Shown here piece after piece: positions 1 to 64,000 of a DNA stretch of 64,000 nt (positions are counted from its first letter, which is position 1; each line of letters begins with the position of its first letter). Source of the stretch: Leuconostoc lactis KCTC 3528 = DSM 20202 (GTDB lineage: Bacteria > Bacillota > Bacilli > Lactobacillales > Lactobacillaceae); contig NZ_BMWM01000006.1 in NCBI RefSeq assembly GCF_014651235.1, forward strand, positions 1 to 64,000, read 5' to 3'. A model generated the notes under the pieces. That model made no database searches, was not told where the DNA came from, and worked only from the letters and a program-made list of their open reading frames with translations. Position numbers and translations under genes: made by a program.

Positions 1-70
1 GTAACACCATTAAAGACCTTGATGGGTTTTTCTGTCCACTTAAATGTTCAACTTAAATTTTACAATCTGC
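1..70 (+). mobile_element. 3' end of a putative IS30-type insertion sequence (partial)
   Basis: The first ~70 bases do not continue the ppx gene that they interrupt. Read on the plus strand from base 1 they give an open frame (VTPLKTLMGFSVHLNVQLKF...) that ends like an IS30-family transposase: a TP(L/Y)-hydrophobic segment running into an AT-rich terminal repeat (around TTAAATTTTACAATC). The ppx protein loses homology at the same place, after FINS near base 71. This fits an IS end lying inside ppx. The family is inferred from overall style only, and the element continues off the window. Confidence 0.4.
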
Positions 71-1168
71 CGAATTAATAAAACTCCCAACATCATGCAC
101 GAGGGCCGCAACCATTAATAGCAAGCGGTCACGCGCTGTAAGATGATGGACTTTTTTGAGACGGTCAAATAATTGCGTCGCAAAAGTTAACACAATTTCA
201 CGATGCACTTGTTCAACCAAATAACGATCCGCAATACCACGTGCCGCCGTCACGATGTCCGCTTCCGCTTGTGCATCATTAACCGATAAACCATCTAAAA
301 CGGTAATATCACTAATTTGCAACGTGGACACCTGCAGCGCTGACATGACATGCAAAAGCAGTAACATTTCTGTGAGAATAAATGGCACATCATTAAAATC
401 AACCGCATATTTTTCAATAATGGCTTGATCATTTAAATTAGCCAAATCGTCCGCTAACGTTTGAATGACCGCCTTTGACACACGAACACAATGTGCATGT
501 TCCGGCAAGAATATCTGTTGCGCGGCACCAGCACCCAGTAAAATTAATGACTCTGCTGGCTGATAAGGTGGTAACATATGCCAAAAATCAGCTAATTTAC
601 TATTAATCAGTTCTCTGGCAAAGGCCGTTTCCTGCGCGACCCCGATAGCCATATCATGAATGGTTTGCGCCAATCGAATCGGCCCAACTGCTGAATGTTG
701 CGAAAACACAAACCGTGCGTTGTTAAAATAACTCAGATCAAGTCGCGCAGAGCTCATGCCCAAAACAAAAAATTGACCGTCTGTCTCACTGACCTTTTGC
801 TGTTGATAAGCTTGCCGTAGCGCTAATTGGCGATAAAAACTTTCTTGATTACCATTCAACCACTGTATTTTAAGACCAGTTGCTGTTTCAATTTGATCAG
901 CAAAATAAACCGCATTTTTCATTTGTGACAATGTTTCACTACCATATAATGTCACTTCTTTGACGGCATAATCGCGTAATAATTGTTGAAATTTATGCAC
1001 TTGCGCTAACGCACGTCGCATAATTTCCGTTGTGAAAATAGGTGCGTTAATATCAGTTTCACCAAAATCACGCGTTACTTTTTCAATTTTTTCCCCAGTT
1101 TTCTGATTAACGATCTGCAAGGCAGCCGAACTAGAATTTAATAAGATAATCCCCTGAATTGTTGCCAT
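53..1168 (-). pseudogene. ppx: Ppx/GppA-type exopolyphosphatase, C-terminally truncated
   Basis: About 371 aa survive of a protein normally ~500 aa long. Residues ~1-300 are the Ppx/GppA actin-like phosphatase fold that hydrolyses polyphosphate or pppGpp, and a C-terminal HD-type domain begins at ~325. The frame runs through ALVHDVGSFINS, the start of the HD motif, then hits unrelated ADCKI and a stop, so the rest of the HD domain is missing. The cut coincides with the IS-like sequence at 1-70. The ATG at 1166-1168 (MATIQG) is preferred over the TTG at 1187-1189 because GAGGTG precedes it. The N-terminal domain is intact, so residual activity is possible. Confidence 0.7.
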
Positions 1169-1272
1169 GTCCACCTCAAATGCTATCAATGTGATATTAT
1201 CAGTTTATCACATAATATTCTCTTTTAATTCACGAAAAATATCATAATTCTAATTAATTTAAAATTTTTAAA

Positions 1273-1857
1273 TTATTGATGGTATTTGAATGTACAGCTT
1301 TCCTCATGATCATTAATGACCCCCATCCCCTGTAAAAATGAATAAATGGTCACTGGGCCCGCAAATTTAAACCCCCGCTGCTTCATATCCTTAGCAACAC
1401 TTTGTGATAACTCATTTTGCGCTGGAATCAGAGCGACATCAGTCACATGATGGTCAATCACCTGCCCATTCGTAAACTGCCACATGTAGTTTGAAAAGCT
1501 TCCAAATGCTGCTTGTACACGTTTAATGGCATGTGCATTATTAACCGTGGCTGCAATCTTCAACCGATTTCGAATAATTGTTGCATCATCGCGTAATATT
1601 GCTTCATCTTGTGCGGTCATTTGGCTGACTTGTGTCAGATCAAAATTTTTAAAGGCTTGTTTCAGACCCGCTCGCTTGTTTAAAGCAATTTCCCAGCTGA
1701 GCCCGGCTTGAAAAATTTCTAACGTTAGCAGTTCAAACAATAACCGATCGTCTTGTCTAATGGGATGTCCCCATTCAACATCATGGTAGGCAACCATCGT
1801 CTCTGATGGCCGATAATGCGTCACCCACTGACATCTCGTCACTTGTTTTTCAACCAT
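1273..1857 (-). CDS. tag: DNA-3-methyladenine glycosylase I
   Basis: 194 aa, the usual Tag length. It excises N3-methyladenine in base-excision repair. The N-terminal RCQWV and YHDVEWG segments and the C-terminal NDHEESC segment supply the Cys, His, His and Cys that bind the structural zinc in E. coli Tag. LTLEIFQAGLSW carries the conserved glutamate and aromatic base-binding surface, and the central helix-hairpin-helix region is present. The start has AAAGGTG upstream. It overlaps a 48-aa membrane ORF by 19 bp out of frame, suggesting joint translation. It lies 105 bp before the ppx remnant on the same strand. Confidence 0.95.
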   Translation of the reverse strand: MVEKQVTRCQWVTHYRPSETMVAYHDVEWGHPIRQDDRLLFELLTLEIFQAGLSWEIALNKRAGLKQAFKNFDLTQVSQMTAQDEAILRDDATIIRNRLKIAATVNNAHAIKRVQAAFGSFSNYMWQFTNGQVIDHHVTDVALIPAQNELSQSVAKDMKQRGFKFAGPVTIYSFLQGMGVINDHEESCTFKYHQ

Positions 1858-1985
1858 GTCAGCACCTTTCTTACGGGATCTTGGGCTCTTTTTTCTGCTG
1901 GACGGGTTTCCCAGTAAATAACATGCGCCACTGTCGCAACCGCAATCACACTAACGCCTAGCGCCAATATCGTTTTATTTGTCAT
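1839..1985 (-). CDS. Small single-pass membrane protein (48 aa), unknown function
   Basis: The ATG at 1983-1985 with GAGGT about 11 nt upstream opens a 48-codon frame. It has a short polar start (MTNKT), a hydrophobic helix at residues ~5-25, then a basic tail ending WLKNK. The stop lies inside the first codons of tag in another frame (19-bp overlap), which suggests translational coupling. I do not recognise it. The ribosome site, the clean hydrophobic/basic profile and the overlap favour a real small gene, but no homologue can be named from sequence alone. Confidence 0.55.
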   Translation of the reverse strand: MTNKTILALGVSVIAVATVAHVIYWETRPAEKRAQDPVRKVLTWLKNK

Positions 1986-2015
1986 CGTAAATAGCTACCT
2001 CTTCTTTTTTTTGGT

Positions 2016-2046
2016 AAAAAAAAATCACACCAAAAGGTATGATTTT
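2016..2046 (-). terminator. Intrinsic terminator of eno
   Basis: On the minus strand an 11-bp stem (AAAATCATACC / GGTGTGATTTT, one G-U pair) with a TTTT loop is followed by a long T run, 16 nt past the eno stop. Confidence 0.85.
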
Positions 2047-2061
2047 AAGTCAAGTCACTGA

Positions 2062-3417
<1,356 letters not shown>

Positions 3418-3428
3418 CTACCATGTAT

Positions 3429-3437
3429 ATTATATCA
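3429..3437 (-). promoter_or_regulatory. eno promoter, extended -10
   Basis: Minus-strand TGATATAAT is an extended -10 hexamer, about 40 bp before the eno start codon. No good -35 is visible, which is usual for TGn-type promoters. Confidence 0.55.
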
Positions 3438-3482
3438 CAGGCCAGTGGTTGAAACATAATTTGTGTACAAAATTCATGATCA

Positions 3483-4040
3483 TTAAGAAGATATGGCCTG
3501 TTGGATCGCCTTTTTTAAACGGTATTGCATCTGTTCAAAAAGCCGTGTCGTGCCCGGCATTGCGCCACTTTCAGCTCCTAACAACTGCAAAACAGTTTGT
3601 CGAAATTCTGGTGTTTTCGCAACCAGCGTTGTGTTCAACATTTCGCGTAATACGACAAGCTGTTCTGGATTATACGTATCGGTGCCGCAATCAATAACAG
3701 TTTCTGCAACATCATTTGTATCTGAAATCATTTGTTTTTCGAATTCAGATTTTGCGGTGTAATATGACCGAATTAAATCCGTTGCATGATTGGATAAGGC
3801 CGTCATAAAGTAAGTTAAAAATTTTGCTCTTGGCTGAATCGTGTCAAACCGTTGTACACAACGTAGTAAAATTTCTAACCCATCTGCATACCAGTCGTCA
3901 GCCGTGATGCGGCTACTCACTTTACGTCGATGAATGTCAAACATCGCACCTTTTAAATGCTTAATTAAAACATTGTACGCAATATCATGGCCATTTTGTG
4001 CCGCACGAACGGCAGCAAGTAATCTATCTTTCCCCAACAC
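3483..4040 (-). CDS. sigH: SigH/ComX-like alternative sigma factor
   Basis: 185 aa, the size of the SigH/ComX group that directs late competence or stationary genes in Bacilli. The N-terminal half is sigma region 2-like (ADDWYADGLEILLRCVQRFD... FLTYFMTALSNHATDLIRSYY). The C-terminal third is short and helical, with a weak region 4. It starts at GTG (4038-4040) with GGGGGA just upstream, so the expressed level may be low. It sits downstream of mrnC-rlmB, the conserved neighbourhood of sigH in lactobacilli, and comC, a typical competence gene, is also in this window. Identification rests on context as well as sequence. Confidence 0.7.
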   Translation of the reverse strand: MLGKDRLLAAVRAAQNGHDIAYNVLIKHLKGAMFDIHRRKVSSRITADDWYADGLEILLRCVQRFDTIQPRAKFLTYFMTALSNHATDLIRSYYTAKSEFEKQMISDTNDVAETVIDCGTDTYNPEQLVVLREMLNTTLVAKTPEFRQTVLQLLGAESGAMPGTTRLFEQMQYRLKKAIQQAISS

Positions 4041-4120
4041 TAATCCCCCACACTACAAGTGGCAGTAGTTAGTATTCAGGTCATCAATCGATTAACGCTG
4101 CAACAACTACTCGCACACCA

Positions 4121-4882
4121 TTACAGTGGGTTACGTGAGCTAAATCCTTGATAAATCAACAAACTTGCGGCAACACTGGCATTCAGACTTTGGACATGAC
4201 CAACCATCGGAATCGTAAGCATGCCATCAACCTTTTTCTTCAACAGAGGTGAAATTCCCTTGCCTTCATTACCAATCACCAACGCTGTTGCACCTTTGGC
4301 ATCCCAACGACGATAGTCTTCCCCAGCCATATCGGTCCCAAAAATCCAAACACCACGGTCTTTAAGTTCATTAACCGTATTCACCAAATTTGTCACACGC
4401 GCAACTGGTACATATTCGATCGCACCGGTTGAAATTTTCGCTACTGTCGCCGTAAGCTGGACTGCTCGTCGCTTTGGAATGATAATCCCATGCACACCGG
4501 CTGCATCCGCTGTACGTAAAATCGACCCCAAATTGTGGGGATCTTCAATCCCATCTAAAATTAAGAAAAATGGTGCTTCTTGGCGTTCTTCTGCCCGGGC
4601 AAAAAGATCATCAATTGTGGCGTAGGTAAAGGCTGCGACACTCAAAACGACACCTTGATGATTACCACCATCAGTCAATTCATCCAGCTTTGATTTTGGC
4701 GCTTGTTGAATAACTAAACCTCTTTTTTTAGCCAGCTGCGTCACTTCATTGCGAATTTTATCTTGCAAGCCAGTCTGTAGCCATACTTTATTGATTTCTT
4801 GCGTCCCTTGTAGTGCGGCAACACTGGCATAGTGGCCATAGACAAATTCGGCTTGGTTAGGCGTTTCTTGTTCACGTTTCAT
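4121..4882 (-). CDS. rlmB: 23S rRNA (guanosine-2'-O)-methyltransferase RlmB
   Basis: 253 aa SpoU-class SPOUT methyltransferase; methylates the 2'-O of G2251 (E. coli numbering) in the 23S peptidyl-transferase P-loop. The N-terminal substrate-binding domain starts FVYGHYASVAALQ. The trefoil-knot motifs follow: ILDGIEDPHNLGSILRTADA (motif 1), LVIGNEGKGIS (motif 2) and PMVGHVQSLNASVAASLLIY (motif 3). Its ATG overlaps the stop of mrnC by 4 bp (ATGA), so the two are translationally coupled. Confidence 0.95.
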   Translation of the reverse strand: MKREQETPNQAEFVYGHYASVAALQGTQEINKVWLQTGLQDKIRNEVTQLAKKRGLVIQQAPKSKLDELTDGGNHQGVVLSVAAFTYATIDDLFARAEERQEAPFFLILDGIEDPHNLGSILRTADAAGVHGIIIPKRRAVQLTATVAKISTGAIEYVPVARVTNLVNTVNELKDRGVWIFGTDMAGEDYRRWDAKGATALVIGNEGKGISPLLKKKVDGMLTIPMVGHVQSLNASVAASLLIYQGFSSRNPL

Positions 4883-5286
4883 TTTACTGTTCTCCCTGAT
4901 TCAACTTGTTCAAAAATCCATGTCATAAGTGATTGAATACGGTCATGTTGCTGCGATAGATATAAGAAACCAAAAAGGGCTTCTACCCCCGTAGAGACAC
5001 GGTAGCTCACAACATCCGTATTTTTCGCTTTCGTATGCGATTTTGCATTCCGACCACGTTTGAAATAACTCAGTTCGGTATCGGTTAGCAGATTGTCTGT
5101 TATCATCAAGTCAAACAAAGCGGCATGCGCCTTGGCTGAAACATAGTGTTTACTGCGCTTTTGTAAGTCATTCACTTTAGTTAAACCAAGTGATAACAAA
5201 TGTTGGCGCACTTCAAGTTCATAGATTGCATCGCCGATATAAGCCAACGATAACCCGTTCATTTGTTCATATTGTAAATTAGTCAT
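4879..5286 (-). CDS. mrnC: Mini-ribonuclease III (MrnC)
   Basis: 135 aa; an RNase III catalytic domain without the double-stranded RNA-binding domain, which matures the ends of 23S rRNA. The opening segment LAYIGDAIYELEVRQ carries the acidic metal ligands of the RNase III signature, and GRNAKSHTKAKN is the family's basic segment. AGGAG lies 5-6 nt before the ATG. It is the first gene of mrnC-rlmB-sigH. In many relatives cysS precedes it. Here rpoC's 3' end does instead. Confidence 0.93.
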   Translation of the reverse strand: MTNLQYEQMNGLSLAYIGDAIYELEVRQHLLSLGLTKVNDLQKRSKHYVSAKAHAALFDLMITDNLLTDTELSYFKRGRNAKSHTKAKNTDVVSYRVSTGVEALFGFLYLSQQHDRIQSLMTWIFEQVESGRTVK

Positions 5287-5387
5287 ACTCCTATTATACG
5301 CGAGATAACGTTTGTGCGTACGAGTTTCCTGACTAAAGCAAGAACTTCTTTAGTATAACCGGCGTCAGGCAGTGCGCCTATATTTTT

Positions 5388-5421
5388 GGCCTAATTGGTA
5401 CTTTTTGTGGCCTAATTGGTA
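5388..5421. repeat. Pair of 13-bp direct repeats, 21 bp apart
   Basis: GGCCTAATTGGTA occurs at 5388-5400 and again at 5409-5421, a 21-bp period (two helical turns), between the rpoC terminator and mrnC, 100-135 bp upstream of the mrnC start. Each unit has near-palindromic CTAATTGG. This could be an operator for the mrnC operon; there is no direct evidence of function. Confidence 0.5.
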
Positions 5422-5439
5422 TGACAGACGTTAATGGCA

Positions 5440-5470
5440 CAAAAAAAACGCTCACATCACTGTGAACGTT
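5440..5470 (-). terminator. Intrinsic terminator of rpoBC
   Basis: Minus-strand stem AACGTTCACA/TGTGAGCGTT with a GTGA loop is followed by eight T residues, 12 nt after the rpoC stop. Confidence 0.9.
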
Positions 5471-5482
5471 TTTGATGATGAA

Positions 5483-8400
5483 TTAGGCGTCAAATGACTT
5501 AGCCACATCATCTAACTTTGGAATATCAGCAGAGGCATCAGCTTCAGCGTCAGGTTGTGCAATCACATCCCCAACCACCTTACTCTTAATCTTACGATAT
5601 TCAGCCATACCTGTTCCGGCAGGAATAATCTTACCAATGATAACGTTTTCTTTCAAACCAACCAATGGATCGTTCTTTCCGCGGATTGCGGCATCAGTCA
5701 AGACACGTGTTGTTTCTTGGAATGATGCGGCAGACAAGAATGAGTTTGTTTCCAAGGCAGCCTTAGTAATACCAAGCAACACTGGACGTGCCGTTGCTGG
5801 CACCTGACCAGCAAACAAGGCTGGTTCGTTGGCGCGTTGGAAATCAGCAATATCCATCAACATACCTGGCAAAAGATTCGTTTCACCTGGATCCATGACA
5901 CGTACTTTACGCAACATTTGACGAATCATGACTTCGATATGCTTATCTGACACTTCGATACCTTGCAAACGGTAAACCTTTTGGATTTCCGTCAACATGT
6001 ATGATTCAGTCGTCAAAGTATCCGTTACAGCCAACAATTCCTTTGGATCGATTGGTCCTTCGTTAATGGCATCACCACGCTTAATGGCATCACCTTCAGC
6101 AAAACGCATACGCGCAGCCAATGGCAATGTGTATGTCCGTGTGTCTGTTTCGCCTTCGATTGTCACAGCCTTTGTACGTTCGGCTGGATTTTCTTCGATT
6201 GAAACAACTGTACCAGTCACTTCAGAAATTTCAGCACGTCCCTTAGGAATACGTGCTTCAACAATTTCTTGCACACGAGGCAAACCTTGTGTGATATCGT
6301 TTCCACCGGCAACACCACCCGTGTGGAAGTTACGCATCGTCAATTGGGTACCTGGTTCACCGATTGATTGGGCAGCCACTGTTCCAACAGCTTCACCGAC
6401 TTCAACTTCTTCACCAGTTGCCAAGTTACGACCATAATCCAACACAGAAACACCGTGTTCAGTTGTTGATGTAAAGACTGAACGTATTGTGACTTCTTCG
6501 ATACCAGCAGCCACAATACGCTTAGCGATATCTTCATCAATCATTGCGTTGCGGGCAACAATCTTTTCACCAGTTTCTGGATCAAAGACTGACTTCATGG
6601 CATAACGACCCAAGATACGGTCGTACAATGGCTCAACAACAGATGTGCCGTCCATGATAGCACGAACAGCCACACCACGATCAGAATTGTTATTCCATTC
6701 ACGCACGATAACGTCTTGCGCCACATCGACAAGTCGACGTGTCAAGTAACCAGAGTTGGCCGTCTTCAAGGCCGTATCTGACATTCCCTTACGGGCACCG
6801 TGGGTTGAAATAAACATTTCCATCACAGTCAAACCTTCACGGAAGTTCGCTGTAACTGGCAATTCAATAATCTTACCACCAGGACCCGCCATCAAACCAC
6901 GCATACCGGCCAACTGCACGAAGTTAGAAATGTTACCACGCGCACCTGAGTCCTGCATCATGAAGATTGAGTTGGTTGGTTCGAAGGAAGCAATCAACTT
7001 TTCTTGGATAACATCCTTAGCCTTAGTCCAGATTTCAATGACACGTTGGTAACGTTCGTCATCTGTAATCAAACCACGACGGAACTGCTTTGTCACAGTT
7101 GCGACTTGCTTATGGGCGTCTTCCAAGATTGCTGGCTTATCTGGCAATTCAGTCACATCAGTCATGGATACAGTCAAACCTGATTCTGTTGACTTTTCAT
7201 AACCAAGATCCTTCATGCGATCCAACAACAATGATGTTTCCGTTACCTTATAACGCTTGTAGACTTCAGCAATGATGTCTGACAAGAAGCCCTTCTTGAA
7301 GGAACCAACAACTGGTGTTTCCGCCAAGTATTCATGAATGTTTTCACCAGCTTCAATGAAGAAGCGGTCATCAACACCCTTGAAGTTTTCTTCAGATGGT
7401 TCGTTAATATAAGGGAAATCAACTGGCAAAATTTCGTTGAACAGCAACTTACCAACAGAAGTTACCATAATCTTTGAACGTTGTTCGTCCGTAAATGGCT
7501 TTTCTGCTGGGAATGATGATGTTTGGATACCCACACGTGTATGATAGTGGACAACCTTACTTGCAAAGGCCATTTTTGCTTCTTCAACAGAAGAGAAAAT
7601 CATACCTTCACCTTCACGACCAGCTTCTTCAGTCGTCAAGTAGTAGTTTCCAATCACCATATCTTGAGATGGGGCAACGATTGGCTTTCCATCCTTTGGT
7701 GCCAAAATGTGGCCTGCGGCAAGCATCAACAAACGTGCTTCAGCTTGCGCTTCATCAGACAATGGCACGTGAATGGCCATCTGATCACCATCGAAATCGG
7801 CGTTATAGGCTTCAGTAACCAATGGATGCAACCGCATGGCCTTACCAGAAACCAACACAGGTTCAAAGGCTTGGATTCCCAAACGGTGCAACGTAGGGGC
7901 GCGGTTCAAAAGAACTGGGTGTTCCTTGATCACGTCTTCCAATACGTCCATCACATCTTCATCAGCCTTGTCAATCTTACGCTTAGCAGACTTGACGTTA
8001 CCGGCTAACTTACGTGTTGTCAATTCCTTCATGATGAATGGGCGGAACAATTCGATTGCCATTGGACGTGGCAAGCCCATTTGGTTCATCTTCAAGAATG
8101 GTCCAACATCGATAACCGAACGACCTGAATAGTCGACACGCTTACCCAACAAGTTTTGACGGAAGCGACCTTGCTTACCCTTCAACATGTGAGACAAAGA
8201 CTTCAATGGTCGGTTACCAGGACCAGCCACTGGACGGCCACGACGACCGTTATCAATCAAGGCGTCGACGGCTTCTTGCAACATACGCTTTTCGTTTTGC
8301 ACAATGATGCCTGGGGCATTCAAATCAAGCAAACGCTTCAAACGGTTGTTACGGTTAATGACACGACGGTACAAATCGTTCAAATCAGATGTGGCAAAGC

Positions 8401-9145
8401 GGCCACCTTCCAATTGCACCATTGGTCGCAAGTCTGGTGGGATAACTGGAATAACATCCATTACCATCCATTCAGGCTTGTTTTCTGATTGCAAGAAGGC
8501 TTCAATAATGTCCAAACGACGTACGGCACGTACACGCTTTTGACCAGTTGCTTCTTGTAATTCACGCTTTAATTGATCTGCTTCGGCAGCCAAATCAACG
8601 CTTGCCAACAAATCTTTAATTGCTTCAGCACCCATGCCAGCCTTAAAGCTAGCACCATATTCGCGCTTCAATTCACGGTATTCACGTTCAGTCAACAATT
8701 GCTTCTTTTCAACTGGTGCATCACCAGGTTCAATGACAACATATGACGCAAAGTAAATAATTTCTTCAAGTGAACGTGGTGACATGTCAAGGACAAGTCC
8801 CATACGTGATGGGATACCTTTGAAGTACCAAATGTGTGTAACAGGTGCAGCTAATTCGATGTGCCCCATGCGTTCACGACGAACTTTTGATGATGTCACT
8901 TCAACACCACAGCGGTCACAAACAATTCCCTTATATCGGATTCGCTTGTACTTACCGCAGGCGCATTCATAATCCTTTGTAGGTCCGAAGATGCGTTCAT
9001 CGAACAAGCCGTCTTTTTCTGGCTTAAGTGTTCGATAGTTGATCGTTTCTGGCTTCTTTACTTCACCATAAGACCATGAACGGATCTTATCAGGCGAAGC
9101 CAAACCGATTTGCATGCTCTCGAACTTGTTAACATCGATTGCCAT
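5483..9145 (-). CDS. rpoC: DNA-directed RNA polymerase beta-prime subunit
   Basis: 1220 aa. The catalytic [10 protein letters not shown] motif binds the active-site Mg, and the N-terminal zinc site is intact (ECACGKYKR ... VCDRC). The trigger-loop region and [20 protein letters not shown] are conserved. Odd feature: the second zinc site, four cysteines spaced C-x73-C-x6-C-x2-C in almost all bacteria, is gone. The equivalent positions are N819, S893, S900 and D903 ([24 protein letters not shown]). It is cotranscribed with rpoB, 145 bp upstream, and ends at a strong terminator. Confidence 0.98.
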
Positions 9146-9290
9146 CTATTTGCTGTTACCTTTCGTTATTTATTAAGTTAACGTTGCCAGCCAGTCCCCG
9201 ACACGTTTGCTATAAGCTAAGTTCAATATGGCATTCAACCTACCTTATAACAAACGTGCCACAAACTGTGTGCACGTTAATTGTATATGA

Positions 9291-12200
9291 TTAAGCTTCG
9301 TCAGTTGTGTCTGTCATTTCTTGGGCTTCTACCTTAGAGAATGCAGCCGCAACTTCTTCATCTTCTTTGTTTAAGAGATCAGGATTTGAGCGTACCAACT
9401 TTTCAAGCGCATCAACTGGCAAGATTGAGTCATCTTCATCCATTTGACGAAGTTCAACTTCATCGCCTGCGCCATCCAAGACTTGCATATCCAAGCCAAG
9501 GGCTTGCAATTCCTTCACCAATACTCGGAATGATTCTGGCACGCCTGGACGTGGGATTGGTTCACCCTTAATGATTGACTCATAGACCTTCACACGACCT
9601 GCAACGTCATCTGACTTGTAAGTCAAAATTTCTTGCAACGTGTAAGCAGCACCATAAGCTTCAAGGGCCCAAACTTCCATTTCACCGAAACGCTGACCAC
9701 CGAATTGGGCTTTACCACCCAAAGGCTGTTGCGTTACTAATGAGTATGGTCCGATTGAACGGGCGTGAATCTTATCATCAACCATGTGGGCCAGCTTCAT
9801 ATAATGCATGACACCAACACCAACACGCTTGTCGAAGGCTTCACCAGTACGACCATCATAAACAACTGACTTACCATCACGTGGCAAACCAGCTTCACGC
9901 AAAGCTGCTTCGATTTCATCATCGCTAGCACCGTCAAAGACTGGTGAGGCAACGTGAATACCAAGTTCCTTAGCTGCATAACCAAGATGCAATTCAAGCA
10001 CTTGTCCAATGTTCATACGTGAAGGCACACCCATGGGTGACAACAAGATGTCAATTGGCGTACCATCTGGCATGTATGGCATGTCTTCTTCAGGGACAAC
10101 AACGGAAACCGTTCCCTTGTTACCGTGACGACCGGCCATCTTATCACCGACTTGAATCTTACGCTTTTGCGCGATGTACACACGTACCATCATGTTCACA
10201 CCTGGGGCAAGTTCATCACCGTTTTCTGGTGTGTAAATGCGGACGTTTTGCACAACACCGCCACCACCGTGTGGCACACGCAATGAAGTGTCACGTACTT
10301 CGCGGGCCTTTTCACCAAAGATGGCATGGAGCAAACGTTCTTCGGCTGATAATTCAGTCACACCCTTAGGCGTTACCTTACCAACCAAGATATCACCGTC
10401 ATGCACTTCGGCACCGATACGGATAATACCGTTCGCATCCAAATCCTTCAACTGATCTTCACCAGTGTTTGGAATTTCACGTGTGATTTCTTCCGGTCCG
10501 AGCTTTGTATCACGGGCTTCTGAATCATATTCTTCGATGTGAATTGACGTATAAACATCTTCACGGACCAAACGTTCGTTCAAAACGATGGCATCTTCGA
10601 AGTTATAACCTTGCCAAGTCATAAAGGCGATCAATGGGTTTTGTCCCAAAGCTAGTTCACCCTTTTCCATTGAAGGTCCATCCGCCAAAACTTCATCAGC
10701 TTCGACATGTTCACCTTCACGAACAATTGGCTTTTGGTTATAGTTCTTACCACCGTTAGAACGGCGGAACTTCATCAATTCATACGTATCTAATTGACCG
10801 TCTTCACGACGAACACGAATTTCGCGACCATCAACATATTCAACGACACCAGCGGCACGAGAAATCATGGCAACCCCTGAGTCGTGCGCAGCCTTATATT
10901 CGATCCCTGTCCCAACAAGTGGTGCATGAGGATCAAGCAAAGGTACCGCTTGACGTTGCATGTTGGCACCCATCAAGGCACGGTTGGAATCATCGTTTTC
11001 CAAGAACGGAATCGCAGCTGTTCCAACAGAAACAACTTGCTTAGGCGAAACGTCCATGTAGTCAATGCGGTCAATTGGTGTTTCAATGTTTTCTTCACCG
11101 AAACGTGCCATAACTGTATCATGAACGAAGCTACCATCTTCATTTAATGGTGAGTTCGCTTGTGCCACGATGTAGTTATCTTCTTCATCGGCAGTCAAGT
11201 AATCGATCTTGTCAGTTACCTTGTGCGTTGTCCAGTCAACACGACGGTATGGTGTTTCAATGAAGCCATACTTGTTAATGCGACCATACGTTGCCAAAGA
11301 GTTGATCAAACCGATGTTAGGACCTTCGGGCGTTTCGATTGGGTCAATACGGCCATAATGCGTGTAGTGCACATCTCGCACTTCAACGCCGGCACGATCA
11401 CGTGTCAAACCACCAGGTCCAAGGGCTGACAAACGACGCTTGTGGTTCATTTCACCCAATGGGTTTGTCTGATCCATGAACTGTGACAATTGTGATGAAC
11501 CAAAGAATTCCTTCACGGCTGCCACAACTGGTCGAATGTTAATCAATTGTTGTGGTGTCACAGTGTTAGCGTCTTGGATTGACATCCGTTCGCGAACCAC
11601 ACGTTCCATACGTGTCAAACCAATACGGAATTGGTTTTGCAACAATTCACCAACAGAACGAATACGACGGTTACCCAAGTGATCGATATCGTCAACGTTA
11701 CCAACACCTTCTTGCAAGTTCAAGAAGTAGTTCATGCCTGCCAAAATATCGGCTGGACGCACTGTGCGGTCGTCTTCCCCGATGTGACCATTACCAATCA
11801 AAAGCAATGTCTTTTCAGGGTTTTCAGGTGATTCGATCTTAATCTTTTGAAGCGTTACTGGTTCGTTCAACACAGCATCACCAGATGGTGTATACGTTGT
11901 TGTCTTGAAGTCTGGACGATCCAAGTATGGGCTAAGCTTGGACATCACTGTCTTATCAACTAATGTGCCCTTTTCGGCGATGATTTCACCTGAATCAGGA
12001 TCAGCCAATGTTTCAGCCAATGTTTGGTTCAACAAACGTGTCTTCAATGACAACTTCTTGTTGATCTTGTAACGCCCAACTGATGCCAAATCATAACGCT
12101 TTGGATCAAAGAAACGCGCAACCAACAAGGCACGTGATGAATCAGCTGTCTTTGGTTCACCCGGACGTAGTCGTTCGTAAATGTCCTTCAGCGCTTCTTC

Positions 12201-12914
12201 AACACGTGAATCTGACATATCTTTGTGCACGTCTTTTTCCAAAGTCATGTTCAAAGCGTCATATTGGTCTGAGAAGATGTCGATAATATCAGAATCTGAA
12301 CCGAAACCAAGGGCACGGACCAATTCTGTCATCAATAACTTACGTGTCCGGTCAATACGCACGTTAGCGATACCCTTAGCATCTGTTTCGTATTCCAACC
12401 AAGCACCACGGTTTGGGATAACCGTTGTGCCATAGCGTGGGCGACCGTTCTTGTCGTTTTCTTGGTTGTAATAGATACCAGGAGAACGCACAAGTTGTGA
12501 AACGATAACACGTTCAGCACCATTGATAATGAACGTGCCTTGTTCTGTCATCAATGGGAAATCACCAAAGAACACGTCTTGTGACTTGATTTCACCAGTT
12601 TCATGGTTCGTCAAACGCAAAGTAACGTGTAATGGTGCTGAGTAGTTGGCGTCGTGTTCACGCGCCTCATCAATGTTGTACTTTGGTTCCATCAACTTGT
12701 AATCGACGTATTCCAATGACAAGTTGCCTTGGAAATCATCGATTGGCATGATGTCGCCAAACATTTCTTTAATACCTTCATCCAAGAACCATTGATATGA
12801 CGCCGTTTGAATTTCAATCAAATTTGGCACATCAAGCACTTCTTTGATGCTAGCATATGAACGACGAGTGCGGTGCTTACCGTACTTTACTAAATGTCCT
12901 GCCACATTTATCAC
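9291..12914 (-). CDS. rpoB: DNA-directed RNA polymerase beta subunit
   Basis: 1207 aa. The rifampicin-binding cluster is recognisable ([14 protein letters not shown] ... [12 protein letters not shown]) with the drug-contact residues D, H and S unaltered. Odd features: I find no cysteine in the whole chain, and the nearly invariant [13 protein letters not shown] segment reads [13 protein letters not shown] (I523-D524). The ATG has GAGGTGAT upstream. The gene follows a ~187-nt leader with a terminator-like hairpin and is the first gene of rpoBC. Confidence 0.98.
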
Positions 12915-12997
12915 CTCGTTTGTTTTTCGCTGCGTTTTGTTTGTTACAATTCAGTTACAAGATGGTGATTCCCACCGAACTTGACCCCGAATAGGCA

Positions 12998-13065
12998 CAA
13001 AAAAAGCAATCGCCGCTGTTTCCGCAGACAACGTTTGCTTCAATATAAAGGTATTGCGGACAATA
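12998..13065 (-). promoter_or_regulatory. Candidate transcription attenuator in the rpoB leader
   Basis: Between the promoter at 13108-13135 and rpoB, the minus-strand RNA can form a stem between 13035-13040 and 13004-13009 (AAGCAA/TTGCTT, extended by further pairs around a GGAAA-type loop), followed by seven U: an intrinsic terminator. Just upstream, 13052-13065 forms TATTG-TCCG-CAATA. The upstream UCCGCA can instead pair with UGCGGA in the terminator loop, so the two structures compete. It could also be only the tpiA terminator, but it lies downstream of the best promoter. Confidence 0.55.
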
Positions 13066-13107
13066 TTTCGCAAAAAGCCATATTTATTCACAGTATTACT
13101 AAGAATA

Positions 13108-13135
13108 ATTATACGCCTTTTGCAATCATTTGCAA
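13108..13135 (-). promoter_or_regulatory. rpoB promoter
   Basis: Minus strand TTGCAA (13130-13135), 16-bp spacer, TATAAT (13108-13113). It starts a leader of about 187 nt before rpoB and lies 40 bp downstream of the tpiA stop. Confidence 0.75.
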
Positions 13136-13175
13136 GCCCTTTGCGGGAGACACACAGTGGTGCTACCCCTTTTAA

Positions 13176-13991
13176 TTAAACATGTTCAACATCAAATTCT
13201 GGGACATCTGGATCACGCGCAATATCAACTAATTGTAAGAAATTATCTGGATCAAGTGCCGCTGTCCCAACCAGCACGCCATCAATATCCTTTTGTCGCA
13301 TAATTTCGCGAGCATTATGCGGTGTCACTGAACCCCCATATAAAATACGGACTTGTTCAGCAATCACCGGTGAATACAACTTCGCCAAAGTTTGACGAAT
13401 CAAATGCGCAGCCTTTTGCGCTTGATCCGCACTGGCTGCTTCACCTGAGCCAATGGCCCACGTTGGTTCATAAGCAATCGTCACATTCCGAATTTGATCA
13501 ACTGAGACACCAGCAAGTGCTGCTGCCACTTGCGCCACAGAGGGTTCGGCATCCATAAACTGCGCGTACGTGCTCATGTCTTCATCTACGTCAATAATTG
13601 GTCGCAAGCCGTTACGTAAAGCGGCCGTGACTTTCAAGTTCACCGTCGAATCCGTTTCGTTGAAGAACTTCCGACGTTCAAAATGACCAATCAAGACATA
13701 AGTTACCCCAATATCTTTTAACGCTTTGGGTGACGTTTCGCCAGTATAGGCCCCACTGTCTTCCCAGTGCACATTTTCCGCGACAACATGAACGGGTGTT
13801 TCTTTCGTTGCTCGCACCATATCTGCCAAAAACAAATCTTGCGCTGCAATGCCCGTTTCAACAACATGTTGATCCGGCACCCTGCCATTAACTTGCGCCA
13901 AAAAATCCGTGACGTCGGCCTGCAACTTATTAATCTTCCAGTTTGCGACCACAAACGGCACGCGTTTTGCCTTGTGCATCTTCGCCATCAT
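13176..13991 (-). CDS. tpiA: Triose-phosphate isomerase, divergent
   Basis: 271 aa, slightly longer than the usual ~250. Interconverts dihydroxyacetone phosphate and glyceraldehyde 3-phosphate. Catalytic Lys is in VVANWKINK, His in VLIGHFERR, Glu in AYEPTWAIGSG, and the phosphate loop in ILYGGSV. Unusual: the IGHSERR serine is Phe; the conserved C(V/I)GE segment is DVDE; no cysteine remains. The catalytic triad is kept, so activity is likely, but it is an outlier. The start has GAGGAG 7 nt upstream and overlaps the preceding 113-aa gene by 4 bp. In a heterofermenter TPI carries little flux, which may relax selection (inference). Confidence 0.9.
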   Translation of the reverse strand: MMAKMHKAKRVPFVVANWKINKLQADVTDFLAQVNGRVPDQHVVETGIAAQDLFLADMVRATKETPVHVVAENVHWEDSGAYTGETSPKALKDIGVTYVLIGHFERRKFFNETDSTVNLKVTAALRNGLRPIIDVDEDMSTYAQFMDAEPSVAQVAAALAGVSVDQIRNVTIAYEPTWAIGSGEAASADQAQKAAHLIRQTLAKLYSPVIAEQVRILYGGSVTPHNAREIMRQKDIDGVLVGTAALDPDNFLQLVDIARDPDVPEFDVEHV

Positions 13992-14329
13992 TTATCATCT
14001 CCTCGCAACATGACAAACATGAAGATTGCTTCAATTAGTAGCAACATCGCTGTATATTGCGCTTCTTCATTCACTAGACGTAATAAAATGTAACTCACAA
14101 CCAGCACACCTAATCCCATCCCCGTTTTCACGAGTGATCGTTGATGCTTACTCCGTGCCAACAACTCTGATAAGTGTTGGTTTTCTGATTGTAATTCTGA
14201 CACATCCAGTTTCAATGCTTCAATCTGATCGAGCATTTTATCATTTTCTTGCTGCATTAAATCAAAATCTGATTGTGATAAGACATCTTCAGTTTTTGGT
14301 TCACGCTTTGTTCGTTTGAAAAGTAACAT
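13988..14329 (-). CDS. Coiled-coil protein with C-terminal membrane hairpin, unknown
   Basis: 113 aa. Residues ~18-62 form a heptad-like acidic coiled coil (EALKLDVSELQSENQHLSELL), followed by a basic KHQR stretch and two membrane helices (~70-87 and ~92-107). Start ATG with GGAGA close upstream; the stop overlaps the tpiA start (ATGA). I do not recognise a family. The layout, cytoplasmic coil then two helices, fits a membrane-anchored scaffold. It is the first gene of a two-gene unit with tpiA. Confidence 0.75.
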   Translation of the reverse strand: MLLFKRTKREPKTEDVLSQSDFDLMQQENDKMLDQIEALKLDVSELQSENQHLSELLARSKHQRSLVKTGMGLGVLVVSYILLRLVNEEAQYTAMLLLIEAIFMFVMLRGDDK

Positions 14330-14391
14330 TATTATTCTCCATTACCACTATTTTACCACAAGAAAAATCAGCATTGCGTGCCTGACATAAC

Positions 14392-14429
14392 AAAAAAGCT
14401 ATTTTATCAGTCACCTGATAAAATAGCTT
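14392..14429 (-). terminator. Terminator after tRNA-Leu
   Basis: A perfect 15-bp stem (AAGCTATTTTATCAG and its complement) with a GTGA loop is followed by six T on the minus strand. Confidence 0.92.
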
Positions 14430-14432
14430 GGA

Positions 14433-14517
14433 TGCAGCCGGCGGGAGTCGAACCCGCACGCCCTAAACGGGCACAGGATCCTTAATCCTGCGCGTCTGCC
14501 AATTCCGCCACGGCTGC
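14433..14517 (-). tRNA. tRNA-Leu (anticodon AAG)
   Basis: 85 nt with a seven-pair acceptor stem (GCAGCCG/CGGCTGC), a D arm GTGGCGGAATTGGCAGACGC, a long class II variable arm and a GGTTCGACTCC T arm. The anticodon stem CAGGA/TCCTG encloses the loop TTAAGGA, giving AAG, which decodes CUN leucine. CCA is not encoded. It is a single tRNA with its own terminator. Confidence 0.93.
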
Positions 14518-14724
14518 GATGTTGTTTGTATTGACAACTCCATTAGTTTAGCTTACTCAACACAAGATGTCAATATTTTTTATCAAAAATCCTAAAAATG
14601 ATAACTTAATAAAACACCATTTAGCCCCTGCACCGCCCCTCTTTCCCATCCCAAATCCGCAAAAAAATCCTCTGCTTCATATAGAAGACTTTTATTAACG
14701 CAAAAATTCTTTGATATTTTTATC
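14518..14724. other. AT-rich intergenic stretch, no gene seen
   Basis: Between the tRNA-Leu 5' end and the cold-shock promoter the sequence is AT-rich with stops in all frames. A short GC-richer patch (CCCCTGCACCGCCCCTC) has no obvious role. The tRNA promoter must lie in the left part. Confidence 0.6.
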
Positions 14725-14752
14725 TTGCTTATTTCTCTCAGTGTGGTACACT
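14725..14752 (+). promoter_or_regulatory. Promoter of the cold-shock gene
   Basis: TTGCTT (14725-14730), 16-bp spacer, TACACT (14747-14752), with a TGTGG extension before the -10. It precedes a ~108-nt untranslated leader. Confidence 0.6.
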
Positions 14753-14757
14753 GGTCT

Positions 14758-14866
14758 TGTAATAAAAGTTATTGATTTTGATTTGTTTTTCTCGGAAGGC
14801 GCTCAAGTACCAATTATTTAAGTTACAAAATATAACATTGGTGAGCACACCAAGGAGAAACATATC
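14758..14866 (+). promoter_or_regulatory. Long 5' UTR of the cold-shock gene with hairpin
   Basis: About 108 nt separate the predicted transcription start from the ATG. ACCAAT (14809-14814) pairs with ATTGGT (14837-14842), and the stem extends by GCTC/GAGC (14801-14804 with 14843-14846) around a 4-nt bulge. The hairpin ends just before AAGGAG at 14852. Long structured leaders of this sort control cold-induced translation of csp genes; a thermosensor role here is inferred. Confidence 0.5.
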
Positions 14867-15067
14867 ATGGAAAAAGGCACAGTAAAGTGGTTTAACGGCG
14901 AAAAGGGTTACGGTTTCGTAACTCGCGAAAATGGTGAAGATGTCTTTGCACACTTCTCAGCTATCCAAGGCGACGGCTTCAAGACTCTTGAAGAAGGCCA
15001 AGCTGTTGAATTTGAAGTTGAAACTTCAGACCGCGGTTTGCAAGCTGCAAACATCGTTAAGTTGTAA
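14867..15067 (+). CDS. Cold-shock domain protein (CspA family)
   Basis: 66 aa, the canonical size of a single cold-shock domain that binds single-stranded RNA and DNA as an RNA chaperone. RNP1 (KGYGFVTR) and RNP2 (VFAHFSAI) are intact with the surface aromatic residues W8, F15-type and H/F. Start ATG follows AAGGAG at 9-nt spacing. It is a monocistronic gene with a long leader and its own UUCG-loop terminator, as expected for a highly expressed csp. Confidence 0.97.
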
Positions 15068-15086
15068 TCTTAAACAACTAACACAA

Positions 15087-15111
15087 AAAACTCGCTTCGG
15101 CGAGTTTTTTT
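15087..15111 (+). terminator. Terminator of the cold-shock gene
   Basis: AAAACTCGC-TTCG-GCGAGTTTTTTT: nine-pair stem with the very stable TTCG tetraloop and a T run. Confidence 0.95.
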
Positions 15112-15125
15112 GTGTCCAAATTTCG

Positions 15126-15134
15126 TGGTATAAT
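15126..15134 (+). promoter_or_regulatory. gpmA promoter, extended -10
   Basis: TGGTATAAT, a TGn-extended perfect -10, 41 bp before the gpmA start. The -35 region is only a T-rich stretch overlapping the preceding terminator tail. Confidence 0.65.
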
Positions 15135-15175
15135 GAATATGTTAGATTAAACACAAATTAAGGAGTTTAGCACAC

Positions 15176-15889
15176 ATGGCTAAGTTAGTATTGATCCGTC
15201 ACGGTCAAAGTGAATGGAACGCATTGAACTTGTTCAACGGTTGGGTTGACACAAAGTTGTCGGACAAGGGTATCGCCCAAGCAAAAGAAGCTGGTGAATT
15301 GTTGGCTGCTGAAGGCATCCAATTTGACCAAGCTTACACATCTGTTTTGACACGTGCCATCACAACATTGCACTACGCTTTGGAAGAAGCTGGTCAATTG
15401 TACATCCCTGAAGTGAAGTCATGGCGTTTGAACGAACGTCACTACGGCGCTTTGCAAGGCCAAAACAAGGCCGAAGCTGCTGAAAAGTGGGGTGCTGAAC
15501 AAGTCCACATCTGGCGTCGTTCATACGACGTTTTGCCACCATTGTTGGACAGTTACGACGAAGAAGTGACTGTACAAGGCAAGACATACCCTGCCTTTGA
15601 CCGTCGTTACGCTGATGTACCTGAAGGTGAATTGCCATTGGGTGAAAACTTGAAGATTACTTTGGAACGCGTTTTGCCATTCTGGGAATCAGACATTGCC
15701 CCACAATTGAAGGCTGGCAAGAACGTTGTCATCGCTGCCCACGGTAACTCATTGCGCGCCTTGGTTAAGCACTTGGAAAACATTTCAGATGAAGACATCT
15801 TGAATGTTGAAATTGCTAACGGTCAACCATTGGTTTACGACCTTGCTGATGACTTGTCAGTTGTTTCTAAGAAGACTTTGACAAAGTAA
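15176..15889 (+). CDS. gpmA: 2,3-bisphosphoglycerate-dependent phosphoglycerate mutase
   Basis: 237 aa. Interconverts 3- and 2-phosphoglycerate in lower glycolysis. The phosphohistidine motif is [10 protein letters not shown] (residues ~5-14), the specificity segment RHYGALQG follows, and the second catalytic His is in [13 protein letters not shown]. Start ATG after AAGGAG. Strong codon bias indicates high expression. It is monocistronic, with two hairpin terminators downstream. Together with tpiA and eno, three lower-glycolysis enzymes lie in the first 16 kb. Confidence 0.97.
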
Positions 15890-15895
15890 TGCATT

Positions 15896-15928
15896 AACCT
15901 AGTTATCATCAGATAGCTAGGTTTTTTT
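15896..15928 (+). terminator. gpmA terminator
   Basis: AACCTAG(T)TATC-ATCA-GATA(G)CTAGGTT followed by seven T, directly after the gpmA stop. Confidence 0.85.
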
Positions 15929-15956
15929 ATGGCCTTTTTTTCGACAAAGAAAAACC

Positions 15957-15982
15957 GGCATACATCCTGTATGCCTTTTTTT
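15957..15982 (+). terminator. Bidirectional terminator between gpmA and tRNA-Gln
   Basis: GGCATACA-TCC-TGTATGCC followed by seven T on the plus strand. Read the other way the same stem ends the tRNA-Gln transcript with a shorter T tract. Confidence 0.8.
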
Positions 15983-15986
15983 CTGA

Positions 15987-16058
15987 TTGCCCCTGCTGGA
16001 TTCGAACCAGCGCATAGCGGTACCAAAAACCGCTGCCTTACCGCTTGGCCAAGGGGCA
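15987..16058 (-). tRNA. tRNA-Gln (anticodon TTG)
   Basis: 72 nt. Acceptor stem TGCCCCT/AGGGGCA, anticodon stem GCGGT/ACCGC with loop TTTTGGT giving TTG (reads CAA/CAG), T arm GCTGGTTCGAATCCAGC. CCA is not encoded. It follows tRNA-Tyr by 38 bp on the same strand, probably as one transcript. Confidence 0.95.
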
Positions 16059-16096
16059 ATAGTTAATTTATTCAGCCGTTAACTATTAATCGGCTA

Positions 16097-16179
16097 TGGG
16101 AGCGGTAGGATTCGAACCTACGAACCCGAAGGAACGGAGTTACAGTCCGTCGCGTTTAGCCAGACTTCGCTACACTCCC
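16097..16179 (-). tRNA. tRNA-Tyr (anticodon GTA)
   Basis: 83 nt with a class II variable arm. Acceptor GGGAGTG/CGCTCCC with one G-U pair, anticodon stem ACGGA/TCCGT with loop CTGTAAC giving GTA, and T arm GTAGGTTCGAATCCTAC. It is first in a Tyr-Gln pair. Confidence 0.95.
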
Positions 16180-16372
16180 ATGTCTCAAACAACTATATTA
16201 TAATAACAAATATTTAAAACCTTGACAACCCCTTTTCGCGAATTTTTTTAATTTTTTTGGCTGATGCTGATTCTGCTAATGCTGACTGGATTTCAAGTAA
16301 ATTATCTTGTTTATATCGCAGGCATTCATTATACTAGAATAAGGTAAAAAACTGCATTTGGAGTTGTAACTC

Positions 16373-17041
16373 ATGATTGTATCCGCCACCAATAAACAGC
16401 GCCGGCACGCTCTGATTTGCTTTCTGATCGCCTGTCTGCTCGGCCTACTCACTAAATTTAATATTCTAGTGCCTGTCGCACTCGACCAACTGTTACACAG
16501 TCTGTTCAACACGGTACAGTCTAACTTTGGTGATACTGTTATGGCCATTGCGACCTTTTTAGGTAATCCTGTCGTCGACGTCATTTATGCCTTTATTTTG
16601 GCTGGCGTACTCGTCATTGCGCAATTGCGTGTCCCAGCGATTTGGACCGTTGTCAGCGTCTTACTTGGTGACGTGGTGTTGAGTATCATCCGCTTCATTG
16701 TCAATCGGCCACGGCCAGTTGGTCATTTATTATCGGATACAGCCTCTTCATTTCCCAGCTCGCACGTCTTTGGCCTGTTCGTCGTCATTTTCATTATTGG
16801 TATCCTAGTGACGCCCAATATCAACAGCCACCGTGCGCAAATCATTATCACTTGGTTGACCCAACTCATCGGTGCCCTAACCATTATGAGTCGTTTGTAT
16901 TTCAACGCTAATTTCTTAAGTGATACGGTTGCGGCGATTCTATTCGCCTATGCTTGGGTGATTCTTTCAGCCACCCTTTATCCAAAGTTTGCCACTTTTC
17001 TCCAACGACGCGTCCCATTATTTGAACATGAAGAAATTTAA
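16373..17041 (+). CDS. PAP2-family membrane protein with altered catalytic motif
   Basis: 222 aa with about six membrane helices, the layout of type 2 phosphatidic acid/undecaprenyl-diphosphate phosphatases. Motif 1 is RFIVNRPRP (Arg replaces the usual Lys), motif 2 is FPSSHVFG. Motif 3, normally SR-x5-H-x3-D, reads SRLYFNANFLSD: the nucleophilic His is Asn180 (codon AAT, one base from CAT). In this family that His forms the phospho-enzyme, so the protein is probably inactive or has another role. The frame is intact. It is monocistronic and ends at a bidirectional terminator shared with nrdF. Confidence 0.85.
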   Translation: MIVSATNKQRRHALICFLIACLLGLLTKFNILVPVALDQLLHSLFNTVQSNFGDTVMAIATFLGNPVVDVIYAFILAGVLVIAQLRVPAIWTVVSVLLGDVVLSIIRFIVNRPRPVGHLLSDTASSFPSSHVFGLFVVIFIIGILVTPNINSHRAQIIITWLTQLIGALTIMSRLYFNANFLSDTVAAILFAYAWVILSATLYPKFATFLQRRVPLFEHEEI

Positions 17042-17044
17042 AAA

Positions 17045-17074
17045 GCGTGATTGCTGTTTGCAATCACGCTTTTT
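17045..17074. terminator. Bidirectional terminator between PAP2 gene and nrdF
   Basis: GCGTGATTGC-TGTTT-GCAATCACGC flanked by A and T runs, between convergent stop codons. Confidence 0.93.
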
Positions 17075-17075
17075 A

Positions 17076-18053
17076 TTATTGTCCGATTGTGTAATCGTCT
17101 TCTTCCATCGCCTCAACAGCACCCAAGAGATACCCGTTCCCAACACCTGAGAAAAAGTCATGGTTCGCCGTTGACGTTGACAAACCGTTCATGACCACCG
17201 GATTCACATCCTCGGCACCATCAGGGAACATTGGTTCCTGACCAAGATTCATCAATGCTTTATTGGCATTATAACGGAGGAAGGTCATGACTTGATCATA
17301 CCAGCCCAAGTCATCGTACAATTCATGTGTGTAATTCTCTTCATTTTCATAAAGATCATAGAGCAAATCATACATCCAAGCTTGCAATTCTGCTTGTTCC
17401 GCTTCAGATAATTGGTTAAAGCCAATTTGGAACTTATACCCAATATACGTACCGTGAACAGATTCATCACGAATAATCAACTTGATGATTTCCGCCACGT
17501 TCAGCATTTTGTTGTGTCCCAAGAAATAAAGCGGCGTATAAAAACCAGAATAGAACAAGAATGTTTCCAAAAAGACAGAGGCCACTTTCTTTTGCAATGG
17601 TGTGCCTGTTTGGTATACATCATTGATACGGTTGGCCTTATATTGCAAAAATTCGTTGTTATCAGCCCATTCAAAAATCGCTTCAATTTCTGACTTTTCA
17701 TTTAACGTCTCAAAAATTGATGAATAAGACTTCGCATGAATTGATTCCATAAATTGGATGTTATTCAAAACGGCTTCTTCTTTTTGGTTAAGGGCATCAA
17801 ACTTCAGTTGGGCCAACCCATCTTGTGATTGCAAAGTATCCAACGTCGTGAGCCCACCAAAGACAAGGTTCATCGTTTTTTGTTCTTGCGGTGTCATATT
17901 ACCACGCCAATGCCGCAAATCATTTGAAATCGGGATACGCGTGTCGAGCCAAAATTGTTGGGTGAGCTTTTCCCACGTTGCCTTGTCCAACTCGTCTTCA
18001 ATGTTGTTCCAGTTAATTGCTGTATATGAATTGTCTTTTAAATGTTGTACCAC
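17076..18053 (-). CDS. nrdF: Class Ib ribonucleotide reductase beta subunit
   Basis: 325 aa. Carries the dinuclear metal site and tyrosyl radical for ribonucleotide reduction. Ligand segments include FMESIHAKSYS (Glu/His) and RDESVHGTYIGYKFQ (Glu/His), with the radical Tyr in ETFLFYSGFY. It is the last gene of nrdH-nrdE-nrdI-nrdF, only 2 bp after nrdI. In class Ib enzymes NrdI delivers the oxidant that builds the Mn(III)2-tyrosyl cofactor, which suits an organism with little iron. Confidence 0.97.
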   Translation of the reverse strand: MVQHLKDNSYTAINWNNIEDELDKATWEKLTQQFWLDTRIPISNDLRHWRGNMTPQEQKTMNLVFGGLTTLDTLQSQDGLAQLKFDALNQKEEAVLNNIQFMESIHAKSYSSIFETLNEKSEIEAIFEWADNNEFLQYKANRINDVYQTGTPLQKKVASVFLETFLFYSGFYTPLYFLGHNKMLNVAEIIKLIIRDESVHGTYIGYKFQIGFNQLSEAEQAELQAWMYDLLYDLYENEENYTHELYDDLGWYDQVMTFLRYNANKALMNLGQEPMFPDGAEDVNPVVMNGLSTSTANHDFFSGVGNGYLLGAVEAMEEDDYTIGQ

Positions 18054-18055
18054 AG

Positions 18056-18496
18056 TTATTCTCCAAATATTGGTTTGATTAAGTGATAAGCTTTGTCTGC
18101 ATCGAATGTGCTTCCGCGTAATTCGTAGGCATATAACATCGGTACGTTAAACCGTTCAGCATAACGTATCGCTGTCAAATTGAATTGGACGTTAAAATTA
18201 CGGTTCCCTGAGCCGATGACACCTTTGAGATACTGTTGATTCCGTCCAAAGGCGATGTAGTCGCCCAAAGCGTTCGTAAAAATCTCGGTGACTTCTGGCC
18301 CAGTCCCTGTACCCCCTGTTAAATAGGTTGGTACAATAGCCACAAACGGCTCTGTCTCGTTAGCGTAATCCGTTTCATCCCCAATACAACGCGCGACGAC
18401 CGTGTCGCCATGCGCTGCTGCCACTTCGCTTAACTTTGAGACAAATGATACTGTGTTACCTTCTGTTGACGCATATAAAATATTAATTTTGACCAT
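18056..18496 (-). CDS. nrdI: NrdI flavodoxin-like activator of NrdF
   Basis: 146 aa. The phosphate-binding loop YASTEGNTVSFV starts a flavodoxin fold, and the FMN-site segment GTGTGPEVTE and GSGNRNFN near residue 90 are family-typical. It generates the superoxide-type oxidant for assembling the NrdF manganese cofactor. It lies between nrdE (30 bp) and nrdF (2 bp). Confidence 0.95.
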   Translation of the reverse strand: MVKINILYASTEGNTVSFVSKLSEVAAAHGDTVVARCIGDETDYANETEPFVAIVPTYLTGGTGTGPEVTEIFTNALGDYIAFGRNQQYLKGVIGSGNRNFNVQFNLTAIRYAERFNVPMLYAYELRGSTFDADKAYHLIKPIFGE

Positions 18497-18526
18497 GACC
18501 CTCTTATCCCTTGTAACGTGATGTGC

Positions 18527-20698
18527 TTAAATCGAGCAACTTTCACACTCGTTCACACCAGATTCTTGGTGATCATCCGTAAATGTGCGGACATAATACA
18601 ATGACTTAATCCCCTTATTAAAGGCATAGTGACGCAAAATCGTCAAATCACGTGTGGTCATCTTTTCTGTCCGACCCTTTTTCCATTCATACAACGCCGT
18701 TGACAACGTTGAACGCATGAATAACGTTAAGGCCATCCCTTGGTCAATGTGTTCTTGTGCCGCGGCATAAACATCGATGACTTTGCGCATATCCGTATCA
18801 TAGGCTGACACGTAATATGGCATTGTCTCGTTGTTTAAACCAGGCGCAGGATAGTACACTTTTCCGATCATCCCCTCTTGACGTTCTTCAATTTTATTGA
18901 CAATTGGTAACAATGTTGCGGTGGTGTCATTCACATAAGAAATTGAACCGGTTGGCGCAATCGCATGACGATAGGCATGATACATCCCATACGTCATGAC
19001 ATTTTCCTTTAATTCTAACCAGTCACGTTGTGTTGGCACGTGGTGATTAGCAAAGGCAGCGGCAACTTGTGGTGTTTTTGGTGCCCAATCTTGCGTGAGA
19101 TACTTATCAAAGTAAGTGCCATCGGCGTACGCTGACTTGTCAAACTCAAAGAACTTTTCTTGGCGTTCCTTGGCCAACTTCATTGACGCTTTAATTGAAT
19201 AATAGTTCAACGTCATGAAGAATGTTGACGTAAAGTCAAGGGACGCTTCGTCACCATAATACATTTGGTTTTGTGCAAAATAAGCTGCCAAGCCCATTGC
19301 CCCAAGGCCAATGGCATGCTTTTCTTGGTTACCCTTGGCAATTGATGGGACCACATCCAAGTTTGACGTATCAGAAACAAACGTCAAGGCACGTACCATC
19401 GTATCAACAGAGGTTTCAAAATCAGGCGTTGCCATCATGTTCACAATGTTGATTGATCCCAAGTTACAGCTGACATCTGATCCCAAACGTGTGTATTGTT
19501 GCCCATTATCAAGTTCCGACGGTGTCTGAACTTGCAAAATTTCTGAACACAAGTTTGATGACACAATCTTACCTGCAATGGGGTTAGCACGGTTGGTCAC
19601 ATCAATGTTAATAATGTAAGGGTAGCCAGATTCTTGCTGTAACTTTGAAATTTCTTCTTCAAGTGTCCGCGCATTGAGCCGATATTTTGTAATTTGATCA
19701 TTGGCCACCATGTTGTCGTACTCAGCCGTGATGTCGACATAGTTAAATGGGACACCATACACCTTTTCCACATCAGCGGGACTAAACAAGTACATGTCCT
19801 CGTTCTTGCGCACTAATTCATAGAACTTGTCTGGCACAGTCAAGCCAAGTGACAATGTTTTCACACGAATCTTTTCATCCGCATTTTCCTTCTTCGTTGA
19901 CAAGAAAGCCATAATGTCAGGATGGAACACTGACAAATACACAACACCGGCCCCTTGACGTGCCCCAACTTGTGATGAAAATGTGAAAGAGTCTTCCAAC
20001 AACTTCATGATTGGCACAACGCCACCTGCTGAATTGGCGATCCCCATGACTGGGGCCCCTGCTTCACGCAAGTTCGACACGTTAATGCCGACACCACCAC
20101 CCATTTTTGAAAGTTGCAACGCCGAATTAATCGTTCGTCCAATTGAATTCATGTCGTCCGACGTTTGAATAATGAAACATGACACCAATTCACCACGACG
20201 CGCCCGCCCAGCATTCAAAAAACTTGGTGTGGCTGGTTGGTAACGTTGGTGAATCATTTCATCGGCCAAACGCAAGGCCAACGCTTCATTACCCGCAGCA
20301 TAATACAATGCATTCATCGCAACACGATCGATGTAAGTTTCAACGTAATATTGGCCATCATTTGTTTTCAGCGCATATTGGTTATAGAACTTGAACGCCG
20401 CCATAAATGACTTGAAGTTAAAGTTTTCGCCTTCAAGGTAAGCATACAATTCTTCAATAAACGCTAAGCGATACTGTTCGATAAAGGCACGTTCCAAAAA
20501 GTTGTTCTCAAAAAGCCACTCAAAACGTTCTGACAAAGAGTCGAACTTTAAAACATTCGGCCAAACGTTTTCCGTCAGAAAAGCATCGAGCGCCTCTTGG
20601 TCTTTTTCAAGTTGAATTTGATTGTTTTTTGGAATGTTGACTTGGTTATTTAAGTCAAAATAAGTCACCTTATCTAAGTTAATCTCTTTTAATGGCAT
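18527..20698 (-). CDS. nrdE: Class Ib ribonucleotide reductase alpha subunit
   Basis: 723 aa. Reduces ribonucleoside diphosphates. The N-terminal ATP-cone is missing, as in NrdE. Active-site cysteines are in ELVSCFIIQTSDD and SNLCSEILQ, the radical-transfer tyrosines lie in the C-terminal part, and the mobile tail ends CESCSI, the pair re-reduced by NrdH. These functional cysteines are kept although cysteine is otherwise avoided in this window. It lies 103 bp downstream of nrdH. Confidence 0.98.
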   Translation of the reverse strand: MPLKEINLDKVTYFDLNNQVNIPKNNQIQLEKDQEALDAFLTENVWPNVLKFDSLSERFEWLFENNFLERAFIEQYRLAFIEELYAYLEGENFNFKSFMAAFKFYNQYALKTNDGQYYVETYIDRVAMNALYYAAGNEALALRLADEMIHQRYQPATPSFLNAGRARRGELVSCFIIQTSDDMNSIGRTINSALQLSKMGGGVGINVSNLREAGAPVMGIANSAGGVVPIMKLLEDSFTFSSQVGARQGAGVVYLSVFHPDIMAFLSTKKENADEKIRVKTLSLGLTVPDKFYELVRKNEDMYLFSPADVEKVYGVPFNYVDITAEYDNMVANDQITKYRLNARTLEEEISKLQQESGYPYIINIDVTNRANPIAGKIVSSNLCSEILQVQTPSELDNGQQYTRLGSDVSCNLGSINIVNMMATPDFETSVDTMVRALTFVSDTSNLDVVPSIAKGNQEKHAIGLGAMGLAAYFAQNQMYYGDEASLDFTSTFFMTLNYYSIKASMKLAKERQEKFFEFDKSAYADGTYFDKYLTQDWAPKTPQVAAAFANHHVPTQRDWLELKENVMTYGMYHAYRHAIAPTGSISYVNDTTATLLPIVNKIEERQEGMIGKVYYPAPGLNNETMPYYVSAYDTDMRKVIDVYAAAQEHIDQGMALTLFMRSTLSTALYEWKKGRTEKMTTRDLTILRHYAFNKGIKSLYYVRTFTDDHQESGVNECESCSI

Positions 20699-20801
20699 AA
20701 TTACAATCCTTACTCTATTATTGTATTTGTTATAAAAGCTGAAATCAACAACTCATCGCCGTTGACTTCCGCCTTTGGTCTTCATTCATTAATGGCTTAA
20801 A

Positions 20802-21032
20802 TTAAGCTGAAATCTTTTTGAGTACGTCTGGGCGGAAACCAGAAAACTTTGGCATGCCCTCAATGGCGACAACTGGTGTTTGTCGGAACCCGTCAGCCTT
20901 TAACGTTTCCACATACGCCACTTCTTCTTCAATATTGATTTCCTTAAAGGGGATACCTTGCGCTGACAAGAACTTCTTCGTCATTTTGCATTGTACGCAG
21001 TTATATTTTGTATAGACAGTTACTTTTTCCAT
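20802..21032 (-). CDS. nrdH: Glutaredoxin-like NrdH-redoxin
   Basis: 76 aa. Redox motif CVQC at residues 12-15, TPVV cis-Pro loop at 52-55, and FSGFRPD near the C terminus, which defines the NrdH group. It is the electron donor that reduces the NrdE C-terminal cysteines, itself reduced by thioredoxin reductase. First gene of the operon; the gene order H-E-I-F differs from the H-I-E-F order of enterobacteria. Confidence 0.96.
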   Translation of the reverse strand: MEKVTVYTKYNCVQCKMTKKFLSAQGIPFKEINIEEEVAYVETLKADGFRQTPVVAIEGMPKFSGFRPDVLKKISA

Positions 21033-21457
21033 AATCGTTGCCTCAATCTTTTGTCTTAATTGTTATTGCTAGTTTACCCTCTTTTGGAAATTAAACAAGG
21101 ACAATATACGTCTTCACAAACAGTTGTTCGACACGAGACAATGTTAGCAATTGTTTGCCGAGAAAAATGATTTTAAATTTCACAAACTTATTTTTTGTGC
21201 CTGAAAAACCCCCGATATATCAACGATTATGCCAATTTCACCACAAATGAAACTATCACAAAAATCTTAGAAAACACGTCAAAAGTGCCAGTTTTTGCGC
21301 ATCATGGCCTTTTGTACGCAGCGACCCACTTGACAACAAGCGAAAATGTGTTCGTTTTCGCTCACACCAGCCGCATCATCCCCCAGTCTCATTTTTATTT
21401 CATGGTGTTTTCTGGTATAATACCGTGTAGTATACATAAGAAAAGAGGTTTACGACT
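21033..21457. other. 425-bp divergent regulatory region between nrdH and the CBS protein
   Basis: No convincing gene. Toward nrdH a possible promoter is TTGTTT-16 bp-TAAACT on the minus strand, about 70 bp before the start. Toward the CBS-protein gene there is TGGTATAAT (21413-21421). ATATAT-containing stretches at 21106-21114 and 21214-21221 resemble half of an NrdR box, but no properly spaced pair is seen. Confidence 0.5.
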
Positions 21458-22852
21458 TTGGATTCTGGTCCGTCTATGCTCCTTAACTTTGTCATTATTG
21501 TTTTGGTGCTGTTACTTGCTATTTTGTTCACGTTAACAGAATACTCTCTGGTTAAAGTACGTTTGAGTGCGCTCCGCGATTTGCAAGAAAATCGTGAAAA
21601 GCCTTCACGTAATATTGAGCACGCCATTTATATGGCATCGCATTTAACTGAATATCTATCGACTGCACAAGTCGGTATTACACTTACGAGTTTGATTTTA
21701 GGTTGGATTGGTGAAGAGACAGTCGCCGAAATCATTCTAAAGACCGGTTTGATTCCAGCAGAATATTCTGGCGTCGTGTCGTCAGTCTCTGCCATGATTA
21801 TTTTCACGGTCGTGCATGCGGTGTTTACCGATTTGGTACCGAAAAACATCGCGATTGAAGAACCCATTAAGGTCTTAATGCTAATCGTTCGTCCTGTGCG
21901 TTTCTTCCACATTCTGCTGTTCCCGTTGATTTGGACATTAGATCATCTATCAAATATGATCACCCACATGTTGGGCTTCCGTACGGATGGCGAAGAAGAC
22001 ATTTATTCACAAACTGAAATTCTCTCACTGTCACGTAATGCCGCCGCTGCTGGTGAGCTGGACGAAGAAGATTTGACGTTTATGAAGCGCGCCTTTGAGA
22101 TGAACGATAAGGTTGCCGTGGATATCATGATTGATCGCACATCAATGACTGCTATTGATGTGACGACAACAATCGCTGATGCCATCAATCTTTACCTACA
22201 AGATCGTTACTCACGTTTCCCAGTCATTGCTGATAATGACAAGGATAAAGTGTTAGGTTATGTCTTTATCTATGACCTCTTGCGTCAATCTCGCATTAAC
22301 GATCAAGATACAGTCGCTAAAATCATGCGTGATATTCCCGCCGTCCCTGAAAACATGGACTTGCACGATGTCATGGATGAAATGATTATCAAGCGTTCGC
22401 CGATCGCCATTGTCGTGGACGAATACGGTGGTACCAGTGGTATGATCACGGATAAGGATATCTACGAAGAACTTTTCGGTACGGTCCGTGATGAAATCGA
22501 TGACGTCTCAGATGATTACATCGAAAAGCTTGGTGATCACCGTTATAAAGTCTCTGGTAAGATGACCCTTTATGACTTTGAACGTTACTTCAACAAGAAA
22601 ATTAAAGAACTTGAAGAAGACGAAGCGGTGACTTTGACCGGTTATGTCTTAAATCATGACCCTGAATTTAGAGCTGGTGACACGATGCAAGTGGCCAACT
22701 TCAAATTAACGGCCTTGGATTATGACAATGCCTACATTTCAGAATTTATTGTCCAAGAGTTACCAACACCAAAACAAGACTTAAATCATAATGGCATCTT
22801 CGACGAAGATGAAAAAGATGACAAGTCAAATACAGCGGATTCACCCGCTTAA
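21458..22852 (+). CDS. CNNM/CorC-type membrane protein with CBS pair
   Basis: 464 aa. Residues ~5-190 form the CNNM (DUF21) membrane domain with three to four helices and the QVGITLTSLILGWIGEE segment, then a tandem CBS pair (~210-335, AIVVDEYGGTSGMITDKD) and a C-terminal CorC_HlyC domain. This family (TlyC/HlyC-like, MpfA) is linked to magnesium efflux or tolerance; haemolysin labels are historical. The start is TTG at 21458 with AAGAGG upstream; an in-frame ATG at 21476 is the alternative. Own promoter and terminator. Confidence 0.9.
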   Translation: MDSGPSMLLNFVIIVLVLLLAILFTLTEYSLVKVRLSALRDLQENREKPSRNIEHAIYMASHLTEYLSTAQVGITLTSLILGWIGEETVAEIILKTGLIPAEYSGVVSSVSAMIIFTVVHAVFTDLVPKNIAIEEPIKVLMLIVRPVRFFHILLFPLIWTLDHLSNMITHMLGFRTDGEEDIYSQTEILSLSRNAAAAGELDEEDLTFMKRAFEMNDKVAVDIMIDRTSMTAIDVTTTIADAINLYLQDRYSRFPVIADNDKDKVLGYVFIYDLLRQSRINDQDTVAKIMRDIPAVPENMDLHDVMDEMIIKRSPIAIVVDEYGGTSGMITDKDIYEELFGTVRDEIDDVSDDYIEKLGDHRYKVSGKMTLYDFERYFNKKIKELEEDEAVTLTGYVLNHDPEFRAGDTMQVANFKLTALDYDNAYISEFIVQELPTPKQDLNHNGIFDEDEKDDKSNTADSPA

Positions 22853-22856
22853 TGAC

Positions 22857-22880
22857 AAGACCGCATTTGCGGTCTTTTTT
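22857..22880 (+). terminator. Terminator of the CBS-protein gene
   Basis: AGACCGC-ATTT-GCGGTCT followed by T6, just after the stop codon. Confidence 0.93.
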
Positions 22881-22922
22881 GGTGTCTAACATTTTATGTT
22901 AGAATGGAGATAATAACCATTT

Positions 22923-22986
22923 AGGAGGCAATTGTAGCGTATTGCGGAACGACCGTTCAAGATAATGCCCTACAACTATTACTATG
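22923..22986 (+). promoter_or_regulatory. Split ribosome-binding site with intervening hairpin
   Basis: AGGAGG lies at 22923-22928 but the ATG of the next gene is at 22984, 55 nt away, with no other Shine-Dalgarno. The bases between form a long hairpin: TTGTAG (22932-22937) pairs with CTACAA (22970-22975), continues inward by GTATT(G)/(T)AATGC with G-U pairs, and is capped by GAAC-GACC-GTTC (22947-22958). If folded, AGGAGG and ATG are separated by 11 unpaired nt. The GAAC-N4-GTTC core also resembles a Gram-positive LexA box, an alternative explanation. Confidence 0.6.
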
Positions 22987-23649
22987 TCAATTAACGTCTA
23001 TATTGTCCGTCACGGCGAAACTTACTTCAACTTCTTACACCGTTTTCAAGGTTGGTCTGATGCACCCCTCACCCCAAAAGGGATCGAACATGGCTTGAAT
23101 GCCGGTAAGCGACTGGCTGACATTCATTTTGATGGCGCTTACTCATCTGATTTGACTCGTGCCATTCATACCGCACGTTACATTTTGAAAAATAATACGG
23201 CGGATTCACCAGAGGAACCGACGCAACTCTTTGATTTCCGTGAACAGTTCTTTGGGTCGTTTGAAGGCATTAACGGTGAAACAGTGACCACTACGCTCAC
23301 TGCTTTCAAAGACACACCCTTTGAGACTTACACAAACTTGATTACCATCTACGGCATGGCTGATGCGATGAACACTATCCGTCAAGCAGATCCTTATCAC
23401 TTCGCCGAAGACGACGAACAATGGTGGACGCGCGTTTCACGTGGGTTTAATGATATTCGCTTCCGTCATAAAGACGGCGATAACGTCCTCATCGTGTCAC
23501 ACGGCACAACAATTCGTGGGATTGCCGAAAAGTTTGGCCGCCATGATTTCGCCAGTGAACCCGTTAAAAACGGGGCGGTCATGCAGCTCGAACTTGACCC
23601 CCATGACGCCAAGATCGTCCGTTTTAACGATGATACGACGGTCTTTTAA
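22984..23649 (+). CDS. Histidine phosphatase family protein (PhoE/GpmB-like)
   Basis: 221 aa branch-1 histidine phosphatase. The phosphohistidine motif is YIVRHGETYFN, the second His is in IVSHGTTIRG, and FQGWSDAPLTPKG matches small-molecule phosphatases rather than true glycolytic mutases. The substrate cannot be told from sequence. The start is fixed by homology (MSINVYIVRHG), although the local ribosome site is unusual (see the split site just upstream). No promoter-free overlap with the preceding gene; a terminator separates them. Confidence 0.88.
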   Translation: MSINVYIVRHGETYFNFLHRFQGWSDAPLTPKGIEHGLNAGKRLADIHFDGAYSSDLTRAIHTARYILKNNTADSPEEPTQLFDFREQFFGSFEGINGETVTTTLTAFKDTPFETYTNLITIYGMADAMNTIRQADPYHFAEDDEQWWTRVSRGFNDIRFRHKDGDNVLIVSHGTTIRGIAEKFGRHDFASEPVKNGAVMQLELDPHDAKIVRFNDDTTVF

Positions 23650-23678
23650 TAGACAGTTTCGCAAAAAACTGTTACACT
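23650..23678 (+). promoter_or_regulatory. hflX promoter
   Basis: TAGACA (23650-23655), 17-bp spacer, TACACT (23673-23678), starting right after the stop of the preceding gene. Predicted leader about 163 nt. Confidence 0.65.
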
Positions 23679-23684
23679 ATCAGT

Positions 23685-23847
23685 AGTCTAAATAAAGGAA
23701 GTGCAATCAATTGTCAAACGAATTTTAAGATCCCGTAGATAAGAGTAGAGTCTCTATTTTTATGTGCACATCTTGAGATTGGTCAGCAATTTTGCCCTCG
23801 ACACGTAAAATGCCCCCAGTCTCGCTATTCTCTGGAGGTATTTTTTT
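23685..23847 (+). promoter_or_regulatory. Attenuator-like hflX leader: upstream ORF plus SD-sequestering terminator hairpin
   Basis: After AAAGGAA an upstream frame opens: GTG at 23701 gives a 13-residue basic peptide (MQSIVKRILRSRR, stop 23742), or TTG at 23711 gives MSNEF. A weak stem AGAG/CTCT followed by five T (23742-23761) comes next. At the end, 23807-23819 pairs with 23832-23844 (13 of 14 positions, GCCCCCAG with CTGGAGGT). This hides the hflX SD GGAGGT and is followed by a T7 tract, so it can act as a terminator and a translation lock. The ATG is 3 nt beyond the stem. Confidence 0.6.
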
Positions 23848-25146
23848 ATGACTGAACAACACATTAACGCCCAAGACCCACGTAAGGTCTTTCTGGTTGG
23901 CCTCACAACGAGCCAAGCGAATTTAACCTATGAACTAGAAGAGCTTGCCAATCTGGCAAAAGCCAATAATTTGGTACCAGTGGAAACGTTTACCCAAAAG
24001 CTGGAACGGCCCAACCCTGCTACTTACTTTGGTAAGGGAAAAGTGGAAGAATTGGCGGAAGCCGCCAAGACTTACGAAGTGGATATGATCGTCGCCAACG
24101 ATGAGTTATCCCCATCACAGATTCGTAACTTAGAAAAGTTAACCAACACAACGGTGCTGGATCGCACGGGGTTGATCTTAGATATTTTCGCCCAACGCGC
24201 CCAAACTAAGGAAGCCAAGCTACAAGTCCAGTTGGCCCGCTTGCAATACCAGCTCCCCCGCTTGCGCACAAGTATGTCTGTCAGTCTTGATCAGCAAACT
24301 GGTGCGGGTGGCGGTGGCTTTACGTCACGTGGTTCGGGTGAAACGAAACTCGAAGAATCACGCCGTCGCATCACGTCACAAATGGTCCGTATTCGCCAGG
24401 AACTCGCCGAGTTATCCAAAGGGACGTCAACACGTTCAGCTAAGCGGACAACCAACGAATTGGCCAATGTGGCCTTGGTGGGTTATACCAACGCTGGTAA
24501 GTCCACGTTGATGAACCGCCTGCTCGCTCGCTTTGGCGTCGGTGCGGACACGGACGACACCAAGCAAGTCTTGGAAAAAGATATGTTGTTTGCCACGTTA
24601 ACGACCACCGTTCGTCAATTGACTTTACCAGATAAGAAGCAATTCTTACTGAGTGATACGGTCGGGTTCGTCTCAAAGTTACCACACAACCTCGTATCTG
24701 CCTTTAAATCAACCTTGCAAGAAGCCGCGAATGCTGATTTGCTGCTGCAAATTGTGGACGTGTCAGATGAACACTACAAAGACATGATGGCCACCACGGA
24801 AAAGACCTTGGCCGAAGTCGGCGTAACCGACGTACCAATGATTACTGTCTACAATAAGGCTGATCGCACCGAACTCGTCTACCCTGACGTGTCTGGCGAA
24901 AATACGATTACCATCTCAGCGCTAGACCCTGCCTCACAAGATGCGTTAATTGATTTAATCAAGAAGCAAATCTTCAACGACGTCCAAGAAGTCACGCTCC
25001 ACATCCCATTTGACCAAGGCGCTGTGCAAGCCAAGCTCGCCGCTAAGCATACCTTTAGCAAAGAGGACTATGATGAGACCGGCACGCTGATTACCGTTGA
25101 ATTGTCCGAGTTGGAACGCAAGTTGTACGCGGATTATATTGTCTAG
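23848..25146 (+). CDS. hflX: Ribosome-splitting GTPase HflX
   Basis: 432 aa. The N-terminal HflX domain binds the large subunit and includes a glycine-rich segment (GAGGGGFTSRGSGETKLE) before the coiled-coil. The G domain has G1 GYTNAGKST, G3 DTVGF and G4 NKAD. HflX dissociates stalled 70S ribosomes after heat or antibiotic stress and rescues hibernating ribosomes. GGAGGT precedes the ATG but is buried in a leader hairpin, so expression is probably conditional. It ends at a strong terminator and is monocistronic. Confidence 0.96.
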   Translation: MTEQHINAQDPRKVFLVGLTTSQANLTYELEELANLAKANNLVPVETFTQKLERPNPATYFGKGKVEELAEAAKTYEVDMIVANDELSPSQIRNLEKLTNTTVLDRTGLILDIFAQRAQTKEAKLQVQLARLQYQLPRLRTSMSVSLDQQTGAGGGGFTSRGSGETKLEESRRRITSQMVRIRQELAELSKGTSTRSAKRTTNELANVALVGYTNAGKSTLMNRLLARFGVGADTDDTKQVLEKDMLFATLTTTVRQLTLPDKKQFLLSDTVGFVSKLPHNLVSAFKSTLQEAANADLLLQIVDVSDEHYKDMMATTEKTLAEVGVTDVPMITVYNKADRTELVYPDVSGENTITISALDPASQDALIDLIKKQIFNDVQEVTLHIPFDQGAVQAKLAAKHTFSKEDYDETGTLITVELSELERKLYADYIV

Positions 25147-25149
25147 TAA

Positions 25150-25186
25150 AAATCCCCTCACACGGATTAACGTGTGAGGGGATTTT
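25150..25186 (+). terminator. hflX terminator
   Basis: ATCCCCTCACACG-GATTAA-CGTGTGAGGGGAT then TTTTATATTT; a 13-bp perfect stem. Confidence 0.93.
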
Positions 25187-25227
25187 ATATTTGGCTATGT
25201 GTTCATTATGATGGTATACAAGGCCAT

Positions 25228-25422
25228 TTACTTAAATCCCTGATAACCGATAAAACCAAAACTGATCAACACCGCTAAAGCAATGCCTACAAGCCTGGCG
25301 CTTGCATAGCTCACACCAAACAACATGATAAGACCAGTAAGAAGCCATCCAAACAAATAAACAATGCCAATCACGATGAACGGCGCGGCAATTATCAAAA
25401 TAAACGTTAATAGTTTATCCAT
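25228..25422 (-). CDS. Small two-helix membrane protein, unknown
   Basis: 64 aa, almost wholly hydrophobic: helix at ~5-30 and ~35-58, with a short basic end (GYQGFK). AAGAGGT precedes the ATG. The -10 TATAAT at 25463-25468 on the minus strand is a possible promoter. I recognise no family. In the inferred ancestral order it would lie next to the rpsI terminator, separated now by the DUF262 insertion. Confidence 0.7.
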   Translation of the reverse strand: MDKLLTFILIIAAPFIVIGIVYLFGWLLTGLIMLFGVSYASARLVGIALAVLISFGFIGYQGFK

Positions 25423-25575
25423 TATTTACCTCTTTAATTGTGTATTTGACTCATTATTTTTATTATAATGCAAGGGCTTACATAAGAATAGCATTAAATG
25501 TAAAAAATCTGGCATTCCATTCATTTTTTGACGATATAACATATCTATCCCTAACGCGATCGTTATTCAATAACT

Positions 25576-25614
25576 CCACAAAAAAGCATCAGCAAAATGC
25601 TGATGCTTTTAAAA
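25576..25614 (-). terminator. Terminator copy 1 (duplicate of the rpsI terminator)
   Basis: Minus-strand AAAAGCATCAGCATTTTGCTGATGCTTTTTT: an AAGCATCAGCA stem with a T run. The 39-bp block CCAC-A6-GCATCAGC...TTTTAAAA recurs at 27854-27893 with one A added. This copy ends the DUF262 gene. Confidence 0.9.
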
Positions 25615-25689
25615 ATACTTTACTTAATCTATTTTTAGTAATCATTTTCACTATATTTATACTATTTATTTGGTGGATAAATATATAAA

Positions 25690-27597
25690 TCAATTTTGAA
25701 TTTTTAACTTTCCAGATCTATACATCTCCATTAGCTGATCTGCTGATAGATTTGATTCATCGTCATCAGTAAACCGACTAAAAATAAATTCTACAATTCT
25801 ATTCGCTGCTTTTTCAGTGGCGGCTTCAATATCACCTTCGGCCCATACATTTATATTGGCTTTAGAAATTGATTGTGCAATTGGATATTTTGAATTTTTA
25901 TACCCATCTTCTAAGTTAGTTTTACTTCCATGAATTTTTTCGTCCAACATGGCATTACCAATTTTTCGATTAAGACTTGATTCGAGTAAAATTTTATTAC
26001 CTAATGAATCTTTATATTCTTCAAAATCGTTTTCACTACTGAATCCAGCTTGCGTTCTAATAGTAGATAGGTCTTTACCACTTGCTGGCAAAATATGCTC
26101 AATATCTGGTTCTTTATCAAATAATAAGAAGTCTTGCGACAAACCATGTTCTTTAGCAAATAAATATTCATTCAGTGTCACTAAGGCACTATCAGCAGAT
26201 GAATCAATCAAAATCGATTTAATCGACTCTGGGTCAAAATTATTTGCAATATGTTTTTCAAAATCACGAATGATATCTTCTGTCGCAACACCTTTACCTA
26301 GTTTCATATTTTCGGCAAACAAAAACACTTTGAAGTTCTTTGACGAGTATCCCGCTTCACTCAGATTTAATAATACAAATAATTTCAATAACGTAAGAGC
26401 GTAATTCAATTTTGTCGTATTACTATCACTTTGTTTCAAGTATAGGTATGGGGCGTAAAACAATTTGAAATTACTGTTAAATTTAAACAATAACTTCAAA
26501 GCATACTGATTATCTTTATCCTTATCACTGAGAATCCAGTTATTAGCGATCTTACTTAACGCCGAAACAAATGCATCACCATTTTTGAGCAATTCTGGAT
26601 GGATTTCGGTAAAAAACTTACGTACTCCTGGCATAGTTGTTGAAGCTTCTTGCAACTCGGATCGTTTAAGATACATGTATTGATTCAATACTTCATCTAT
26701 ATTTACAACCTTTTGTCTTGCCAATGAATCAGTTAAATCCATCAACTGTTTCCATTGATCAACAAACTTTTCACGGTTATCTTCGTCATAATAACTATAA
26801 AGTTTTGCAGAAAAAATGTCTGCATCAGCCAAAGGCAACCCAGTAGAATTTAAGGAATTGAATATATCAATTGCTTCTTCATTATCAAAAGACGTAATTG
26901 TAATTAACTGTGCTTTATTCAAAACTGCCTTTGCAAATGAATTCACTTCTGTAACTTCTAACTCAGCAAGCTTATTTACAAAGAATTTAAAGTTATTAAA
27001 AAATTTAGTATGTCGATTATCTCCACGCTTATACTTAATGTCAGCAACATTCTTTTCAATATCCGACACGTCTGTTCCACGTAAAATTATCTCAAGTTCA
27101 TCTTTATAAGCTTCATTAATTGATGTATTTCGATATTTTGATTCTAATGTATCAAATCCTATCTCGCCATCCACAACATCATATACATTTTCTTCATCCA
27201 CATGATATAAACTTTGTATGATTTCCTTTTTACTTGCACCCAGTTGACGCTTCAAGTTTCGGTAGTCTTCATCATCAGATATTTTATTTAGTAGTTCAGT
27301 TATTCTAATTATTAATGCCTTTAGCAAAATAATTAGCGTGGTGGTTCGTTGTTGCCCATCAATCAAAATTAAATCTTCTCGTCAAACTGTTGCATTAAGA
27401 ATCACTGAGCCCAGGAAATAATTTTCTTTATTATCTTCTGTTGAAAAATCAAGTAGATCTTGCCACAGACGATCAACTTGACCATTAATATCCCAATTAT
27501 ATGCACGTTGATATTCTGGAACAACAAATTTTCCTTCAACTTGTTGAAAAAACTCACTAATTCTCTTCAGATCTGAATCAATCTCTTTGCTTCTCAT
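25690..27597 (-). pseudogene. DUF262/DUF1524 (GmrSD-like type IV restriction) protein, interrupted by TGA
   Basis: One frame of 635 codons from ATG 27597 to the stop at 25690, broken by a single in-frame TGA at 27382-27384 (codon 72), between GSVILNATV and REDLILIDGQQRTTTL. The DUF262 domain has VPEYQRAYNWD and the nucleotide-binding IDGQQRTTTL; the C-terminal DUF1524 nuclease has IEHILPAS and GNKILLESSLNRKIGN. Such proteins cleave modified phage DNA. The lower GC than its neighbours and flanking repeats suggest acquisition. A TTG just after the TGA has no ribosome site, so a full product is unlikely unless the stop is read through. Confidence 0.88.
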
Positions 27598-27853
27598 ACC
27601 CTATCCCTTCATGTCCGGACTAACCAATGTTGTTGTGTCTTATATTTATTTTACTATGATATTAAAAATTAGCTAGATCAGTGTTTTAAATATTAATTGC
27701 TATTTAGCTTACTATCAAACAAATTGTTAATTATTTCAAATAAACTATCACTAAATGAACCTACCGTTGATTAATGAATTCCACATAGATCCTTGTCCTT
27801 TTTAGAATATCGAATCAACATTTAAAATATGATTTATAACACGCATACAAACA
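27598..27853. other. AT-rich region upstream of the DUF262 gene, no gene seen
   Basis: About 250 bp of strongly AT-rich sequence with stops in all frames. It should contain the DUF262 promoter; TATAAG at about 27641-27646 (minus strand) is a weak -10 candidate. A TCCGGA palindrome lies at 27613-27618. No RNA gene is recognised. Confidence 0.5.
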
Positions 27854-27893
27854 CCACAAAAAAAGCATCAGCAAAATGCTGATGCTTTTAAAA
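27854..27893 (-). terminator. rpsI terminator (copy 2)
   Basis: Same hairpin as at 25576-25614: AAGCATCAGCA-TTT-TGCTGATGCTT followed by seven T on the minus strand, 83 nt after the rpsI stop. Confidence 0.92.
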
Positions 27894-27976
27894 TTGCTAG
27901 ATTTGCTCTAACATTAATGATCGATACCACCAATTGCCACCACATAATAGCAACAACCGTTGTGGGAAAAAGAAGA

Positions 27977-28372
27977 TTAACGCTTTGAGAATTGTGAAGC
28001 CTTACGAGCCTTCTTCAAACCTGGCTTCTTACGTTCCTTCATACGTGAGTCACGAGTCAACAAACCTGCTGCCTTCAATGCTTCACGGAAGTCAGGATCT
28101 ACTGTCAACAAGGCACGGGCGATACCGTGACGTGTTGCACCAGCTTGACCAGAATATCCACCACCAACGACGTTAACCAAAACATCGTAGTTCCCCAATG
28201 TTTCAGTAACGTTAAATGGTTGCAAAACAACTTCACGCAAGTTAGCGAAAGGAATATATTCTTCGATTGACTTGCCGTTCATTGTGATTTGGCCATTACC
28301 TGGAACCAAACGCACACGAGCAACTGAGTTCTTACGACGGCCTGTGCCGGCATATTGTACTGCTGTAGCCAT
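27977..28372 (-). CDS. rpsI: 30S ribosomal protein S9
   Basis: 131 aa. Ends with the basic tail [11 protein letters not shown] that reaches the P-site tRNA, here with the terminal SKR sequence. The [14 protein letters not shown] start and [19 protein letters not shown] core are typical. It follows rplM by 18 bp as the usual pair. Confidence 0.98.
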
Positions 28373-28390
28373 AATTTAGATTCTCCTTTC

Positions 28391-28834
28391 TTAAACTAAC
28401 TTGTTGATGTCAAGTACTTCAGGCTTTTGTGCGGCGTGGGCATGTTCTGCACCAGCATACACGTGCAAGTTCAAGCCTTGCTTACGACCCAAAGTGTTCT
28501 TTGGCAACATACCGTGGATTGACAATTCAAGCAACTTTTCAGGGTTGAATTCACGATAGTTTCCAGCTGTGCGAGCCTTCAAACCACCTGGGTGGTTTGA
28601 GTGGTGGTAATAAACCTTATCAGTGGCCTTCTTACCAGTCAACTTAACTTCGCCTGCATTGATGATGATTACATGGTCACCCATGTCAACGTTTGGTGTA
28701 AACGTTGGCTTGTTCTTACCACGCAAAATTGAAGCAACTACTGTTGACAAACGTCCCAAAACGACGTCCTTGGCATCAATAATATACCACTTCTTTTCGA
28801 TTTCACCTGGTTTTGCTAAAAATGTTGTACGCAT
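28391..28834 (-). CDS. rplM: 50S ribosomal protein L13
   Basis: 147 aa, usual length. The [16 protein letters not shown] opening and [11 protein letters not shown] core define L13, an early-assembly protein that also autoregulates rplM-rpsI in Bacilli. Start after AAAGGAG. It is preceded by a promoter and a structured ~100-nt leader. Confidence 0.98.
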
Positions 28835-28937
28835 GTGTGCGCTCCTTTGATTAGTTGTTTACAAACGCGGCCGTTCCTTGCCACGCAATTACAATAAGTT
28901 TCCGGGGCTTATCGTGAGGTAAACAATACCGTGTATT
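28835..28937 (-). promoter_or_regulatory. Candidate L13 leader (ribosomal protein autoregulation)
   Basis: About 100 nt between transcription start and rplM. The minus strand has GCGTGG-CAAGGAACGG-CCGCGT near the 3' end, which can pair GCG/CGC-type arms and resembles the known Firmicutes L13 leader. I identify it by position and overall pattern, not by a covariance search. Confidence 0.5.
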
Positions 28938-28966
28938 ATCTTACCTAAAATAATCCGTATTGTCAA
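28938..28966 (-). promoter_or_regulatory. rplM-rpsI promoter
   Basis: Minus strand TTGACA (28961-28966), 17-bp spacer, TAAGAT (28938-28943). Confidence 0.75.
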
Positions 28967-29028
28967 TGCTTGTCGCCAAATTCCTTCCGCGACAAGCACT
29001 TCTTAAACACGCCATCCCCAACTGTTTA

Positions 29029-29814
29029 TCATTTATCCATCACTGGTGCATCATAATAAATTTCATCCAGATACAACCCACTGGCTGGGGCGGTAAAGCG
29101 GGCTTGTTCGCGATCTTTCACGGCAATTAAGCGGACGATATCATGCACGTCACGCCGACCGTTCCCAATTTCCAGCAATACCCCAACCATAATCCGAATC
29201 TGGTTATATAGAAAGGCATTCCCTTCAAATGTGAAGACTAACTCTTGTTCATCTGGTTTCACTTCAACATCCGCACGCGTAATGGTTCGCACGGTTGTGG
29301 CCGTTTGATTCCCTGAAGCTGCAAAGCTAGCAAAGTCATGCTCCCCAAGCAAATCAGGTAACGCTGCTTGAATCCGTGCAACATCTAAACGCCAGTGGAA
29401 ATGGCCTGTATAACGGCGCTTAAAGGGATCGGTAAAGTCTTGGGTCGAGACACGGTAGATATAGCGCTTCGCATGCGTGTTAAAGCGGGCATGGAAGTCA
29501 TCCGCCACTTTTTCTACCTGTTTGATCATAATATCGCGGGGCAACAAGGTATTGAGTCCCTTACGAACCCCTTCCGGTTGGATGTCAAATGGTAAATCAA
29601 AATGGACCACTTGACCAAAAGCATGCACCCCTGTATCCGTCCGTGAAGCACCCACGACCTTAATAGCGGGCGTTGGCAACTTGGCCATTTGATTCACAGC
29701 GCGGTTCAGTTCACCCTGCACTGTCCGTTGGCGTTCTACGCCGTTTTTCGTTTGGACTTGAAATCCGAAAAATTCTGAGCCGTCATAAGCGACGACTGCT
29801 TTATATCGTGGCAT
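29029..29814 (-). CDS. truA: tRNA pseudouridine(38-40) synthase TruA
   Basis: 261 aa from the ATG at 29812-29814 (MPRYKAVVAYDG), preferred to an ATG six codons upstream because GGGGAG lies 2-8 nt before it. Catalytic Asp is in GASRTDTGVHAFGQV; the substrate loop and RYIYRVSTQ segment follow. Makes pseudouridine in the anticodon stem-loop. It comes 36 bp after ecfT, the conserved ecfA1-ecfA2-ecfT-truA order. Confidence 0.96.
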   Translation of the reverse strand: MPRYKAVVAYDGSEFFGFQVQTKNGVERQRTVQGELNRAVNQMAKLPTPAIKVVGASRTDTGVHAFGQVVHFDLPFDIQPEGVRKGLNTLLPRDIMIKQVEKVADDFHARFNTHAKRYIYRVSTQDFTDPFKRRYTGHFHWRLDVARIQAALPDLLGEHDFASFAASGNQTATTVRTITRADVEVKPDEQELVFTFEGNAFLYNQIRIMVGVLLEIGNGRRDVHDIVRLIAVKDREQARFTAPASGLYLDEIYYDAPVMDK

Positions 29815-29850
29815 AACTCCCCACTCTCTCATAACGTTTGACGCGTTAGC

Positions 29851-30651
29851 TTACAAATATAAATTCACAATCACAAAAATCACCACAAAAACACCTAAGC
29901 CCACAAAAGCCAGCATGTCATTGTGCCCATAATGCAATACACGGTATTTTGTCCGTTGCACAGCATCTTTAAACCCACGCACTTCCATCGCATTGGCTAA
30001 GTCCAAGGCGCGTTGTAGCGCCCCTACAAACAACGGAATCAGCAAGGGAATAATCGCCTTGGCCCGTTTAATCGGTCCACCCGTAGAAAAGCTCATCCCA
30101 CGTGACTTTTGAGCGTTCATGATTTTCTGGGTTTCATCCATTAATAGCGGGACAAATCGTAGCGCAATGGACAACATCAACGCTAACTCCGCCACCGGCA
30201 CCCGCAGCTTTTTTAACGGCCCTAACAGCATTTCCAAGGCGTTGGCAATACTGGTTGGTGGGGTCGTCAATGTCAGAATTGTTGACATCAAGATGATGAG
30301 GATAAACCGCAACATCACATAAACTGCATTAATTAACCCTGGGGTCGTAATTTTAATCGGCCCCAGCTGGTAAAGGACGGGCGTTCCTGGGGTAAAGATT
30401 AACTGCAAGATGACCGTAAATAAAATCAGCCAAAAAATCGGTTTTAACCCATCCCAATATAGCTTAAACGGCTGACCCGTTAAGCGAATCAAGCCCAAGA
30501 CAAAGATTGCCGCCCAAGCATACGTCGCCCAACTATTGGCCCACAATAACACCAAAATATAGACAAACGTCCCAATCATTTTAGTCCGTGGATCAAGGCG
30601 ATGAATAAAGGAATCTCCTGGCACAAAACGGCCAATCATAATGTTATTCAT
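29851..30651 (-). CDS. ecfT: Energy-coupling factor transporter transmembrane protein EcfT
   Basis: 266 aa with about five to six membrane helices. It is the shared scaffold that couples the EcfA ATPases to vitamin-binding S components. The two coupling motifs are visible as AQKSRGMSF and AMEVRGFKD. The ATG at 30649-30651 (MNNIMIGRF) is chosen because GGAGGT lies 6 nt upstream; it overlaps the end of ecfA2 by 8 bp. No S component is encoded nearby, so substrate specificity comes from elsewhere in the genome. Confidence 0.95.
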
Positions 30652-31501
30652 GGCCGACCTCCGCATTAATGGCTGTGGCTAAGCTCGGCAATGTTAGTGG
30701 CCGCTCTGGCAACACGACCCCAGCCGCCTTTAACTTTTCCGTAAATTGCCCTGCTTTTGGTAGATCTAACTTCATGGTTTTAAACCATGCCATATCGCGA
30801 TTAAATAGTTGCGCCGGCGTTTCATTGGCCACGACCTGACCATCGTGCATGACAACGACTTGGTCAGCCACCGCCACCACATGATCCATATGGTGCGAAA
30901 TAAAGATCACCGTTTTGCCCAGGTTCTTCAACTCTAATACCAATTGCAACAGTTCTGCTTGCCCTTTCGGATCCAAGCCCGCCGCAGGTTCATCTAACAC
31001 CACCACGCTCGGATCACTTGCTAACGTTCCGGCCATGGCGACACGACGCATTTGCCCACCAGAAAGCTCAAAGGGTGACTTTTCCCAAAGTGATTCATCA
31101 ACACCAACACGACGCAAAGCCGCTTCGGCAGCAGCCTTAGCTGTCGCCTGATCGGCACCAAAGTTTAACGGGGCATACATCACATCCGCCAACACGGTAT
31201 TGGCAAACAACTGATTCTCTGGAAATTGGAAGACAATTCCCACTTTTTTCCGCAGTTGCATCAGTTGCTTTTCTTTTGTCCGTGGCGTGAGTTCAAACCC
31301 ATCAACCAATACCCGCCCCTCAGTTGGCTTCAACAAGCCGTTAATATGCTGCACAAGGGTTGATTTCCCTGAGCCGGTTTGGCCAACAATTGCGGTCACT
31401 TGGCCGGTTGGCATGGTCACGGTGACATCATGCAAAATAGCTTGGGCCAGGGTTGTGCCGGCGCCATAACTAAAATTTACTTTTTCGAACGTGATAGCCA
31501 C
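30644..31501 (-). CDS. ecfA2: Energy-coupling factor ATPase EcfA2
   Basis: 285 aa ABC ATPase. Walker [10 protein letters not shown] (~39-47), signature [12 protein letters not shown], Walker [16 protein letters not shown] and the H-loop ISHHMDHV. The long C-terminal extension is typical of the EcfA2 (CbiO2) half. Starts at GTG (31499-31501), overlapping ecfA1 by 25 bp, so the pair is coupled. Confidence 0.96.
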
Positions 31502-32298
31502 TGAATCAATTCTCTCTCATCTAAATACTGTTCAGGTGTCGGCGTCAATTGTGCCGCTAACTCACCTGCAAAAGGTAATGCCAACCCATTGTCATGCATC
31601 ACCTGTCGTTGACTAAAGACCGCTTCTGGGGTGCCATCAAGGATGAGTTGCCCGTCATTAATCACCATAACACGATCAGCTAGTGCCGCTTCATCCATAT
31701 CATGCGTAATCGTAATTAACGTTAACGCATCACCAAAACGGGCCTTGAGGTCCTGTAAGGTTGCCATCACGGTCTCACGACCATCTGGATCAAGCATAGC
31801 CGTCGCCTCATCTAAAATAATAATTTTAGGCGTTAAGGCCAACACACTGGCCAAGGCGACCCGTTGCTTTTGACCACCAGAAAGCGTGTGGGGTTCGCGA
31901 TCTTTAAATCCTTGCATCCCAACGACCGTCAATGCGTCATCAATTCGCTTTGGCATATCGGCACTGGGTAACTGTTGATTTTCCAAGCCAAAAGCAACAT
32001 CATCGGCGACCGTTGCGCCAACAAATTGGTTATCAGGGTTCTGAAAGACCATGCCAATTTGGTCACGAATGTCATGCACCGTCTCTGCCGATAATGGCAC
32101 ACCAAAAACAGTGATGTCACCGGCATTGGCCTCAATTAAGCCCAAAATCAACTTCGCTAACGTTGATTTACCTGAACCATTATGGCCCACTAGCGCAACC
32201 CATTGTCCAGCTTCAATCGTTAAGTCGAACCCATCAAACAATGTTTGGTCGTCATCATATTGATAGTTTAAATTGTGAATTTCTATTGCTTGCGTCAT
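31477..32298 (-). CDS. ecfA1: Energy-coupling factor ATPase EcfA1
   Basis: 273 aa. Walker A GHNGSGKST, Q-loop FQNPDNQFVGATV, signature [12 protein letters not shown], Walker B IIILDEATAMLDPDG, H-loop TITHDMDEA. Pairs with EcfA2 to power vitamin uptake through EcfT. First gene of ecfA1-ecfA2-ecfT-truA, starting divergently from ndh across a 187-bp gap. Confidence 0.96.
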   Translation of the reverse strand: MTQAIEIHNLNYQYDDDQTLFDGFDLTIEAGQWVALVGHNGSGKSTLAKLILGLIEANAGDITVFGVPLSAETVHDIRDQIGMVFQNPDNQFVGATVADDVAFGLENQQLPSADMPKRIDDALTVVGMQGFKDREPHTLSGGQKQRVALASVLALTPKIIILDEATAMLDPDGRETVMATLQDLKARFGDALTLITITHDMDEAALADRVMVINDGQLILDGTPEAVFSQRQVMHDNGLALPFAGELAAQLTPTPEQYLDERELIQWLSRSKK

Positions 32299-32485
32299 TA
32301 GACCTTATTCTATCATAGGTTAGGGCCTGAATACTATATTGAGTTTCCCCCTGCTTTATTATAATCACTATTTTTTTCACAAAGGTTTTTTGGCCGAAAT
32401 GCTTTTAAAGTAACGAAAATAGGTCTATAATAAAAAAGGTATTTCACAAGAATATTATATAATTCACAAAAGGAAGAAAAGAGTC

Positions 32486-34156
32486 ATGGCAGAAAAAAAC
32501 ATTGTCATTGTTGGCGCTGGTTTCGGTGGTGTATTCGCAGCAAAAACTTTGTCAAAGAAATTAAAATCACACAAAGAATACAATATCATTTTGATTGATA
32601 AGCATTCTTACTTCACGTACATGACTGAGTTGCATGAAGTGGCTTCAAAGCGTGTGGCCCCAAAGCACGTGCAAGAAGACTTGGAACATCTCTTCTACCA
32701 AAATAAAAATGTCAAGTTGTTGACGGCCGAAGTTAATGACATCGATAAGGCCGCTAAAATCGTTAAGACAACTCACGGTGACGTGAGCTATGAAAAGTTG
32801 ATTTTGGCCGTTGGTGGTCAATCAAACGATTTCGGCACACCAGGTGTGAAGGAACACGGCTTTGAATTGTGGTCAATGGAAGAATCATTGGCTATCCGTC
32901 ATCATGTTGAAAGCATCATCGGTCAAGGTGCCGGCGAACTTGATCCAGCTAAGCGTGAACAAATGTTGACCATTGCGGTGGTTGGTTCTGGCTTTACTGG
33001 TGCAGAATTGATGGGTGAATTTATTGAACAACGTAAGGTCTTGGCTGACACTTACAAGTTGGATGAATCTGAAATCAAGTTGGTATTGCTTGAAGCAGCG
33101 CCAACAATTTTGAACATGCTACAAGACCGTCGTTTGGCTGACAAGGCCTTGAAGTACATGACTGACAACGGTGTTGATCTTCGCCTAGGTGCCATGGTCA
33201 CTGGTGTTGATGAAAACGGTGTGATTTTCAAGGATGGCTCAACTTTGCCAACTAAGTCCCTCATTTGGACAGCTGGTGTGAAGGCTAAGTCCTTTATCTC
33301 TGACTGGGGCTTCAAGTATGGTCGTGGTGGCCGTATCGAAGCCGACGACTACATGCACGCAACGCTTGAAGATGATCAACCAGCCGAAGACATTTATGTT
33401 GTGGGTGACACATTGTCTTACGTTGATGAAAAGACTGGTCCAGTCCCACAAACTGTTGAAGGTGCTGAAAGTGCTGCCCGCGCTGCCTCAAACAATATTT
33501 TGGCCGATCTTGGTTTTGCCAAGCCAAAGACATTTGGTGAAGTGGTGAGCTACCACGGTTACGCCGTTTCAATTGGTTCACACTACGCGGTTGCCAGCTT
33601 GATGGGCTTGAACTTCTCTGGCTTCTTCGCTAGTTTAGCTAAGCACGGTATCAACCTTTTCTTCTATTCACAAATCCGTTCAATGTATTCAATTTTCCAC
33701 TACATGTTGGACGAATTCTTCCGTACTGCCAACGGTCGTAACCCATTCCGTGGTGCTGTTTCTCGCCTTGGTAACGTCTTGTGGTCAACACCTTTGCGTA
33801 TCTTCTTGGGTCTCTTCTGGATCCTGGCCGCGCTAGGTAAAGTTGGGCCGCTCAACGACCTCTTCTGGCAACATGGCCTTGCAAGCTTTATTGAAATTGT
33901 GACAGGTGCCGGTTTGATTGTTGGTTTGATGACTTGGCCATTAGCGCTAGTGTCAATTATTTTGACCATTGCTGCTTGGGCATCTAATGGCTTTGATCTC
34001 ACACACTGGTTCTTGATCTTCTCAAGTATCGCGGTGATGAACGGCGCTGGTCGTGGCTTCGGTCTTGACTTCTACGTCGTGCCATTGCTACAAAAGGGTC
34101 TTGGTGTCCTTTGGTATGGTAAAGCAAAGTCACTCTACGATGATTTAGATAAATAA
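32486..34156 (+). CDS. ndh: Type II NADH dehydrogenase fused to a DoxX-like membrane domain
   Basis: 556 aa. Residues ~1-400 are an NDH-2 flavoprotein: FAD motif IVGAGFGGVFAAKT, NAD motif VVGSGFTGAELMGEF and the second FAD segment DIYVVGD. The usual ~400-aa enzyme ends there. Here residues ~415-550 add four hydrophobic helices (LRIFLGLFWILAALGKVG) like DoxX/DoxD membrane proteins. It oxidises NADH and passes electrons to a quinone; the extra domain would anchor it and could contact quinone (inference). Its neighbour makes prenyl side chains. -10 TATAAT at 32426-32431. Confidence 0.85.
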   Translation: MAEKNIVIVGAGFGGVFAAKTLSKKLKSHKEYNIILIDKHSYFTYMTELHEVASKRVAPKHVQEDLEHLFYQNKNVKLLTAEVNDIDKAAKIVKTTHGDVSYEKLILAVGGQSNDFGTPGVKEHGFELWSMEESLAIRHHVESIIGQGAGELDPAKREQMLTIAVVGSGFTGAELMGEFIEQRKVLADTYKLDESEIKLVLLEAAPTILNMLQDRRLADKALKYMTDNGVDLRLGAMVTGVDENGVIFKDGSTLPTKSLIWTAGVKAKSFISDWGFKYGRGGRIEADDYMHATLEDDQPAEDIYVVGDTLSYVDEKTGPVPQTVEGAESAARAASNNILADLGFAKPKTFGEVVSYHGYAVSIGSHYAVASLMGLNFSGFFASLAKHGINLFFYSQIRSMYSIFHYMLDEFFRTANGRNPFRGAVSRLGNVLWSTPLRIFLGLFWILAALGKVGPLNDLFWQHGLASFIEIVTGAGLIVGLMTWPLALVSIILTIAAWASNGFDLTHWFLIFSSIAVMNGAGRGFGLDFYVVPLLQKGLGVLWYGKAKSLYDDLDK

Positions 34157-34169
34157 GTTATAATTAAAA

Positions 34170-34195
34170 AGTGCGAGAATGTGTATTCTCGCACT
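34170..34195 (+). terminator. Hairpin after ndh
   Basis: AGTGCGAGAAT-GTGT-ATTCTCGCACT, an 11-bp perfect stem; the T tract on the plus strand is short (TTTGTA), so termination may be partial and allow read-through into the prenyl synthase. Confidence 0.7.
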
Positions 34196-34256
34196 TTGTA
34201 CATAAAATAAGCCATACTGCGCGTTCAGTTGGCCGAGAGAAATAGAGAAATTTAAC

Positions 34257-35255
34257 ATGGTAACCCCTACTCTTCCAAAAATGTGGGAACAATTTCCCGA
34301 ATTATCCGAACCATTAGTCGCTGTTTTAAATCGCATGGCAACCAGCTGGCATATCGGCTTCGAAGACATTGATACAGCAATTCGCTCACAACTGAATGCC
34401 GGTAAACTCGTTCGGCCAGCATTAACCCTTATTTTCTCAAAACTCACGACAACACCTTATAACCAACAAGCGATTCAGCTCGGTGCCAGTGTCGAACTTT
34501 TACACTTGGCAACCTTAATTCATGATGACATTATTGATGAATCCAAATTACGTCGTGGTTACGAAAGTATTCAAAGTCGTTTTGGCAAAGATACTGCCGT
34601 CTATGCTGGTGATTACTTGTTGACTGGTATGTTTTCGTTACTTGAACAAACAAACCTACCCCAAGCCAACCAACTTGCACTAACAGCCCTACAAGACATT
34701 TTATTCGGTGAATTAGTCCAAAAGCATCATCGCTTTAATGTGGATGCGACCTTTGACACTTACTTGTCGCAAATCAAAGGCAAAACAGCGGCCTTGTTCA
34801 AACTCAGTGTGACCTTTGGACTGATTAGTGGTCAAACCATCGCAGACGACCTACAAGACACTGTGAGTCAGTTAGGTGAAAATTTGGGGATTACCTTCCA
34901 GTTATTGGATGACTACTTAGATTTTGAATCCATTACCCAACAATTATCTCTTGGTAAACCCATTGGTCAAGATATTCGCAATGGGATCTACACTGCCCCA
35001 GTCTTATTTGCCCTCACCGATCCAACTGTACGTGATGATATTCGTGCCTTACTCATGCAACGCGATTTGATTAGCGATGCTGACATGATTCGTTTACACG
35101 AACTCATTACACAAAGTCACGCGATGGCAAAACTGAATACGTTACTCACAGACTACACTGAACAACTACAAGCCTTAATTGGCAACTTACCTGAACCAAC
35201 CATTCAAACGCAACTTGAGCAATTAAGTCAATTATTACTTAATCGTGATCATTAA
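34257..35255 (+). CDS. Polyprenyl diphosphate synthase
   Basis: 332 aa trans-prenyltransferase. The first aspartate motif is LIHDDIIDE, the second is LLDDYLD, with the KTAALF lysine between them. The second motif lacks the usual DDxxD spacing only slightly. It builds a long isoprenoid chain, most plausibly for menaquinone, given the NDH-2 gene 100 bp upstream; undecaprenyl is made by an unrelated enzyme. The ribosome site is weak. Ends at a palindromic terminator. Confidence 0.9.
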   Translation: MVTPTLPKMWEQFPELSEPLVAVLNRMATSWHIGFEDIDTAIRSQLNAGKLVRPALTLIFSKLTTTPYNQQAIQLGASVELLHLATLIHDDIIDESKLRRGYESIQSRFGKDTAVYAGDYLLTGMFSLLEQTNLPQANQLALTALQDILFGELVQKHHRFNVDATFDTYLSQIKGKTAALFKLSVTFGLISGQTIADDLQDTVSQLGENLGITFQLLDDYLDFESITQQLSLGKPIGQDIRNGIYTAPVLFALTDPTVRDDIRALLMQRDLISDADMIRLHELITQSHAMAKLNTLLTDYTEQLQALIGNLPEPTIQTQLEQLSQLLLNRDH

Positions 35256-35294
35256 AAAATACCCCTTGGAATTTAATTCCAAGGGGTATTTTTT
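35254..35294. terminator. Bidirectional terminator between prenyl synthase and rplQ
   Basis: AAAAATACCCCTTGGAATT and its exact complement meet at a single T; T runs on both strands between convergent genes. Confidence 0.93.
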
Positions 35295-35307
35295 AGATGT
35301 AACGTAA

Positions 35308-35691
35308 TTAATCAACAAGTTCCAAGATGACCAATTGAGCGGCATCGCCACGACGTTGGACAGTCTTGAGAATTCGTGTGTAACCACCATTACGTTCAGC
35401 AAAGTGAGGTGCAACGTCATCAAACAACTTTTGCAAAGCTGATTGTACTTTCACGTTGTCGCCGTCTTCGATCACGTCAGCAACTTCGTTGCGGACAAAG
35501 GCAGCAGCTTGACGACGAGCCGCCAAGTCACCACGCTTACCTAATGTAATCATCTTATCAGTTGTCTTACGAACTTCCTTCGCACGGGCTTCAGTTGTCG
35601 TGATACGACCGTTGATCAAAAGATCAGTAGTCAAGTCACGCAACAAAGCTTTACGTTGTGAAGATGTACGACCCAATTTACGATATGGCAT
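35308..35691 (-). CDS. rplQ: 50S ribosomal protein L17
   Basis: 127 aa. [20 protein letters not shown] start and the GGYTRIL segment near the C terminus are typical. Located at the tunnel exit side of 50S. Last gene of the S10-spc-alpha run, ending at a shared terminator. Confidence 0.98.
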
Positions 35692-35728
35692 TGGTGAATC
35701 CTCCTTTTTAGTAGTTTAAAGACATGTG

Positions 35729-36673
35729 TTAATCTTCCTTACGGAATCCTAAGCCCATTTCAGTCAGCTTTTCTTGGATTTCGTCAAGTGATTTCCGACC
35801 GAGATTACGCACCTTCATCATGTCGGCTTCAGTGCGATCTGTCAACTCCACAATAGTGTTGATACCGGCCCGTTTGAGACAATTATAAGAACGAACTGAT
35901 AAGTCCAAGTCTTCAATTGGCGCAGAATCTGACGCACTAACGGCAACAGGTTCCGCTTCCACCATAACATTGGCTTCAGCTGCCACTGGAGAAATATCCA
36001 TAAACAAGTTCAAATGTTCCGCCAAGATTTTTGCACCTAGGCTCAAAGCATCACTAGGCTTGATTGAACCATTAGTCCAAATATCAAAAGTGAGCTTATC
36101 ATAATCATCACGTGCACCGACACGTGTGTTTTCTACATGGTAGTTCACACGTTCGATAGGCGTATAAATTGAATCAACTGCCAAAACGCCGATCGGCATT
36201 TCTTCACGCAATTGCTTATTCTCGTCAGCTGATGAGTAACCACGACCTTTAACTGCCGTGACTGTCATATGCAATGACTTACCTGCTGCCACAGTAGCGA
36301 TATGCAAATCAGGGTTCAAAACTTCAACGTCTGCACCTGCTTGCAAATCTGCAGCAGTCACTTCAGCCGGACCTTGAACATCGATTTCAAGGCTGCGTTC
36401 ATCATCCGAATCAATCGCCAACACAACCTTCTTGAGGTTCAAGATGATTTGTGTGACATCTTCAACGACACCATCCACGGTGGAAAACTCGTGAACAACG
36501 CCGTCAATTTGCACCGTGTTAACGGCTGCGCCCGGGAGCGATGACAATAAGATACGACGCAAAGAGTTCCCAAGCGTTGTACCATATCCGCGTTCAAGAG
36601 GCTCTACAACAAATTTGCCATAGCGGGCATCCTCTTCGATGTTATGAATATTTGGCTTTTCAAATTCAATCAT
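35729..36673 (-). CDS. rpoA: DNA-directed RNA polymerase alpha subunit
   Basis: 314 aa. The N-terminal dimerisation domain has [20 protein letters not shown]. An acidic linker follows at ~230-245, then the C-terminal domain for UP-element and activator contact ([26 protein letters not shown]). It keeps the single conserved Cys of NCLKRAGI. Cotranscribed with rpsK and rplQ. Confidence 0.98.
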
Positions 36674-36719
36674 CTGTAATTCTTACCCCTTCTTTCACAG
36701 CAAGAGCAATGAAAATCAA

Positions 36720-37106
36720 TTAAACACGACGACGCTTTGGTGGGCGTGATCCGTTGTGGGGAACTGGTGTAACATCTTTGATTGATGTTACTTCCAGGCC
36801 AGCTGCAGCCAAAGCACGAATTGCTGATTCACGACCAGAACCTGGTCCCTTAACAGTAACTGCAACAGTGCGCATGTTCATTTCCATGGCACTCTTTGCG
36901 GCTGCTTCTGCTGCCATTTGAGCAGCGAATGGTGTTGACTTACGGCTTCCCTTGAAGCCAAGTGCACCGGCTGATGACCAAGCAACTGCGTTACCTTGAA
37001 CATCTGTAATCATGACGATTGTGTTGTTGAATGTTGAGTGGATGTGAGCAACACCAGTTTCAATATTCTTCTTCACACGACGCTTACGCGTTGTACGACC
37101 TGCCAT
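36720..37106 (-). CDS. rpsK: 30S ribosomal protein S11
   Basis: 128 aa. [27 protein letters not shown] and the C-terminal [13 protein letters not shown] are family hallmarks. Forms the platform with S6/S18 near the mRNA exit. A 130-bp gap upstream contains a small hairpin (CGTAAC-TATG-GTTACG near 37170-37185). Confidence 0.98.
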
Positions 37107-37236
37107 AATGTTTGCCTCCTTTTCAATACTTTTTATATAATTTCTCGGGTTAATTACTTAACCAACATTACGTAACTATGGTTACGATAATCATGTGCCG
37201 TATCGATTAGGATACAACAGAAAAAATAATCAGAGA

Positions 37237-37608
37237 TTACTTCTTCTTACCAGCAATTGCCTTAGCTGGGCCTTTACGTGTGCGAGCGTTGTTCTTCGTG
37301 TTTTGTCCACGAACGGGCAAGCCCTTACGATGACGAATGCCACGGTATGAAGCAATTTCTTGCAACGCTTTGATATCAAGTGATACCTTACGACGCAAAT
37401 CACCTTCAAGTTGCAAGTTCAACTTGTCAACTGTTGCACGGATGGCGTCTTCTTGATCTGCTGTGAGATCGCGAACACGGACGCCTTCTGAAACGCCTGC
37501 TTCAGCCAAAATCTTTTGTGCAGTAGTATTACCGATTCCGTAGATGTATGTTAAGCCAATGACAATACGCTTGTCACGTGGCAAATCAATACCTGCAATA
37601 CGAGCCAT
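37237..37608 (-). CDS. rpsM: 30S ribosomal protein S13
   Basis: 123 aa. [15 protein letters not shown] opening, helix-two-turn-helix, and the basic tail with [14 protein letters not shown]. Contacts the P-site tRNA and bridges to 50S. AGGAGG before the start. Confidence 0.98.
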
Positions 37609-37692
37609 AACAATTTACCTCCTGTTAGTATTTTGAAAATGACAGTTATGTCTATTTACAATAATTTTTTAAAATTGCCTAGTTCTGGAAAA

Positions 37693-37812
37693 TTACTTTC
37701 CAGCACGTTGCTTGTGCTTAGGGTTAGCTGGGCAAATGATCATTGTGCGACCATTCCGCTTGATAACGCGGCAAGCATCACACATCTTTTTAACTGATGG
37801 GCGTACTTTCAT
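37693..37812 (-). CDS. rpmJ: 50S ribosomal protein L36
   Basis: 39 aa: [18 protein letters not shown]... ending HKQRAGK. The zinc ligands C-x2-C, C and H are intact ([13 protein letters not shown]), so this is the zinc-binding form. AGGAGG precedes the ATG. Located between infA and rpsM as usual. Confidence 0.97.
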
Positions 37813-37857
37813 AATCTATTCCTCCTATTCGGTTAACTGATTATTCCAAATCACTTC

Positions 37858-38073
37858 TTAACGGAAACGATAAGTAATACGACCTTTCGTTAAGTCGTAT
37901 GGTGACATTTCGACTGTGACACGGTCACCTGGCAAGATTCGGATAAAGTTCTTACGAATTTTACCTGAAACGTGTGCCAAAATAACTGCGCCATTTTCGA
38001 GTTCTACTTGGAACATCGCATTTGGTAAAGTTTCTTTCACTTTACCTTCGATTTCAATGACATCGTTGGCCAT
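37858..38073 (-). CDS. infA: Translation initiation factor IF-1
   Basis: 71 aa OB-fold protein that occupies the 30S A site during initiation. [21 protein letters not shown] and [23 protein letters not shown] are standard. AGGAGGT before the start; sits between adk and rpmJ. Confidence 0.98.
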
Positions 38074-38181
38074 GCACTTAACCTCCTGTGCTAATAATGT
38101 TCAACATTGTTGAGAAGTGCTTAACCTATCAAATTATACCAGATTTGCTAGTACTTCTCAATGTGATTTCAGAAACTTTGC

Positions 38182-38745
38182 TTACAAGTTATCCAAAACC
38201 GCCTTCACATCATGATACACCTCGGCAAGTTCTTGTCCGCCATCGATTGTGTGCAAGACACCTGCCTTTTGATAGTAATCTACCAATGGCAAGTTCGCTG
38301 CTTTATTGACCGCCAAACGGTTGTCAATAACTTCAGGTGTATCATCTGCGCGGCCACGTCCCAAAAGACGTTCGCGCAACAATGAATCAGAAACTTCAAA
38401 ATAAAGTGTTGCAGAGACTGATGTCCCATTTTCCGCTAAATACTTATCCAAGAATGCCGCTTGCGCTTCATTACGAGGGTAACCATCTAAGATGAAACCA
38501 TCAGCTTGAACATCTGCTTGACTCAAACGATCAGCAACCATTGCGTTTGTGATTTCGTCAGGGACCAAGTTACCAGCGTCCATATATTCACGTGCTTGCT
38601 TTCCCAATTCTGTATCATTGGCCAAATTGGCACGGAAAATATCTCCAGTAGAGATGTGAACCATTGGATAATCCTTAACAATAAGGTCTGCTTGTGTGCC
38701 TTTTCCAGCACCTGGCAAACCTAACAAAATCAAATTCTTAGCCAT
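38182..38745 (-). CDS. adk: Adenylate kinase, short-LID form
   Basis: 187 aa. P-loop [10 protein letters not shown] (~9-18), AMP-binding STGDIFR and DGYPRN. The LID is short ([17 protein letters not shown]), lacking the ~30-residue insertion with four Cys that binds zinc in many Gram-positive kinases of ~215 aa. Balances AMP/ADP/ATP. Its start overlaps the secY stop by 8 bp. Confidence 0.97.
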
Positions 38746-40072
38746 TAGCTGCCTCCCGATTTGCTAACTGATCTTTTGTGATAAACCCAATATAATTTCT
38801 CTTTTGCATCAAGCCATCAATTTGACGAATCAAATCAAGCGCCACGCCAATTGTAATCAAAAGGCTTGTGCCACCTAGTCCAATTTTCTCGTTCAAACCC
38901 CAGACATCTGAGGCAATGAGTGGTACCAAGGCCACAAAACCTAAGAAGATTGAACCAACAAAGCTCAAATTCAAAAGTAATTGTGACACATAAGCCTTTG
39001 TCTCATTACCAGGACGTACACCGACGATGTAAGCCCCTTGCTTTTGCAAGTTTTCTGATAACTTCTCAGGGTTAACTTGGACAAAGGCATAGAAGTAGGT
39101 AAAGATGATAATCAAAACAGTGTAGAGAATTGCACCCGGTAGTGTTGTCAAGCTAAATAGATCTTGCATAACTTGATACCATTGCGCTGACGCATATTTA
39201 CCTTGGAATGCCAACAAAATCGTTTGTGGTGTACTAATAAATGATGAGGCAAAAATGACTGGAATAACGCCAGAGACGTTAACCTTCAATGGTAAATAAG
39301 CTTCACTACCATATGATGTTGCAGAACGTGTGTACTGCATTTGTAAACGACGTGTGGCTTCATAGAACCATGTTGTAATGCCGATGACCAAGATCATGGC
39401 AGCTGTCAACACAGCCATAAAGACAATGCCGTTGACTAAATCACTTGAGTTGGCTTGTAAGATATTTTCTTTGAAAATGTCATACATGCCTGAAGGTGCT
39501 TGTGCAATGATTCCAGCAAAGATAATCATGGAAACACCGTTTCCTAATCCTTTTTCAGTAATCATTTCACCTAGCCACATGGCAAAAAATGTTCCGATGG
39601 TCATAACCGTGCCAATGACAAGGTATGACATCACATCATTTGTGTGGCTAACAAGTCCGTAGGCTGTCAGTGAATTAAATCCAGCTGTAATACCTACGGA
39701 CTGAACAAATGCAAGCACGAGGGTTAACCAACGTGTGGCGTTGTTCAACTTTCGCCGACCAACTTCACCCTGCTTACTCCATTCAACAAAGCGAGGCACG
39801 ATATCTAATTGCAAAAGTTGCACAACAATTTGTGCCGTCACGTAAGGTGAAACACCCATTGCGAACAATGAGTAGTTCATCAAACCGCCACCAGAAAAAA
39901 TGTTCAGAATGTTCATTAATCCTGAATTGGCCATATCCGCCATTGCAGCAGGGTTAACACCAGGCACAGTAATGTGCGTTCCAATTCTGTAAATAAACAG
40001 AAGTAGGAAGGTCCACCCTAACTTTTTGCGAATATCCTTTTCACGTACTGCATTAAATAACGTGCGTAGCAT
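38738..40072 (-). CDS. secY: Preprotein translocase subunit SecY
   Basis: 444 aa with ten predicted membrane helices. Forms the protein-conducting channel with SecE and works with SecA, whose gene is at the right edge of this window. Recognisable: the plug region near [16 protein letters not shown], the cytoplasmic [20 protein letters not shown] loop with SecA-contact arginines, and VGVRPG. It begins directly at the rplO stop. Confidence 0.98.
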
Positions 40073-40506
40073 TAAATTACCTCAGTCGTTCCACCGGCTT
40101 GTTCGATAGCCGCCTTAGCAGCGCCTGAGAACTTATGTGCCTTAACAGTCAACTTCTTGTCAAGTTGACCGACAGCCAAGACTTTGATACCTGACTTTTG
40201 ATTTTTAACAACACCGCTTTCAATCAAAAGTGCTGGCGTGATTTCTGTGCCATCTGCGAATGCGTTCAACTTTTCCAAGTTAACCACAGCAAATTCCTTA
40301 CGTGAAATGTTAGTAAATCCACGCTTTGGAATACGACGGTACAAAGGCATTTGACCACCTTCGAATCCCAAACGTACTTTGCCACGAGCCTTTTGACCCT
40401 TTTGACCACGTCCAGATGTCTTACCGTTTCCTGATGACGTACCGCGACCTACACGGTTACGCAACTTGCGTGAACCTGCAGCAGGTTGTAATTCGTTCAA
40501 GTTCAT
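40072..40506 (-). CDS. rplO: 50S ribosomal protein L15
   Basis: 144 aa. The Gly/Arg-rich N-terminal extension ([18 protein letters not shown]) that threads into 23S rRNA, followed by [17 protein letters not shown]. The stop shares a base with the secY start. Confidence 0.98.
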
Positions 40507-40534
40507 CTTTCGGTACCTCCTATTTTTATCGTTA

Positions 40535-40717
40535 TTACTTTACTTCTTCAACGCTAACCAAGTGAGCAATGTGGAAAATTGCGCCACGAGTAGCTTCGTT
40601 GTTAGGCTTCACCACTGAGCTAGATACACGACCAAGTCCAAGTGACTTAACGATCGCGCGTTGCTTTGGTAAGCGATGAGCCGCACTCTTAATCAAAGTG
40701 ATTTTCAAATCAGCCAT
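40535..40717 (-). CDS. rpmD: 50S ribosomal protein L30
   Basis: 60 aa, small bacterial form. [20 protein letters not shown] and [10 protein letters not shown] are characteristic; 11 bp after rpsE. Confidence 0.97.
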
Positions 40718-40728
40718 TTTATCGCTCC

Positions 40729-41235
40729 TTATTCAGCCAAGTGTTCCAATGAAACACCACGCAAAGCTGCTACTTCTTCTGCATCCTTCAAGCTTGTCAA
40801 AGCTTCAAAAGTTGCGCGGACAACGTTAACTGGCGTTGATGAGCCAAGTGACTTTGCAGTCACATCGGCGATACCTGCTAATTCCATAACAGAACGTGCA
40901 GCACCACCGGCAGCAACACCAGAACCTTCTTCGGCTGGCTTGATCAAGATCTTACCACCGCCCCAAACGCCAAGGACGTCGTGAGGAATAGTTGTCCCTA
41001 CTGTTGGTACAGTGATCATCTTACGCTTAGCATCCTCGATTGCCTTACGGATAGCTTCAGGAACTTCTTGTGCCTTACCAGTTCCAAAACCAACGTGGCC
41101 TTGCTTATCACCAACGACAACCAACGCTGCGAAACGCAAACGACGACCACCCTTGACAACTTTTGTGACACGGTTAATAGCAACAACGTTTTCTTCTAAT
41201 TCACCAAGTGACTTAGGGTTAACGAATTCAACCAT
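40729..41235 (-). CDS. rpsE: 30S ribosomal protein S5
   Basis: 168 aa. N-terminal double-strand RNA-binding domain with [17 protein letters not shown], then the [19 protein letters not shown] domain. Helps mRNA unwinding at the entry channel and accuracy. GGAGG upstream. Confidence 0.98.
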
Positions 41236-41253
41236 TTTTTATTCCTCCTTTCC

Positions 41254-41607
41254 TTAGAACTTCAAGCCGTTTTCACGGGCTGATTCTGCTAATGCTTGAA
41301 CACGGCCGTGGTACAAGTAACCACCACGATCGAAGATAACTTCTTCTAATCCTGCGGCCTTACCACGTGTAGCGATCAATTCACCAACTTTAATAGCTTG
41401 TTCTGTCTTTGTACCTGATACTTCTGCATCATGGCTTGAGGCACTTGCTAGCGTTACACCCGCTACGTCATCAATTAATTGCGCGTAGATGTTTGCATTA
41501 GAACGGAAAACGTTCAAACGTGGGCGAGCAGCAGTACCAGAAATCTTGCCGCGAACGCGCTTGTGGCGCTTTAAGCGGAGCTTGTTTTTATCTGGTTTTG
41601 AAATCAT
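41254..41607 (-). CDS. rplR: 50S ribosomal protein L18
   Basis: 117 aa. Basic N terminus ([16 protein letters not shown]), [14 protein letters not shown] and the C-terminal [17 protein letters not shown]; binds 5S rRNA. Confidence 0.98.
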
Positions 41608-41706
41608 AGCTGTGCTTTCCTTTTCTTGATGGCTTACGCCATGTTAAATTTATTGTGATTAATAATTGAAAATAATACGAATAAGTTAAAAAATCTGACG
41701 ATTTGA

Positions 41707-42243
41707 TTACTTACCAGTCTTACCTTCCTTACGACGAACAACTTCACCTTCGTAACGAATACCCTTACCCTTATAAGGTTCTGGGGCACGTACGGCACGA
41801 ATTTCAGCAGCGAAATCGCCGACTTTTTGCTTTGAAATACCTGAAATCTTGATTGTCAAAGCATCTGGTACTTCAACTGTCAAATCTTCGCGGTCTTCAA
41901 AGTCAACTGGGTGTGAGTAACCAACAGACAAAGTCAACTTTGAACCTGACTTTGCGGCACGGTAACCAACACCGACAAGCTTCAATGTCTTAGTGAATCC
42001 AGTAGAAACACCTTCGACCATGTTAGCAACGTTTGCACGTGTTGTACCGTGCAAAGCTTTTGTCTTGTTATCATCGCTTGCGCGTGTGAATGTTACTTCA
42101 GAACCTTCAATAGTCATTGTGATTTGCGGTGCAATTTCACGTGACAATGTTCCCTTAGGTCCCTTAACAGTAACAACTGTACCTTCTTGAGATACTTCAA
42201 CATCTGCGGGCAATGTAATTACTTTATTTCCAATACGGCTCAT
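41707..42243 (-). CDS. rplF: 50S ribosomal protein L6
   Basis: 178 aa. Two related domains; the second ends [22 protein letters not shown]. Lies near the factor-binding site. 99 bp of AT-rich spacer separates it from rplR. Confidence 0.98.
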
Positions 42244-42267
42244 GGTAAGTCTCCTTTCTTAGATATA

Positions 42268-42666
42268 TTACCAAACGTAAGCGAGCACTTCGCCACCGAT
42301 TTGCTTTGCGCGTGCTTCTTTGTCAGTGATCACACCAACAGAAGTTGAGATAATCGCAATACCCAAACCGTTCAAAACCTTTGGCAATGAATCAGCCTTG
42401 GCATACTTACGCAAACCTGGCTTTGAGATACGCTTAAGTCCTGTAATCACACGGTTACGGTCTTCGCCGTACTTAAGAAATACACGGATAACACCTTGCT
42501 TGTTATCTTCGATGTATTCTACGTCGCGAACGAAACCTTCTGATTTCAAGATCTCAACGATGCTCATTTTAATTTTTGATGCTGGAATTTCAACAACGTC
42601 ACGGTGTGCCATGTTGGCGTTACGAATACGTGTTAACAAATCAGCGATTGGATCAGTCATAGACAT
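42268..42666 (-). CDS. rpsH: 30S ribosomal protein S8
   Basis: 132 aa. [18 protein letters not shown] and the C-terminal [18 protein letters not shown] rRNA-binding motif. S8 is the translational repressor of the spc operon in E. coli. Here rpsH follows rplE directly, without rpsN, and its leader holds a long inverted repeat. AGGAGGAT upstream. Confidence 0.98.
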
Positions 42667-42708
42667 CTATCGATATCCTCCTTTTATTTTTGAACGGACA
42701 TAATGAAA

Positions 42709-42765
42709 TGACACGCTCTTAACTATTATAGACCATTTCAGTCAATAACAGTTAAAAACGTGTCA
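42709..42765. repeat. 57-bp symmetric inverted repeat between rplE and rpsH
   Basis: Arms of 25 nt around CATTTCA: TGACACG/CGTGTCA, TAACT/AGTTA, TTAT/ATAA and GAC/GTC are perfect pairs separated by equal-length mismatches (CTCT opposite AAAA, then single bases). It lies 43 nt upstream of the rpsH ATG, where rpsN occurs in most Firmicutes. In RNA it forms a long hairpin. Minus-strand TATAAT at 42726-42731 inside it could be a -10. Just upstream ACTCTT/AAGAGT followed by T5 may terminate part of the rplE transcript. Confidence 0.7.
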
Positions 42766-42808
42766 CTCTTTTAATTATAAGAGTAACGAACGTTTTTAAT
42801 TTGCAAAA

Positions 42809-43351
42809 TTACTTTGCAAATGGCATGCCAAAAAGTGTCAACAATGCGCGACCTTCTTCATCGTTTTGAGCTGTTGTAACCACAACAATGTCCAAGCCGC
42901 GAACGCGGTTAACTTGGTCAAAATCGATTTCAGGGAAGATCAATTGTTCACGAACACCCAAAGTGTAGTTACCACGACCATCGAAGGCCTTTGATGATAC
43001 ACCACGGAAGTCACGGACACGAGGCAATGAGATGTTGATCAACTTGTCTAAGAATTCATACATGCGTTCACCACGCAATGTAACCTTAGTTCCGATTGAC
43101 ATACCTTCACGCAAACGGAAACCAGCGATTGACTTCTTTGCCTTTGTGATAACTGGTTGTTGACCAGCAATCAACTTCAATTCTTCAACCGCTTCATCCA
43201 AGTTCTTTGAGTTTGACACCGCATCACCAACACCCATGTTAAGAACGATCTTTTCGATCTTTGGGGCTTGCATTGGTGATGAGAAGTTAAACTTTTCGAT
43301 CAAAGCAGGTTGAACTTCATTAACATATTTTTCTTTTAATGCGTTAGCCAT
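42809..43351 (-). CDS. rplE: 50S ribosomal protein L5
   Basis: 180 aa from ATG 43349-43351 ([14 protein letters not shown]). An upstream TTG at 43372 is rejected since AAAGGTG lies between. [14 protein letters not shown] and [19 protein letters not shown] are typical. Binds 5S rRNA and contacts P-site tRNA. rplE is normally followed by rpsN; here it is not. Confidence 0.98.
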
Positions 43352-43374
43352 GAAAATGATTTCACCTTTCAATA

Positions 43375-43683
43375 TTAGCCTAGTACGTTACCAGACTTTT
43401 TAGATACGCGAACTTTCTTGCCATCTTCAATCTTGAACGCAACCTTAGTTGGTTCGTTAGTTGAAGGGTCAAGCAATTGCACGTTTGATACATGGATTGG
43501 TGCTTCGATATCGATAACACCACCTTGTGGGTATTCGTTAGAAGGCTTTTGATGCTTCTTAACGATGTTCACGCCTTCGACAACAACGCGGTCCTTTGCA
43601 GCAACAGTCTTAGTGATTGTGCCTTCTTTTCCCTTGTCTTTGCCGGCAATGACGCGAACCTTATCACCTGTTTTTACAAACAT
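43375..43683 (-). CDS. rplX: 50S ribosomal protein L24
   Basis: 102 aa. KOW motif [18 protein letters not shown] at the N terminus; assembly initiator at the tunnel exit. GGAGG upstream. Confidence 0.98.
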
Positions 43684-43706
43684 GATTTGGCTCCTCCTTG
43701 TCAGTT

Positions 43707-44075
43707 TTAGAGCACTTCTGGTGCCAATGAAACGATACGCATAAAGTCTGCATCACGCAATTCACGTGCAACAGGGCCAAAGATACGCGTACCAACTGGT
43801 GACTTGTCGTCCTTTACGATAACAGCGGCATTTTCATCAAAGTTGATGTATGAACCGTCTGCACGACGAACGTCTGAAACAGTACGAACGATAACAGCCT
43901 TAACGACGTCACCCTTCTTTACGTTACCACCAGGGATAGCTTGCTTAACTGTGGCAACGATCACGTCACCAACACCAGCAAACTTACGGCCTGAACCACC
44001 GAGCACTTTAATCGTCAAGATTTCACGTGCGCCAGAGTTGTCAGCCACTTTTAAACGACTCTCTTGTTGAATCAT
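43707..44075 (-). CDS. rplN: 50S ribosomal protein L14
   Basis: 122 aa. [19 protein letters not shown] and the [14 protein letters not shown] end; contacts 30S (bridge B8) and the silencing factor RsfS. Confidence 0.98.
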
Positions 44076-44127
44076 GGTTCTTCCTCCTTAGTTAGCAATT
44101 AATTACGACGATTTGATAACGATCAAA

Positions 44128-44394
44128 TTAAAGAATAACTGCCTCTTCAACGATCTTAACCAAACGGAAGTGCTTAGTTGCAGACAAAGGACGTGTTTCC
44201 ATGATTTGGACAATATCGTTCATCTTAGCGCTATTGTTTTCATCATGGGCTTTAAACTTCTTTGTGTACTTAACACGCTTACCGTAAACGGCGTGGTTCA
44301 CATAAGTATCAACAGCGACAGTGATTGTCTTGTCCATCTTATCTGAAACAACGCGGCCTTGGTAAACCTTACGAGCATTACGTTCTTCACTCAT
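44128..44394 (-). CDS. rpsQ: 30S ribosomal protein S17
   Basis: 88 aa OB-fold. [20 protein letters not shown] and [16 protein letters not shown]; early 5'-domain binder. 22 bp after rpmC. Confidence 0.98.
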
Positions 44395-44416
44395 TTTTCA
44401 GCTTCTTCCTTTCGTC

Positions 44417-44623
44417 TTATTTGTTGGCGTTTGCCAATTCTTGCGCACGGATAACTGTCTTAACTCGTGCAATGTCCTTACGAACTTGTGCAATACGCGC
44501 CGTGTTTTCAAGTTGGCCAGTAGCCAATTGGAAACGTAGGTTGAATAATTCTTCCTTGAATTCGGCCTCGCGCTTTTGCAAATCCGCAAGTGACAATTCT
44601 TTCAATTCACTTGCTTTAGCCAT
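44417..44623 (-). CDS. rpmC: 50S ribosomal protein L29
   Basis: 68 aa helical hairpin. [24 protein letters not shown] and [10 protein letters not shown] are typical. Sits at the tunnel exit near the signal-recognition particle site. Its start touches the rplP stop. Confidence 0.98.
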
Positions 44624-45036
44624 TATTCAGCCTCCCGAGCAATAATCTTTGTACGTACAGGCAACTTGTGTTGTGCCAAACGCAATGCTTCACGTGCAGT
44701 TGCTTCAGGAACACCTGCAACTTCAAACATTACCTTACCACGCTTAACTGGTTCTACCCAACCTTCAGGTGAACCCTTACCGTTACCCATTCGAACACCG
44801 ACACCTTTTGATGTATATGACTTGTGAGGGAAGATTTTGATCCAAACCTTACCACCACGCTTCATATAACGTGTCATTGCAATACGGGCAGCTTCAATTT
44901 GACGGTTTGTAATCCAGCTTGATGTTGTTGCTTGCAAGCCGAATTCACCGAACGTTACCGTCTTTCCACCTTTTGCTTCACCACGCATGTGGCCACGGTG
45001 TACACGACGGAATTTAACACGCTTTGGTACTAACAT
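44623..45036 (-). CDS. rplP: 50S ribosomal protein L16
   Basis: 137 aa. [35 protein letters not shown] and [16 protein letters not shown]; contacts A-site tRNA and 5S region. Confidence 0.98.
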
Positions 45037-45050
45037 GTTCGCTTCCCTCC

Positions 45051-45722
45051 TTACTTACTGTTCTTCTTTTGTGGCAAAACATCGCCACGGTAAATCCAAG
45101 TCTTGATACCCAAGTTACCGTAAGCAGTCATTGCTTCGTCCCATGAGTAATCGATATCAGCGCGCAAAGTATGCAAAGGCACAGTACCTTCAGTGTATTG
45201 TTCAACACGGGCAATATCTGCACCGTTCAAACGACCTGAAACCATTACCTTGATACCCTTAGCACCTGAACGTGTTGCACGTTGGATAGCACCACGCATC
45301 GCACGACGGAAAGCCACACGGCGTTCCAAATCACCAGCGATTTGTTGTCCAACCAAGTGTGCTGACAAGTCAGGCTTCTTGATTTCAACAATGTTGATGA
45401 AGACACGCTTTGAGCGTCCCTTTTCATCGACATCAGTCAACTTAGCCAATTGTGTACGAAGCTTTTCAACTTCTGAACCACCCTTACCGATAACCATTCC
45501 TGGCTTAGCAGTGTGGATAGATACGTCAACACGTGACTTTGTGCTACGTTCAATTTCAACGCGATCAACTGCGGCATCCGCTAAGTTCTTTTCGATGTAC
45601 TTACGAATACGCAAGTCTTCGTGAAGTTGGTTAGCATAATCAGCCTTGTCAGCAAACCACTTTGCATCCCAGTCGCGAATAACGCCGACACGGAATCCAG
45701 TAGGGTTAATCTTTTGACCCAT
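45051..45722 (-). CDS. rpsC: 30S ribosomal protein S3
   Basis: 223 aa. [15 protein letters not shown] domain with [16 protein letters not shown]-terminal [14 protein letters not shown]; mRNA entry helicase with S4/S5. Start shares a base with the rplV stop. Confidence 0.98.
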
Positions 45723-46078
45723 TACTTTGCCTCCTTCTCAGCAACCACAATTGTGATGTGGCTTGTACGCTTGTTGATTGGTGAAGCAGAACCCTTGGCA
45801 CGGGGACGGAAACGCTTAAGCGTAGGTCCTTCGTTAGCAAAGGCTTCCTTCACGATAAGATCTTCTCGGTCTAATGAGAAGTTGTTTTCAGCATTAGCAA
45901 CTGCTGAGTTCAAAACCTTGTAAATATCTTCAGTAGAAGTGTTAGGTAGGAACTTCAAAATTGCGTATGCTTCGTTAACGCTCTTACGACGAATTGTGTC
46001 AAGAACTAGGCGTGCCTTACGTGGGGCAACGCGAACGATCTTGGCTGTCGCGCGAGCTGAAGTAATTTGTTCAGCCAT
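45722..46078 (-). CDS. rplV: 50S ribosomal protein L22
   Basis: 118 aa. [18 protein letters not shown] and the beta-hairpin [18 protein letters not shown] that lines the exit tunnel and can carry macrolide resistance mutations; the hairpin looks wild-type. Confidence 0.98.
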
Positions 46079-46094
46079 TTTTCAATTTCCTCCT

Positions 46095-46376
46095 TTATTT
46101 TTTACCGGTCTTCTTATCATCAGCCTTGTGGCCTTTGAATGTACGTGTTGGTACGAATTCGCCCAACTTATGACCAACCATGTCTTCTTGTACAAAAACC
46201 GGAACGTGCTTGCGACCATCATAAACGGCAATTGTAAAGCCGATGAAGCTTGGGAAGATTGTTGAACGACGTGACCAAGTCTTGATCACTGACTTCTTTT
46301 CAGAATCCGCTTGCGCTTCAATCTTCTTAAGCAAGTGTGGGTCCGCAAATGGTCCCTTTTTTAAACTACGAGCCAT
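46095..46376 (-). CDS. rpsS: 30S ribosomal protein S19
   Basis: 93 aa. [33 protein letters not shown] and [13 protein letters not shown]-like segment ([18 protein letters not shown]); head protein, partner of S13. Confidence 0.98.
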
Positions 46377-46393
46377 TAGTTGTCTCCTTTCCC

Positions 46394-47227
46394 TTACTTA
46401 CTCTTACGACCGCGAACGATGAACTTCGTTGAAGCCTTCTTCTTGTCGCGAGTCTTCTTACCAGCAGTCTTCTTACCCCATGGTGACATAGGACTTGGAC
46501 GACCAACAGGTGCTTTACCTTCACCACCACCGTGTGGGTGATCGTTAGGGTTCATAACTGATCCACGAACGTGTGGACGCTTTCCACGCCAACGGTTACG
46601 ACCAGCCTTACCCCAGTTAATCAATGAGTGTTCAGCATTACCAACTTCACCGATTGTTGCACGGTTAGTTGCCAAGATCAAACGTACTTCGCCTGAAGTC
46701 AAACGAACGATGACATACTTGCCATCCTTACCCAAGATTTGTGCTGAAGTTCCAGCAGAACGTGCCAATTGACCACCCTTACCAGGCTTCAATTCGATGT
46801 TGTGAATCAAAGTACCTTCAGGAATATTGCTCAATGGCAAGGCATTGCCGGGCTTAATGTCGGCATCAGGACCAGATTGTACTTTATCGCCAACCTTCAA
46901 TCCCTTTGGCGCCAAGATATATGACTTAATACCATCTTCATATACAAGCAAAGCGATGTTTGCTGTACGGTTTGGATCGTATTCGATAGCCTTTACAGTA
47001 GCTGTCTTGTTATCCTTGATACGCTTGAAGTCCACCAAACGGTAGGCTTGCTTGTGTCCACCAGCGTGGTGGCGCACTGTCATACGACCAGAGTTATTAC
47101 GAGCACCAGTCTTTGACTTCTTTGCCAACAAGCTCTTTTCGGGCGTTGACTTCGTGATTTCAGCGAAATCTGAAGTCGTCATGTTACGACGTCCGTTAGA
47201 GGTTGGCTTATACTTCTTGATAGCCAA
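46394..47227 (-). CDS. rplB: 50S ribosomal protein L2
   Basis: 277 aa. OB and SH3-like domains plus the C-terminal [19 protein letters not shown] segment with the conserved His near the peptidyl-transferase centre. Confidence 0.98.
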
Positions 47228-47249
47228 TGTCTTTTCCTCCTATTTAGAA

Positions 47250-47537
47250 TTAACCTTCGTTAAAGATTTGAATATCTTTTGAGTCTTTTGACAACGTTAT
47301 GGTTGCCTTCTTCAACTTACGTGTGTAACCAACGTAACGACCTTGGCGCTTCTTCTTACCGCGAACGTTAGCTGTGTTCAAGCCAGATACTTGAACGTCG
47401 AAGATCTCTTCAATTGCCTTCTTGATTTCAGGCTTTGTGGCACGAACATCGACTTCGAAGACATAGCGCTTACGTTCTGTTTGCGCCATTGATGCTTCAG
47501 TAATGATCGGGCGACGGATAATATCGCGTGCATCCAT
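47250..47537 (-). CDS. rplW: 50S ribosomal protein L23
   Basis: 95 aa. [13 protein letters not shown] opening and [17 protein letters not shown] loop; docking site for trigger factor and SRP at the tunnel exit. Start shares a base with the rplD stop. Confidence 0.98.
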
Positions 47538-48160
47538 TAGGCAAGACCTCCTTGGATTTCTTCGATTGATGATTGAACAATCACCAGCTTATCTGCATTA
47601 ACAACGTCAAGTACGTTAATACCCTTTGTTGTCATAACTTGAACGTTAGTCAAGTTACGTGCTGACAAGATTGCGTTTTCGTTGTCTTCATCAACAACTA
47701 CTAATGTCTTTGTGTCAACTGACAAGTTAGCCAAAACCTTCTTGAAGTCTTGTGTCTTTGGTGCTTCAAATGACAAAGCATCAACAACAACCAACTTACC
47801 GTCAGCAAGCTTTTGTGACAAAACTGACTTCAAAGCCAATTGGTAAGACTTACGGTTAATACGGTAGGCATATGAACGAGGTGTTGGTCCGAAGACGATT
47901 CCACCACCACGGAATTGTGGTTCACGGATTGAACCGGCACGTGCACGACCAGTACCCTTTTGCTTCCAAGGCTTACGTCCACCACCAGAAACCGCTGAAC
48001 GGTTCTTGACAGCATGCGTACCTTGACGCATTGATGCGCGTTGCATCAAAACTGCATCTGTGATAACGGCGTTGTTAGGTTCGATGGCGAAAACTGCATC
48101 GTTCAATTCGAGTTCAGCAGCTTGACTACCATCTTGCTTTAATACAGCAACTTTAGTCAT
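47537..48160 (-). CDS. rplD: 50S ribosomal protein L4
   Basis: 207 aa. The extended tunnel loop is [17 protein letters not shown]. In E. coli L4 also represses the S10 operon; whether it does here is unknown, but a structured leader precedes rpsJ. Confidence 0.98.
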
Positions 48161-48192
48161 GATTGATTGTTCTCCTTTCTATATAGTTTATA

Positions 48193-48879
48193 TTAAGCTT
48201 CTTCAGCTGCGGCAGCAGGTGCTGAAACACCGGCCATCTTAACTTCAGGATGCTTTGCGTTAACCTTAACGGTTGACTTAATTGTCAATAGTGACTTGTT
48301 TGCGCCAGGTACGTTACCCTTCAACAACAACAAGTTGTTTTCAACGTCAACGTGGACGATAGCAACGTTTTGCATTGTGCGCTTGTGGTTTCCCATGCGT
48401 CCAGGCAAAAGCTTACCCTTGAAGACACGGTTGATGATAGCACCCATTGAACCTGGACGACGGTGGTAACGAGATCCGTGAGCCATTGGTCCACGTGATT
48501 GGCCATCCTTCTTGATGTTACCTTGGAAGCCATGTCCCTTCGTGATTCCAGTAACGTCGACGTATTCACCAGCTGCGAATGTATCAACCTTGATTTCATC
48601 CCCTGCGTTAAATTCGCCTTCCGCATTGCGGATTTCACGAACGTAGCGCTTAGGGGTCGTGTTTGCTTTTGAAGCGTGACCTTGTTCAGGTTTGTTTGAC
48701 AAAACTGCGCGCTTGTCTTGGTAACCGAGTTGTACTGCATCATATCCGTCTGTTTCTACAGTTTTAACTTGCAAAACGACGTTTGGTGTGGCTTCAACAA
48801 CAGTCACGGCGATCAATTCACCAGTTTCAGTGAAAACCTGAGTCATACCGACTTTGCGGCCTAAGATACCTTTAGTCAT
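48193..48879 (-). CDS. rplC: 50S ribosomal protein L3
   Basis: 228 aa. [14 protein letters not shown] start; the central extension [19 protein letters not shown] reaches the A-site side of the peptidyl-transferase centre. Ends with an Ala/Glu-rich tail (APAAAAEEA). Confidence 0.98.
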
Positions 48880-48948
48880 GACTAATCTCCTTAAATAATT
48901 TCTTGACTTATTTTTACCCTAACGGGTGCGAAGTTGTATTCGTTAAAA

Positions 48949-49257
48949 TTACAACTTGATTTCGATTGCAACACCTGATGGCAATTCAAGCTTACGCAAT
49001 GCGTCAACTGTCTTGTCAGTAGGGTTCACAATGTCGATCAAACGCTTGTGCGTGCGCATTTCGAATTGTTCGCGGCTATCCTTGTGCTTATGTGGTGAAC
49101 GTAGAATTGTGTACAATGTACGTTCAGTTGGCAAAGGGATAGGACCAGCGATTTCTGCGCCCGTACGCTTGGCCGTTTCAACAATTTTTTCTGCTGATTG
49201 GTCCAAGATGCGGTGTTCGTATGCCTTCAAACGGATACGGATCTTCTTTTGTGCCAT
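48949..49257 (-). CDS. rpsJ: 30S ribosomal protein S10
   Basis: 102 aa. [21 protein letters not shown] and [22 protein letters not shown] are standard. Also known as NusE in antitermination. First gene of the large ribosomal operon. GAGGAG upstream. Confidence 0.98.
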
Positions 49258-49445
49258 TATTTCGTGCCTCCTCGTTGATTTTGTAAATCAGCTAACTCCA
49301 ATTAAAAACCGACAACACTGCTTGTGTTTTGCGCGCCCATGGCAACGCGGCCGCGCGTGTCGCAACCTTAATCATCATCGCTAAACATTGATACACCAGG
49401 CTTTCGGTAGGTTTATATGACTACTGTTCCAAAAGCGTACTTAAC
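49258..49445 (-). promoter_or_regulatory. Structured leader of the S10 operon
   Basis: About 185 nt of untranslated RNA before rpsJ. Two hairpins are evident: AACAC-AAGCA-GTGTT (49312-49326) and a GC-rich one pairing GGCCGCGC (49349-49356) with GCGCGCCC (49331-49338) with one C-C mismatch. A ribosomal-protein autoregulatory role is plausible but unproven. Confidence 0.5.
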
Positions 49446-49446
49446 T

Positions 49447-49475
49447 ACTATAACAGAAGAACCCTACATGCGCAA
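49447..49475 (-). promoter_or_regulatory. S10 operon promoter
   Basis: Minus strand TTGCGC (49470-49475), 17-bp spacer, TATAGT (49447-49452). Confidence 0.65.
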
Positions 49476-49531
49476 GGCTTTTATCAATTTAATTCTGAGA
49501 CTTTTTCTTTTGACCAAAATTTATTAAAAGA

Positions 49532-49557
49532 AAAAACCGACAAAAATTTGTCGGTTT
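49532..49557 (-). terminator. potABCD terminator
   Basis: AAAACCGACAAA-TTTTTGTCGGTTTT stem with T run beginning right at the potD stop codon. Confidence 0.92.
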
Positions 49558-50637
49558 TTAACGTTTTGACATCTTAAATTCCAAAAAGGCATCATTATAT
49601 CTTTCAGTCCACTTCTGACCTAAATCATCATAGACTTGCAGATTCTTAATCGTTTCATTGCTTGGATAGAATTGTGGATCATTACGCACTGACTTTGGCA
49701 ATAAGGCCTTCGCTTTCGCATTCGGCGTTGCGTAACCAATGTACTCCGCATTCTGGGCGGCATTCTTAGGCTCACTCATAAAGTTCAAGAAAGCATAAGC
49801 CGCTTCTTTATGCTTGGCCGTCTTTGGCATCACGATATTATCAAACCACAGGTTTGACCCTTCACTTGGCACAACATAGTGCAAATGCGGGTTATTATCG
49901 ATTGCTTCAGCGGCCTCACCTGAATAGGTAACGGCAAGCCCTGCCTCATTTTGCGCCATATACATTTTAATTTCATCAGCAATGATGGCCTTGACGTTTG
50001 GCATCAACGCTTCTAACTTCGCTTGCGCAGCAGCTAAATCAGCCACAGATTTCGTGTTAACTGATTTATGCTGGGTAATCAACGCAACCCCCAAGGCATC
50101 ACGCGCTGAATCGACAAGCAAAATTTGATTGCGGAATTTTGGTGACCACAAATCATCCCAATGTTGCACATCTTTCCCATCAACAATCTTATCGTTATAA
50201 ATAATCCCTAACGTGCCCCAAAAGTAAGGCAATGAGTATTTATTCCCACGATCAAAGGATAGGTTCATAAAACGCGGATCGTAATTTTTAAGACCAGTCA
50301 ACTTACTGTGATCCAATGACAACAGCAAATTTTCACGTTTCATTTTCTGAATCATGTAATCCGATGGCACCGCCAAATCATATGACGTGCCACCTTGTTT
50401 AATTTTAGTATACATGGCTTCATTGGAATCAAACGTCTCATAACTAATCTGATAGCCCGTTTCTTTGGTGAACTTAGTCATCAAATCAGGATCAAGATAA
50501 TCACCCCAGTTATACAGGTTTAACACCTTGTCAGAAGACGCATCTGACCCTGTTTTAGTCGCCAGATATTGCTGGGTGCCAAATAGTCCCCCGACAACTA
50601 CCAAGATGGCGACAACGCCAAATAGCAACTTTTTCAT
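49558..50637 (-). CDS. potD: Spermidine/putrescine-binding protein PotD
   Basis: 359 aa periplasmic-binding-type protein. N-terminal hydrophobic segment (~4-22) without a lipobox Cys, so it is probably membrane-anchored or secreted by signal peptidase I. LNLYNWGDYLDPDLM, SYDLAVPSDYMIQKM and VTYSGEAAEA are family segments with the acidic/aromatic polyamine-binding residues. Last gene of potABCD, 1 bp from potC. Confidence 0.95.
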   Translation of the reverse strand: MKKLLFGVVAILVVVGGLFGTQQYLATKTGSDASSDKVLNLYNWGDYLDPDLMTKFTKETGYQISYETFDSNEAMYTKIKQGGTSYDLAVPSDYMIQKMKRENLLLSLDHSKLTGLKNYDPRFMNLSFDRGNKYSLPYFWGTLGIIYNDKIVDGKDVQHWDDLWSPKFRNQILLVDSARDALGVALITQHKSVNTKSVADLAAAQAKLEALMPNVKAIIADEIKMYMAQNEAGLAVTYSGEAAEAIDNNPHLHYVVPSEGSNLWFDNIVMPKTAKHKEAAYAFLNFMSEPKNAAQNAEYIGYATPNAKAKALLPKSVRNDPQFYPSNETIKNLQVYDDLGQKWTERYNDAFLEFKMSKR

Positions 50638-50638
50638 A

Positions 50639-51466
50639 TCACAGTCCCTCCGACGCTACCAACATCAGGTGCGTCGCACGCTTCTTATTTTTTTCAGCAC
50701 GTGTTGAAATCGCATAATATACCAGTACCATGATTAATGACACGACAAACATAACGGCTGACAACGCGTTAATTTCAAGACTGACCCCTTGACGGGCACG
50801 AGAATAAATTTCAACAGACAACGTTGAGAAGCCATTACCCGTGACAAAGAACGTCACCGCAAAATCATCTAGCGAATACGTGAAGGCCATGAAGAAACCA
50901 GCCAAAATACCAGGTGAAATTACCGGCAAGACAACCCGCGTGAGCATTTGCCAATTATTAGCCCCGAGGTCTTTTGCTGCGGCAATCAATGATTGATTCA
51001 TTTCCTGCAAACGCGGCAAAACCATCAACACAACAATCGGAATGGTAAACGCAATGTGTGATAGCAAGACCGATGTAAAGCCTAACGAGAAGCCCAGTAC
51101 CGTGAAGAATACCAAGAATGACGCACCGATAATAACATCCGGCGACACCAACAAGACGTTATTCAACGATAAAAAGACATTCTTCATAACGCCGTTTCTT
51201 AAATTATAGACATATAAAGCGCCAGCCGTACCAATGACACTTGATATCAATGAAGCAGAGATGGCCAGCAACAGCGTGCTGACAACAATTTCGGCAATTC
51301 GCGTATCAGCAAACAGTTCGCCATAATGTTTCCAAGAGAAACCATCCCAGCCTTGCATGACATCCCCGGCATTAAATGAATAGACAATCAGGAAAAAGAT
51401 GGGTAAGTACAACAAGATAAAGACGAACCAGAGATAGATGTTGGCCCACTTAATTTTTTTATGCAT
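50639..51466 (-). CDS. potC: Spermidine/putrescine ABC permease PotC
   Basis: 275 aa, six membrane helices. The cytoplasmic EAA loop is AAKDLGANNWQMLTRVVLPV, which docks to PotA. Ends with a short basic tail. 4 bp after potB. Confidence 0.95.
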   Translation of the reverse strand: MHKKIKWANIYLWFVFILLYLPIFFLIVYSFNAGDVMQGWDGFSWKHYGELFADTRIAEIVVSTLLLAISASLISSVIGTAGALYVYNLRNGVMKNVFLSLNNVLLVSPDVIIGASFLVFFTVLGFSLGFTSVLLSHIAFTIPIVVLMVLPRLQEMNQSLIAAAKDLGANNWQMLTRVVLPVISPGILAGFFMAFTYSLDDFAVTFFVTGNGFSTLSVEIYSRARQGVSLEINALSAVMFVVSLIMVLVYYAISTRAEKNKKRATHLMLVASEGL

Positions 51467-51470
51467 CTGC

Positions 51471-52301
51471 TTAACCCCGCTTTATCGACGAACGACGTGC
51501 ACGATCACGCGTCAGAATCATCGTAATGACCATCGCAACAATTAAAATCACACCAATTGTTGACCCCAACCGCCAGTTTTGCGTCACCAAGAAATGTTCT
51601 TCAATGGCCGTTCCCAAAGTAATCACCCGATTACCACCAATCAATCGTGTCACCATAAATAGTGACAGACTTGGAATAAAGACTGCTTGGATACCAGCTT
51701 TGACCCCAGGCATCGATAATGGCATAATCACCCGCCAAAGGGTTTGCCAGCGATTTGCACCCAAATCTCGACTGGCTTGTGCGAGACGTGGATTAATTTC
51801 GGCTAACGAATTAAAGATTGGCAGAATCATGAAGGGAATTTCAATATAGGCCGCCACCAACAAGAAACTCCAGTTAGAAAACAAGAGTTGCTGTGGCACA
51901 ATACCCCATAAGCCCAAAAAGTTATTGACCGTACCAGATTTTGATAACAAACCAATAAATGCATAAGTTTTGAGCAATAAGTTAATCCACGTTGGCAAGA
52001 TGATCAACAACAACCAAAATTGTTTATGCTTTAATTGGTTCAAGAGGTAGGCGGTTGGATAACTGATTACGACCGTAATGACCGTAATCAAAAACGCATA
52101 CCACACCGAGTTAATCGTCATTAACAAGTACGTCCCACTACTAAAGTAGGTCTCATAGTTACGCAACGTAAAATGACCATCTTGGGTCGTTAATGATTGG
52201 AACAGCAACAAGACAAGTGGCACAATGACAAATAGCACCAACCAAGCACCATAGGGTACCAGGTAGAATAATTGTCGCTGCTGATTACGCTTTGCCATCA
52301 T
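51471..52301 (-). CDS. potB: Spermidine/putrescine ABC permease PotB
   Basis: 276 aa, six membrane helices, EAA loop [20 protein letters not shown]. The ATG at 52299-52301 is chosen because AGGA lies 8 nt upstream; it overlaps the potA coding end by 17 bp. A longer frame exists but its extension lies entirely inside potA. Confidence 0.93.
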
Positions 52302-53400
52302 CGCTATCATCCTCATAACTTTCCAAACGCGCGTCAAAGTCATCTTCTGATTCGTTAAAGCGCATGATATGAATATCTTCTGGATCAAACGTCAAACCAA
52401 CGCGTTCACCAATCGTTGATTTGTTTGTGGCTTGCACTTGCCATTCATTACCATCATCATCAATGGCGGTGATTTCATAATAATCACCACGGAATGACTG
52501 ATCATCAATCGTGACCACCAACTTACCGTTTTCAACACTCGTCAAATCCAAATCTTCAGGACGAATCACGACTTCAACCTTTTCATTTGGTCGCATACCG
52601 GCGTCGACGTTTTCAAAGTCTTTGCCTGTGAAGTGAACCAGATAATCTGCCTTCATAACGCCATCCAAAATATTAGATTCACCAATGAAATCCGCCACGA
52701 AATGGTTGATTGGTTCATCATAAATATCTTCTGGTGAGCCATTTTGTTGGATGACCCCATCATTCATGACATAGATCCAATCAGACATGGCCAAAGCCTC
52801 TTCTTGATCATGCGTGACAAAGACGAAAGTAATTCCCAAACGTTGTTGAATTTCACGTAGTTCATATTGCATGTCCTTACGTAACTTATAATCCAACGCT
52901 GATAGTGGTTCATCCAACAACAAGACTTCAGGATCATTTGCCAAAGCACGCGCAATGGCGACACGCTGCTTTTGACCACCGGACAATTCGTTAATTTCAC
53001 GATCGGCATACGCTGACAATTTTACCAAGTCCAACATTTCCATCACTTTGGTCTTGATGTCAGCCTTGCTCATCCCTTTAATACTCGGACCAAAGGCAAC
53101 ATTGTCAAAAACATCCATATTAGGGAACAAGCCATAATCTTGGAAAACCGTGTTCATGTGGCGCTTTTCAACCGGCACATCGTTAATCACTTTTCCCTCA
53201 AACAAAATATCGCCATGTGTCGGCGTTAATTGGCCTGAAATCAGATTAAGAATCGTTGTCTTCCCTGACCCCGAAGGCCCTAGCAACGTATAAAACTTCC
53301 CCGCTTCAAGCGCTAAGTCAATGTTCTTTAGAACTTGGTTGTCATCATAAGACAAGCCAACGTTCTTAAATTCAATAATTGGTGTTGATGTGTTAGTCAA
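52285..53400 (-). CDS. potA: Spermidine/putrescine ABC ATPase PotA
   Basis: 371 aa from TTG 53398-53400 ([11 protein letters not shown]), with GAGGG 7 nt upstream. The ATG at 53460 is rejected since it sits in the terminator hairpin of the upstream gene. Walker [11 protein letters not shown], signature [15 protein letters not shown], Walker [13 protein letters not shown]-loop [10 protein letters not shown]-terminal TOBE domain. Powers PotBC. The block potABCD stands between fusA and the S10 operon, which are usually adjacent. Confidence 0.94.
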
Positions 53401-53431
53401 TTCCCAACCCTCACTTTTAGTCAATAGAACT

Positions 53432-53440
53432 ATTGTATCA
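53432..53440 (-). promoter_or_regulatory. potABCD promoter, extended -10
   Basis: Minus-strand TGATACAAT, 32 bp before the TTG start; its -35 region overlaps the preceding terminator. Confidence 0.5.
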
Positions 53441-53446
53441 AGAAAA

Positions 53447-53471
53447 GCACGCAAGTTCATTACCTGCGTGC
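53447..53471 (-). terminator. Terminator of the MFS gene
   Basis: GCACGCA and TGCGTGC flank an 11-nt loop; a T-rich tract follows on the minus strand, and T7 on the plus strand. Confidence 0.75.
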
Positions 53472-53476
53472 TTTTT

Positions 53477-54670
53477 TTATGATAAGATTTTATGTTGTTT
53501 TTCCACTAAAAAAATTGCAATCGTCATCAAAATGAACAAAATGATCATCACCACGATTTGTGGTACCCAACTATGGAACCAACCATAGCTATAACCAAAT
53601 AACGCTGGCCCTAAGGCAGCAATGACATACCCACCACTTTGCGCCATACCAGATAATTCTGCGGTCTGGATTGGTGTGGTTGTTTTCAAACTAAAAGTTG
53701 TCATGAGATAAGGGAATAAAATCGACGTGCTCACCCCAATCAATAGATTGACACTTAACCAATAGCCAAAATGGTTATTGGGCACTAAGAGCAAAAGATA
53801 GCCCACAATTCCAATCACCGAAGACACACCAACCAGCCATTGCCGACCAACAGACGATAAACGGGCAACAATCGTTGGCACCGTCAGCGCAAACGGTAAT
53901 CCGATCAAGGCATTAATACCGGCAAACACACTCGCGACTGATGCCGATAGCCCAGTTTGAATTGCCATTGTCGGTCCCCAAGCCATTAAAATGTAAAACA
54001 TAGCCGATTGGACACCAGCAAAATACAACAACAACCAGGCATACCGGTTACGCCAAACATGGGCATTGGTCGGCCGCTTCACACCGGTTGGTGTGGTGGC
54101 TAACGACTGCGGATGCTTGGCAGCAAAACGCACATTGGGTAAACATACTAAAAAGGCAATCCCGATTACCGTTGTTAATAATAAAATAAACACGTGCCAA
54201 TGCGTTGCTTCAGCAATCGGTGCCGATAATCCTGCCCCAACTGCGGTGGCTAACATCATACTAAAGGTAAACGTTGATGTCATCGGCCCAACCTTATTAG
54301 GGAAGTACAGCCGAATCACACTAGGTAGGAGGACATTCATATGGGCGATCCCAACCCCAATCAGTAATGTCCCAATATAAAGGAGCGGCGTATTGATAAT
54401 CCGAATCCAAGAGCCGACGACCATCACAATCAGCATCACGGCAAAAGTTCGCTCTAAGCCTAATTTTTCTGCCGTCTTCGGCGCAATAGAGGAAAAAATC
54501 GCAAAGGCAATCAGTGGTATCGTCGTCAAAATACCTAACTGACCAACTGGAACGTATTGTGTTTTGGCGATATGTGAAATAATCGGTGGAATCGACGTAA
54601 ACGGAATACGTAAGACCATACCAATCACGATAATGCCCGGTATCAAAAACTTACTGTGCTTTTTCAGCAT
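53477..54670 (-). CDS. Major facilitator transporter, CynX/NimT-like
   Basis: 397 aa with twelve hydrophobic helices. The N-terminal [15 protein letters not shown] segment and the [20 protein letters not shown] segment in helix 4 match CynX/NimT-type exporters (cyanate or nitroimidazole labels are historical). The substrate is unknown. GAGGAG precedes the ATG. Flanked by terminators on both sides, so it is a separate transcription unit from potABCD and fusA. Confidence 0.85.
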
Positions 54671-54694
54671 AAATTCTCCTCAATTTATCGACAC

Positions 54695-54728
54695 AAAACG
54701 GCGTCACCCGATTGGGTGACGCCGTTTT
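54695..54728. terminator. Terminator after fusA
   Basis: AAAACGGCGTCACCC-GATT-GGGTGACGCCGTTTT: 15-bp perfect stem, T-rich on both strands. Confidence 0.92.
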
Positions 54729-54794
54729 AACTGGACCGTCTGTCAGTATTATCTACTGAATAAACTCATAATCTACGGTATCAGATTAATGATA

Positions 54795-56909
54795 TTAATC
54801 TTCTTTGTTACCGCTGTTCTTGATAATTTCATCTTGGATGTTCTTTGGCACAGCTTCATAGTGATCAAAGACCATTTGGAATGTACCACGACCTTGCGTT
54901 GCTGAACGCAAAGTTGTTGCATAACCAAACATTTCTGACAAAGGCACCTTCGCCTTAACTGCCAAAACAGGACCACGAGATTCTTGACCTTCGATCATAC
55001 CACGGCGTGCTGAAACGTGTCCCATCACATCACCAAGGTTATCTTCAGGGGCAACAATGTCAACCGCCATGATTGGTTCAAGAATAACGGCACCGGCTGT
55101 CTTTGAAGCTTCCTTCAAGGCCAATGACGCAGCAATCTTAAAGGCTGCTTCAGAAGAATCGACATCGTGGTATGAACCATCATACAACTTAGCCTTCAAG
55201 TCAACCAATGGGAATCCAGCCAAAGGACCAGCATTCAAAGCATCCTTCAAACCAGCTTCAACTGATGGAATATATTCACGAGGCACAACACCACCGACGA
55301 TGGCGTCTTCGAATTCGAAGCCAGCACCTTCTTCGTTTGGTGAAAATTCGATGTAAACATCACCATATTGTCCCTTACCACCAGATTGACGCTTGAAGTA
55401 TCCACGCGCTTGCACTGTTTGTGTAAAGGCTTCACGGTAAGCAACTTGTGGTGCACCAACTGTTGCTTCAACGTTGAATTCACGGCGCATACGATCAACC
55501 ATGATATCCAATTGCAATTCACCCATACCAGCGATCAAAGTATCACCAGTTTCAGGGTTTGTTGTGGCACGGAATGATGGATCTTCTTCCGCCAACTTTT
55601 GGATGGCATTTGACAACTTGTCTTGGTCAGCCTTAGTCTTTGGTTCGATAGCCAATTCGATCACTGGTTCTGGGAATTCCATTGATTCAAGAATCAATTG
55701 GTGGTCCACAGCAGTCAAAGAATCACCAGTTGTTGTGTTCTTCAAACCGATCGCAGCAGCGATATCACCAGAGAAGACTTCTTCGATTTCTGTACGTGAT
55801 GTCGCGTGCATTTGTAGCAAACGACCAACACGTTCACGTGTATCAGAAGATGTGTTTTGTACGTATGAACCTGATTGCAAAGTACCAGTATACACACGCA
55901 TAAATGTCAAACGACCAACGAAAGGATCAGTCATGATCTTAAATGCCAAAGCAGCAAATGGCTTGCTGTCATCGGCAATCAAGTCAACTTCTTCACCAGT
56001 CTTTGGATCAGTCGCGATATATGGCTTAACATCCAAAGGTCCTGGCAAGTAGTCAACAACCGCATCCAACATCATTTGCACACCCTTATCCTTGTAGGCT
56101 GAACCTGCAAGCACTGGGTAGAATTGCAATGCCAAAGTGGCACGACGGATCGCTGCCTTCAATTCATCAACAGAAATGTCTTCACCTTCAAGGTACTTTT
56201 CCATCAATTCATCATCAACATCCGCAACAGCTTCGATCAACGTGTTACGCTTTTCTTCAGCTAGTTCCTTCAATTCGGCAGGAATTTCACGTGGTTCCCA
56301 CTTTTCACCCAAGTCATCAACTGGGTAGTAAGCTTCTTGTGTAATCAAGTCAATGATCGCTTCGAAGTCATCTTCAGCACCAATTGGCCATTGGATAGCT
56401 TCAGCATTAACTTGCAAACGTTCATGAATTGAGTTAACTGACATTTCAAAGTCAGCACCCATCTTATCCATCTTGTTAACGAAGACAATACGTGGCACGT
56501 CATATGTTGTTGCTTGACGCCAAACAGTTTCTGTTTGTGGTTCAACACCGGCAGCACCATCAAGCACGGCTACGGCACCATCAAGCACACGCAAAGCACG
56601 TTCAACTTCGATTGTGAAGTCCACGTGACCTGGTGTATCGATGATGTTAACACGGTAAGGTGTCTTAGCGAATTGGTCAAAGAATCCACGCCATACCGCT
56701 GTTGTAGCGGCTGATTGGATTGTGATTCCACGTTCCTTTTCTTGTTCCATGAAATCCATTTGTGAAGCACCATCGTGTGTTTCACCAATCTTGTGAATTT
56801 TACCTGTGTAGTACAAGATACGTTCCGTAGTGGTTGTCTTACCCGCATCGATGTGGGCCATGATACCAATGTTACGTGTACGTTCTAGTGGGTATTCACG
56901 TTTTGCCAT
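54795..56909 (-). CDS. fusA: Elongation factor G
   Basis: 704 aa translocase GTPase. G1 [15 protein letters not shown]3 DTPGHVDF, G4 NKMDKMGAD; domain IV tip loop [14 protein letters not shown] is present. No cysteine seen: the conserved TGDTLC segment reads TGDSLT. GGAGATA upstream. Separated from rpsG by 200 bp with a terminator hairpin, so it may have its own promoter or be attenuated. Confidence 0.98.
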
Positions 56910-56945
56910 TGTGAGTTATCTCCTGGTTTTTGTTCTATATGCAAC

Positions 56946-56976
56946 AAAAAGCGACACAGAATTGTGTTCGCTTTTT
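56946..56976 (-). terminator. Terminator/attenuator between rpsG and fusA
   Basis: AAAAAGCGAACACA and TGTGTCGCTTTTT pair (one bulge) on the minus strand, ending 36 nt before the fusA start. With rpsL-rpsG-fusA normally one operon, it may set the fusA:ribosomal-protein ratio. Confidence 0.7.
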
Positions 56977-57110
56977 GACGGTAAAAGCCAATAGCGTTTT
57001 ACCATCTACTGTCATTTTACACTATTTATTGTGACCGTGAACAATTAAATTCTAAGCAACAATAAATCAACGTAAGCAGTCATGACGCAAACTGAATTGC
57101 GCCACGCGTT

Positions 57111-57581
57111 TTACCAACGATAGTGCGCAAATGCACGGTTAGCTTCAGCCATCTTGTGTGTGTCTTCGCGCTTCTTTACAGATGCACCAGTGTCATTAGC
57201 GGCGTCCATGATTTCCTTAGCTAAACGTTCATCCATTGTGTGTTCGTTACGCAAACGTGAGTAGTTTACCAACCAACGCAATCCCAATGTTGTACGACGG
57301 TCTGGGCGTACTTCGATTGGCACTTGATAGTTAGATCCACCAACACGGCGAGCCTTAACTTCCAAGACTGGCATGATGTTTTCCATAGCTTGTTCGAAAA
57401 CTTCCAATGGATCGTTACCAGTAGCTTCCTTGATACGATCAAAAGCATCGTACAAGATAGTTGACGCAGTTCCACGCTTACCATCAAGCATCAACTTGTT
57501 GATCAAACGTGAAACGAGCTTTGAGTTGTAAATTGGGTCAGGCAAAACTTCCTGACGCTTAGTATAACCTTTACGTGGCAT
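57111..57581 (-). CDS. rpsG: 30S ribosomal protein S7
   Basis: 156 aa. [31 protein letters not shown]-type start (given here in part), [17 protein letters not shown] and the C-terminal [13 protein letters not shown]; nucleates the 30S head. Confidence 0.98.
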
Positions 57582-57596
57582 TTGTCAGTCTCCTTC

Positions 57597-58010
57597 TTAC
57601 TTCTTTGGCGCCTTTGTGCCGTACTTTGAACGTGATGTCTTACGTCCATCAACACCAGCTGTATCCAATGCACCACGGATGATGTGGTAACGTACACCAG
57701 GCAAATCCTTAACACGACCACCACGAATCAAAACAACAGAGTGTTCTTGCAAGTTGTGACCAATACCTGGGATATATGCTGTAACTTCGTACAAGTTTGA
57801 AAGACGAACACGGGCGTACTTACGCAAAGCTGAGTTAGGCTTCTTTGGTGTCATTGTACCAACACGTGTTGCAACACCACGCTTTTGTGGTGCAACATTG
57901 TTTGTTGCTTTCTTCTTCATTGAGTTATAGCCGAAGTTCAAAGCTGGTGACTTTGACTTAGTCGCCTTTGACTTACGAGGCTTGCGAACCAATTGGTTAA
58001 TTGTAGGCAT
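57597..58010 (-). CDS. rpsL: 30S ribosomal protein S12
   Basis: 137 aa. Decoding-centre loops [11 protein letters not shown] and [11 protein letters not shown] carry the lysines altered in streptomycin resistance, here wild-type. Odd: the near-universal GVCTRVYTTTPKK segment reads [13 protein letters not shown], with Cys to Ala at residue 47, Tyr to Gly and Thr to Met. First gene of rpsL-rpsG(-fusA). Confidence 0.98.
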
Positions 58011-58173
58011 GCTACGGTCTCCTTAAAATTTTATTAGTTACACAGTTCCAGGTGTGTCATTTCTGTCTTTAAACAAAAATGCTTACTGGAAATCTGCTGA
58101 CAATTGCCTTTACAGCGCCGTTCAGCACGTTGTGAATAGCTCACAGAACAGATTACTTAAAAGCACGTCCAAT

Positions 58174-58201
58174 ATAATACCAGATTGACAGTGATTGTCA
58201 A
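58174..58201 (-). promoter_or_regulatory. rpsL promoter
   Basis: Minus strand TTGACA (58196-58201), 16-bp spacer, TATTAT (58174-58179). Leader about 155 nt to rpsL, with a GTGA-GCTAT-TCAC mini-hairpin near 58131-58143. Confidence 0.75.
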
Positions 58202-58226
58202 TAGGTTTAACAGCATCTCTTTAAAA

Positions 58227-58267
58227 ATTGTGGAAAACAGTTGCTTTCAGCAAGTATTTTCCACAAT
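58227..58267. repeat. 41-bp nested palindrome between rpsL promoter and comC
   Basis: ATTGTGGAAAA and TTTTCCACAAT are perfect inverted repeats at the ends; TTGCT-TTC-AGCAA is nested in the middle, with only two mismatched positions between the parts. The outer arms resemble DnaA boxes (TTATCCACA) with one change. On the minus strand it is followed by TTTTT, so it could also terminate RNA coming from the comC side. Confidence 0.7.
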
Positions 58268-58285
58268 GACTGCGTATCATACCTT

Positions 58286-58954
58286 ATGACTATACTCGTT
58301 ATTTTTCTACTCAATACTTGTCTTATTTCAAGTCTCATGTGTCTCAACGACCGCTTAACTCACAAGATACCCTTAACCACGCAACGCTCATTTTGTTGGC
58401 ATTGCGGGCATGTATTGGCTTGGTTTGATCTCATCCCTATCGTGTCGGCGCTGTTAACCAACAGCCGTTGTCGCTATTGCCAAAAGTCCTACGGTTATAC
58501 CTACGTCTTATTTGAATGCCTTGGCGGCATTATTGGCACTTGGTTATTCCCTGAATCAGAACTGTGGCTAACAGCCCTGTGCCTCTTTTTCCTAGCTTTA
58601 GAAGACTGGGACCAACAAGCCATTCACGCCAATCTACTCTTCCCCTGGCTGGCTTACTTGGTATGGATTCGTTGGGAAACACCACAACTGTTAGTCGTTG
58701 GGATGTTTGCCGTGATTTGCCTGTGGCTCATTTATGTGCGCCATGCCCTGGGGAGCAGTGACTTGCCTGTCCTGATGGTAATTGGTTTGGTATCATCCCC
58801 CATTATTTTGGCGCTGACGCTCCTTACCGCAGCACTCATCACTTATGGTTATCTCCAGTATTATACGCGACGATGCGCCCCGTTTGTACCCTTTTTACTC
58901 GTGAGTTGGCTGATGGTTATCGCCATTGAAAAAGTGACCACATCCGTGATGTGA
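58286..58954 (+). CDS. comC: Prepilin peptidase ComC (A24 family)
   Basis: 222 aa from ATG 58286 (MTILVIFLLN). It removes leader peptides of competence pseudopilins. The zinc-type CWHC...CRYC tetrad surrounds LAWFDLIPIVSALL. Catalytic Asp residues are in LEDWDQQAIHANLL and GSSDLPVLM (GxGD variant). About seven membrane helices. No clear ribosome site; a longer start at TTG 58241 lies inside the palindrome. The stop is within the terminator shared with clpC. In some lactobacilli comC also lies between rpoC/clpC and rpsL. Confidence 0.87.
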   Translation: MTILVIFLLNTCLISSLMCLNDRLTHKIPLTTQRSFCWHCGHVLAWFDLIPIVSALLTNSRCRYCQKSYGYTYVLFECLGGIIGTWLFPESELWLTALCLFFLALEDWDQQAIHANLLFPWLAYLVWIRWETPQLLVVGMFAVICLWLIYVRHALGSSDLPVLMVIGLVSSPIILALTLLTAALITYGYLQYYTRRCAPFVPFLLVSWLMVIAIEKVTTSVM

Positions 58955-58958
58955 TCAC
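58934..58958. terminator. Bidirectional terminator between comC and clpC
   Basis: GTGACCACATC-CGT-GATGTGATCAC, T-rich after it on both strands; overlaps the comC stop. Confidence 0.82.
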
Positions 58959-58963
58959 TTTTG

Positions 58964-61437
58964 TTAAGCATGTGTGATGACTTTTTTCTGCGGCTTAATG
59001 GTGATGTTAATATCGCCTTGTTTTGCCCCAATCGTCACAATACTATCGGTGGTAATATTGCCACGCAATAGTGCCTCACTTAATGCATCTTCAACTTTTG
59101 TTTGTAAGACACGACGAATTGGGCGTGCCCCATATTCTGGATCAAAGCCGGCATCAGCAATCACATCAATCGCAGCTGGTGTGATCTTAACTGAAATCCC
59201 TTGTTCAGCGACCCGTTGTAAAATATCCCGACTCATGAGTTTCACAATCGTATGAATTTCAGGCTTCGTTAACGGTTCAAAAACAACCGCCTCATCTAGT
59301 CGGTTAATAAATTCAGGTCGGAAAGTTTCTTTCAACGTTTCGCGAATTTTTCAGCAACCGCGGCATTATCATTTTTCAAGTCAACGGCACCAAAGCCCAT
59401 GGCTTTTTCATCACGTAGTCTTGTTGCCCCAAGGTTTGACGTCATGATAATAATCGTATTCCGAAAATCAACCTTGCGCCCCTTAGAATCGGTTAGGAAA
59501 CCATCATCAAACACTTGCAACATGAGGTTGAAAATATCCTGATGGGCCTTTTCAGCTTCATCTAACAAGATAACGGAATAAGGATGATTACGGACTTGCT
59601 CTGTGAGTTGACCACCCTCGTCGTAACCAACATAACCAGGCGCTGAACCGATTAAACGTGACGCTGACCAACGTTCTTGGTATTCAGACATATCAATCCG
59701 AATCATATTATCTTCATTACCAAAGACAGCCTCTGCTAAAGCCTTGGCCAACTCTGTTTTCCCAACCCCTGTTGGCCCCAAAAACATAAAGGTTCCAATT
59801 GGACGACTTGGATCTTTCAAGCCAGAACGGGCACGACGAATGGCACGAGCAACCGCAGAAATTGCTTGCTTTTGTCCCACCACACGACGGCCCAACACAG
59901 CTTCCAAATTAACGAGTCGTTGCTTTTCGTTCTTTTCAAGTTGCGTTAGCGGCACACCAGTCTGCTGTGAAATCACTTCCGCGATATCTTCCGCCGTCAC
60001 GTGTAAATCGTATTGCGGGCGGTCAGCCGTCGTTTGGTTGGCCATTTTCGCGGCCAACTTATCTAACTTATTTTTGACTTTCATTTCTTCGGCACGTAGC
60101 TCGGCCGCTTTTTCAAAGTCAAGCGCCGTAATGGCTTGATCCTTCGCTTCTGTCAATTCAGCTAGACGTAACTGGTTTTTTTGCAGGGCATTTGGCTTAT
60201 CAACTGCATCAATGCGTACCTTAGCACCAGCTTCATCCATCAAATCAATTGCCTTGTCAGGCAAGAAACGATCCGTAATATAACGTGACGATAGTTTCAC
60301 AGCTGCTGCAATCGCTTCATCATCGATTTGCGCTTGATGATGCGCTTCAAACTTTGGTCGAATGCCGGTCAAAATCGCAATCGCATCCGTTTGTGACGGT
60401 TCATTGACCGTCACTGGTGCAAAACGTCGTTCCAAAGCAGCATCTGACTCCACATACTTTTGATACTCGTCAAAGGTCGTGGCGCCTAATGTTTGAATTT
60501 CACCACGTGCTAACGCTGGCTTTAAAATGTTAGAGGCATCAATCGCCCCCTCAGCGCCACCAGCACCAATCAACGTGTGGAGTTCATCAATAAATAAAAT
60601 AACTTGCCCATCATGATAAATTTCATCAATGATCTTTTTTAAGCGATCTTCAAATTCACCACGATACTTTGTCCCGGCAACTAGCGACCCCATATCAAGT
60701 GCCATCAGGCGCTTGTTTTTAAGTGAATCAGGGACATCATTGGTCACAATACGTTGCGCCAAACCTTCGGCAATCGCGGTTTTTCCAACACCTGGTTCGC
60801 CAATCAAAACTGGATTATTCTTCGTCCGGCGTGACAAAATCTGCACGACACGTCGCACTTCACCCGAACGCCCGACAATCGGATCCATCTTGTTATCCTT
60901 GGCTAACTGTGTCAAATCACGTGCCAAACCGTCTAATGTTGGCGTACCCTGTGGTTGCTGGCGGTCATGTTGTTTCATTTGCTTGCGCACGTCTGTCACA
61001 CCCAACTTACGTAGGATTGCACGCCGCATTTCTTGCAAGTTGGCATCCAAAGCTAGCAAAATCCGTGATGATAAAATACTTTCATCTTGCAAGAGTGCTA
61101 AGAGGATATGCTCTGTACCCACTCGTGGTTGGGCTAACGCCCGTGATTCTTCACCTGCTTGCCGTAAAATATCAGCCGCCTTTGGTGAATAAGGGAGATA
61201 ACTATTTTTGTCATAACGTGATGTCATGCCATAGCCAGTAAAGTGTTCAATTTCTTCACGAATATCGTCATCCGTCACATTAAACTGGCCTAAAATTTTA
61301 CTCGCGATACCTTCTTTTTCAATCGCTAAAGCAAGCAAGAGGTGTTCTGTCCCAACAGCCTGATGCTTGAAATATTTTGCCTGTTCTTGTGCTAAAACGA
61401 GGACGTTTTGCGCACTAGGTGTGTATGTGTTATCCAT
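58964..61437 (-). pseudogene. clpC: ClpC ATPase, frameshifted in the second AAA+ domain
   Basis: Two overlapping frames make one ClpC of ~824 aa. The 701-aa upstream part (59332-61437) has the Clp N domain, AAA-1 Walker [10 protein letters not shown], the UVR-type middle segment, and AAA-2 Walker [11 protein letters not shown]; it ends EKFAKR-stop. The other frame resumes [15 protein letters not shown] (58964-59335) with sensor-2 GARPIRR. Restoring one A at about 59340 (GCGAAACG to GCGAAAACG) joins them as AKTLKETF. A one-base deletion, sequencing error or -1 frameshift is possible. As read, the product lacks the AAA-2 small domain. No ctsR is adjacent. Confidence 0.88.
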
Positions 61438-61531
61438 ATTATGCCCTCCATTTTTAAGGCAATCGCGTCTCAGATTGACTTATATTATAACGCACGTGAC
61501 GGGGTTTAGAAACTAATCTGTTTCATAATGC

Positions 61532-61560
61532 AAAAAGCCGAAACAATCCGTTTCGACCTT
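61532..61560 (-). terminator. prfB terminator
   Basis: CGAAAC-GGATT-GTTTCG with AGG/CTT extension and T5, 7-35 nt beyond the prfB stop. Confidence 0.8.
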
Positions 61561-61566
61561 TATGGG

Positions 61567-62685
61567 TTAATTTGGGTTTTTTAAACTCAATTGCCATTGC
61601 AAATAGGCATTAATGAACGGATCTAAGTCCCCATCAAGTACTTGTTGTGGCTGATTGGTTTCGTAGTTCGTCCGGTGATCTTTGACCATCTGATAAGGAT
61701 GCAAAACATATGACCGAATTTGTGATCCCCAGCCGTTTTCCATCTTTTCACCCGTTAAGGCGGCACGTTCCGCTGCTTGCTTTTCTAATTCAAGCTGGTA
61801 CAACTTCCCCTTCAACAAACGCATGGCATAGTCACGGTTACCGTACTGTGTCCGTTCAACAGTTGATGACACAACGATACCGGTTGGTTCGTGCGTCAAC
61901 CGGACACCGGTTGACACCTTATTGACGTTTTGTCCACCGGCACCACCTGAACGGAAAACATCCATCTTGATGTCATCATCACGAACTTCAACTTCAATCG
62001 TGTCATCCAATTCCGGCATCACATCAACACTGACGAAACTCGTATGACGACGACCCGCTGAGTCAAATGGTGAGATACGCACAAAGCGGTGCACACCTTT
62101 TTCACTCCGTAAGAAGCCATAAGCATTGTGCCCAGAAATCTTAATCGTCGCACTGTCAATCCCTGCTTCGTCACCAGCGTGATAATCTAACACTTCCACT
62201 TGGAAGCCGTGCTGCTGGGCCCAACGCGTATACATCCGATACAAGTTGGCCCCCCAGTCAGTTGATTCTGTCCCACCAGATCCTGGATGCACTTCCAAAA
62301 TGGCATTGTTGGCATCATAAGGTTCAGTTAACAGTTGTTCCAAATTGTAGGCTTCAACATCTTTTTGAACCTTTTCCACACTGGCCGCTAGTTCGGCTGC
62401 GGTATCCTCATCTTCCGGATCTTCAGACAACATTTCAATAAGTACAGCGATTTCTTCTGCCTGATTTGTCAAGTTTAAGAATGAATCCCGACGATTCTTC
62501 AAAATATTATTTTCTTCAATGACTTTTTGTGCCTTAACATTATCATCCCAAAAACCTGGTTCTGTCATGCGGTTTTCAAAATCAGCGATTTCTTCTGTTA
62601 ACGCTTCTAGATCCAGTGTGCCACGAAAACGGGCAATATTTTCTTCGATATCTGCTAAAGCATGTTTAGCATCAATAATTTCCAT
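61567..62685 (-). CDS. prfB: Peptide chain release factor RF2
   Basis: 372 aa. Stop-codon recognition SPF tripeptide in [12 protein letters not shown] and catalytic GGQ in [12 protein letters not shown]. In most bacteria prfB needs a +1 frameshift at CTT-TGA near codon 25. Here the matching place ([13 protein letters not shown]) reads ACA CTG GAT CTA with no stop, so the gene is translated in one frame and the autoregulatory frameshift is lost. It follows secA, as in other Lactobacillales, with a terminator between. Confidence 0.97.
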
Positions 62686-62707
62686 TCCAGTATCCCTTCA
62701 AAACAAA

Positions 62708-62730
62708 AACGAACACAAGGTTCGTTATAA
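62708..62730 (-). terminator. secA terminator
   Basis: AACGAAC-CTTGT-GTTCGTT followed by TTTGTTTT on the minus strand, between secA and prfB. Confidence 0.75.
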
Positions 62731-62764
62731 TTATGCAACCGTCAACCATCAGGCATGGTAACTC

Positions 62765-64000
62765 TTAAGCTTGTAAGTTTTGACGGATTTCTGCTTTCAT
62801 AAAGGTGCGTGTCGCATCATATTCAACATCAGCAATCATTTTGTTGAAGTTGTCAAACGCTTCGTTTTGATATTCAATCAGTGGGTTCAATTGACCATAA
62901 CCACGCAGTCCAACACCCTGACGCAAACGATCCAAGGCATCGATGTGGTCTGTCCAATGTTGATCAATGGCACGAAGAATGACCACTTTTTCAAATTCTA
63001 ACATTTGTGCTGGATCATAGAGTTGACCCTGCTTAACCCGATAATTTTCTTTTGCTAAGTTTAATAGCAATGCCTTGATACCATCACGGTCTAACCCTTT
63101 TAACTGGGCAATCGAAATATCATTTTCATTCACCAAAACATTACCGGCGAAGGTAACGATTTGATCCAAATGCCATTCCGCCGGCTTCTTACCTTTGGTT
63201 TGTGCATCAACGACGCGATTAATTGTCCGTTCAACCATTGGCATAAGGACCCAATCCAATGATTTTGTTTCATCAATGACGATATCCCGTTGACGATACA
63301 TTAATTCACGTTGTTCACGGACAACATCATCATATTGCAACACGTTTTTACGCGTATCGTAGTTGTTACCTTCAACACGCTTTTGGGCAGACTCAACAGA
63401 ACGGGTGATCAAACGGTTCTTAATCACTGTCTCTTCTTCATCCAAATTCATGCGTTCCCAAATCAAGCGAATACGTTCGGCACCGAAACGAATCATCAAA
63501 TCATCTTCCAATGACAAGAAGAATTGTGAGAAGCCTTCATCACCTTGACGACCAGCACGACCACGTAATTGGTTATCAATTCGGCGAGACTCATGACGTT
63601 CTGTGGCAATCACGGCTAGCCCACCTAATTCAGACACACCAGGGCCGAGCTTAATATCTGTTCCACGTCCCGCCATGTTAGTCGCAACGGTTACGGCACC
63701 GCGTTGTCCCGCGTTAGCAATAATTTCAGCTTCTTTGGCGTTATTTTTAGCATTCAACACGTTATGTGGGACATTTTGTGCCATCAGAATTTTCGACAAC
63801 AATTCAGATGATTCAACAGACCCTGTCCCAATTAAAATTGGTTGCCCCTTGGCGTGTAATTCTTGAATTAATTTGACCACCGCATTGTACTTCGCACGCA
63901 TCGATGGGTACAACAAATCCGGATAATCCACACGCTTAACTGGGCGGTTAGTTGGAATCGTAATAACTTCCATGTTGTAGATTTCGCGTAATTCTTCTTC
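62765..64000 (-). CDS. secA: Preprotein translocase ATPase SecA (C-terminal part)
   Basis: The frame runs off the right end (the 3' 412 codons are seen). Present: helicase motifs of NBD2 ([38 protein letters not shown]), the helical scaffold and wing domains ([25 protein letters not shown]). It ends EIRQNLQA without the Cys-rich zinc tail (CxCx8CH) found in E. coli and B. subtilis SecA. Drives export through SecYEG; secY is at 38.7-40 kb. Confidence 0.97.

Follow-up and report, generated by a model that had tools for sequence, protein, structure and literature searches.

The attenuator that precedes hflXr in Listeria, rli80, is described as a uORF-driven element with a terminator, an antiterminator and an anti-antiterminator, the logic of which was shown by experiment (PMC6310831), and the uORFC-6-1 motif is reported before hflX mainly in Bacillales (PMC8632094). 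The same logic is described as shown by experiment for the ARE-ABCF attenuators of vmlR and cplR, in which a tiny uORF (MIN in vmlR, MRI in cplR) lies inside the anti-antiterminator hairpin (PMC9226507, PMC10201436). In cplR, the terminator is reported to end at the start codon and to hide the Shine–Dalgarno sequence (SD) (PMC10201436). The ToiL uORF of Escherichia coli topAI, which belongs to another gene and another organism, is likewise described as reporting ribosome stalling by several drug classes (PMC12121999).

A stretch of 64,000 nucleotides from Leuconostoc lactis (hereafter, the window) was analysed around its hflX gene, which is preceded by a leader of ~163 nt that is probably a ribosome-mediated (ribosome-occupancy) attenuator. 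As in rli80 and uORFC-6-1, the element would be driven by a uORF before hflX, and as in rli80, the protein is of the HflXr type (PMC6310831, PMC8632094). Their uORFs are reported to hold an RLR motif and, in Listeria, to span 14 residues (PMC6310831, PMC8632094), whereas the Leuconostoc frame has five codons from TTG and no RLR, and no sequence relation was noticed. The vmlR and cplR leaders control ABC-F proteins through three codons (PMC9226507, PMC10201436), in contrast to HflX (TIGR03156) and five codons in Leuconostoc; with five codons in 18/18 Leuconostoc species, the frame lies outside the three to four codons of short-uORF ARE-ABCF leaders, although its placement inside the anti-antiterminator resembles theirs. 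What is new is, therefore, the five-codon, RLR-free uORF in Leuconostoc, as the attenuator logic itself was already known before hflX. Among the literature matches listed, as judged from titles and the beginnings of abstracts, none concerned a Leuconostoc or Weissella hflX leader.

Architecture and conservation of the hflX leader

The features of the locus are collected in Table 1. The promoter-like site lies immediately 3' of the stop codon of a histidine-phosphatase-family gene (22984–23649), and the leader RNA is expected to start near 23685. As the scan found seven sites of this quality in 3 kb where 4.4 are expected by chance, the score by itself is no proof of a promoter; similar hexamers were seen by eye at the same place across the 18 aligned species. 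In the subgroup L013–L018, the DNA 5' of the promoter differs from that in L001–L012 and no end of a phosphatase gene was seen, while promoter and leader are retained (by eye). The hairpin downstream of the gene is probably the end of the hflX transcript, as judged from its predicted fold.

Table 1. Positions of the features of the hflX locus in the window
Feature	Positions	Strand	Evidence
Promoter-like site TAGACA-17-TACACT, with TG 5' of −10	23650–23678	+	9/12 matches, scan
uORF Shine–Dalgarno AAAGGAA	23694–23700	+	Sequence; SD-like block before TTG in 18/18
Helix P0, 5' arm GCAA, between uORF SD and TTG	23703–23706	+	Double changes in 4/4 pairs
Candidate uORF TTG TCA AAC GAA TTT TAA (MSNEF)	23711–23728	+	Start, length, Phe and TAA kept in 18/18
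Segment 1, AAUUUUAAGAU; uORF end and anti-antiterminator 5' arm	23721–23731	+	Core TTTTAAGAT identical in 18/18
Apical hairpin within 1:2	23735–23767	+	Double changes in 6/14 pairs
Segment 2, AUCUUGAGAUUGG	23770–23782	+	Core TCTTGAGATTGGT 99.1% identical, 153 pairs
Helix P0, 3' arm UUGC	23792–23795	+	Covariation
Terminator 5' arm, AAAAUGCCCCCAG	23807–23819	+	Fold, covariation
Segment 3, CCAGUCUC	23816–23823	+	98.6% identical, 153 pairs; 2:3 pairs in every cell
Segment 4	23832–23847	+	Terminator 3' arm 23832–23844, GGAGG 23834–23838, U7 23841–23847
hflX, HflXr-type, 432 residues	23848–25146	+	TIGR03156, 402.9 bits; tree
Hairpin 3' of hflX	25149–25186	+	Fold, −29.2 kcal/mol

Segment 2 can pair either with segment 1, via 23770–23780, or with segment 3, via 23775–23782: the 1:2 anti-antiterminator joins AAUUUUAAGAU with AUCUUGAGAUU, and the 2:3 antiterminator joins GAGAUUGG with CCAGUCUC. 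Segment 3, in turn, enters the antiterminator or, through its CCAG and the 5' neighbours thereof, pairs with segment 4 as the terminator. The resulting 3:4 hairpin (23807–23844) buries the hflX SD GGAGG, overlaps U7 and abuts the ATG at 23848; it was missing from the list of a simple terminator scan because its 12-nt loop exceeds the limit of that scan. Folding and conservation predict mutually exclusive terminator, antiterminator and anti-antiterminator helices.

In the proposed mechanism, RNA polymerase would start near 23685 and a ribosome would load on the uORF of five codons, the final ones of which, with the stop, constitute segment 1. If the ribosome cleared the frame fast, or never loaded, 1:2 would pair, P0 would close around the uORF start and 3:4 would form; transcription would then end in U7, immediately ahead of the hflX start codon, and any read-through RNA would have its SD buried (OFF state). 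A ribosome lingering on the uORF would mask segment 1 and allow 2:3 to pair before segment 4 is made, so that the terminator would fail, the hflX SD would be free and HflX would be made (ON state).

A preliminary description of this DNA, made from sequence, had already placed hflX behind an attenuator-like leader with a promoter, short uORFs, a weak U-tailed stem and a strong SD-burying hairpin ending in U7. All of these were found again, including the two uORFs (five residues from TTG at 23711–23728, and 13 residues from GTG at 23701–23742) and the weak stem, which corresponds to the apical hairpin at 23735–23767. The antiterminator and anti-antiterminator pairings had been missed and were found here. 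The attenuator-type reading was supported by a search for chains of three overlapping helices, in which none of 1000 shuffles matched the chain of the window, and by the presence of the leader in 18/18 congeners. This search used purpose-made scoring with the 9-nt U-rich end held fixed in the shuffles; the window leader scored above 1000/1000 of them, and a chain of any kind was present in 66. The minimum free energy (MFE) of the leader was −45.4 kcal/mol, whereas shuffled sequences averaged −29.4 (z = −4.4; 0/200 shuffles as low). The terminator hairpin by itself reached z = −4.05 in a 42-nt span and z = −2.28 in a 60-nt span.

In 153 pairwise comparisons, the cores of segments 1, 2, 3 and 4 were on average 100, 99.1, 98.6 and 98.1% identical, respectively, in contrast to 36.9% at hflX fourfold sites, 37.8% in the terminator loop and 58.2% in the apical hairpin. 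Covariation was assessed on 17 distinct sequences and the 41 pairs of the OFF fold, with 500 shuffles; as this fold was derived from the fold of the window and the RNAalifold consensus, the following counts lean towards it. Paired cells amounted to 93.0% (89.8% in shuffles), pairs with double changes to 11 (7.2) and cells with double changes to 34 (14.3), each of which was reached by 0/500 shuffles, while the number of pair types was unremarkable (369/500 shuffles as high). Double changes occurred in 4/4 pairs of P0, 6/14 of the apical hairpin and 1/12 of the terminator. Helices 1:2 and 2:3 had none in the 17 distinct sequences because they are nearly free of sequence changes, which puts them beyond the reach of a covariation test. 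Helix 1:2 is without its last pair in 8/17 distinct sequences, and one further pair is missing in L015–L017.

The pattern TTG-x-x-x-TTT-TAA, of exactly five codons and with an SD-like block ahead, was present in 18/18 aligned Leuconostoc species. It encodes ten distinct peptides (MSNEF, MLIKF, MLTKF, MLNKF, MSKKF, MLNEF, MLNRF, MLSEF, MLNNF and MVNKF) with the consensus M-[L/S/V]-x-x-F-stop, and none of the ten, from the 18 species, contains an RLR or +x+ motif. The TTG is invariant, as against a mean identity of 71% for codons 2–4; the conservation of the Phe and stop codons, which pairing constrains as well, constitutes no independent evidence of translation. In the RNAalifold consensus the TTG is unpaired. 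It is paired in the window's own MFE structure, and the bases involved are not retained in every species (by eye). We infer that the five-codon frame is translated. A 19th Leuconostoc draft genome (G018), in which hflX is cut by a contig end and which is outside the 18-species alignment, appears from the position of the gene to correspond to the L. inhae leader (L038), which has the same uORF.

Ribosome occupancy, candidate signals and rival explanations

The ribosome was modelled as a footprint of 30 nt around the P site in which no base could pair, with the transcript cut just 3' of segment 3. Without a ribosome, the mean probability of 2:3 over the 18 species was 0.14, the exceptions being L008 (0.92) and L004 (0.54); placing one on codon 1, 3 or 5 raised the mean to 0.99–1.00, with values of at least 0.98 in 18/18 species. 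When the footprint was slid along the leader, the mean probability of 2:3 stayed at 0.96 or above while the P site lay between −9 and +30, counted from the TTG; the P sites within the uORF (0 to +12) belong to this zone. The probability fell gradually on both sides, to 0.73–0.80 at −21 to −12 and 0.08 at −30 upstream, and to 0.54–0.65 at +36 to +42 downstream. In the full-length RNA without a ribosome, the terminator had a mean probability of 0.94. When codon 1, 3 or 5 of the full-length RNA was occupied, 2:3 averaged 0.58, 0.48 and 0.36, and the terminator was the more probable of the two in 7, 9 and 10 of 18 species, respectively; in those species, only a kinetic switch would work.

As to the signal, a drug that acts early would be the likeliest because the frame has only five codons and is without an RLR-type arrest motif; macrolides usually need a longer nascent chain. 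We consider it an evenly balanced proposition that the inducer is a drug holding ribosomes at or soon after initiation, of the lincosamide, pleuromutilin or streptogramin A class. The short uORFs of ARE-ABCF genes are described as being thought to be stalled by drugs acting at this stage (PMC10201436). It is unlikely, though conceivable, that the leader works without drugs as a homeostat of ribosome release, in which any ribosome lingering on the uORF would switch on the ribosome-splitting HflX. Such a ribosome could be initiating, stalled or terminated and awaiting splitting, as the frame is short and its stop lies deep in the anti-antiterminator. If true, this would constitute a feedback loop on HflX activity itself.

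Transcription would probably terminate at U7 in the cell; a U tract follows the 3:4 stem in 18/18 alignments. The same uORF switch could instead act mainly on translation, with 3:4 hiding the hflX SD and little RNA ending at U7. The position of GGAGG inside the hairpin fits this scheme, as does cplR, in which induction is reported to need uORF stalling and not premature termination, and in which the terminator also hides the SD (PMC10201436). We nevertheless judge it improbable, given that a hairpin that only masks an SD needs no U tract.

Structured leaders that operate without translation exist, and the nearly invariant segment 2 might be taken as part of a binding site for a ligand or protein, with the uORF being accidental. 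The TTG start, its SD and the five-codon length are, however, retained in 18/18 species, and the invariance of segment 2 is accounted for by its having to pair with both segments 1 and 3. Moreover, a search with the Rfam 15 families yielded no match at gathering score in the leader of the window or in those of L001, L002, L009 and L013. A binding leader is thus very unlikely.

Finally, the preliminary description had proposed the Arg-rich, 13-residue GTG peptide as the sensor, with its RSR as a +x+ macrolide-arrest motif, and had asked whether the uORF is conserved: the TTG frame is (18/18) and the GTG frame is not (8/18, with GTA in 10/18). In favour of the GTG peptide, its frame exists in the window and in the two closest relatives, and I-L-R is read in it in 11/18 species, segment 1 having fixed those bases. 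Macrolide sensing through this peptide can nevertheless practically be set aside, as the frame closes after 2–6 codons in 5/18 species (overall range, 2 to 24 codons), starts approximately one base after the SD and holds RSR in L001–L003 only, and the conserved TTG peptide is without +x+.

HflX proteins and RLR-type uORFs at orthologous genes

HflX was present in 60/60 genomes searched. In each Leuconostoc genome, the second match was only a weak GTPase-domain match, so the genus seems to have a single copy; the window protein is 98% identical to that of G002. A tree was computed from 34 proteins, with L027 left out of 35 rows as no frame was found. A branch with support 100/100 separated a 22-row side, comprising PDB 8a57_D, the 18 rows of Lactobacillaceae and a single copy per genome from three genomes of another family (f8), from 11 canonical-looking rows of other families, including the second copy of G050, together with PDB 8vkw_4. 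We take 8a57_D to be the Listeria HflXr. By sequence, the Leuconostoc protein falls in the HflXr clade, which upholds the link with Listeria-type HflX drawn in the preliminary description. A loop region spans 44–48 residues on the 8a57_D side; on the other side, the 11 canonical rows have 42 residues and 8vkw_4 has 50. A longer loop in the helical domain is described as marking HflXr (PMC12493154).

The three f8 genomes have an RLR uORF before the HflXr-type gene (MIWIRLRSGNGSCN, MIWIRLRTKQIFATN and MGYTRLRYSRACN), and the same scan found none before the canonical copy of G050. Their RLR leaders (L118, L120, L121) had no Rfam match at gathering score. Within Lactobacillaceae, an RxR-uORF scan of 42 upstream regions detected MRLR or MRIR uORFs at two g15 and two g12 loci; in L029, L030, L114 and L115, from two genera, the frames before hflX are MRLRTSSLLSIH, MRIRRDQLK, MRLRKVAP and MRLRLVSLLPLQ. 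Three further matches were found, one in L086 and two in L107, of which one holds RLR. Orthologous genes elsewhere are thus preceded by RLR-type uORFs, and in Leuconostoc a different uORF takes that position. This food genus would control its single HflX gene by a strict switch as well, with its own five-codon frame as the uORF. If confirmed, this would mean that the sensing frame at orthologous genes is replaceable while the switch logic is unchanged, and the swap perhaps alters which ribosome problem is sensed. The Leuconostoc leader would be a compact and harmless system for asking what five codons sense, and whether the supply of HflX is under the control of HflX itself.

Distribution of the leader and neighbouring elements

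A pattern scan of named genomes with two invariant leader blocks returned 16 stretches, of which 11 were from Leuconostoc (carnosum, citreum, gelidum, litchii, inhae, pseudomesenteroides, palmae, rapi, falkenbergense, holzapfelii and miyukkimchii) and five were unrelated (Daviesbacteria, a yak-gut bacterium, Pseudanabaena, Anderseniella and Gillisia) and judged by eye to be chance matches. With a covariance model, this leader was the single match in its own genome at E < 0.01; a second leader was not found there, the two weaker matches (E up to 5) being the leader's own opposite strand (E = 0.015) and a single further site (E = 0.09). Across 301 genomes of the family, the model matched 25 genomes at E ≤ 0.1, 15 of them Leuconostoc (E ≤ 1e-19), and among the Leuconostoc genomes listed none was without a match. 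Eleven loci in ten genomes outside the genus, at E from 0.003 to 0.1, were discarded as tblastn detected no hflX in any of these ~3-kb loci.

Outside the genus, 40 upstream regions from 116 hflX genes of the family were inspected by eye, and none had a leader of the Leuconostoc type. In the near genera g7 and g56, hflX starts within about 20 nt of the upstream frame. A crude terminator scan of 40 such regions, of 116, reported terminator-like hairpins less than 75 nt before hflX in some of them, for instance at −40 (L115), −57 (L117) and −74 (L113), and at −23 or −24 in three of the four g2 loci L083–L086; attenuators of another design may therefore occur there. In the nearest genus (G025, L078), two competing attenuator-like hairpins of unrelated sequence precede hflX (366–462); the uORF is unclear there and the frame is broken at the hflX start.

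Right after hflX, a frame on the opposite strand (25690–27366) has GmrSD_N and GmrSD_C domains, characteristic of the type IV restriction endonuclease family. Its GmrSD_N match covers the profile only from position 62 of 199 onwards, and the frame may thus be without its start. Further downstream, an ordinary ribosomal-protein leader, L13_leader (RF00555, 57.9 bits), lies at 28852–28930 on the minus strand, upstream of the rplM-side operon, and is also present in L009.
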